This document shows, piece after piece, positions 1 to 32,545 of a stretch of DNA of 32,545 nucleotides. The position numbers and the translations under genes are program-made. Each line of letters opens with the position of its first letter. Position 1 is the stretch's first letter. Source of the DNA: a virus; IMG/VR virus record IMGVR_UViG_3300017951_004600, positions 1 to 32,545 of that record; one strand, given 5' to 3'. Under the pieces are notes generated by a model, which was not told where the DNA came from, did no database searches, and saw only the letters and a list, made by a program, of their open reading frames with translations.

Positions 1-1
1 C

Positions 2-298
2 TGGCTCTCCGTGCCCTCCATGAACTACGACGCAACCAACGGCTGGTTCCCTGTTGGGTCGGCGCAGTCGCTCAACGGCCACGAGGACTTCACCCACACG
101 AACCCTCAATTGAGGTATCAGCGACATTGGGGCTTTGACGCTGGCGAACTTGACCTGCGATGGGAGACGAATGAAATGTCGTGGATGAACACGCCGCACG
201 GCGGCTCACGGGTATATTTCCCCTATGCTGGCGGCTCGTTCATGACGGTCGGTGAAGGCGAGACCGAGGGCGACGGCATCGCTGGCTGGCCTATTTGA
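2..298 (+). CDS. 3' end of an unknown protein (5' truncated)
   Basis: An open frame runs from the left edge of the window to a TGA at 296-298, so this is the C-terminal ~98 residues of a longer protein. The visible part is rich in Gly, Trp, Tyr and Asn, with clusters such as NGWFPVGSAQSLNG and GGSRVYFPYAGG. This composition is common in beta-rich virion proteins, but no family is recognised. No ribosome site or promoter directs any of the internal ATGs, which supports a truncated gene. A virion role is only a guess from composition. Confidence 0.6.
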   Translation, partial: WLSVPSMNYDATNGWFPVGSAQSLNGHEDFTHTNPQLRYQRHWGFDAGELDLRWETNEMSWMNTPHGGSRVYFPYAGGSFMTVGEGETEGDGIAGWPI

Positions 299-388
299 TG
301 CAATCACCGCAACCCTGTTTCTTTGACCGTTGGGTCCGATTTTTTGCGTTCTTTATATACACTCATGTGTTTCCTTTGTCCCGACACC
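299..388 (+). terminator. T-rich intergenic stretch, possible archaeal terminator
   Basis: The short gap after the first stop codon contains a T6 run (about 340-345) and a second T-rich run (about 350-358). Archaeal termination often occurs at such T-tracts without a hairpin. A TATA-like TTTATATA at about 352 has no ATG at the usual 30-base distance, so it is not called a promoter. Confidence 0.35.
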
Positions 389-418
389 TTAATATAGGAG
401 TGTCCCCTACGGTTAAAC
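389..418 (+). promoter_or_regulatory. Class A promoter (leaderless)
   Basis: TTAATATAGG starts exactly 30 bases before the ATG at 419. CCGACACC lies directly upstream of the box, GAGTG directly downstream, and CCTACGGTTAAAC fills the last 13 bases before the start codon. This is a textbook example of the virus's commonest promoter form. Confidence 0.85.
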
Positions 419-781
419 ATGCAGAACCAAGAAGCATACACCCAAGCCCGACGCTACGCCGCCCGCCCCGACACCCACCCATTCTTCGGTCGGATTGAGT
501 CCCCCGAGTGGATTCACCAAGAACTCATTCGCTCCGCCTACGGGCGAGCCTACACCGAGGTCGGCCGTGGAAAGTCCAAGCGGTTCCTCAAGAACACCGT
601 TTCCCTTGAGTCCGTCCTCGCCAGCCAGCGCCGCCAACACCGCTATTGGGCCATGGGTGGCTACAATGTCTCCGACGAGCAAAGCCAAGCCCTTGACGAC
701 TTGGTGGAGGCTGGGATTTTCACCATTGACACGAACTGTCATTCTCGCTACCCATTGGGCGTCGTCCGTTTGCACGATTGA
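419..781 (+). CDS. Hypothetical protein, 120 aa
   Basis: No family is recognised. The protein is basic in its N-terminal half, with many Arg/Tyr/Gln residues, and has a more acidic helix near residues 83-97 followed by a C-terminal segment with one Cys and several His. The ATG at 419 is chosen because it sits exactly 30 bases after a class A TATA box, so the mRNA should be leaderless. It is a single-gene unit: the next gene has its own promoter starting just before this stop. Long ORFs on the other strand and frame over the same bases lack promoters and are taken as shadows. Confidence 0.75.
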   Translation: MQNQEAYTQARRYAARPDTHPFFGRIESPEWIHQELIRSAYGRAYTEVGRGKSKRFLKNTVSLESVLASQRRQHRYWAMGGYNVSDEQSQALDDLVEAGIFTIDTNCHSRYPLGVVRLHD

Positions 782-807
782 AATAGGTGGGGACACCTAC
801 ACGGTCC
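778..807 (+). promoter_or_regulatory. Class B promoter (leaderless)
   Basis: TTGAAATAGGTGGGG begins 30 bases before the ATG at 808 and overlaps the stop codon of the previous gene. The CGAYRGG upstream element of class A is absent. A GTG inside the box opens the same frame but cannot be the start if transcription begins near 808. Confidence 0.8.
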
Positions 808-2568
808 ATGAGCGTGGTCCGCATCAACATCCCAAGCAAGGGCAACCTGCCCGACCTTCGGGAGAAGGTGCGGCCCGACTTCCCCATGCCGTCGTTTCGC
901 AAGTTCCAAGCGGAGGCACTCAGCGTCGCCTATTGGGCGCTTGAGAACGACGACTTTCACAACATCGTGATTCAAGCCCCCACGGGCATTGGGAAGTCCG
1001 CCATCGCCATGACGATTCAGTCGCAGTTCAAGTCGGCCTACCTGCTCACACCGTCTTTGGGCCTCACGGAGCAATATAAGGCGGACTACGGCCACCGATT
1101 GGAGGAGGTGCGGGGTCGGTCCAATTTTGACTGCTGGGTGCGCTCGGGGACCGCCAAGGGCGCGCCCTGTTGGACGAGAACCAACGGGTCATGCAAGCAT
1201 TCCAAGCGCAAGGAGGACGGCGGGGAACCCTGCCCGTATTATGAGCAACGCTTCGCCGCCGAGGACGCTCGCTTGACGCTCTCAAACCCAGCCTACCTGT
1301 TCCGAGCCGTTCGCGGCTACACGAACTTTGACCAGCGTGAGTTCGCCATCGTGGACGAGGCTCACGACATGGAGGCGTTCATTCACGACCTGTTGGAGGT
1401 TCGTCTGAGCGCCAAGGAGTGGACCACCGTGTTCGGCAAGGGTCGCTTCCCCAACCACCTCACGCCGAAGGATTGGCGAGAGGAAATCAAGGAGCGCATT
1501 GAGGTGGCTCGCAAGGTGCTCAACGAGGCCGAGTCGGACCTCAACATCACCAAGTCTGAGAAGGAGGTGGAGAGCATTCGGGATGCCGTGTCCAAGATGG
1601 AGACTGCGCTTGAGGTGCTCGTCCAACCCAACAATGTGCACATATCGTTTGAGAACAACCGATGGGGCGAGTTCCTCATCATCAAGCCCATTCGGGTGCG
1701 GAACTACGCCGCTGAAATCCTTGAGAGCGTCGCCGAGCGTCGCATTTTCCTCTCGGCCACCGTGCTTGACATTGACACCTTCCTCCACGGGTTGGGCCTT
1801 GAGGACCAACGCACGCTATACATCAACATCACTCAGTCGCCGTTCCCGAAGGAGAACTTCAATGTGCACTATGTCCCATGCGGCTCAATGTCGTGGGGCA
1901 AGCGCAAGCACACCATCCCGAAGCAGGTCAAGGCGCTGGACGCCATTCTGAAGCAATACCCGAACAAGCGTGGGGTTATCCTGCCGCATAGCCACGCCAT
2001 ACGCAAGGAGGTGGTGGACGGACTGATTGCCGCTGGACACGGAGACCGAATCCGAACTCACGACTCCAACGCTCGTGCTCGGGACGAGGTGCTCAACGAG
2101 TTCTTCACCAGCGACCGAGACGACCTCGTTCTCATCAGCACCTATGTGGGGCAGGGCTTTGACTTCAAAGGCAAATTGGCCGAGTTCCTGTGCATTCTCA
2201 AGGTGCCCTACCTGCCGACGAACGACCCCGTTATCGGCGAGCGCATGATGCAGGACGAGGAGGCTTGGCGGAGGGTCCACGAAGGCACTCCCTCGTGCCC
2301 GTATGAGCCTCCAAGCAAATATAGCGGCGAACTGTGCGGGGCTGGCTTCACATGCCCTGCACCGTGTCAAAAGTGGTATCAATTGCAGACGGCGCTTCAA
2401 ATCGTGCAAGGCGCAGGGCGCGTCGTGCGTAGCCCCGACGATGTGGGGCACCTGTTCATCCTTGACGGGGCTTGGCCGCGATTCGCTCGGACCAGCGGGC
2501 ACCTGCTCCCGTCTTGGTTCAAGGACAATGTGCAAGAGGCTCCACGCTGGCTCAAGCGACAGTTATAG
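808..2568 (+). CDS. XPD/Rad3/DinG-like Fe-S DNA helicase (SF2)
   Basis: This 586-residue protein should unwind DNA 5'-3' using ATP. Walker A is APTGIGKS (residues 57-64) and the DEAH box is at 183-186. Between them lie four cysteines (109, 121, 129, 142), in the position of the 4Fe-4S cluster of XPD and DinG helicases. Later segments include LSAT (motif III-like), STYVGQGFDF (motif V-like) and QGAGRVVRS (motif VI, about 534-542). Length is close to archaeal XPD. The leaderless ATG at 808 is set by the class B promoter; an in-frame GTG 21 bases upstream lies inside that promoter. Archaeal XPD acts in repair and transcription-coupled processes. In a virus it may serve replication restart or recombination; that role is inference. 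Confidence 0.9.
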   Translation: MSVVRINIPSKGNLPDLREKVRPDFPMPSFRKFQAEALSVAYWALENDDFHNIVIQAPTGIGKSAIAMTIQSQFKSAYLLTPSLGLTEQYKADYGHRLEEVRGRSNFDCWVRSGTAKGAPCWTRTNGSCKHSKRKEDGGEPCPYYEQRFAAEDARLTLSNPAYLFRAVRGYTNFDQREFAIVDEAHDMEAFIHDLLEVRLSAKEWTTVFGKGRFPNHLTPKDWREEIKERIEVARKVLNEAESDLNITKSEKEVESIRDAVSKMETALEVLVQPNNVHISFENNRWGEFLIIKPIRVRNYAAEILESVAERRIFLSATVLDIDTFLHGLGLEDQRTLYINITQSPFPKENFNVHYVPCGSMSWGKRKHTIPKQVKALDAILKQYPNKRGVILPHSHAIRKEVVDGLIAAGHGDRIRTHDSNARARDEVLNEFFTSDRDDLVLISTYVGQGFDFKGKLAEFLCILKVPYLPTNDPVIGERMMQDEEAWRRVHEGTPSCPYEPPSKYSGELCGAGFTCPAPCQKWYQLQTALQIVQGAGRVVRSPDDVGHLFILDGAWPRFARTSGHLLPSWFKDNVQEAPRWLKRQL

Positions 2569-2577
2569 GCCGACAGG

Positions 2578-2607
2578 TTAATATAGGGGCGCTCCCTACG
2601 GTATAAC
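2578..2607 (+). promoter_or_regulatory. Class A promoter (leaderless)
   Basis: TTAATATAGG starts 30 bases before the ATG at 2608. GGCCGACAGG lies immediately upstream and CCTACGGTATAAC immediately precedes the start codon. Confidence 0.85.
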
Positions 2608-2940
2608 ATGAGCGCAAATGTGAGCAACCCTGCGAGGACGGTTTGGTGGCGTTATACCGACGCCGCCAAAGGACAAATGAGCCGTGCTCATGACGGCTGG
2701 GACACGGAGCGCCATGTCGGCCAACACGGTGCCCACCGTGCCTACATGGACGAGTGCATCAGCGGTTCCCGCACGGCTGGGAACTCGGGCTATTGCCGTG
2801 CCGTTGCTCCTTATTGGAACGCTCGGGACACGGCCTATTATGTCCAAGGCATGAGCGGTATGGACGCCGCCGCTGAGGGCTACAAAGCCATGATGGAGCG
2901 CTACAACATGCCCGCTCCCGAGTGGGCTTGGTGGGTTTGA
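2608..2940 (+). CDS. Hypothetical protein, 110 aa
   Basis: No family is recognised. It is rich in Trp, Tyr, Ala, Gly and Met, with Trp pairs near both ends (VWWRY at the N-terminus, EWAWWV at the C-terminus) and two Cys at about residues 50 and 63. There is no signal peptide or membrane helix. It is a single-gene unit with its own class A promoter, which fixes the ATG at 2608. Its promoter class and small size match the other unknown genes here, which could be early host-takeover functions, but nothing in the sequence proves this. Confidence 0.75.
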   Translation: MSANVSNPARTVWWRYTDAAKGQMSRAHDGWDTERHVGQHGAHRAYMDECISGSRTAGNSGYCRAVAPYWNARDTAYYVQGMSGMDAAAEGYKAMMERYNMPAPEWAWWV

Positions 2941-2955
2941 ACTTTGACCGCACGC

Positions 2956-2985
2956 TTAATATAGGTGTGGTTCCAATTGGGGGAC
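2956..2985 (+). promoter_or_regulatory. Class A promoter (leaderless)
   Basis: TTAATATAGG begins 30 bases before the ATG at 2986, followed by TGTGG. The upstream element is weaker here (GACCGCACGC), and the usual CTACGG element near the start codon is missing. Confidence 0.75.
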
Positions 2986-3186
2986 ATGAACAACCCCCAA
3001 CCCGACGAACCCCTTGGAGTCGTGGCCTTCCATGTCCCGACCGAAGCCCGCTACATCATGAAAACCGTGTCCCTCATGGTGATGATGAACGCAACCATCC
3101 CGATGCAACACAACGCCTTGGCGCTTGCCTGCGGCGAGACTGAACACGCTCCCGTGATTGACCAGCGACGGGGGTTGTTGGAGTGA
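2986..3186 (+). CDS. Hypothetical small protein, 66 aa
   Basis: A short protein of unknown function with a Met-rich centre (MKTVSLMVMMNATIPMQHN). It is the first gene of a two-gene unit: its TGA (3184-3186) overlaps the GTG start of the next gene (3183) by four bases, a classic translational-coupling arrangement. The ATG at 2986 is fixed by the upstream TATA box. Confidence 0.65.
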   Translation: MNNPQPDEPLGVVAFHVPTEARYIMKTVSLMVMMNATIPMQHNALALACGETEHAPVIDQRRGLLE

Positions 3187-3713
3187 ACATTTTCTTCACC
3201 GACGAACACCCAACCATCGCCGCTCGGAACCTGTGCGACGACCATGTGGTCTCGCAGTTCAAAGAGACGATTCAAATGCTCGTGGCCGCCGCTTTGCTCC
3301 GTGGGGCTGACCCCAACGCCATGCCCCTCACACTCTCGGGCCGCCCGCACCGTGGGGGCTACAAACACCACCCATGCACACGCTGGGCGTCTGAGAACCC
3401 AGCGAATTGGAATTGGCTCTGCGACCATGGCCTCGCCATCGGCGAGCAGTTCCGTATGCGCTTTGACAACCACACCAGCATTCTCCACGACCAAATCCGA
3501 CTGCTGGCCGTGTCCCGAGACACCATCCTCCGCCACTTTGACGAGGAGTGGGGCATGACAGAGCCAGCCCGTGCGCTGAACCAAAGCATCGGCGAGAACC
3601 TTGACCTTCTCGGCGACGACATCACCACGGTAGAGGCATACCGCCTCTATTATCAGCGGGACAAGCGGGCCTTCGCCGAGTGGAAATATACGCCTGCTCC
3701 CGATTGGTTTTGA
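3183..3713 (+). CDS. Conserved phage protein, 176 aa (N-terminal FFTDEHP, C-terminal WK..PDWF)
   Basis: The pattern matches a family I know from many marine phages and cyanophages: an N-terminal 'F-T/L-D-P-AA' segment, then a D-H-V-x-K/Q-F-E-x-x-QML helix (here DDHVVSQFKETIQML), an HPC/THPCTRW-like segment (HHPCTRWASENPANWNWL), and the ending YRLYYQRDKRAFAEWK...PDWF. Members are often auto-annotated as pyrimidine-dimer DNA glycosylase or left hypothetical; I cannot confirm the activity. The GTG start overlaps the upstream stop (GTGA), so translation is probably coupled. Its presence in an archaeal virus suggests exchange with bacterial phages or a very old shared family. Confidence 0.7.
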   Translation: MNIFFTDEHPTIAARNLCDDHVVSQFKETIQMLVAAALLRGADPNAMPLTLSGRPHRGGYKHHPCTRWASENPANWNWLCDHGLAIGEQFRMRFDNHTSILHDQIRLLAVSRDTILRHFDEEWGMTEPARALNQSIGENLDLLGDDITTVEAYRLYYQRDKRAFAEWKYTPAPDWF

Positions 3714-3721
3714 GCGGTAGG

Positions 3722-3751
3722 TTAATATAGGAGTGTATGCTACGACTATAC
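3722..3751 (+). promoter_or_regulatory. Class A promoter (leaderless)
   Basis: TTAATATAGG starts 30 bases before the ATG at 3752, with GAGCGGTAGG upstream and GAGTG downstream. An in-frame ATG at 3737 lies inside the promoter and would fall upstream of the expected transcript start. Confidence 0.85.
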
Positions 3752-4072
3752 ATGGACAACCAAACCGACCTGCAAGAACTGATGCAAGCCAACGCCGTTA
3801 TCGTGCTGAACGAGTGGACCAAGCGCAAATATGAAGCGAGTGGACTGCGAGACGGCAGGGTCAAGACTTTCAACGACATGAAGGAAGCGAACGCCATGTT
3901 TGCTGGAATCAAAGGCCAAGGCATTCCCGCCGCCCTCGTCAAGTTCCCCGAAGGCTGGGGCTACAACGCAGACCTCTTCATGGCTAAGTGTCCCCTGTGC
4001 ACCGACTCCGACGCTCCCGTGTGCAACGAGACCGTCTGCGACGAGTGCAAGCACGACGCCACGAACTCGTGA
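3752..4072 (+). CDS. Small protein with C-terminal zinc-ribbon-like cysteines, 106 aa
   Basis: The last ~30 residues carry two Cys pairs, CPLC and, after CNETV, CDEC, which could bind one or two Zn ions. The N-terminal part is helical and charged (DLQELMQANAVIVLNEWTKRKYEASG). No family is recognised. A short zinc domain of this kind often binds DNA, RNA or a protein partner. It is a monocistronic unit with a class A promoter. The ATG at 3752 is preferred to the in-frame ATG at 3737 because of the fixed 30-base TATA spacing. Confidence 0.7.
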   Translation: MDNQTDLQELMQANAVIVLNEWTKRKYEASGLRDGRVKTFNDMKEANAMFAGIKGQGIPAALVKFPEGWGYNADLFMAKCPLCTDSDAPVCNETVCDECKHDATNS

Positions 4073-4077
4073 AGGCT

Positions 4078-4105
4078 CAATAACCCGTGCCCCCATCGTT
4101 GAGGC
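4078..4105 (+). promoter_or_regulatory. Class C (putative late) promoter
   Basis: CAATAACCCG begins 28 bases before the ATG at 4106. The same element, CAAGAACCAC or TAAGAACCAC, occurs 28 bases before the genes at 9931 and 15801, and a variant 29 bases before 28309. No TATA box or ribosome site is present. Confidence 0.5.
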
Positions 4106-5911
4106 ATGGGCGACGAGACCGAACGCTTCCAGCGCATCGTGAGAGCGCCTGCGGACGACCCGTTCATCATCAGCCCACCCAAGGTCCTGTTGGACGAGGT
4201 GGAGCGGCTGGGACAGGACCCACGGCGCCCAAGGACGGCCGTTGCTCGCTGGGCCTCACGGATATGGGCCGAGACGGAGCGAGAGCGAATCCGCCGAGCG
4301 CCAGCACCAGCGATGAACTCCGTGCCCTCTGAGAAGGAACTCATGGAGCGCCCCGCTCACTATCCAACCGACTTCGGCCTTGGCCTCATCCCGTTCCCAA
4401 ACGAGGTGGGCGGCTGGGTGCTGGACAAAACCACGACGACCTGCTACACCAGCCTCTCCGTTCCACGACCGTTTGACCCTCACCTGCACGGCGACATGAC
4501 GGCGACCACGGTGGGCTTCGGGTATGGCTATCACGGCACCTCTCCGTTCCCCGACCGCTATGATATTGTGAACCGTAGGGGTGGAGGACCCCGAGGCGGT
4601 TTCGCCTTCACCAGCGGCCCTACGGAAGGCAATTATCCGTCCACCATCCTACCGTCCCCAACCTTCAACCTCGGAGACCTCGGGTTTAGCGACGGCGGCT
4701 GGAACCCCGAGGGCCTGCAATATACGAACCGACCTCGGCAAATGCGGCTGGGCGGGCTTCGCAACGGCTGGCCTCATCAAGTGTTCTTTGTCCGCTCTCG
4801 GCAGGTATTCTTTCGCAACCTATACGGCCCAATAGCCTCGGACGAGGCAACCCCCCGAGCACCCACGGTCGTTCTGAACGGGAGCAAGCCGATTCACGGA
4901 GTCCTCTCGGTTTCATCCCGCCACGAACTCAACGCGCCCCGTCGGCTCACCGTTCGGATTTCATCGGTCGTCGGTCGGAGAGCGGGCGTCGCCCAAATCG
5001 GAGACACCATCCAAGTCTATGCCGCCCCACGCCGCTGGGCGAACCCGCCGCTGATTTTCACGGGCTTCGTGTCCGACCTTGAGGAGACGACGAACGAGGT
5101 CGTCTTGACCTGCCTTGACCCGCTGGGCTTCCTCACCAACGAGACCATCCTCAACGACGAACTGCTCGTCCGAGGGGACGCCGCCTCGGTGATAAAGGGC
5201 ATCGTGGCTCAGTCGTCCTACGCCCCGCCCATCGGCCGCATTAGCACCGAGAGCCTCGTCTCCGTGCCGTCGGGCCTCGTGCTCAAGGGCAAAACCCTGC
5301 TGGACGCCGTTCAGACGGTGCTGGGCTTCATCAACATAGCACCGACGCCCATGACGATTTATGCCGACGCCAAGGGCTACATTCACCTGCGCTCTCTGGC
5401 CGAGGTGGACGACTCAAGCCTCACGCCGCTCGTGGCTGGGCGTATGCCCCGCACGGCCGTCCCGCAGGACTTTTACCCCACCAGCGTGGAACGAGTCAAG
5501 GGCGACCTTGACATTTTCAATGTCATAACGGTGGAGAACAAATCGGCTGGCGTCTCGTTCACCTTCCCTCCCGAGGACGACCCGTCCTATCCACGCCGCC
5601 CCGTCCATCGGGTCGTGAACGAATCCACCGTGAGCGACGAGAGGCAGGCCGAGCAGTTCGCCCGACTGATGCTGGCCAATAACGGTCGGACCCAAGAGCA
5701 GTTCATCGTGGAGGGCCTGCCCGAGAGATTTGACATTCGGGCGGGCGATGTGATGGAGTTCGCATCAGCGGCGGGCATCGCTGGCCGCCACCGAGTCTAT
5801 TCGGTTGGCTGGGAATTGACGCCCGAAGGGGCGCGTATGACGCTCTCCGTGGGCCGCCAATCGGCGAACCTCGTGGCCACCTTGCGATTCGCAAACGGCC
5901 TGTCGTTGTGA
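4106..5911 (+). CDS. Tail baseplate hub protein (XkdQ / Mu gp44 / gpD-like)
   Basis: A 601-residue virion protein. Its central part matches the style of tail-hub proteins: GDTIQVYA (about residues 298-305) followed by PLIFTGFVSDLEE and VVLTCLDPLGFLTN, where a coordinate-like beta domain is defined and 'output' of a field is transformed. The region after about 470 (DIFNVITVENKS, DERQAEQFARLML, RFDIRAGDVMEF, HRVYSVGWEL) is typical of the second barrel of such hubs. The first ~230 residues, rich in Gly/Pro/Arg, are not recognised and may be a virus-specific extension. The ATG is placed by the late-type promoter. The gene stands alone, 10 kb away from the main tail operon, which is unusual. Followed by inverted repeats at 5924-5957. 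Confidence 0.7.
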   Translation: MGDETERFQRIVRAPADDPFIISPPKVLLDEVERLGQDPRRPRTAVARWASRIWAETERERIRRAPAPAMNSVPSEKELMERPAHYPTDFGLGLIPFPNEVGGWVLDKTTTTCYTSLSVPRPFDPHLHGDMTATTVGFGYGYHGTSPFPDRYDIVNRRGGGPRGGFAFTSGPTEGNYPSTILPSPTFNLGDLGFSDGGWNPEGLQYTNRPRQMRLGGLRNGWPHQVFFVRSRQVFFRNLYGPIASDEATPRAPTVVLNGSKPIHGVLSVSSRHELNAPRRLTVRISSVVGRRAGVAQIGDTIQVYAAPRRWANPPLIFTGFVSDLEETTNEVVLTCLDPLGFLTNETILNDELLVRGDAASVIKGIVAQSSYAPPIGRISTESLVSVPSGLVLKGKTLLDAVQTVLGFINIAPTPMTIYADAKGYIHLRSLAEVDDSSLTPLVAGRMPRTAVPQDFYPTSVERVKGDLDIFNVITVENKSAGVSFTFPPEDDPSYPRRPVHRVVNESTVSDERQAEQFARLMLANNGRTQEQFIVEGLPERFDIRAGDVMEFASAAGIAGRHRVYSVGWELTPEGARMTLSVGRQSANLVATLRFANGLSL

Positions 5912-5923
5912 AGAGGTGCAAGA

Positions 5924-5957
5924 GGGCATAGAGCCTATGTTTCAGTCGGTTATGCCC
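5924..5957. terminator. Inverted repeat after the tail hub gene
   Basis: GGGCATA (5924-5930) and TATGCCC (5951-5957) form a 7-bp stem with a 20-base loop, 13 bases beyond the tail hub stop. It could end the plus-strand hub transcript or the minus-strand RNA that arrives from 6033; no long T-tract follows on either side. Confidence 0.4.
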
Positions 5958-6033
5958 CCTTGCGGGGTGTCCGTCATTGACGCAGGGAGCGAGAACTTTG
6001 CCCTCTCGGGATTCTCGGTATGCGTCTCGGGAC
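5924..6033 (-). ncRNA. Candidate structured ncRNA 2 (minus strand)
   Basis: A class A promoter on the minus strand predicts an RNA starting near 6033 and running left; no ATG lies at the start, and the only frame there would overlap the hub gene antisense. Read on the minus strand, the RNA forms a nested hairpin: GACGCA (6026-6021) with TGCGTC (5984-5979), inside it GAGAA with TTCTC, inside that CCC-GAGA-GGG. Next comes CCCC-GCAA-GGGG (5967-5956). Both tips are GNRA tetraloops (GAGA, GCAA) only on this strand, which supports minus-strand transcription. The 3' end is uncertain; 5924 is the end of the inverted repeat. Function unknown. Confidence 0.55.
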
Positions 6034-6063
6034 AAATTGTCCTATGAACCACTCCTATATGAA
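6034..6063 (-). promoter_or_regulatory. Class A promoter on the minus strand
   Basis: Read on the minus strand, GAGCGACACC is followed by TTCATATAGG (6063-6054) and AGTGG, nearly identical to the promoter at 389. It points leftward, away from the helicase gene, and predicts a transcript start near 6033. No start codon lies at that position. Confidence 0.7.
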
Positions 6064-6087
6064 GGTGTCGCTCAAAGGAGATGAAGC

Positions 6088-6276
6088 GGCACCCGCCTAT
6101 GGCGTCGTTCTCCGACCCTCCCTCACACGACCTTCTCCGAGGCACCCCGTCCCAGCGAAGAGAAGCGGAGTGCGACGAAGGAACTTCGTGGACTCGTGGT
6201 CGGCGACCCATAGGCGGGCACCTTTGTCCCCCCGACTCGCATCGGGAGGTGCTTCGGTCGGGGTTGTTGCCCCAAC
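6088..6276 (-). ncRNA. Candidate structured ncRNA 1 (minus strand, ~190 nt)
   Basis: A minus-strand class A promoter predicts a transcript start near 6276. No ATG occurs at that point. The predicted RNA has a 15-bp closing helix between 6222-6208 and 6102-6088. On the minus strand it is unbroken, with two adjacent G-U wobbles; on the plus strand those two positions would be C-A mismatches, so the structure is favoured only in minus-strand RNA. Inside follow GTCG/CGAC and CCGACC/GGTCGG, an ACGAAG-TTC-CTTCGT hairpin, and GCACTCCG with CGGGGTGC. The 5' part holds CCCCGAC/GTCGGGG and a competing GGGG/CCCC pair. No known RNA family is recognised. It could be regulatory, catalytic or act in packaging. 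Confidence 0.6.
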
Positions 6277-6306
6277 AATCTATCGTAGCGGTCTCCCCTA
6301 TATCAA
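6277..6306 (-). promoter_or_regulatory. Class A promoter on the minus strand
   Basis: On the minus strand ACCGACACA is followed by TTGATATAGG (6306-6297) and GGAG. The 20 bases around it are almost the same as the plus-strand promoter at 24177. It predicts a start near 6276 for the structured RNA to its left. Confidence 0.7.
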
Positions 6307-6333
6307 TGTGTCGGTCTCAAAGGTTTAATTCAA

Positions 6334-6419
6334 GGGGCTTTTGGAAAAAATCCGACATGAAGAAAGGCTCGGCCGATAGGTTCTGAGCGTTCTCACCAGC
6401 AAAAATCGGAAAAAGCCCC
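6334..6419. repeat. Inverted repeat flanking a degenerate promoter
   Basis: GGGGCTTTT (6334-6342) and AAAAGCCCC (6411-6419) form a perfect 9-bp inverted repeat. Between them lie AT-rich stretches and a lone GGCCGATAGG, the element that normally precedes class A TATA boxes, without any TATA box after it. The piece may be part of an origin region or a decayed transcription unit. Confidence 0.4.
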
Positions 6420-6420
6420 C

Positions 6421-6461
6421 ATCATTAGCACCCCCCGTAGGGGGGTGCTACCCCTAATGAT
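6421..6461. repeat. Strong hairpin in the candidate origin region
   Basis: AGCACCCCCC (6427-6436) and GGGGGGTGCT (6440-6449) form a perfect 10-bp stem with a 3-base loop. ATCATT (6421-6426) and AATGAT (6456-6461) extend it with a 6-base bulge on one side. It lies in the longest gene-free stretch just upstream of the putative replicative helicase. It may be an origin structure or a bidirectional terminator. Confidence 0.6.
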
Positions 6462-6545
6462 TGAAACAGACTTACACACTAACACACACACACATAACAC
6501 AACATGTATGTATGAAAGGATAGGGGGGTGGGTCTGCATCATTGT

Positions 6546-6575
6546 TAAGAGGGTGGGGTTGGGCTTGAGGGGAGC
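6546..6575 (+). promoter_or_regulatory. Divergent class B promoter
   Basis: TTAAGAGGGTGGGG precedes the ATG at 6576. The GGTGGGG part matches class B, but the TATA core is degraded (TTAAGA rather than GAAATA) and the G-block is two bases further from the ATG than usual. Expression may be weaker or differently timed. Confidence 0.45.
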
Positions 6576-8570
6576 ATGGCCCCCGATGTTGTCGTTCACC
6601 AATCCACCGAGTCGTCGTCCGACTTCCTCTTTGACGCCGCCGACCTGCCCGTCCGCTTGACCTTCCTGTCGTCCACCAAGGGACGCATGGAGTTCAGCGC
6701 CGAGGTGGATGGCGAACCCAAGGGCAAGGTGAATGTCCTGTCTCAGCACTCCATCGCTCGGCTCGCCAAGTCGTCGCTCAAGGACGATTCGCTCAAGGAT
6801 GAGTTCGTGGGGACCCTTCTGAAGGCTGGCGTGATTCTCCGAGAAGGCACCTATGTGGTCGCCACCATGGAGGACAAAACGACCGCCGAGGTCATGTCGC
6901 TTGAGGGCGAATCCTCATCCTACGGGGACATTGACCCAACGACCATTAGCAAGTTCCTCGGAGAGCGATTCCTGCTGGACCGCATCAACGAGATTCTCCA
7001 CGAGAGCCGTGAGACGCCGTTCGTCGGCGACGACGCCAACCTCCTGCTCACCTTCCTCGTGTTCCTGTCCTGCAAGACGGACAACCCGCTCAACCTTGAG
7101 ATGATTGGGCAGTCGGCCAGCGGCAAGACCTACATGACCTTGACCGCTCGCAACGGGTTCCCCAAGTCCATGATTATGGTTCTCGCTGGCGCCTCCAAGG
7201 AGGCTCTGAAATACGACTACGACGAGGTGGACGAGGACGGGAACTTCATCGTCAATGTGGACGGCCGTTGCATCGTCGTCTTGGAGAAGGACGAGTCGTT
7301 TGCCTTCATCAAGAAAATGAAGCCCATCATGTCGGGCGACGACACGGAACTCGTGTGGAAAACGCCCATCAAGAACGAACTATCGGGTGAAATAGAGACA
7401 CGGGACTTCATCATCCGTGGCCGACCATCGTTCATCACGCTCACCACTCGCAACCCCAGCGAGCAGGAGCAAATCACCCGCCAATTGATAATGACTCCCG
7501 ACACCACCGTGGAGAAGGTGAATGAGGTGGTTAAGAACGCCTTGCTGGCCAAGGCTCGCCCCGAGACCTTCAAGGTGCACCCCGACCTCAAAATGCTCCA
7601 AGCGTCTATGCTCTCGCTCAACCGATACCGTGTGCGGAACATTTTCGCCCCGCTCATGGTGGACTTCTTCCCCGCTCGCAACGCCCAGCACCAGCGAGAC
7701 ATTGGGAAGGTGCTCTCCATCATTGACGCCGTGGCCTTGCTCCACCAGCACCAGCGACCCGTGCAAAAGGACGAGCACGGGGACGAATACCTGCTCGCCT
7801 CCGTGGAGGATAATGTCATTGGACTCATGCTCTGCGACCTCGTTCTCCGAGCCAGCCTGTCGGGCGTCCCCGACGACACTTGGTCCGTGTATCAGCAAAT
7901 GACGGCCATGGACGAGGCCAAACGCCCGCTCACCGAGGATAACATTCTCCAATGGCTCGGCATCCACGCTTTCACCATCAGCAAAAACGCTCTGAAAGAG
8001 AAGCACCTCCCCACCCTTGAGGATGCTGGCCTTATTGAGGTCGGTAGGCGTGGCGGAGGGCGCGGTGGCGGCAAGAAGTCATTCCGCCTCGTCAAATCGC
8101 GAGTCGGACTCATGGACGACTACGCACTTTCACCTCTGTTCGTGGAAGCGGCGGCGGCGAACCTACGCGCCCTCGCCGAGGAATATAGCGATGTTCTCGC
8201 CAGCACCGAGCCAGCCGCTCACCGATTCCCGTTGAAGGCGCAAGACCAAACCCTTCTCCGCTCCATCGGGTGCCCCAGCAAGGAGGCGTCCGAGGTTTGG
8301 CGGTCTCTGTTCCTCCCATCCTACCTGCGCCCTGCTGGACGCTCAACGCTCCTGTGGGACATTGTAGGCAAGGACTCCAAGCACCGAGACAACCTGTTCG
8401 CTGGGGACGCTTGGTTCAACGCCACGAGCGACGCCACGGCGGCATTGAGCAAGCGCCGAGAGGTCAAGGAAGCCATCAAGACTGCCTCGCAGTCCAGCGG
8501 TTTGGACAACGACGACCTGTGGGAAGCGATGATGGATGCACACCTCGCTGGACTTGAGGATGAGGATTGA
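6576..8570 (+). CDS. P-loop ATPase, probable replicative helicase with winged-helix region
   Basis: A 664-residue protein with Walker A GQSASGKT (178-185) and Walker B CIVVLEKDE (232-240). The segment before Walker A (FLLDRINEILHES...NLLLTFLVFLSCKTDNPLNLEMIGQSASGKT) and the SMIMVLAGASKEAL segment after it resemble ATPase domains of virus and plasmid helicase/primase-helicases of the AAA+/SF3-like group. A region at about 456-510 with helices and a Gly/Lys/Arg wing (VGRRGGGRGGGKK) looks like a winged helix. It probably drives DNA unwinding at the origin next to it. MCM-like or DUF-type ATPases are alternatives. The next gene is the SSB, which fits a replication unit. Confidence 0.7.
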   Translation: MAPDVVVHQSTESSSDFLFDAADLPVRLTFLSSTKGRMEFSAEVDGEPKGKVNVLSQHSIARLAKSSLKDDSLKDEFVGTLLKAGVILREGTYVVATMEDKTTAEVMSLEGESSSYGDIDPTTISKFLGERFLLDRINEILHESRETPFVGDDANLLLTFLVFLSCKTDNPLNLEMIGQSASGKTYMTLTARNGFPKSMIMVLAGASKEALKYDYDEVDEDGNFIVNVDGRCIVVLEKDESFAFIKKMKPIMSGDDTELVWKTPIKNELSGEIETRDFIIRGRPSFITLTTRNPSEQEQITRQLIMTPDTTVEKVNEVVKNALLAKARPETFKVHPDLKMLQASMLSLNRYRVRNIFAPLMVDFFPARNAQHQRDIGKVLSIIDAVALLHQHQRPVQKDEHGDEYLLASVEDNVIGLMLCDLVLRASLSGVPDDTWSVYQQMTAMDEAKRPLTEDNILQWLGIHAFTISKNALKEKHLPTLEDAGLIEVGRRGGGRGGGKKSFRLVKSRVGLMDDYALSPLFVEAAAANLRALAEEYSDVLASTEPAAHRFPLKAQDQTLLRSIGCPSKEASEVWRSLFLPSYLRPAGRSTLLWDIVGKDSKHRDNLFAGDAWFNATSDATAALSKRREVKEAIKTASQSSGLDNDDLWEAMMDAHLAGLEDED

Positions 8571-8572
8571 CC

Positions 8573-8602
8573 TTCATATAGGTGGGGTGAGAAGTGGGGG
8601 TC
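8573..8602 (+). promoter_or_regulatory. Class B promoter (leaderless)
   Basis: TTCATATAGGTGGGG starts 30 bases before the ATG at 8603, overlapping the region just after the helicase stop. An in-frame GTG at 8594 falls inside the promoter and is not the start. Confidence 0.8.
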
Positions 8603-9727
8603 ATGTCAGCAAAAAACCTGCCTGCCTCCGTCCAAAGCCGCCTGCAACCCTTCATTGACAAAGGGATTCAGAACGGTATCTTCCAAGACGCCCAGCCTGT
8701 TGTGAGCCTTTACCGCAAGAAGGCCGCCGAACTCAAAGACACCGTGAACGAACTCGGTGGGATGAAGTCCAAGAACGCTCAAATGTTCGTGGCGAACTGC
8801 GTCATGACCGACCTCTCCGCCATGCTCCGTCAGAAGTCCTTCATGGTCCACCTTGATGTTTGGACCGTGGACTCCCGAATGACCCGCACGGGCCGAGCCA
8901 TGGCCAATGTGTTCGGCCAAGCCATCGTTGAGGATGGCGACTCCGTGATGGACGCCGCCCTCTTCAAAATGTCCCTGTGGGACGAGGACGCCGCTCTCGC
9001 CGACGACCTCGTGGCTGGGTGTGCCTACAACGCCTCCGTCTCCTGTCGCAACCTTGACGCCGAAGTGCTGGACCTCCGCCCACTCTCGGGCATGACCACC
9101 TTCACCGAGGAGGAATACACCCACGGCGCTCCTGCCGATGTGCTCCAAGCCACCTTTGACACCACCCCGATTGCCGAATTGGAGAACGACATTTCACGCA
9201 ACCGCAACGACTACCGCATGGTGCAAGCCACGGTCTCCTACGCTGGGGTTCAGACCTCCAAGACGGGCAACACCTTCGGCAAAATGCTCCTCAAGGACGA
9301 GTCCACCATGACCATTGAGGCCATTGAGTCGGGCGAGGGGCTGATGCTCAACGCTCTGTGCGACACCGCCACCGCTAACCGCTTCGGCAAATATAGCGAG
9401 GTGCTCGCCCTCATCACCACTTCCATGTCCGAGCAATACGGACTCTCCGCCACCATTGAGTGCGCCGTGGGTCTCGTCGTGATTGCTCCGCCCAAGGTGG
9501 AGGCTCCCAAGTCGGGAGACGACGCCGAGGACAACGCCTCGGACTATTTCAGCAACGCTCCAACCATTGACCTTGACGACGACGAGGACGCATCGGAAGA
9601 GACCACGGACGACACCGAGGAAGAAGCCACGGAGGCCGCTGAGGCCCCCAAGGCAGAAGCCAAGGCAAACGACGAGGGCTGGACCGAAGGCTCCGACGAC
9701 GACGAATGGGACGATGATTGGGATTGA
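8603..9727 (+). CDS. RPA-like single-stranded DNA-binding protein with acidic tail
   Basis: This 374-residue protein has an OB-fold signature of the RPA type at about residues 80-150: VWTVDSRMTRTGRAMANV, then FKMSLWDEDAALADDLVAG and YNASVSC, where W-D-E-D-A is typical of RPA/archaeal SSB. A second OB-like segment follows (YRMVQATVSYAGVQTSKTG...). The last ~75 residues are extremely acidic and end in DDDEWDDDWD; such tails recruit partner proteins in SSBs. It should coat ssDNA in replication and recombination and lies between the helicase and the recombinase operon. The leaderless ATG at 8603 is set by the promoter. Assignment is by pattern, without profile search. Confidence 0.75.
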   Translation: MSAKNLPASVQSRLQPFIDKGIQNGIFQDAQPVVSLYRKKAAELKDTVNELGGMKSKNAQMFVANCVMTDLSAMLRQKSFMVHLDVWTVDSRMTRTGRAMANVFGQAIVEDGDSVMDAALFKMSLWDEDAALADDLVAGCAYNASVSCRNLDAEVLDLRPLSGMTTFTEEEYTHGAPADVLQATFDTTPIAELENDISRNRNDYRMVQATVSYAGVQTSKTGNTFGKMLLKDESTMTIEAIESGEGLMLNALCDTATANRFGKYSEVLALITTSMSEQYGLSATIECAVGLVVIAPPKVEAPKSGDDAEDNASDYFSNAPTIDLDDDEDASEETTDDTEEEATEAAEAPKAEAKANDEGWTEGSDDDEWDDDWD

Positions 9728-9902
9728 GGCAGGCGGTTTCAACCTCGCCGTCTGAAAAGCCAAGTGTCGGCCAACCGTGAGGCGCCGTGGGTTTGGTAGT
9801 GCTTCCCTTTCAGCGCTTGGAGTTCCTCTCTCCCTGTCATGCTCACTCGGGGGCTGGGGGTCTCGGGGGTTTCCCCCAGCCCCCAACCTGTGGGGCATCA
9901 CT
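9728..9902 (+). terminator. Intergenic region with very stable hairpin (stem 9849-9860 / 9873-9884)
   Basis: GGGGGCTGGGGG and CCCCCAGCCCCC form a perfect 12-bp GC-only-but-two stem with a 12-base loop. It lies after the SSB gene and before a late-type gene, so it may separate early and late transcripts. A smaller GGCG/CGCC hairpin follows the SSB stop at about 9733-9750. No T-tract follows the large stem. Confidence 0.45.
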
Positions 9903-9930
9903 CAAGAACCACGACTCCGCTCTCTGAGCC
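9903..9930 (+). promoter_or_regulatory. Class C (putative late) promoter
   Basis: CAAGAACCAC begins 28 bases before the ATG at 9931. It matches TAAGAACCAC before the tail tube gene at the same distance. No TATA box is present. Confidence 0.55.
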
Positions 9931-10263
9931 ATGGGAACCTCATCACGCATGACGGTGGCCGTGGACGACATAGGCACGACCGTGCTATACACCAACCACA
10001 CCTTTGTGTCTCGGGTCGTCGGGTATTTTGACAAACCGACGAACGCCGCCACGCTCCCACTCATCCAAGTCTATGACCACAATTCGGCGTCGGACCTCCC
10101 AGCCGCGCCCCTATTGGAGTTCATACCCGACCACGATAAGGACAAAGAGTCGTCGTCCGTGTTTGAACTCAACCTCGGCTCGGTTCTGTTCACGAAGGGC
10201 ATCGTCGTGGTGGTTGGAGCGTTCGTTGGCTCAACGGGAGCACTCTATGTCGTTCATGATTAG
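9931..10263 (+). CDS. Small probable virion protein, 110 aa
   Basis: A beta-rich protein without recognised family. It has alternating hydrophobic strands (TTVLYTNHTFVSRVVGYF, PLIQVYDH, VLFTKGIVVVVGAFVGSTGALYVVHD) and few charged clusters. The ending, with a 'K-G-hydrophobic run-G-S-T-G' pattern, recalls short head or tail surface proteins of marine phages. The virion call rests mainly on its class C promoter, shared with clear tail genes. It is monocistronic; the next gene has its own class A promoter. An alternative start is the ATG at 9949. Confidence 0.55.
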   Translation: MGTSSRMTVAVDDIGTTVLYTNHTFVSRVVGYFDKPTNAATLPLIQVYDHNSASDLPAAPLLEFIPDHDKDKESSSVFELNLGSVLFTKGIVVVVGAFVGSTGALYVVHD

Positions 10264-10275
10264 ATAGGCGATGGT

Positions 10276-10305
10276 TTAATATAGGGGAACCTGCTACGGT
10301 ATAAC
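10276..10305 (+). promoter_or_regulatory. Class A promoter (leaderless)
   Basis: TTAATATAGG begins 30 bases before the ATG at 10306, with GCGATGG upstream and GCTACGGTATAAC before the start. Confidence 0.85.
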
Positions 10306-10593
10306 ATGGCGAACCACCTAAGCACGACCAACCCAGCCCTCAGCATCACCCCGTTGAAGGAGCAAGCACGAAACATGAAAGTCCCTTGCTGGGGCAATAT
10401 GTCGTGGGAGACCCGCGACTGCTCCAACGCCTTCTTGGACACCGAGAACTTGACTGTGAACACCCGATACCGATTCAACATGACCATGGTGGACATTTCA
10501 GCCCGTTGCCCTGTGTGCGGAGAGGACCAAGAGGTTTTGACCGCTGATGCCCGAGACGGCGACACGGTTTGGACGATTGACACCGACCTGTGA
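10306..10593 (+). CDS. Small Cys-containing protein, 95 aa
   Basis: Four cysteines (PCWGN, RDCSN, RCPVCGE) could form a split zinc site; CPVCG followed by E is a typical zinc-knuckle half. The rest is not recognised. It is a single-gene unit just upstream of the recombinase operon, which has its own promoter beginning within a few bases of this stop. Function unknown. Confidence 0.7.
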   Translation: MANHLSTTNPALSITPLKEQARNMKVPCWGNMSWETRDCSNAFLDTENLTVNTRYRFNMTMVDISARCPVCGEDQEVLTADARDGDTVWTIDTDL

Positions 10594-10597
10594 GTGG

Positions 10598-10627
10598 CTT
10601 AAATAGGTGGGGGAGCAACCCTTCACC
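10598..10627 (+). promoter_or_regulatory. Class B promoter (leaderless)
   Basis: CTTAAATAGGTGGGGG begins 30 bases before the ATG at 10628. A GTG at 10607 opens the same frame inside the promoter and is rejected as start. Confidence 0.8.
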
Positions 10628-11518
10628 ATGACTCGCTCAAAGAAGAAGGCTCAGAACTACGCAGACCTCATCGCATCGTGCGACACGGGCGAGGACATGA
10701 TTCGCAACCGCCCACGGCACATGAAAGTGCAGGGGTTCAGCGGCTCGGGCAAGTCCACCTTCGCCCTCTCCTTCTTTGCTCACCACGCATCCGAAGTCGC
10801 TCCCGACGCTTCCCTCATGTGCATCATTGACTGCGACCTTGAGGGCCAAGCGGACCTCGTGGCTCGGGATGAAATCGTCCCGCCCAACCTGCGCTCTCGC
10901 ATCCTCCGCAAGGTGTGCCGCACGCCCGACGAGGTGAACGACATGAGCCTCGCTTTCATTGACCTCATGCGCCAACACAAAGAGGACCACCCCGACGGCG
11001 TTCGTGTCATGGTCATGGAGAACGAGGGAGCGTTTTACCTCGCCTGCCGTGAGCACTACGCTTCCAGCGTCCACGGCATGACCGAGGGCGAACTCCTCCT
11101 CTCCCGCCAGCAGGAGGCCATCAGTCAAGGCAAAAAGACGCTCCCTGCCTACGCAGAGGGGCAGATGCACGCCTATAAGGTCATTAACAAATTGTTCTAT
11201 TCGCCCTACGAGCGTCTGAAAATCGGCGGCGAGATGTATGGGTATCACTTCCTCTCCACGGTCCTTCTCAAGACCAAGACGGAGAACTACGGCACGCCCA
11301 ACGAGAGCCGTGTGGTGCTGGCCGCTGGCCGCCCCGACATGACCGACCCCCTATTTGATTGGATAGTGGAAATGACCCAGCAACAACGCACCGTCAAGGG
11401 CGATGTTGAGTCTCGCCACTTCGCCCACATCAAGAAGTCCCGAGCGTGCAAGCCGTTCCGCCTTGAGAACCCGTCGCAGGAACGATTTTGGAAGGCCGTG
11501 GATAAGGCGTCTCAATGA
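10628..11518 (+). CDS. RecA/Sak4-like ATPase (recombinase family)
   Basis: A 296-residue P-loop protein with Walker A GFSGSGKS (36-43) and a Walker B-like CIIDCDLEG (65-73). Length and layout fit the Sak4/RecA-core ATPases of phages, which promote strand annealing or exchange with an SSB. The position directly upstream of a RecB/Cas4-like nuclease, with an SSB gene nearby, is the usual setting of such recombination modules. A cellular RadA would be longer and have an N-terminal HhH domain, which is missing here. The start is fixed by the class B promoter. Packaging-type or other RecA-fold ATPases remain possible. Confidence 0.65.
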   Translation: MTRSKKKAQNYADLIASCDTGEDMIRNRPRHMKVQGFSGSGKSTFALSFFAHHASEVAPDASLMCIIDCDLEGQADLVARDEIVPPNLRSRILRKVCRTPDEVNDMSLAFIDLMRQHKEDHPDGVRVMVMENEGAFYLACREHYASSVHGMTEGELLLSRQQEAISQGKKTLPAYAEGQMHAYKVINKLFYSPYERLKIGGEMYGYHFLSTVLLKTKTENYGTPNESRVVLAAGRPDMTDPLFDWIVEMTQQQRTVKGDVESRHFAHIKKSRACKPFRLENPSQERFWKAVDKASQ

Positions 11519-11528
11519 GGTGCCTCGC

Positions 11529-12749
11529 ATGAGAGTCCCCTACATTTCAGCCTCTCGCCTCAAGACGGCGCAGGACTGCTCGCTGAAATATCACTTTCAC
11601 TATGAGGAACCCAATGCTGACGCCGTGGCTCTGAAAGAGATGAGCAACCACCGAGACGCAAGCCAAGCAGGCCGTCTTGGGAACAATGTGCACGACGCCT
11701 TGGAGGAGTGGCGCCGACCCGACGAGGACGGCAACACCCCGAAGCCATCGTTCGGCCGCCTCATGACGCTCTATAAGGAGGTCTCAGCAACCCGTGAGGT
11801 GGACTTTGACGCCTATGAGGACGGCAAGAAAATGCTCAAGCGCTGGTTTGACCGCCGTGGGCGCGACCCTGTGCGTGTTCTCGCCGTTGAACAACAGTTC
11901 GGCACCTCAAGTGCCCCCCATATCCTCCAACGGACAGGGACCCCCGTTTATGGGTTCATTGACCTCGTGATTGAGCATAAGGACGGAACCATTGAACTCA
12001 TTGACTACAAAACGCAACGGCTGGACATAACGCAAGCCGAGGCTGACAACAATGTGCAGGCGGCCATTTACCTCTCGGTCGCCCGTGAACTGTGGCCCGA
12101 CCGCCCTCTCGTGTTCACCTTTGACCTTCAACGCCACGGCACCGTCTCAACGGTGTGGACCGACGAGCGCTTGGAGACCTTCAAGGATTGGCTTCACGGC
12201 CAATATGAGGCCATCCTCGCCGTGGACTCATCGGACACCATGAAGGTGCCTGCAACCATCGGGAAGGGGTGTCAATGGTGTGGCTACACCGACATTTGCC
12301 CGAAGGCTCAGAGCCTCATGCAGAACGGCGCATGGGACATGATTAACCCGACCATGAGCGCCGACCTTGACGACCTGCTCAACGAACTCGCCGTTATCAA
12401 GGCCAGCAACGCCATGCTCACCAAGCGCAAGAAGGCTATTGACGACCATATCAAGAACGAGGTGTTTGACCGACAGATGAAGGTTGAGGACTGCGTGGCC
12501 GAGACGGACAATTGGTCCGTTGAATGGCGAGAGCAAACCCGCCGCTCCTACATACCCACCGAGGTTCAGCGCCTCGTGCCGCCGACCGTATTCGGAACCA
12601 TGGTGTCGTTGTCCAACGCCGCCGTGGACCGAGTGCTCCCTATCCTACCCGATGATGTGGCCGAGGCCATCAAGCGAACCCAAATCGCCAAGCCTCAGCG
12701 AATGCTCATCATCAAGCCAAAGGAGAGCGGAGATGAAGGAGAGAACTGA
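11529..12749 (+). CDS. Cas4/RecB-family PD-(D/E)XK nuclease with Fe-S cluster
   Basis: A 406-residue nuclease. The catalytic core is GFIDLVIEHKDGTIELIDYKTQ (about 141-162: Asp144, Asp159, Lys161), followed by the QAAIYLSVAREL helix with the RecB-type Gln. Four cysteines, Cys17 and Cys248-x2-Cys251-x5-Cys257, reproduce the split 4Fe-4S site of Cas4 and AddB. It probably resects DNA ends for the RecA-like partner encoded just upstream. GAGGTG (11517-11522), overlapping the previous stop, is an ideal ribosome site six bases before the ATG at 11529; upstream in-frame ATGs lie inside the previous gene and are unlikely. After residue 285 follows a helical C-terminal part without known domain. Confidence 0.85.
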   Translation: MRVPYISASRLKTAQDCSLKYHFHYEEPNADAVALKEMSNHRDASQAGRLGNNVHDALEEWRRPDEDGNTPKPSFGRLMTLYKEVSATREVDFDAYEDGKKMLKRWFDRRGRDPVRVLAVEQQFGTSSAPHILQRTGTPVYGFIDLVIEHKDGTIELIDYKTQRLDITQAEADNNVQAAIYLSVARELWPDRPLVFTFDLQRHGTVSTVWTDERLETFKDWLHGQYEAILAVDSSDTMKVPATIGKGCQWCGYTDICPKAQSLMQNGAWDMINPTMSADLDDLLNELAVIKASNAMLTKRKKAIDDHIKNEVFDRQMKVEDCVAETDNWSVEWREQTRRSYIPTEVQRLVPPTVFGTMVSLSNAAVDRVLPILPDDVAEAIKRTQIAKPQRMLIIKPKESGDEGEN

Positions 12750-13068
12750 CGACGAAGTGCCCTCCTCCAAATACGGAACCCGTCGCAAGGGCCGTCTCGG
12801 CAAATCCGATGGGAGGAATGTTCGCCGTCTGTGGGCCGCCATGATTGAGGCGGGAGCCGTGTTCCCCGAGGGAACCCCAATCGCCACGGGCGAGATTCTC
12901 ACGCTCCCAAATCAGCCATTTGAGATGAACCGTCTCAGCAACCACCTCGCCAAGAAGCCGCACCTGTTCTTCAACGCTGGCTCGGTCCGAATCGCGTCGC
13001 TGGACGGGCGCACCAAATATCCTCAGAAGGTGTGGCTCGCCTACCCCGACGCCTACGATGATGAATAG
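12733..13068 (+). CDS. Small basic protein, possible winged-helix DNA-binding protein, 111 aa
   Basis: It overlaps the nuclease gene by 17 bases and has a good ribosome site (AAGGAGAG, 12719-12726). The N-terminal 30 residues are basic and polar; the rest (LWAAMIEAGAVF, EMNRLSNHLAKKPHLF, VRIASLDGRT, QKVWLAY) reads like three helices and a beta wing. It is co-transcribed with the RecA-like ATPase and nuclease, so a part in recombination or its control is plausible. No firm family. Confidence 0.6.
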   Translation: MKERTDDEVPSSKYGTRRKGRLGKSDGRNVRRLWAAMIEAGAVFPEGTPIATGEILTLPNQPFEMNRLSNHLAKKPHLFFNAGSVRIASLDGRTKYPQKVWLAYPDAYDDE

Positions 13069-13079
13069 TGAGCGATGGG

Positions 13080-13109
13080 TATATATAGGAGTGTTGCCTA
13101 CCCTTAATC
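13080..13109 (+). promoter_or_regulatory. Class A promoter (leaderless)
   Basis: TATATATAGG starts 30 bases before the ATG at 13110, with GAGCGATGGG upstream, GAGTG downstream and CCTACCCTTAATC before the start. Confidence 0.85.
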
Positions 13110-13391
13110 ATGGCGAACATCACCGACCAAATGACCCCCGAGAATGTGAACACCTACCGCTTCATGACCTCATCCCGAAAGACGACCAAGTGTGCGAACT
13201 GCACCCGTGGACCGATGACTTTCCGATTTGCACCCGAAGGCCGCTTCAAGGTAGGCTCTTGGGTCCGTGTTGTTCTCGCTCCTTCACCATCAACGACGCG
13301 CACCGTTTGCCCCCATTGTGCTCAAACCCTCTTGGCCTTGCCGCCCTCCCGCTGGGTTGCTCCCCACGACGACTACCGCTTGATTCGGTGA
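13110..13391 (+). CDS. Small zinc-ribbon-like protein, 93 aa
   Basis: CANC (about 28-31) and CPHC (about 68-71) form two Cys pairs about 37 residues apart, a classic zinc-ribbon spacing, with beta-rich sequence between (MTFRFAPEGRFKVGSWVRVVLA). The role is unknown; such ribbons bind nucleic acid or transcription proteins. Monocistronic, class A promoter. Confidence 0.7.
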   Translation: MANITDQMTPENVNTYRFMTSSRKTTKCANCTRGPMTFRFAPEGRFKVGSWVRVVLAPSPSTTRTVCPHCAQTLLALPPSRWVAPHDDYRLIR

Positions 13392-13406
13392 ACTTTCAGC
13401 GACAGG

Positions 13407-13450
13407 TATATATAGGACTGACACATACCATTGAACAGAGGCGAACCAAC
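13407..13450 (+). promoter_or_regulatory. Class A promoter with a short leader
   Basis: TATATATAGG at 13407-13416 follows CAGCGACAGG. The expected transcript start is near 13437, but the ATG is at 13451, leaving a ~14-base leader that includes AGAGGCG, a modest ribosome-site match. This is the one clear exception to leaderless starts in this class. Confidence 0.65.
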
Positions 13451-13771
13451 ATGACCCGACGACCCGAGACCCAAGAGCAGGCAACGAAGGTGATTGATGC
13501 ACTCACCGCTAAGGCAGAAGCCATTGAAGCCGAGCGCATGAAATTGGTGGGCGACTTCAGCCCCGAGGCCATGGCTCAGTTCAACGCTTTGGGGGAAGAG
13601 TCCCACCGTCTCATTGACGAGCGCCACGACCTCGTGATTCTCCGCCGTTCCCTCCCAACCCAAGCCCAATGGGAATACGAGGCTGACATGCGACTCCAAG
13701 AGCAAATCGCCAACGACCCCTACGGTGGCGACGACTTCATGGCCTACAACATGACGGGCGACTGCTGGTGA
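13451..13771 (+). CDS. Hypothetical coiled-coil protein, 106 aa
   Basis: Mostly charged helix: EQATKVIDALTAKAEAIEAE and FNALGEESHRLIDERHDLVILRR suggest two coiled-coil stretches, followed by an acidic C-terminus. No family recognised. Unlike its neighbours, its transcript should carry a short 5' leader. Confidence 0.65.
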   Translation: MTRRPETQEQATKVIDALTAKAEAIEAERMKLVGDFSPEAMAQFNALGEESHRLIDERHDLVILRRSLPTQAQWEYEADMRLQEQIANDPYGGDDFMAYNMTGDCW

Positions 13772-13801
13772 TTGAAATAGGTGGGGTGGCCCTCTGAGGG
13801 T
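13772..13801 (+). promoter_or_regulatory. Class B promoter (leaderless)
   Basis: TTGAAATAGGTGGGG begins 30 bases before the ATG at 13802 and overlaps the stop of the previous gene. The in-frame GTG at 13781 is inside the promoter. Confidence 0.8.
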
Positions 13802-14611
13802 ATGCTCACCCCGAACTCCAAGGTGTCCCGCACCGCCCGCATTGAGGCGGACGGAGCGTCGCTGGCGGCGTTCTTCTCCCGCCTCGCTTTGGACAACCCT
13901 GCGGTTCCCGTCAAAGTCCTCTTTGAATCCGATGGGGCCACCTGCTGGACGATGAACGCAGGCAAGACCCTCATGGTGTTGCTGACCCGCTGGGTTATCA
14001 AGGACCTCAAGGTCAAGGAGCCATGCGTCATTGTGTGCAACCCCAAGGAACTATCCGACCTCATCCGAGCCAAGTCCCGTGGGGGCGCGGTTCGTCTGAC
14101 GACTGCGGCCAACGAGCCAATCGCCATCACGACCAAGGACCACGGTGGAGCCGAAGTCATGCCTGCCGACGAGGACGACTGCCTTACAATTCCCGATAGG
14201 AATGTGCTTCCCTACGGCCCGAGCGGCGAACGCCTGTTCCCGATGTTTGACAACGAGCCTCCGACCTACACGGCCACGCTGGCGCTCCGCGAACTCACCA
14301 AGGCGAGCATGGAGATGCAAACGGCGGGAGCGCCCTATGTCTCCGTGTCGTTTGACGAGAAGTCTGAGGCTCGGGCTGGCCATTGGAACGGCAAGACGAC
14401 CCGCTCGTGGACGCCGCTGGATATTATCAAGCGCACGGGTGGTCCGTTCACGGTCTCCTTCACCGATACCCTCAAATCGCTCATAAGCGTGCTCAACGGA
14501 GCAGGCGATGTGTTCAAGGTGTCCAAGCACCACAAAGGCCACTTCGTCGTCATAGAGTGCACGACAGGCTCAACAACCATAATCGCCACCGAGGCAATCA
14601 AGGAGACATAG
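13802..14611 (+). CDS. Probable PCNA-like sliding clamp
   Basis: A 269-residue protein, close to the ~250 of PCNA. Two similar halves can be seen, each ending in alternating strands: an N-terminal half with LAAFFSRLALDN...KVLFESDGATCW and a C-terminal half with LRELTKASMEMQTAGAPYVSVSFDE, VSFTDTLKSLISVLNGAGDVFKVSKH and GHFVVIECTTGSTTIIATEA. These resemble the PCNA helix-strand pattern 'L..L.kas....d.V.i..' and the final strand pair. The gene has a replication-type promoter and is followed by a tiny coupled gene. The call is by pattern and should be tested by structure prediction. No polymerase lies in the window. Confidence 0.5.
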   Translation: MLTPNSKVSRTARIEADGASLAAFFSRLALDNPAVPVKVLFESDGATCWTMNAGKTLMVLLTRWVIKDLKVKEPCVIVCNPKELSDLIRAKSRGGAVRLTTAANEPIAITTKDHGGAEVMPADEDDCLTIPDRNVLPYGPSGERLFPMFDNEPPTYTATLALRELTKASMEMQTAGAPYVSVSFDEKSEARAGHWNGKTTRSWTPLDIIKRTGGPFTVSFTDTLKSLISVLNGAGDVFKVSKHHKGHFVVIECTTGSTTIIATEAIKET

Positions 14612-14613
14612 AC

Positions 14614-14823
14614 ATGACGGCAAACGAACGATTCATTGAGACGGCGGAGCAAGCGCTGGGGCTAACAGACGACGACAGGGGCCACCTGCGGGTGCTGGTC
14701 TGCATTGACCTCCTCATCGCCCAAGCGGGCATCACGGACGAGCAGGTTCGCATGGCCTATGAGAACCGTCTCCGAACTGAAATCAAGGCATCGGCCGAGA
14801 CTCTCAAGGGTTTGCTGGATTGA
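14614..14823 (+). CDS. Hypothetical small protein, 69 aa
   Basis: Starts two bases after the clamp-like gene ends, with AAGGAG (14599-14605 region) as ribosome site about eight bases before the ATG. The sequence is all-helical and acidic (FIETAEQALGLTDDDRGHLRVLVCIDLLIAQAGITDEQVRMAYENRL). It could be a partner of the clamp-like protein. No family recognised. Confidence 0.65.
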   Translation: MTANERFIETAEQALGLTDDDRGHLRVLVCIDLLIAQAGITDEQVRMAYENRLRTEIKASAETLKGLLD

Positions 14824-14834
14824 TAGGCGACACT

Positions 14835-14864
14835 TTAATATAGGTGTGGTGCCTACGGTTAAAC
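14835..14864 (+). promoter_or_regulatory. Class A promoter (leaderless)
   Basis: TTAATATAGG begins 30 bases before the ATG at 14865, with ATAGGCGACAC upstream and GCCTACGGTTAAAC before the start. Confidence 0.85.
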
Positions 14865-15329
14865 ATGACCAACCTAACCCTGACCACCATGCCCGAGATT
14901 AGCCGAACCAACACCCGCCGAGGAAACCTCGTGTGGACCAAGTTCACGGCCGAAAACCGACAATACGGAAGCGATGGAGGCACCGTCTATGTCGCTGAAC
15001 TCGGAGACACCGCCTTCTCCACCACGGGCCTTCACCGAGGCCAAACCACCGTTTGCATTTTCAAGCGAAGCGCCGCTTCGGGTGCCCCCAAGTCTGAGGC
15101 TTGGAAAATGGCCATTCGCCACCCCGTTCACACGAACGGTATGTGGCTCCCCATCTATTTCGGCTTCAACGAGCACGAGGAGACCCACTATGTCAAGGCG
15201 TTCCAAGGGGGCCGTGTGCCCATGACGGGCGTTGCCTCCACTCTCAAGGAATTGAAGGCCGCCGCTTCTCGGTTGTCCTCCTACACCGCCGTGTTCCCCG
15301 TCTCCATGTCCTGCGAGGTGCTTTGTTGA
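14865..15329 (+). CDS. Hypothetical protein, 154 aa
   Basis: A beta-rich protein (GGTVYVAELGDTAFSTTG, TTVCIFKRSAAS, MWLPIYFGFNEHEETHYVKAF) with a C-terminal helix and a final CEVLC. No family recognised. It is the first gene of a two-gene unit: its TGA overlaps the TTG start of the next gene. The ATG at 14844 in the same frame lies inside the promoter and is not used. Confidence 0.7.
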   Translation: MTNLTLTTMPEISRTNTRRGNLVWTKFTAENRQYGSDGGTVYVAELGDTAFSTTGLHRGQTTVCIFKRSAASGAPKSEAWKMAIRHPVHTNGMWLPIYFGFNEHEETHYVKAFQGGRVPMTGVASTLKELKAAASRLSSYTAVFPVSMSCEVLC

Positions 15330-15628
15330 AGTCGGTCCACATTCGCCTCTTTGTCAAGCCCGACCGTTCGGCCATGGAGACATGGCTTGAGAACAGGTTC
15401 GGCGGGTCTCGTCGGCGCGACTTCCAAGTCTATGTCAAGTCCAACGGGGACACGAGGGTGTTTCTGAATCGGTCCAGCGAGCGAGCCATGACGCTCATGT
15501 CGTTCAACGGACGCTACGCCAAGACCGTGCCCTCGTCGTTTGACCGCGTGCTCGGTGAGTTCTGCGATGAGTTCGGTTTCCTTTTCATCGTCGGAGGACG
15601 CTCGGGCTGGCTTTGTTCAAAGCAATAG
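15326..15628 (+). CDS. Hypothetical protein, 100 aa (TTG start)
   Basis: TTG at 15326 overlaps the preceding stop as TTGA and has a perfect GAGGTG ribosome site (15314-15319) at seven bases; the next ATG (15374) lacks one. The protein is basic at its N-terminus, with strands (VHIRLFVK, FQVYVKSNGDTRVFL) and a hydrophobic end (FGFLFIVGGRSGWLC). Function unknown. Confidence 0.6.
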   Translation: MKSVHIRLFVKPDRSAMETWLENRFGGSRRRDFQVYVKSNGDTRVFLNRSSERAMTLMSFNGRYAKTVPSSFDRVLGEFCDEFGFLFIVGGRSGWLCSKQ

Positions 15629-15637
15629 GCCGATAGG

Positions 15638-15667
15638 TATATATAGGGGTGGCTACCACCTCTATTC
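15638..15667 (+). promoter_or_regulatory. Class A promoter (leaderless)
   Basis: TATATATAGG begins 30 bases before the ATG at 15668, preceded by GGCCGATAGG. This full-strength promoter reveals the very short gene behind it. Confidence 0.8.
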
Positions 15668-15775
15668 ATGCAAGAGCCAACCCGCCGATTCGTGAACCGC
15701 ATCCGACTCAACCCGACCACGCTGGTGGCGTGGGACCAAGAGGGCGAGTGCATCGCCGTTTATCGCAGTCGTTAA
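15668..15775 (+). CDS. Tiny leaderless gene, 35 aa
   Basis: A 35-residue product, basic at its N-terminus (QEPTRRFVNRIRL) followed by NPTTLVAWDQEGECIAVYRSR. The frame is short, but its ATG sits exactly 30 bases after an intact class A promoter, the same geometry as the larger genes. The TAA overlaps the class C promoter of the tail operon, so it ends just where late transcription begins. It could be a small regulator or anti-host peptide; function unknown. Confidence 0.6.
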   Translation: MQEPTRRFVNRIRLNPTTLVAWDQEGECIAVYRSR

Positions 15776-15800
15776 GAACCACCTTGACGAACCAATGGAC
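15773..15800 (+). promoter_or_regulatory. Class C (putative late) promoter of the tail operon
   Basis: TAAGAACCAC begins 28 bases before the ATG at 15801. The ATG at 15795 is also in frame, but 28-base spacing, shared with the promoters at 4078 and 9903, favours 15801. Confidence 0.55.
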
Positions 15801-16199
15801 ATGACTGTCCACGAGTTCACAGGCATAACGGCCGTTATCACCGTCTCGTCAAGCCTCGTCGGCTTCGTGTCGGGCGACTTCACCTTGACCCAAGCAACGG
15901 GGAAATACATCACGCTGAATAGCAACACCGCCACCTCCCACACCCGTGGGTTGAAGTCGGCTTCGGGCACGCTCAAGAAGGCGTGGGGGATTGACGACGC
16001 CACCCTGTTCACCTATTTTGACGACTCATCCCTCTTTGACATCACCTTTGACAACGACGGCGGCACGGGCGCTCACACCTACACCCTATCGGGTTGCGTC
16101 TTGACCGACCTCTCGGTTGAGGGCATTGAGGCAGGCTCGGAGGGCGCGTTGATGATTAACGCCACCTTTGAGGCCCTTTCATTCTCCCGAGACGAATGA
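15801..16199 (+). CDS. Major tail tube protein
   Basis: A 132-residue beta-rich protein: VHEFTGITAVITVSSSLVGFVSG, HTYTLSGCVLTDLSVEGIEAGSEG and ALMINATFEALSF. The last two are typical of tail tube proteins, whose final strands read 'L.g..i.sls.....g..l.atftf.'. It is the first gene of the tail operon, directly followed by the frameshifted chaperone and tape measure, the conserved order in long-tailed phages. It should polymerise into the inner tube. The start could be 15795, which would add two residues. Confidence 0.75.
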   Translation: MTVHEFTGITAVITVSSSLVGFVSGDFTLTQATGKYITLNSNTATSHTRGLKSASGTLKKAWGIDDATLFTYFDDSSLFDITFDNDGGTGAHTYTLSGCVLTDLSVEGIEAGSEGALMINATFEALSFSRDE

Positions 16200-16226
16200 T
16201 AGCGTCTCACCACAGGAGGCACACAC

Positions 16227-16565
16227 ATGACATGGCTGGATAACGCGATTGAGAAAGCAGGCGGCGAAGTCGCCGTTGATGTATCACACCTTGACCTTGA
16301 CACGGACACCATCATGGTGAAACCGCTAACGGCGAACGAATATCAAGTGCTCAAGAGCCACCCCGAGATGGCCAACATCACCGACCCCGACGACCGAGCC
16401 GAGCGGCTGGGTTTGCTCATGGTCGCTCAGATGATGAACAAATGCGACTCGGCTATCACATGGAATCGCCTCAAGCACCTGCCTCTCACGATGCTCGCTG
16501 AGTTATCCAAGGCAATAACCGCCGCCATCGGCAACGCTGACGGTGGTGGGGTGCTGGGGGAATAA
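16227..16565 (+). CDS. Tail assembly chaperone, short form (gpG-like)
   Basis: A 112-residue helical protein made without frameshift. A strong ribosome site AGGAGG (16214-16219) lies before the ATG. Position between tail tube and tape measure, size, and the overlapping second reading frame all match gpG of lambda-type phages, which coats the tape measure during tail assembly and is absent from virions. Confidence 0.8.
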   Translation: MTWLDNAIEKAGGEVAVDVSHLDLDTDTIMVKPLTANEYQVLKSHPEMANITDPDDRAERLGLLMVAQMMNKCDSAITWNRLKHLPLTMLAELSKAITAAIGNADGGGVLGE

Positions 16566-16762
16566 TCGCCCTCGCCGAATCGGACGAGGGGCAGTTCCTC
16601 TTTTCTTTGATGAAGGACCTCGGCATCACGCCCGACGAGTGGCGGTCCATGGACCTACGGGACACGACCTTCCTGCTCGCCGCCAAGTCCGAGAAGAACC
16701 GAAGAGTCAATAACGAGCAACGCAAAGCACAGTCCCAAGCACGAGCGAGGAGGGGACGATAA
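16227..16762 (+). CDS. Tail assembly chaperone, frameshift product (gpGT-like)
   Basis: A -1 slip at the G5 run 16556-16560 joins the upstream frame to a second frame ending at TAA 16760-16762, giving about 178 residues. The added T part begins IIALAESDEGQFLFSLMKDL and continues GITPDEWRSMDL, then a basic tail RARRGR. It has no start codon or ribosome site of its own, shows protein-like composition and fills the gap exactly to the tape measure start. In lambda the GT form binds the tube protein while G and GT bind the tape measure. The join is inferred from sequence, by analogy. Confidence 0.75.
16554..16562 (+). promoter_or_regulatory. Programmed -1 frameshift site
   Basis: The zero-frame codons are CTG GGG GAA, then a TAA stop at 16563-16565. 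A tRNA on GGG (16557-16559) can slip back one base to GGG (16556-16558), after which GGA ATA ATC is read and the T frame is entered. The stop codon close by may add a pause. No clear pseudoknot is seen. Confidence 0.65.
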
Positions 16763-19026
16763 TGGCGGACACCACGGCAGTCATTGACATTCGTGCGAAC
16801 ACGACGCAGTTCCGCAAGGCCATGACGGGCGTTTCGGCGTCCATGTATGCGGCTGGCGGAGCGGCCTCTCGGTTCGGAACCATCGCCCGTGGGGTATTGA
16901 CGCCACTAAGCGCAGGGCTGACCGCCACGGCGATTTCAGCCAAGACCATGGCTACGGTGATTCATAGGTCGTCGGTCTTGTTCATTGAGTTCAACGACAC
17001 GCTGGCCCGAACGGGCGCGATTCTCGGCGAGAGCGGAGCGGGAATGACGGCGCTTGAGGGCAAGATTCGTGAGGTCGGTGCGACGACCCGATTCACCGCC
17101 AGCCAAGTCGGTGAAGCCGCCAACGCACTCGCCATCGCTGGTGTGAGCGCCGACGAGATGATTTCAGAGGGCGCGTTGGAGAACCTCGTCAAGTTCGCCA
17201 TCGCTGGTGGCGTGGACATTCAAACGGCAACCAACATCGGTATCGCTGGCGTCAAGGCGTTCGGCATGGAGATGAGCCAATTGGGCCATGTCTCCGATGT
17301 GCTCACCCGAACATTCACTCGGTCAAATGTGGACATTGTGAGTCTTGGAGAGGGCATGAAGTTCCTCGCGCCCGTAGCGCACGCCTCGGGCGTCGCCATT
17401 GAAGAAGCGGCGGCCGCCATCGGTGCTCTCGGCAACGCTGGCCTGCGTGGGACGATTGCGGGCACAGGTATGCGTATGGCCATCAACAAATTGCTCAAGC
17501 CGACCTTTGACTCTCAGAAGGCCATCAACGACCTCGGCCTCACTATCCAAGTCCTTAGCCCAGCGGGCGAGCAAGCCAAGCGAGCGCTCTCGGGCGTGGC
17601 CAGCCAATTGGACCGAACCAAGATGGAGTCGTCGGCTTTGACGGACGAACTCAAGATGCTCAACGGGCAGATGAACGACCTCAGCATTGACCAAAAGGCC
17701 AACACGCTGGCTATTGAGCAAATTAGGGCACGGGCGGCACGGAGCAACCGAGAACTCACCGACATGGAAGTGGCGCAGATTGAGCGCTTGACGACGACCA
17801 ACGACTCACTCCGATTGAGCGAGATGGCGCTTGATGTGGAGCGCATGAAGAAGCAACGGTCGCTGAACATCGTCTCAGAGCAAGAACGGGCACTTGAGGA
17901 GCAGTCCAAGACGCTCACGAAAACGATTGAGCAACAGGCAACGGGCATCACGAGCCTTGGCGATGTGCTGGACCAATTGGCTGGTGCGGGTGCGACCACG
18001 ACGCAGATTTTGGAGATTTTCGGCGTGCGTGGTGGAACTGCCGTATCGGCCTTGCTCTCCCAGCGTGAGGCGTTTCACGAACTCGTCAAGGAGAACGAGA
18101 ACGCCGCTGGCGCCACCAAGAAATATACCGACTCCCTGCAACAAATCGTGGAGGACGGCGGTTCGGCGAAGGAGACCCTGCTTCTGTTCGTCTCGGCCAT
18201 CCAAGAAGGGATGCTTGATGTGGGCCGCCCGTTCGTTATCATGCTCACCGAATTGGCTCTCCTGTTCAAGGACGACATTCAGCAGGCACTCAAGGCCAAT
18301 ATGCCCTTGTTCAAGGAACTCGGAGTCTCGCTCATGTCGGCTATGAAAATCATCGTGCCGATGGCGCTTGACGCCCTCCCATCTATGATTCAAGCCTTGA
18401 AGGCAATCGTTCCCATCATCGTCGTGCTGGCGGCGGCGTTCCGTATTCTAATGGCCATTCTCCAACCCGTGTTCCAATTATTGAGCGGCATAGGGAACAT
18501 CATCATGGGGATTATCCAAATGGTGAGCGGGGACCTCAAGACGGGCTTCGCCACTTTCGCGACGGGTGTTAAGGACACCGTGATTGGTGGAGCAATAACC
18601 GCCGCCTCATTTGCTACGGGTGGAGCCGTCTCATTGGGCCGTGGCCTCGCTGGGAGAGCCATGTCTAAAATGGGAGAGCGAGCCATGACGGGTGGCCTCA
18701 TGGCTCTCGGCGGGATGGCCACCGAGGACCGTGTGAACAACAACCTCTCGGTCTTTGCCGACGGCGGCTTCGTTAATGGCCCTACGGTGGGGCTGGTGGG
18801 CGAAGCAGGCCCCGAGGTAGTCATACCCCTTGGCGCAGGAAAGGAAGCCCGTAGGGACGCCTTAGCGGCCTCTGCTGGGCTTGGGGGCATGGAGGTCTCC
18901 ATTGGCGATATTGTCATTAACGGCGGTTCCAACCTTTCAATTGCCGAGGTGCGTGCGCTCATGTCCAATGAAATGCCTCGCATCATTCGCCAAGAATTGC
19001 TCCGTGGCTCAAGGGGTGTGATTTGA
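16762..19026 (+). CDS. Tail tape measure protein
   Basis: A 754-residue protein that sets tail length. About residues 70-260 match the TP901-type tape-measure core (FTASQVGEAANALAIAG, NVDIVSLGEGMKFLAPVA, AGLRGTIAGTGMRMAIN). A coiled coil follows (about 285-400). Hydrophobic segments lie at about 527-590, and near the C-terminus GLVGEAGPEVVIPLG is a very common tape-measure ending. At about 1.5 angstrom per residue the tail would be about 110 nm long. AGGAGGGG lies before the ATG, which overlaps the T-frame stop as TAATG. Confidence 0.92.
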   Translation: MADTTAVIDIRANTTQFRKAMTGVSASMYAAGGAASRFGTIARGVLTPLSAGLTATAISAKTMATVIHRSSVLFIEFNDTLARTGAILGESGAGMTALEGKIREVGATTRFTASQVGEAANALAIAGVSADEMISEGALENLVKFAIAGGVDIQTATNIGIAGVKAFGMEMSQLGHVSDVLTRTFTRSNVDIVSLGEGMKFLAPVAHASGVAIEEAAAAIGALGNAGLRGTIAGTGMRMAINKLLKPTFDSQKAINDLGLTIQVLSPAGEQAKRALSGVASQLDRTKMESSALTDELKMLNGQMNDLSIDQKANTLAIEQIRARAARSNRELTDMEVAQIERLTTTNDSLRLSEMALDVERMKKQRSLNIVSEQERALEEQSKTLTKTIEQQATGITSLGDVLDQLAGAGATTTQILEIFGVRGGTAVSALLSQREAFHELVKENENAAGATKKYTDSLQQIVEDGGSAKETLLLFVSAIQEGMLDVGRPFVIMLTELALLFKDDIQQALKANMPLFKELGVSLMSAMKIIVPMALDALPSMIQALKAIVPIIVVLAAAFRILMAILQPVFQLLSGIGNIIMGIIQMVSGDLKTGFATFATGVKDTVIGGAITAASFATGGAVSLGRGLAGRAMSKMGERAMTGGLMALGGMATEDRVNNNLSVFADGGFVNGPTVGLVGEAGPEVVIPLGAGKEARRDALAASAGLGGMEVSIGDIVINGGSNLSIAEVRALMSNEMPRIIRQELLRGSRGVI

Positions 19027-22000
19027 TGGCGTCGTTCAAGAAGGCACCCACCAAGAAGTTCAGTCGGGTCAAGAACGACCTCGCCGAACTCCAACGCTGG
19101 TGGCCAGCCTACATCAAGGACGACGGCGTTCTCGGTATATCGGTGGACCCCGTTCTGTTCCGAACGAACTTCGGGACCTATGCGGACGACGATGGCGACG
19201 AGTCTCGTGTGGCGGGCATCCGTGTGGAAGCCATCACCGACGCTGGTGGCGATGTGAGCGGCACCGAGCCAACCATCGTGATTAGCGGCTCGGGGACCTT
19301 TGAGCCGAAGTGCACCATCAACCACGCCGACGGCACGAGCACCGACATTATGCTGATTGCCCCCGATAGGTCGGTGTTCACAGGCACGGTGAACATGAAC
19401 TACACCGATAGCGCGGGACGCTCTCAAAACGGCGACATTGACATAACCACCGACATGGGACACGAAGGGATGAATGGCCTACGCCATGGGCCATATCCCG
19501 TGTTCATGACCGTGCAAGAACTCGCCGAGGTCATTGACACCTACCGCCATGTTGGGGCGGCGGACACGGAGAAGAAGGCGTTCTTGCCCCATGGAGTTCG
19601 TGCCCCTCAAACCTCGGCATTCCCCGACATTGAGACCGACCCACGAATCACGAACACAGACCCGTTGCCCACGACCTCGCCGTATCGGGCCACGGTGTTC
19701 ATGCCTATGATGCTGGATAACAACCAATTGAGCAAGGACATAGCAGGCTCAATGACGCTTTGGGGCGGGCACGCTGGCCGATGGGACAAGAACGGCATCA
19801 GCCGATATGACACCGACCCCGAAGGTGAGGACTCGGCGACTATTGACTACAAAAAATACGGGACGAGCGGAGACCATCAACGGAACTCCAACAAAGCCAC
19901 CAATTCAGATAACACACGGACGGCCGTGTGGACGAGTCAAGACTCCTCGGACTGCCCTGCACCAAAATACCGCATGGCCATGGCGCTGGCGTGTTTCCTC
20001 AAGGACGGCACCTATTCGCTCAACGACGGCGTTATCATCCCTTATTCCTACGACGCCAGCCGAACGCTCGGTGGCGTGAACACGGACACCATGTATTTGA
20101 CATGGAACGGCTGGGATGGATATAAGCAAGACGACCCCTCGGGCGGTGTATTGGATAACTCCGAAACATACCCAGCGGGCATATACCCCCTCTTTGACTT
20201 CGTGCAAGGACCCATCACTCCACGAGCACAGGGAAGCAATTGGACTCACGCCGTCTTGGCCGACCACGAAGGGACAGGCTACCCCTTGCGCTATGAGGTG
20301 CCCCCAAACTCCAAACCATTGGACATTATCGCCGTGGAGGTTGCGGATTTAGCCGCCTTTGACACCCCTCCCCACTACGGCAAGCAATTTTGTGTCCGAG
20401 TCCCCGATGTGGTCTCATCATCTGAAAACGGTCATACCTACCCCGTCAATGTAGGCCAAGCCGTCTATATCCAAGGATTGGATGGCGTGCTGGGAACAGG
20501 CACGGACATGAGGAAGGCCACAGGGAACATTTGGCCCACTCGCTATGATAAGCGACGAAAGACAGGGAGCGATGAATTGGACTGCAACGGCTGGTGGGTC
20601 GTTTCTGAGGTGAACACGACCGAGTTCACGGGCGAGATTGAATACCGATTCAATGTGCACCCTGACCTATTGCCCGTTGTAGCGTCCTACACCCCATCGG
20701 CAGGGGCAACGATTTGCGCTGGACGAGCGGGCGGACCCGAGATTGCATTCAACACCTATTTTGCCGATGTTGGCGGCTCACCACACGACGACTCAATGGA
20801 GACAGGTATGACGGGTCAAAACGCTTCTGAGGCCAAGAACCCCAATGTCCCCAAGACGGACTTCCAAACCTCCGACGGACGACCTGCTTCCGCCACGATT
20901 GGGACGGGCTATCAAGCAGGGATGGGTCAAGGCGACCTCAATGTCCCACCCGCTTCGTCTCGCAACGACACGGCGCCAGCACGAATCACCATCGCTGAAA
21001 CGGCCATCGTGGACAACCTCGGAGAGTTCACGGGCAACCGACCCGTGCCTCGTTCCATCCACATTCAAACGCTTGGAATAACGCCGAATGAGAACATTCC
21101 ATCAGCCCCGCCCGTTATCACCTCGGGCAACGGTTCCCTGCGTATTCCTGCACCGCTGGGACACGACCTATGCACCCGCTACAATTCAACGAGCGAGAAT
21201 GGGAAAACGACCCTTTACCCCACCAACATAGCGGATTCAATGTGGCGCCTGCGCTCCGACCTTGACCGAGGCGACGACGGCTCGGGACGGCGTGCGGACC
21301 TTGGTGGACCCGACCGTTGGGCACACAGGGGTGTTTCAACACCGCTTTGGTCCTACATTGACGGCAACACAGGCCGCCACGCTTGGGACTACATCAAGCC
21401 CTCGGGCTGGACCTTTGGACGCAACCGACCATGGCCCGCTCACGAGCGCATGGGGACTCGTCTCTCTATGTCGCCAAGCCTGTTCCCCGTCTCTGCTGGC
21501 GACCCATTCACAGGATTTGACAACGGCGTGGGCCTCTCAAACCGTGTTCCGCAGAGCACGGAGACAACCAAAATCGGCCTCTCGGAGATTGGTTGCTCCC
21601 CCGTGTTCCTTGACATTGAGTTCACGGCGTTCATCCCGAATCAAGACAACCGCATGGTCATTGTTGATTTTGACATGAACGACGCCGACTCAATGCTTGG
21701 TCGCCATCACATGATTCACGGAACCACGAATCGGGACATGGGCTTTGGGTTCCGACCACGCTGGGACGCCACCACGGCCGCTGGTGTTTATCGCAAGGAC
21801 GGGTTCGTGGACTACGAAGGAGGAGACCTCACAATCACTCCAACACCCGACCCCGCCTTGTTATATCGCGATTGGGTGAAGGCCGCAGGTGCGGCAAACG
21901 CCGTGGCGGGCGACAACCCGAATTGGGCTGGGTTCCCAATCGCCCACAAAGAGGCTCTCCTCCCCATATCGGGTGGCTACGCTGATTCATCAGAACCACC

Positions 22001-24050
22001 ATACCCTCTTCAAACAACCAACAACCGCCCGTCCATTTGGTTCCTTGGAGGAGCCAGCCATTGGGTGAGCGAGGATTGGGTCGGCAACCGAGAGTTCACT
22101 TTGCCCTCGGCGGCTGGCTTTGGTCGCATGGGGACAGGCTTCGGCCAAGGTCCATCCTTCGCCTTCTCGGAGGGAACCAACAAAGTGCGCTCGGTGTTCA
22201 CTTCGGGCGGCATGACGCTGGTGTTCAACGGCACGACAATTGGAACGGACATAAGCGCCGACGAACCCGTGTGGGGGTTGCAGTTCAAGGCGTGCAACGC
22301 CTTCGCATTCACCGACCGCCGCCCGTATTGGCTCACGAACGGAACGAGTGCGACGCTGGTTCCTTCTGAATATGACCACCTCAGCGGCGAGGAGCCACTC
22401 ATCCACGGCGAACGAGACGACACTTCATTCACCAGCGCCCGCCACCCAGCAGACCGCACTTTTGAAATTGATGGAACAGCACCCACCGCTTGGTCCACGC
22501 TCACGGACCATTATCCCACGGAGTTCCCAGCGGCCATGGCGTCTTTGAAAACGAGCGACAACCGCTTGACCCGAGCCGACTACCCAGCGCTCCAAACCTC
22601 CAATGTTGATTTTAGCATTGATGAGGTCGTTATGCGACAAATCCCAACGCCCGCCATGCTCCCGTTCACGGTTGATACGCTGACCCAACAGGCGTCGGGA
22701 ATAACGCCCGCTCGCTATTCCTCGCTGATTATTGAGGCCGATAACATTAGCGTGGACGACAAGAAGCGCATCACCATCACGCTCCTTGAACCACCTACCT
22801 CAAGCACCATCGCCGAGGAGGCATCAACGGTTATCACGGGCTTTGAGAACCTTGACCCCGACTTCCTCGGTGGCGTGGGTTCAATTGACCTCTCGGGACT
22901 CCCAGCCTCGGCCGTGTCCAACGGCTTCGTGATTCGGTTCAATTTCTTCATCCCATCGTCTGAGGACACGAGCCTGCACCCGCTGGATTGGTCGGCCTTG
23001 CCCATCGTGCGCTCCTATTCCATCTATTATGACCATAAGCCAACGAGTGAGGGAACCATCCTCGGCAACACCTACGACGGCTCCACGGCAACCACGATTG
23101 GGACCTCGGGCACGCAGACCTTCACGACCAAGGTGGGCCACATCGTCTCCCTACGGATGCAGGGCGACACGACCGACCCCGACCGTCAAATCACCCACCT
23201 CAAGGCGGACTTTGGCGATGGGTCAATCACCGATTGGCTGGCGGTCGCTACGCCTGCGGCAAGCGCCACCTATGACATATCCCATGTGTTCTCAACGCGC
23301 CCCGCTGGCGGCACCTACGACATAGTGGTCTATGCGAAGGACGACAACGGCAACGAGACCGTGGCCAGCGATATTCTCCGAGCCACCATCGTGGCCGCCG
23401 AACCCGTGGCCATTGTGCGAGCCGTCCCCTCTATGGTGCGTGCTGGCCAAGCGATTCGCTTTGACGGCTCGGACTCCTATTCCATTGACACCGCCGCATC
23501 CATCGCAACCTACACATGGACCTTCGGGGACGGTTCGTCCAGCGTGAGCGGAGCGGCCGTGTATCAAGACCACACCTATGCCGAGGCTGGTGAGTTCATG
23601 GCCACGCTGGTGGTCAATGACGGGACCTCCGACAGTCCCACGGCGAAGGCCGTCGTGAAGGTGCTTCCTGCGACGCTGGTGGTCCCTCTGACGCTCTCCA
23701 CCAAGCCATCGTCGTTCCGCCGAACACGGTCCGCTACGCTCACGAGAACGCCCATTTTGGACGCCGTATATCCCGAGGTCTCGGACATGGGCCAGCGTGG
23801 CGACGAGTTCACGCTCTCAGGCATGTTCCTCAAGGGCACGCAGGACACCGATATTGCCTTCATGGAGGAACTCCTGTTCTCGGGGTCGCTGGTGGAGTTC
23901 GCCTACCAAGATGTGAACTATGACGGCGTGGCCGACTCCAAGGTGTTCACGGGTCGCATGGTTTCGTTTGACTACAACCGAGAGGGTGGGAATGTGGACC
24001 GCACGCCCTACACGGCCGTGTTCGTTCGGGAGGCTGGCCTCGGTGCTTGA
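19026..24050 (+). CDS. Giant tail protein with PKD domains, 1674 aa
   Basis: The ATG overlaps the tape-measure stop as TGATG. In this place phages carry distal-tail, baseplate or receptor-binding proteins. Most of the protein (about 1-1350) is Thr/Ser/Asp/Gly-rich and beta-like without recognised family. Two PKD-like domains follow: about 1371-1455 (LKADFGDGS...) and about 1458-1550 (IRFDGSDSYS, YTWTFGDGSSSVSG, DHTYAEAGEF). The last ~120 residues (TRTPILDAVYPEVSDMGQRG, FTGRMVSFDYNREGGNVDRT) resemble a compact tail-attachment domain. PKD domains are frequent on archaeal and marine cell surfaces and bind sugars or proteins, so host recognition is plausible. An in-frame TTG at 19023 is an alternative start. 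Confidence 0.75.
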   Translation: MASFKKAPTKKFSRVKNDLAELQRWWPAYIKDDGVLGISVDPVLFRTNFGTYADDDGDESRVAGIRVEAITDAGGDVSGTEPTIVISGSGTFEPKCTINHADGTSTDIMLIAPDRSVFTGTVNMNYTDSAGRSQNGDIDITTDMGHEGMNGLRHGPYPVFMTVQELAEVIDTYRHVGAADTEKKAFLPHGVRAPQTSAFPDIETDPRITNTDPLPTTSPYRATVFMPMMLDNNQLSKDIAGSMTLWGGHAGRWDKNGISRYDTDPEGEDSATIDYKKYGTSGDHQRNSNKATNSDNTRTAVWTSQDSSDCPAPKYRMAMALACFLKDGTYSLNDGVIIPYSYDASRTLGGVNTDTMYLTWNGWDGYKQDDPSGGVLDNSETYPAGIYPLFDFVQGPITPRAQGSNWTHAVLADHEGTGYPLRYEVPPNSKPLDIIAVEVADLAAFDTPPHYGKQFCVRVPDVVSSSENGHTYPVNVGQAVYIQGLDGVLGTGTDMRKATGNIWPTRYDKRRKTGSDELDCNGWWVVSEVNTTEFTGEIEYRFNVHPDLLPVVASYTPSAGATICAGRAGGPEIAFNTYFADVGGSPHDDSMETGMTGQNASEAKNPNVPKTDFQTSDGRPASATIGTGYQAGMGQGDLNVPPASSRNDTAPARITIAETAIVDNLGEFTGNRPVPRSIHIQTLGITPNENIPSAPPVITSGNGSLRIPAPLGHDLCTRYNSTSENGKTTLYPTNIADSMWRLRSDLDRGDDGSGRRADLGGPDRWAHRGVSTPLWSYIDGNTGRHAWDYIKPSGWTFGRNRPWPAHERMGTRLSMSPSLFPVSAGDPFTGFDNGVGLSNRVPQSTETTKIGLSEIGCSPVFLDIEFTAFIPNQDNRMVIVDFDMNDADSMLGRHHMIHGTTNRDMGFGFRPRWDATTAAGVYRKDGFVDYEGGDLTITPTPDPALLYRDWVKAAGAANAVAGDNPNWAGFPIAHKEALLPISGGYADSSEPPYPLQTTNNRPSIWFLGGASHWVSEDWVGNREFTLPSAAGFGRMGTGFGQGPSFAFSEGTNKVRSVFTSGGMTLVFNGTTIGTDISADEPVWGLQFKACNAFAFTDRRPYWLTNGTSATLVPSEYDHLSGEEPLIHGERDDTSFTSARHPADRTFEIDGTAPTAWSTLTDHYPTEFPAAMASLKTSDNRLTRADYPALQTSNVDFSIDEVVMRQIPTPAMLPFTVDTLTQQASGITPARYSSLIIEADNISVDDKKRITITLLEPPTSSTIAEEASTVITGFENLDPDFLGGVGSIDLSGLPASAVSNGFVIRFNFFIPSSEDTSLHPLDWSALPIVRSYSIYYDHKPTSEGTILGNTYDGSTATTIGTSGTQTFTTKVGHIVSLRMQGDTTDPDRQITHLKADFGDGSITDWLAVATPAASATYDISHVFSTRPAGGTYDIVVYAKDDNGNETVASDILRATIVAAEPVAIVRAVPSMVRAGQAIRFDGSDSYSIDTAASIATYTWTFGDGSSSVSGAAVYQDHTYAEAGEFMATLVVNDGTSDSPTAKAVVKVLPATLVVPLTLSTKPSSFRRTRSATLTRTPILDAVYPEVSDMGQRGDEFTLSGMFLKGTQDTDIAFMEELLFSGSLVEFAYQDVNYDGVADSKVFTGRMVSFDYNREGGNVDRTPYTAVFVREAGLGA

Positions 24051-24168
24051 TTGGGTCGGCTGGCTCATCGCATCCGAGGTGGTGTGGTGGCTCGCAGTCG
24101 GCGTGTTTCTTCATCAAGTCCGAGCGCTATGGAAGGGTATTGAATCCATCCCCGTTGAACTCCTTTGA
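24043..24168 (+). CDS. Tiny membrane protein at the end of the tail operon, 41 aa
   Basis: GTG at 24043 overlaps the giant tail gene by eight bases and has GGGAGG (24028-24033) as ribosome site. The product is one hydrophobic, Trp-rich helix (VVWWLAVGVFLHQVRALW) and a short tail. Its size, single helix and late position fit a holin-like or virion-associated membrane peptide, but archaeal virus lysis genes are poorly known, so this is only a suggestion. Confidence 0.55.
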   Translation: MLDWVGWLIASEVVWWLAVGVFLHQVRALWKGIESIPVELL

Positions 24169-24176
24169 CCGACACA

Positions 24177-24206
24177 TTGATATAGGGGTGGTGCATAGGG
24201 TGAAAC
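24177..24206 (+). promoter_or_regulatory. Class A promoter (leaderless)
   Basis: TTGATATAGG begins 30 bases before the ATG at 24207, preceded by GACCGACACA. It is nearly identical to the minus-strand promoter of candidate ncRNA 1. Confidence 0.85.
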
Positions 24207-24506
24207 ATGACCCGAACAACCATACCCCCAACCAACCTGCAAATCAAAGCCGCTATGCGAGAAGCATTCCACTTGACCGAAGAGGACTTGGATGCGTCAT
24301 GCACCGTCATTGTCCGAGAAGGAACCCGCACAACCGTGCATTGGTTTGGCGGTCTCGTGCGAGACTTCTGCGAAGTGGACGGCGACCTCGCCTTGGCCGC
24401 TCCGTCGGTCTATTGGGAGAACCGCCGCAAGTTCGCTAACATTCTCGGCATGGTCGTTGAGGACCGCTTTCACGGCTACGACCTGTTCCTGCGTGAGGAT
24501 TATTGA
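24207..24506 (+). CDS. Hypothetical protein, 99 aa
   Basis: Unknown function. N-terminal helices (LQIKAAMREAFHLTEEDLDASC) are followed by a short beta hairpin (CTVIVREGTRTTVHWFGGLVRDF) and a C-terminal helix. First gene of a two-gene unit driven by a class A promoter. Confidence 0.7.
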   Translation: MTRTTIPPTNLQIKAAMREAFHLTEEDLDASCTVIVREGTRTTVHWFGGLVRDFCEVDGDLALAAPSVYWENRRKFANILGMVVEDRFHGYDLFLREDY

Positions 24507-24519
24507 GAGGTGAGCAAGG

Positions 24520-24822
24520 ATGGACCTACGACCCTTCAAGCGTGAGTTCCAAGGCTTCATCATGGGCACCGACATTATGGCCTTCGTCCGCCACGACGAG
24601 GTTCCGCTTGGGACGCCGCTCGGCGAGGCCATGCGCCACATCGCTCGGGACGCCGTGAAGCACGGTGCGACTCAGAGCATGTTGAACATCAACCTCATGT
24701 GGTTTGAACGAGCATACCGCCTGTTCGGCATTCGCATCACTCCATGGCGCCTCGTCTATGACTTTGACACCGAGGACGAGGAAACGAACGACCTCCACCC
24801 CATGCTCCTCGTTGATGCTTGA
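24520..24822 (+). CDS. Hypothetical protein, 100 aa
   Basis: A full GAGGTGA ribosome site (24507-24513) lies six bases before the ATG. The product is mostly helical with several His/Met residues (RHDEVPLGTPLGEAMRHIARDAVKHGATQSMLNINLMWF) and an acidic C-terminus. No family recognised. Second gene of the unit starting at 24207. Confidence 0.7.
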   Translation: MDLRPFKREFQGFIMGTDIMAFVRHDEVPLGTPLGEAMRHIARDAVKHGATQSMLNINLMWFERAYRLFGIRITPWRLVYDFDTEDEETNDLHPMLLVDA

Positions 24823-24848
24823 AATAGGTGGGTGCACCCCTACGGGGT
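24819..24848 (+). promoter_or_regulatory. Class B promoter (leaderless)
   Basis: TTGAAATAGGTGGG begins 30 bases before the ATG at 24849 and overlaps the previous stop. CCCCTACGGGGT just before the start is a small palindrome that might act as an operator. Confidence 0.8.
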
Positions 24849-26012
24849 ATGCTGACGCCCGCCTTGGTTGATGAATTGACCGAGGCTCTCGGTTTCAATC
24901 ATTGGCCACGGGCGGTCGGCAACCCTCGCCAGCAGTTCATCTATGCGAGCGAGCAAGCCTACACGGCCTTCAAGGAGTGGTGGGGCGACTCATCCTGCTT
25001 CATCAGCACCGCTGGCTATGAGAACCTCGTGTTTGACAACGGCAAGCAGATTCCCCGCTCCATCATCTATGGCCTCACCTTCTTTGACTTTGACCACGAC
25101 ACCAAGCCCGAGAACGCCTTCGCCGACGCCCAGCGGCTCTCACAATACCTCACCGAACTCAATGTGGCCCATTGGGTGCAATATAGCGGCGCCAAGGGCT
25201 ATCACCTGTTCATCGTGCACCTTTCTTTCCGCTGCCGAGGTGACCACCGAGACGGGAGCGCTGAGGCACTCAAGACGCTGGTGAACCAAACGCAGACCCA
25301 CCTCAAGAAAACGCTGGGCCTCAACACGCTGGACGAGCAGACCACGGGCGACCCGAAGCGGCTATGCCGATTCCCGTTCACCCCGCACATCAACCGCCAC
25401 GGCGAGAGGTCGGGTCGGCACGCCATGCCCGTGGAGACCGATGTGCTGGCTGATGCAAACCACGCCACGATTGAGGCCGTGTCCTATCGGCCTCAATATG
25501 CCGTCCCCCATGTCAAGGGGGACAGGCTCACGCTCCCCGAACTCATCGCTCTCCTTGAAGTCAAATTGCACAAACCCGAGACCGAGATTCGCCCTGTGAT
25601 TCACACCGACTTCGGGTTCACCGACATGGCGAGCGCTACGGCGGCCTTCACGGCCTCGTTGGACGATAGGTGCATGGGAGTGGTCAATGAACTCAAACGA
25701 CGCAACCCAAGCCATTCCAGCCGTGTTTATTCGGCACTCTTCGCCAAGACCATAGGCATGAGCATGGAGGCGTTTGAGGAGGTGTGGGTGGAACTCGGCA
25801 CGAGGATGGGCTATGTGGACCTACACAACACCGAGCACCGCCACTATCAGATGAGGACCCTCTTTGACGACCCCCGCTTCGTCTCCTTCCCGAACTGCTC
25901 CACGCTCAAGGCGAAGGGTTGTTGTGTCGGGGAGGTGTGCCCTCGCTACATTGACATGGGCGAGGCGAAGCCCCAGCGAATCATCAAGCGACGATGGAGG
26001 AAACGGACATGA
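24849..26012 (+). CDS. PriS-type DNA primase with C-terminal cysteine cluster
   Basis: A 387-residue archaeo-eukaryotic primase. LTFFDFDHD (Asp80, Asp82) is the metal-binding motif, SGAKGYHLFIV (113-123, with His119) the nucleotide-binding motif, and CRFPFTPHINRHG the third motif. Near the C-terminus four cysteines (about 350, 358, 359, 364) in FPNCSTLKAKGCCVGEVCP resemble the Fe-S cluster region of PriL. The protein thus seems to unite a catalytic PriS part with a PriL-like C-terminal piece, as in some archaeal plasmids. It makes primers for replication. The nuclease gene that follows overlaps by four bases. An in-frame GTG at 24828 is inside the promoter. Confidence 0.85.
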   Translation: MLTPALVDELTEALGFNHWPRAVGNPRQQFIYASEQAYTAFKEWWGDSSCFISTAGYENLVFDNGKQIPRSIIYGLTFFDFDHDTKPENAFADAQRLSQYLTELNVAHWVQYSGAKGYHLFIVHLSFRCRGDHRDGSAEALKTLVNQTQTHLKKTLGLNTLDEQTTGDPKRLCRFPFTPHINRHGERSGRHAMPVETDVLADANHATIEAVSYRPQYAVPHVKGDRLTLPELIALLEVKLHKPETEIRPVIHTDFGFTDMASATAAFTASLDDRCMGVVNELKRRNPSHSSRVYSALFAKTIGMSMEAFEEVWVELGTRMGYVDLHNTEHRHYQMRTLFDDPRFVSFPNCSTLKAKGCCVGEVCPRYIDMGEAKPQRIIKRRWRKRT

Positions 26013-26800
26013 GAATCAAGAGGATGGACCAAATCAAGGACGACCCCGAGAAGGTGGCTCACTTGCTCAAGACGGGCACGCTGGGGAATAAATTGGGGCT
26101 TCTGAGAGCCATGGGTCCCGACCACGCAGGGCGCGTTGAGGTCGGCGAGGCCATCCTCAAGGAACTGCTCGGGCGGCATCGTCGGATTGACCACCGAGAG
26201 CACCCGCTCATGATAGGGTATTTCAGCAACCTCGGCTTTGAGGTCGCTCACCTCAACACGGGGGACGGCGACATGAAGGGCGGCACCACGAGCGTGGAGC
26301 GCAAGGAGGACGACTTCATGGACTCGCTCTTTGACGACCGCTGGCTACGCCAATTGGGCGCGATGCGTGAGGAGGCAGAGCACTCCTACCTCATCATCAC
26401 CAAGTCCTATGAGGACATCAAGAACGAGGTCCACGAGCGTGGTGTGAGCGAGCAGGTCTTGACGGGCTTCGTGGCCGCCCTGTGCGCCGTAGGCTACACG
26501 CCCCTGTTCGTCCCCGATAAGTGGGACGCCGCCGTCATTGTCCGCAAAATCATGGACAAAATAGACGACGACACCGCTCGCCTCTATGTCCCCCGACCCC
26601 GCTCACCCAAGGCGACCGAATATCGGAACGCCATCATTGAGGCCCTGCCGAAGGTCGGCATCAAGACCCGTAGGAAAATCGTGGAGGCGTTCCCGTCGCT
26701 GGCGGCTCTGACGAGTGCGTCGGTGGAGGACCTCGTGGCGATTGAGGGCATCGGGCAGAAAACCGCTGAACGGATTCATGAAATCCTTCATGCGGAATGA
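26009..26800 (+). CDS. XPF/ERCC4-family structure-specific nuclease
   Basis: A 263-residue protein with the family motif VERKEDDF (ERK-x-x-D, residues 97-102) after GDGD, and a C-terminal double helix-hairpin-helix (about 205-263: LPKVGIKTRRKIVEAFPSLA, then VAIEGIGQKTAERIHEIL). It lacks the helicase part of Hef, so it matches the short crenarchaeal XPF type. It should cut branched DNA such as flaps and forks. ATG at 26009 overlaps the primase stop (ATGA) and GGAGG (25996-26000) is correctly spaced; the ATG at 25994 has no such site. Confidence 0.88.
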   Translation: MRIKRMDQIKDDPEKVAHLLKTGTLGNKLGLLRAMGPDHAGRVEVGEAILKELLGRHRRIDHREHPLMIGYFSNLGFEVAHLNTGDGDMKGGTTSVERKEDDFMDSLFDDRWLRQLGAMREEAEHSYLIITKSYEDIKNEVHERGVSEQVLTGFVAALCAVGYTPLFVPDKWDAAVIVRKIMDKIDDDTARLYVPRPRSPKATEYRNAIIEALPKVGIKTRRKIVEAFPSLAALTSASVEDLVAIEGIGQKTAERIHEILHAE

Positions 26801-26830
26801 CTATATAGGTGGGGCACTTAGGGGTATAAC
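26800..26830 (+). promoter_or_regulatory. Class B promoter with class A start element
   Basis: ACTATATAGGTGGGG precedes the ATG at 26831 by 31 bases, and GGGGTATAAC, usual in class A, lies directly before it. It overlaps the end of the nuclease gene. Confidence 0.7.
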
Positions 26831-26860
26831 ATGAACAACGACACGAGGGCGGTGGTCTGA
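26831..26860 (+). CDS. Nine-codon leaderless ORF (possible leader peptide)
   Basis: The ATG placed by the promoter opens a frame of only nine codons (MNNDTRAVV) that ends in TGA overlapping the ATG of the next gene as TGATG. Ribosomes that start on this leaderless ATG would terminate exactly at the next start. GGTGG within it could act as ribosome site for the second gene. It may set expression of the regulator downstream. Confidence 0.45.
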   Translation: MNNDTRAVV

Positions 26861-27216
26861 TGGCCAAAGGCAATTCCAAAGGCGTTCTCCGAGACCGCTT
26901 GGTCCGACAGGCCATCAAAGACATGAACGGCGCTCCGTTCGTTGCTGGCGACCTGCTGGACAAAATGACCTATTCACGCAACATGCCGACCGTCCGAGAG
27001 GTGGGCGGCGTGCTCTCCCAATTGAAGCGGAGCGGTGAAGTCATATACATGGGCGAGGTCGGTAGCCGTGTCGGTCGTGAACTGCTGGAAGCCGCAGGCT
27101 TGACGCAACATGGCGTCCGCAAGACGGGCCTTTACATCGCCGCCGACTCACCCAACGCTCCGAGGAATGACAATGACGACGCAACCGCAGACCTACCTTC
27201 AAACGATGAGGAATGA
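26860..27216 (+). CDS. Probable winged-helix DNA-binding protein, 118 aa
   Basis: Residues 1-90 read as a winged helix: KGVLRDRLVRQAIKDMNG, FVAGDLLDKM, PTVREVGGVLSQLKRSGEV (recognition helix region) and IYMGEVGSRV (wing). The C-terminal tail is Asp/Asn-rich and acidic. It probably regulates viral or host promoters. Start is coupled to the nine-codon leader ORF. Confidence 0.6.
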   Translation: MAKGNSKGVLRDRLVRQAIKDMNGAPFVAGDLLDKMTYSRNMPTVREVGGVLSQLKRSGEVIYMGEVGSRVGRELLEAAGLTQHGVRKTGLYIAADSPNAPRNDNDDATADLPSNDEE

Positions 27217-27781
27217 GACCACATGGACCGTGCGCCTCGGCATACGCTTCGTCTATGACACTTGGACGCCGTTCCAATGGGAGGGTGAGAACCTCGCCAC
27301 GGGCATTCATGCCGTGTGCAAGGCCGCTCTGAAAGTCTCCGACGACGACTCGCTGGACGACCTGTATATGCTGGGGCTTGACCTTGACACCTTCGTCTCC
27401 AAGAACGAGGAGTGCGCCGTCAATTGGGGCCTCACCGTGTTCAAGACGCAGGGGTATTGGTTCGGCCTGCTGGGCTATCGGGAGCAATACGCAGACGGCG
27501 AGTGGGCTACGGCCTGCGCCGACGAGAGCATTCACGCCGCCGTCGGGCAATTGGAACCGACCAAGACCTGCTCCGCCGTGCCGTGGCGAAAGGACATGGT
27601 GCACCGAGTTCAGCCACGCAACGAGAACGGGGACTTCATGTCTCGGACGCCCGAGGACTATGAGAACCGACGCAGGCGAGCGCAGGCGGCCAACAAAGCG
27701 ATTCGGGAGGCATTCCATGGATGGTCGGGCAAGGGCCGCTGGGACGAACTCATCGCCAAGGCAAACGCCAATCGGTCATGA
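27173..27781 (+). CDS. Hypothetical protein, 202 aa
   Basis: Start at ATG 27173 is chosen because GAGG (27162-27165) lies seven bases upstream; ATGs at 27167 and 27206 are alternatives. It overlaps the preceding gene by 44 bases, in another frame. The protein has several aromatic strands (TVRLGIRFVYDTWTPFQW, WFGLLGYREQYADGEW) and a basic C-terminal part (YENRRRRAQAANKAIREAF). No family recognised. Confidence 0.6.
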   Translation: MTTQPQTYLQTMRNETTWTVRLGIRFVYDTWTPFQWEGENLATGIHAVCKAALKVSDDDSLDDLYMLGLDLDTFVSKNEECAVNWGLTVFKTQGYWFGLLGYREQYADGEWATACADESIHAAVGQLEPTKTCSAVPWRKDMVHRVQPRNENGDFMSRTPEDYENRRRRAQAANKAIREAFHGWSGKGRWDELIAKANANRS

Positions 27782-27796
27782 CTATCGGCCGATGGT

Positions 27797-27826
27797 TTAA
27801 TATAGGAGTGCCCTCATGGGTGTATC
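27797..27826 (+). promoter_or_regulatory. Class A promoter (leaderless)
   Basis: TTAATATAGG begins 30 bases before the ATG at 27827, preceded by CGGCCGATGGT and followed by AGTG. Confidence 0.85.
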
Positions 27827-28039
27827 ATGGGCGCAACACAAAACCCCAACCATCCGACCTGCGAACAACGGACCCCATCGCGCATTAAGCGAGAGTTCCC
27901 CACTTGCGTTGTCCGTGGATGCGCTATTCCCGCCACTCACTCCGTCAAGTCTCGGGACATTTACATGGGCGGCGCCCGACTCGGCAAGTGTTGCTATCAT
28001 GCAAATTGTCGGCAACACCAGCGAGAGCCTCTTAATTGA
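27827..28039 (+). CDS. Small Cys-rich protein, 70 aa
   Basis: Six cysteines (PTCEQ, TCVVRGC, KCCYHANC) and two His near the C-terminus suggest one or two zinc sites. The rest is basic. A longer frame across the same bases starts inside the promoter and is judged spurious upstream of 28065. Single-gene unit with class A promoter; function unknown. Confidence 0.65.
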   Translation: MGATQNPNHPTCEQRTPSRIKREFPTCVVRGCAIPATHSVKSRDIYMGGARLGKCCYHANCRQHQREPLN

Positions 28040-28064
28040 AATAGGTGGGAGTCGTGGTTCAACC
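28036..28064 (+). promoter_or_regulatory. Class B promoter (leaderless)
   Basis: TTGAAATAGGTGGG begins 29 bases before the ATG at 28065 and overlaps the stop of the previous gene. Confidence 0.75.
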
Positions 28065-28274
28065 ATGCAATACCTCATCACGATTCGCTTTGAGCACGAG
28101 ACCATTGAACTCACTCACGACGGCTCTCTGAGCGAGGCTCTCAAGGCCGCTTGGGCTGAGTGTAGGGAGCGCAAGGCGCAACCCGCTCACATCACCTGCT
28201 TGCGGCAAGACGCCACCGTTGAGGTGGACGAGGACGGCTGGGAAACGGTCTCCCCGATTGCACGAGCGTCATGA
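28065..28274 (+). CDS. Hypothetical small protein, 69 aa
   Basis: A compact alpha/beta protein: QYLITIRFEHETIELTHDG (strands), SLSEALKAAWAECRERK (helix), HITCLRQDATVEVDEDGW (strands). No family recognised. Its promoter is of the replication class, so it may act with the primase and nuclease upstream. Confidence 0.65.
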   Translation: MQYLITIRFEHETIELTHDGSLSEALKAAWAECRERKAQPAHITCLRQDATVEVDEDGWETVSPIARAS

Positions 28275-28279
28275 ACCCT

Positions 28280-28308
28280 CAAGAACCCCGACTGCAAACA
28301 CTACACCA
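28280..28308 (+). promoter_or_regulatory. Class C (putative late) promoter of the fibre operon
   Basis: CAAGAACCCC begins 29 bases before the ATG at 28309. It differs from the element at 9903 by one base, and CGACT following it is shared as well. Confidence 0.5.
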
Positions 28309-28653
28309 ATGCACGACGAGGACGAGAGCAACATGGCTATGAATTGGGTCGTCGCAGGCAAGCAGTCCATGGAGATGCACGGCTACCTGCCGAGCAACCA
28401 AGACGAACCCGTTATCATGGTCAAGACCTCGGGGTCGGGCATGTGGACCTTCAAGTTCACCGACCGCAAGGGCACGGGGCGCATTCAAGTCTCCAAGGGA
28501 GCGGACTACAACCCGCTGGACCTCATAGAAACCCTCTATCATCACATCACCAACATGCCGAGAGAAACGGCCAATAACCCCAAGGCGCAGACGATTGACT
28601 ACGACGATGCAGTCGTGCAATTTGATGCGGACTTCGTGGGTGAATGGGCATGA
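28309..28653 (+). CDS. Probable virion-associated protein, 114 aa
   Basis: Starts with an acidic MHDEDESN, then beta-rich sequence (EPVIMVKTSGSGMWTFKFTDRKGTGRIQVSKG) and a helix (LIETLYHHITNMPRETA). First gene of the fibre operon, so a virion or fibre-assembly role is likely. The ATG at 28309 is chosen from the late promoter spacing; ATGs at 28333 and 28339 are alternatives. Its stop overlaps the next ATG. Confidence 0.55.
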   Translation: MHDEDESNMAMNWVVAGKQSMEMHGYLPSNQDEPVIMVKTSGSGMWTFKFTDRKGTGRIQVSKGADYNPLDLIETLYHHITNMPRETANNPKAQTIDYDDAVVQFDADFVGEWA

Positions 28654-28937
28654 TGGCTTGGACGGTTGAGACAGACGACGGAGCGGTTCTCACCTCCGTG
28701 TTCACCGTGGACTCATGGGGCGACCTTTGTTGCGTCGCCGACCTCGTGGAGGAGAACGGTGAGTGGACGATTGAGACGGAGAAGGAGTCGTTCTCCCTGC
28801 TCCAACCCAAGGGTGATTCACACCAATACCTCGCCGCCCTGTTCGGGGCTGGGAACCCGCCCACCATTGACACGACCAAGCCCTTCATGAACTACCGTTC
28901 GGGCCTGCTCTCGTTTGATGTGTGGGAGGTTAAGTGA
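28650..28937 (+). CDS. Hypothetical protein upstream of the fibre, 95 aa
   Basis: Overlaps the previous gene as ATGA and ends directly before the GTG of the fibre gene. Acidic and beta-rich (AVLTSVFTVDSWGDLCCVADL, GEWTIETEKESFSLLQ). Tight packing between two late genes suggests a fibre partner or chaperone, without further evidence. Confidence 0.6.
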   Translation: MMAWTVETDDGAVLTSVFTVDSWGDLCCVADLVEENGEWTIETEKESFSLLQPKGDSHQYLAALFGAGNPPTIDTTKPFMNYRSGLLSFDVWEVK

Positions 28938-30302
28938 GTGGCCGAGACACCCGAGGAACTACGCGCCCTCCTGCGAGCGGCAGGTTTGCCCGTCTTTGAG
29001 TCCGAGACCTCCAAGGAACTCCGATACCGTGCACGACAGGCTGGTTTAGTGGCCTCCACGGCCACAGGAACGGGCGCTACGGGACCGCAAGGCCCTCGGG
29101 GTCTCCAAGGCCCAGCGGGACCAACGGGGGCCACAGGAGCGACAGGAGCGACAGGAGCGACAGGACCCGCAGGTGCTACGGGCGCCACGGGCGCGACAGG
29201 CCCCGCTGGGGCAGACGGTGCTGATGGGCTGGACGGTGCTACGGGCGCAACAGGCCCCGCAGGCCCCGCAGGAGCGGACGGAGCCGATGGCTTGGATGGA
29301 GCCACGGGACCCGCTGGCCCAATCGGACCGCAAGGACCCGCTGGTGCTGATGGTGCCGATGGGCTGGATGGCGCAACGGGGCCACAGGGGCCGCAAGGCA
29401 TTCAAGGCCCAGCAGGTGCAGATGGGGCCGATGGTTTGGACGGTGCGACAGGCCCGCAGGGACCCGCAGGCCCGCAGGGACCCGCAGGCCCCCAAGGACC
29501 TGCTGGCGCTGATGGAGCGGACGGATTGGATGGTGCGACAGGTCCCCAAGGGCCGATTGGCCCTGAAGGACCCGCTGGACCCGCTGGTGCCGATGGGAAC
29601 ACGATTGACATTTCAGCGCTCACGGCGAATACGCAGATTGCCGACGCCGACCTGCTCCTCTTGGACGACGGGGCTAATGGGACCAATAGGAAAATCACCT
29701 TCACCGAGGTCAAGGAGTGGATTCGGGGCGACGGCGTGATGGTCGGTCGGGATGGCGGAGTCCATGAATTGAGAATTAGGGACTCTCGCGATGATGGCGA
29801 ATTGTTGCCCGATTCCGTGGGCGATAAGCAGGTTCGGTTTGACTTCACCGACGACCTTAACACCTACACCCCGAGCGCCTATTGGACGGGGGTTATAACA
29901 ATGAAGGGATGGGGTGGCTCATACCGAGCCTTCCAATTGCTATCGTCGGCATCCAGCGAGGGGACCTCGGCGGTTGATACCGAGCCGCTCTATTTCAGAA
30001 GCGGAGAGGATAATGTGTGGGGCGCCATGCGTGAAGTCTTAACCTTCCCCGTGGGGCCTACGGGGAGCACTCCGAACGCCGATGGGCTGGCTGGTCAAGT
30101 CCTACAAACGGACGGAGCGGGGACGCTTTCGTGGGCGAGCCTCAATTTTGTGGATTTGGGGCTTGGTGGTCAAGAGCCGTTCAATGTCGCTCCGCCCGCC
30201 ACGGGGACAGAATGGCTGGGTGCTCCCCCCATCACAATTGAAGAAGCCCTCAACCGCCTCGCCGTCATCGTATCGGCCATGAATGGCGGGCCAATCCCTT
30301 GA
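28938..30302 (+). CDS. Collagen-like tail fibre protein
   Basis: A 454-residue protein with GTG start immediately after the previous stop and GGGAGG (about 28923-28928) as ribosome site. Residues 1-40 form a charged helix-rich head that recalls a SAP/LEM-like fold ([17 protein letters not shown]). Residues 44-220 are uninterrupted Gly-X-Y repeats, many in the unit [14 protein letters not shown], which should make a rigid triple helix. The C-terminal part has [17 protein letters not shown], a motif common in marine phage fibres, and ends in a short helix ([19 protein letters not shown]). It is likely the receptor-contact fibre. Confidence 0.88.
29067..29597 (+). repeat. Collagen-type coding repeat
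   Basis: About 59 Gly-X-Y triplets are encoded by near-repeats of 9, 15 and ~45 bases (e.g. CAGGAGCGA in tandem near 29135-29160). Synonymous changes break perfect identity. The tract may expand or shrink by recombination. Confidence 0.9.
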
Positions 30303-30312
30303 GGTGATTCCT

Positions 30313-30441
30313 ATGACGGGGCATAGACCACATGAGTGTGCGAACTTGGACTGCTGGTCTCGTCTCGGGGACGGCAACCGCCATGAGTGGTGCCTCCAAT
30401 GTTGCATCAAGTTCGCCGTTTGGTGGGGGCGGGAGACATGA
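30313..30441 (+). CDS. Tiny Cys-rich protein, 42 aa
   Basis: GAGGTGATT (30301-30309), the best ribosome site of the window, lies before the ATG. The product has five Cys and four His/Trp-flanked positions (HECANLDCW, HEWCLQCCIKF), fit for one zinc ion. Its stop overlaps the next ATG (ATGA). Too short for family assignment; co-transcribed with the fibre. Confidence 0.6.
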   Translation: MTGHRPHECANLDCWSRLGDGNRHEWCLQCCIKFAVWWGRET

Positions 30442-30548
30442 CTTGGCGGCACGCTATGGAGTTCTATGCGGTCATGCTGGCCCTCATCATCGTCTTGGCG
30501 CCAGCGGCTCTCGTTCAGAGGGTCGTGGATTGGTTCAACCGTCGTTGA
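30438..30548 (+). CDS. Tiny membrane protein, 36 aa (holin-like position)
   Basis: A single hydrophobic helix (YAVMLALIIVLAPAALV) with a short basic tail (QRVVDWFNRR). GGGAG lies just before the ATG, which overlaps the previous stop. Last gene of the fibre operon. Lysis or membrane remodelling is possible; no direct evidence. Confidence 0.6.
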   Translation: MTWRHAMEFYAVMLALIIVLAPAALVQRVVDWFNRR

Positions 30549-30549
30549 T

Positions 30550-30579
30550 TTCATATAGGTGTGGCCGCCACGCTTGGGC
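30550..30579 (+). promoter_or_regulatory. Class B-like promoter (leaderless)
   Basis: TTCATATAGGTGTGG begins 30 bases before the ATG at 30580, overlapping the end of the fibre operon. Confidence 0.8.
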
Positions 30580-30909
30580 ATGAGTTCCGAGGAAATCCTT
30601 GCAGTTCTTGGCTTGCTGGGCATCGTGGGTGCAGTCGCATACCGTGCCTATATCAAACACAAATCCGCCATTGACGAGATTCTTGAGGACGGGTTGTCGC
30701 TTGACGACTTGGATGAAATCAAGGACCTCGTGGAGGACGCCAAGGAGGACATTGAGGAGGTCGTGAACCTCGTCTCGTCGCTCCCCAAGACCAAGACGGA
30801 ACTGCGTGCCCTCAAGAAGGCCGAACTCGTGGCGCTGGCCGACGAGCATGACCTTGAACTCACGGGGACCAAAGCAGACCTCGTGGAACGCCTTCTCCCG
30901 TTGCTTTGA
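30580..30909 (+). CDS. Membrane-anchored protein with coiled coil and SAP domain, 109 aa
   Basis: An N-terminal hydrophobic helix (ILAVLGLLGIVGAVAYRAYI, about 5-24), a highly acidic coiled coil (about 28-66) and a C-terminal SAP motif (LKKAELVALADEHDLELTGT, then KADLVERLLPLL). SAP domains bind DNA. The protein could tether viral DNA to the host membrane or act in DNA packaging or exit. It precedes the methyltransferase gene, which has its own promoter. Confidence 0.7.
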   Translation: MSSEEILAVLGLLGIVGAVAYRAYIKHKSAIDEILEDGLSLDDLDEIKDLVEDAKEDIEEVVNLVSSLPKTKTELRALKKAELVALADEHDLELTGTKADLVERLLPLL

Positions 30910-30910
30910 C

Positions 30911-30940
30911 TTAATATAGGTGGGGCAACCACTTGACCTC
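30911..30940 (+). promoter_or_regulatory. Class B promoter with full TATA box (leaderless)
   Basis: TTAATATAGGTGGGG begins 30 bases before the ATG at 30941, two bases after the previous stop. The class A upstream element is absent. A GTG at 30920 in frame is inside the promoter. Confidence 0.8.
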
Positions 30941-31825
30941 ATGAAGAATGTGTTGGGTCTTTTTGACGGCATATCGTGTGGCCAAATCGCCTTGGAGCGT
31001 GCGGGCATCACCTATGACACCTATTATGCTTCTGAGATTGAGGAGCAGTCAATCGCCATCACCCAACACCACTTCCCAAAAACGGTTCAATTGGGCGACA
31101 TAACCAAATGGCGAGAATGGAACCTCCCATCACTTGACTTGATTATCGGGGGAAGTCCGTGTCAAGGCTTCTCATCGGCTGGGAAACGGTTGAACTTTGA
31201 CGACCCACGGAGCCGCCTGTTCTTTGAGTTCGTCGCCATCATCAAGCACTACAAACCAACCTATTGGCTTCTTGAGAATGTGGTCATGCAACCTCACATC
31301 AGAGACGCCATTTCAGCCACGCTTGGGGTGGAACCCGTGTTCATCAATTCCAACCTCGTGTCCGCTCAGAACAGAAAGCGGTATTATTGGACCAACATAC
31401 CCAATGTGTCGGAGCCTGCCGACGCCAACATATCCCTTGCGTCCATCCTTGAGGATTCTGAATACACCAATGGAGCGGGTATATGCGGGCGTAGGTTAAA
31501 TGAGCACGGGCATAGGAACGACTATGACAAATCGTTGCCCATCGTTCAATGCCTTCAAGTCGCACGACACGATAAGGCGCCATGTTTGACCACCGTGAGC
31601 AAGGATTCAGTCGTGAGCAAGCGGGCGAGTGGCCGATACCCACACGCCTATGAATCACCCGTCTTGGACGATTGGCGGGACCTAACCCTCTTGGAGTGCG
31701 AGCGGCTACAAACCTTGCCCGACGGCTATACCGATGTTGCAGGTGTGCCTCCAAGCAAGCGCCGACGAATCATTGGAAACGGTTGGACGGTTGATGTAAT
31801 CGCTCACATCATGAGACACATCTGA
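30941..31825 (+). CDS. DNA (cytosine-5) methyltransferase 1
   Basis: A complete 294-residue enzyme. Motif I is LFDGISCGQIAL (7-18), motif IV GGSPCQGFS (70-78, catalytic Cys74), motif VI LENV (111-114), motif VIII QNRKRYYW (143-150), and near the end RRIIGNGW with the motif X function. The target-recognition region (about 160-250) is short. The FDGISCG form resembles phage and DNMT3-like orphan enzymes. No restriction enzyme gene is adjacent in view, so it probably protects viral DNA or alters its expression. Its target cannot be read from sequence. Confidence 0.93.
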   Translation: MKNVLGLFDGISCGQIALERAGITYDTYYASEIEEQSIAITQHHFPKTVQLGDITKWREWNLPSLDLIIGGSPCQGFSSAGKRLNFDDPRSRLFFEFVAIIKHYKPTYWLLENVVMQPHIRDAISATLGVEPVFINSNLVSAQNRKRYYWTNIPNVSEPADANISLASILEDSEYTNGAGICGRRLNEHGHRNDYDKSLPIVQCLQVARHDKAPCLTTVSKDSVVSKRASGRYPHAYESPVLDDWRDLTLLECERLQTLPDGYTDVAGVPPSKRRRIIGNGWTVDVIAHIMRHI

Positions 31826-31833
31826 GCGTTGAA

Positions 31834-31862
31834 TATATATAGGTGAACAGGCTGGACAAACC
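31834..31862 (+). promoter_or_regulatory. Promoter of the second methyltransferase (leaderless)
   Basis: TATATATAGGTG begins 29 bases before the ATG at 31863. GAGCGTTGAA upstream is a weak class A element; the G-rich block after the box is replaced by AACAGG. Confidence 0.7.
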
Positions 31863-32545
31863 ATGCCCCGCCATATCCGTGTCGTCGGTCTTGACCTCTT
31901 CTGCGGGTGTGGCGGAGCGACGCAAGGACTGTTGAACGCTGGCGTTAAGGTCGTTGGTTCATTTGACGGCTGGGAGGTCGCCAAGGCCATGCACGAGCAT
32001 AACTTCCCCGATGTGCCCTTTGAACTGCGCTGGCTTGGGAAGGACCCTGCCGACGACCTGCGACGGATGGTTGAAATCCTTGCTCCATACCGAGCGCAAG
32101 GCGCTCATATCCATGTCCATGGCTCACCTCCATGTCAAGCGTTTTCCACCGCAAGCGGGAACCAATCAAAAACGACTCTTGAGGAAGGGTTGGCGAATGT
32201 GAACCACTACCTATGGCTCGTGGAGGAACTCAAAGCGCTGGACCTGTGCGACTCGTGGAGCATGGAGAATGTCATTCAAGTCCGAGCGCACTTCCCCCAC
32301 TTGCCCCATCAAATCCTGTGGTCTCACGAGTTCGGAGTGCCTCAGAAGAGAAAGCGATGGTTCGCTGGTGAGGGTTGGTTGGCGAAGCCCACCTTTGAGG
32401 GCGCGGCATGGGACGAGGTTCTCAACGACCACACGCTCCCACTTGATGCGGTCCTAAACACCGTTGGGGCGGGGATTAGTGGCTCCAATAGGTTGCGTGC
32501 TTCCGACACCCCCCGAGGAAATCCCTCACGGACTCTCACACGCCA
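31863..32545 (+). CDS. DNA (cytosine-5) methyltransferase 2 (3' truncated by window)
   Basis: The open frame runs past the window end; 227 codons are visible. Motif I is DLFCGCGGATQG (11-22), motif IV GSPPCQAFS (87-95, catalytic Cys91), motif VI MENV (134-137) and motif VIII GVPQKRKRWF (158-167). It is only distantly like the neighbouring enzyme, so the pair is not a recent duplication. The motif IV spacing and PPCQ form are those of typical modification enzymes. Together the two could protect two different motifs. Confidence 0.9.
   Translation, partial: MPRHIRVVGLDLFCGCGGATQGLLNAGVKVVGSFDGWEVAKAMHEHNFPDVPFELRWLGKDPADDLRRMVEILAPYRAQGAHIHVHGSPPCQAFSTASGNQSKTTLEEGLANVNHYLWLVEELKALDLCDSWSMENVIQVRAHFPHLPHQILWSHEFGVPQKRKRWFAGEGWLAKPTFEGAAWDEVLNDHTLPLDAVLNTVGAGISGSNRLRASDTPRGNPSRTLTR

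What the first reader, a model, noticed from the sequence alone, without database searches (positions are those of the whole stretch)
6088..6306. Minus-strand structured ncRNA with its own class A promoter
The only minus-strand promoters of the window lie in the gap 5912-6575. The first predicts an RNA from about 6276. Its 15-bp closing helix (6222-6208 with 6102-6088) is complete on the minus strand through two G-U pairs but has two C-A mismatches on the plus strand. Further helices nest inside. It matches no RNA family I know.
Basis: partly seen in the sequence, partly recalled or inferred. Interest (0 to 1): 0.85.

Follow-up and report, generated by a model that had tools for sequence, protein, structure and literature searches.

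The report
Archaeal-virus RNA gene with swappable payload
A probable archaeal tailed virus carries an undescribed gene for a folded RNA: its start (promoter, fixed distance, first hairpin) is kept nearly unchanged across related viruses while the rest of the molecule is exchanged, which suggests a viral RNA tool whose working part is regularly replaced.

Summary
The minus-strand RNA (about 6280 to about 6072) folds at -115 kcal/mol (z -6.9; plus strand -94), and the 15-bp helix with two G-U pairs is there. The only two strong minus-strand promoters of the window lie in this gap (23.7 and 31.7 bits; shuffles at most 13). Nothing in Rfam 15 matches.

Relatives show more. Ten distinct viral sequences (window included), 63-94% identical to the window in a neighbouring protein where tested, carry the same 5' module: TATA box, exactly 22 nt, then G[AT]TTGT[AT]GGGG..CCCC..CCGAAG (hairpin P1), then a hairpin P2 kept as structure while its sequence changes. 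After P2 the payload (about 130-490 nt) differs between most lineages. Between the window and L061 (94-96% identical neighbouring proteins) homology stops one base after P2 and resumes at the next promoter: the payload was swapped. Other structured RNA elements, two with compensatory stem changes, and small protein genes use the same hot spot on either strand.

Best reading: a new family of modular, trans-acting viral ncRNA genes, most likely accessory effectors in the virus-host contest (function inferred, not shown). Transcription itself is not shown.

The parts
6293..6320 (-). class A promoter of RNA1 (CCGACACATTGATATAGGGG; TATA at 6302-6299)
   Evidence: weight-matrix score 23.7 bits; 22 nt identical to the plus-strand promoter at 24167-24188 (pair I14); TATA-to-leader distance 22 nt in all 14 loci
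6072..6280 (-). RNA1, predicted ncRNA of about 200 nt; the 3' end is a guess at a pyrimidine/T run
   Evidence: fold -115.2 kcal/mol, z -6.88; sense folds better than antisense
6252..6280 (-). leader GATTGTTGGGGCAACAACCCCGACCGAAG; P1 = 6276-6270 with 6263-6257; spacer CGAAG 6256-6252
   Evidence: identical in the window clade, L014 group and L020; varied in L098, L071, L072, L100
6228..6249 (-). hairpin P2 (6249-6242 with 6235-6228)
   Evidence: full stem in five unrelated stem sequences; swapped arms pair about 51%; shuffle frequency 0.0005-0.04
6088..6222 (-). payload: long hairpin closed by 6222-6208 with 6102-6088
   Evidence: fold; no similarity to any other locus; WIN/L061 homology ends at 6227
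6050..6077 (-). second minus-strand class A promoter
   Evidence: 31.7 bits; 97% identical to L061 over 6076-6039
5920..6037 (-). RNA2, second predicted ncRNA (5' end about 6037, 22 nt after its TATA)
   Evidence: promoter and two conserved structured elements
5979..6026 (-). element B of RNA2 (GACGCATACCGAGAATCCC..GGGCAAAGTTCTCGCTCCCTGCGTC)
   Evidence: one copy here, two in L004 and L061; 3 of 6 outer pairs change on both sides, 100% paired
5920..5961 (-). element C of RNA2: hairpin with loop CCGACTGAAACATAGGC
   Evidence: 8 of 11 stem pairs changed on both sides, 97% paired, 0/500 shuffles on covariation score; lies at or near the 3' end of other RNA genes of the hot spot

Best explanation
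The feature is a gene for a structured, trans-acting ncRNA of a tailed archaeal virus. Host RNA polymerase should start it at 6280, 22 nt after the TATA box of a class A promoter. The RNA has (1) a constant 5' module, hairpin P1 plus CCGAAG, constrained mainly in sequence and probably the recognition or stability element; (2) a spacer hairpin P2, constrained mainly in structure; (3) a payload closed by a long helix, which is the lineage-specific part. The payload is replaced as a cassette between P2 and the next promoter. The most likely role is an accessory RNA effector used in infection: it binds and diverts a host factor, such as a defence or regulatory protein or RNA, and payloads are exchanged as targets change. 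Shown here: promoter, fixed spacing, leader conservation, P2 conservation as structure, payload swap, one copy per genome. Inferred: transcription, the 3' end, trans action, protein binding, the counter-defence or host-takeover role (I give the last about 0.35).
For: Two strong minus-strand promoters only, both in this gap. Leader exactly 22 nt from the TATA box in all 14 loci, ten distinct sequences. Leader identical over 29 nt in genomes whose 664-aa protein is 64-94% identical. P1 kept with one pair changed on both sides (few sequences, 49/500 shuffles as high). P2 fully paired in five unrelated stem sequences against about 51% for swapped arms. Sense strand folds better than antisense in the window, L004, L061 and L072. 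Covariance model finds the leader once per genome at 45-50 bits, other hits at most 19. WIN/L061 homology stops at 6227 and resumes at 6076 while flanks are 89-90% identical. Position and strand differ between genomes. No conserved reading frame.
Against: No transcript data. Nothing shows a target or partner, so the effector role rests on hot-spot location and payload turnover alone. The payload of the window is unique, so its fold rests on one sequence. For the longest members (L003, L014, L098, L020) sense and antisense fold energies are about equal. P1 covariation is weak because the leader hardly varies. A TTG codon lies near the predicted start.
Confidence: 0.6

Rival explanations
1. Leaderless mRNA: the transcript begins at GATTG and TTG starts a small peptide (LLGQQPRPK...).
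For: The virus's mRNAs start within a few nt of ATG; a TTG frame runs 51-75 codons in the window, L061 and L004.
Against: The 29-nt leader shows no change even at silent positions across genomes 64-94% identical in protein; L098 has 2 extra nt in the leader, shifting the frame; in L071, L072 and L100 TTG is followed at once by TAG; the peptides share nothing after P2; Pfam finds nothing for the overlapping frames.
Confidence: 0.06
2. A cis-acting DNA or RNA element of the replication origin next to it (6320-6575), for example a primer RNA or a copy-number RNA as in ColE1.
For: The neighbouring non-coding block is 80-87% conserved with hairpins and an AC-rich tract and looks like an origin; RNA1 starts at its edge.
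Against: The RNA points away from the block here and towards it in L071; in L014, L020 and L098 the same leader lies in other genome places; payloads differ although the block is conserved.
Confidence: 0.12
3. A regulatory antisense or sponge RNA acting by base pairing on viral or host mRNAs rather than by binding proteins.
For: Common for microbial ncRNAs in general; constant leader plus variable part would suit it.
Against: Most of the RNA is in stable helices (72 pairs in 201 nt); payload has no match to the window or to related loci beyond itself. Host targets could not be searched.
Confidence: 0.2
4. A large ornate RNA of the GOLLD/ROOL type that builds an RNA-only particle.
For: Virus-encoded, structured, unknown function, one well conserved end and one variable part (GOLLD: conserved 3', variable 5' region; PMC12286853); L014 and L098 versions reach about 490-540 nt.
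Against: No Rfam match; window version only about 200 nt; no tRNA genes in the window; archaeal-virus context.
Confidence: 0.1

Closest known systems
GOLLD and ROOL RNAs of phages (Rfam; PMC12286853)
   Same: virus-encoded, highly structured, unknown function; GOLLD too has one well conserved region and one variable region
   Different: no sequence or covariance match; shorter; constant part at the 5' end; in probable archaeal viruses; payload exchanged between near-identical genomes
RNA anti-CRISPRs (phage ncRNAs that mimic CRISPR repeats; from my own knowledge)
   Same: small viral ncRNA genes; the possible role as decoys is the comparison
   Different: the leader was not compared with repeats of the host, which is unknown; payload not repeat-like; comparison of role only
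Poseidoniales (Marine Group II) tailed viruses, Magrovirales and Adrikavirales (PMC12451623, PMC13108676)
   Same: tailed archaeal-type virus of about 80 kb from metagenomes (host inferred from gene content)
   Different: no ncRNA, promoter or intergenic region is mentioned in the one magrovirus paper searched; membership of any named family was not tested

Membership tests
new leader-A RNA family (defined here) | G[AT]TTGT[AT]GGGG N6-8 CCCC NN CCGAAG beginning 22 nt after a class A TATA box | tested here: met
   22 nt in all 14 loci; 45.9 bits in the window
new leader-A RNA family (defined here) | hairpin P2 directly after CCGAAG, kept as structure | tested here: met
GOLLD / ROOL | match to the Rfam covariance models | tested here: not met
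   at gathering; at E-value
GOLLD / ROOL | homo-oligomeric RNA particle | not testable with these tools
   needs native gel or cryo-EM
any other Rfam 15 family | gathering score reached | tested here: not met
RNA anti-CRISPR | resembles a CRISPR repeat of the host | not tested
   host genome unknown
protein-coding leaderless gene | reading frame conserved in relatives | tested here: not met
tRNA or tmRNA | ARAGORN hit | tested here: not met

The most novel reading that the evidence does not exclude
A viral RNA effector locus: a constant promoter and 5' recognition module to which interchangeable structured RNA payloads are joined, exchanged as cassettes among archaeal viruses in the contest with their hosts, an RNA counterpart of proteins with a constant delivery part and variable effector domains.
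Probability: 0.3. Interest if true: 0.92.

Novelty: new variant of a known kind. Interest (0 to 1): 0.74.

Why it matters
Structured ncRNA genes of archaeal viruses are hardly known, and large viral ncRNAs in general lack functions. Here one family is defined by promoter, start site and 5' module in ten viral sequences, with natural payload swaps in nearly identical genomes. That gives a ready experiment: same virus background, different RNA payload. If the payloads are counter-defence or host-takeover devices, this is a class of viral effectors that annotation of protein-coding genes misses altogether.

Tried and rejected
Relaxed leader patterns with free stems and a genome-contig scan gave only hits I judge to be chance beyond the known loci; seven scattered bacterial/archaeal hits fit the chance number. 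Model R1 hits at 10-19 bits lie in coding sequence or fit the model poorly and were dropped. Phage records: no DNA or protein match; the exemplar Poseidoniales viruses PP497040 and OR863078 are not held, so the family of the window was not assigned. A first MAFFT alignment of all leaders misplaced P1 and was replaced and a manual check. A 5'-tail/P1-loop pseudoknot (TTG with CAA) is possible in all leaders but untested. A helix of the CGAAG spacer with CTTC(G) after the payload is possible in the window, L071 and L100 but not in the others. Pairing of P2 with the 16S anti-SD was considered and dropped because P2 sequence is not conserved.

Full report
What is in the sequence. The gap 5912-6575 lies between a tail-protein gene (4106-5911; Pfam YQBQ-like; PHROGs tail protein) and a 664-aa gene without family match (6576-8570). 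The window is a 32,545-base IMG/VR virus record with XPD-like helicase, ERCC4-type nuclease and tape-measure genes, which points to a tailed virus of an archaeon; the host is inferred. The minus-strand helix, the promoters and the missing Rfam match are as described.

Relatives. The tail gene brought 13 loci and the 664-aa gene 35 loci; genomes of the group reach about 80 kb. Patterns for the leader found it in further contigs. Distinct sequences with the module are WIN, L003 (same leader as L002), L004, L061, L014, L098, L020, L071, L072 and L100. Where tested, the 664-aa protein of these genomes is 63-94% identical to that of the window, so they are one virus group. Covariance model R1 finds the module once per genome at 45-50 bits and no credible second copy; of the hits at 10-19 bits the three best-scored foreign ones were read and show no leader with a promoter. 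The module was not found in GTDB genomes by pattern.

The 5' module. In all 14 loci the leader begins exactly 22 nt after the TATA box, although the promoter sequences differ. In the same viruses the mRNAs have their ATG at nearly the same distance, so the leader starts where transcription should start. P1 is 7 bp (8 in L098) with one A-C mismatch in L071. Its inner pair 7-24 occurs as U-G, U-A and A-U. That is the only two-sided change, and 49 of 500 shuffles reach the observed score, so P1 is mostly conserved as sequence. CCGAAG never varies. P2 is the opposite: 8, 10, 10, 5 and 8 base pairs in five unrelated stem sequences, all standard; arms swapped between members pair in about 51% of positions; shuffled sequence gives an equal stem in 0.05-4% of trials.

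The payload. In the window it is a long hairpin; in L061, L004 and L003 another fold with a few compensatory and several broken pairs, L003 having about 190 extra nt between P2 and that payload; in L071 and L100 a third; in L014 and L098 a unit of about 430-490 nt that hardly aligns between the two although its first and last bases TGAATTG and CAATTCA do. WIN and L061 are 90% identical over 6900-6227, unrelated over the payload, 97% identical again at 6076-6039 and 89% in the tail gene. L061 has proteins 96% and 94% identical to the window on the two sides. So the payload was exchanged between P2 and the next promoter.

The hot spot. RNA2 of the window (from about 6037) contains element B, present twice in L004 and L061 with compensatory outer stems, and element C, a hairpin with a conserved loop and 8 of 11 stem pairs changed on both sides. 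Element C also closes, by position, a plus-strand RNA gene in L004 and L010 and the L071 and L100 RNAs. Other promoters in the same gap lead to further apparently non-coding RNAs in L064, L065, L068-L070 and L073, or to small protein genes in L066, L067, L069, L070 and L075. The gap is therefore an accessory region in which RNA and protein genes replace one another on either strand.

Interpretation. Fixed start, strand-specific folding, one copy per genome, freedom of place and strand, and payload exchange fit a trans-acting ncRNA and do not fit an origin element or a peptide gene. I commit to an accessory effector RNA with constant recognition module and exchangeable payload; the counter-defence or host-takeover role is inference from hot-spot behaviour, with no partner known. 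Not shown: transcription, 3' end, function. Literature: a search for papers holding Poseidoniales, virus and non-coding RNA found none; the nearest known kind are phage GOLLD and ROOL RNAs.

Noticed in passing
6320-6575: Non-coding block 80-87% conserved in the closer relatives, with a GGGGCTTTT..AAAAAGCCCC inverted pair, a GCACCCCCCGTAGGGGGGTGC hairpin and an AC-rich tract; looks like a replication origin.
   Followed up: partly
L070 about 3645-3735 (+) and L005 about 7855-7960 (-): The same RNA core (CCAAGCGAACTTCGGTTCCCCCCACCTCTTGATATGTGCTCATGGGCGG) in opposite orientation at the same gap, with differing outer stems.
   Followed up: partly
L003:2366-2516, L004:3095-3294, L010:6425-6620: Plus-strand RNA gene starting AATACAAGGCC and ending in element C, with class A promoter.
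   Followed up: partly
L064:490-640, L065:3610-3760: RNA of about 165 nt closed by GGAGAACCG / CGGTTCTCC after a class A promoter.
   Followed up: no
L067, L069, L070, L066, L075 in the same gap: Small proteins of 61-81 aa (for example MRNETATRNLTLRAMNF...; a CxxC protein in L066) replace RNA genes in the hot spot.
   Followed up: no
24167-24188: Plus-strand promoter identical over 22 nt to the RNA1 promoter, in front of a 99-aa ORF.
   Followed up: no
28938-30302: Collagen-like Gly-X-Y repeat protein, probably a tail fibre.
   Followed up: no
30920-32543: Two adjacent genes that read like DNA cytosine methyltransferases.
   Followed up: no
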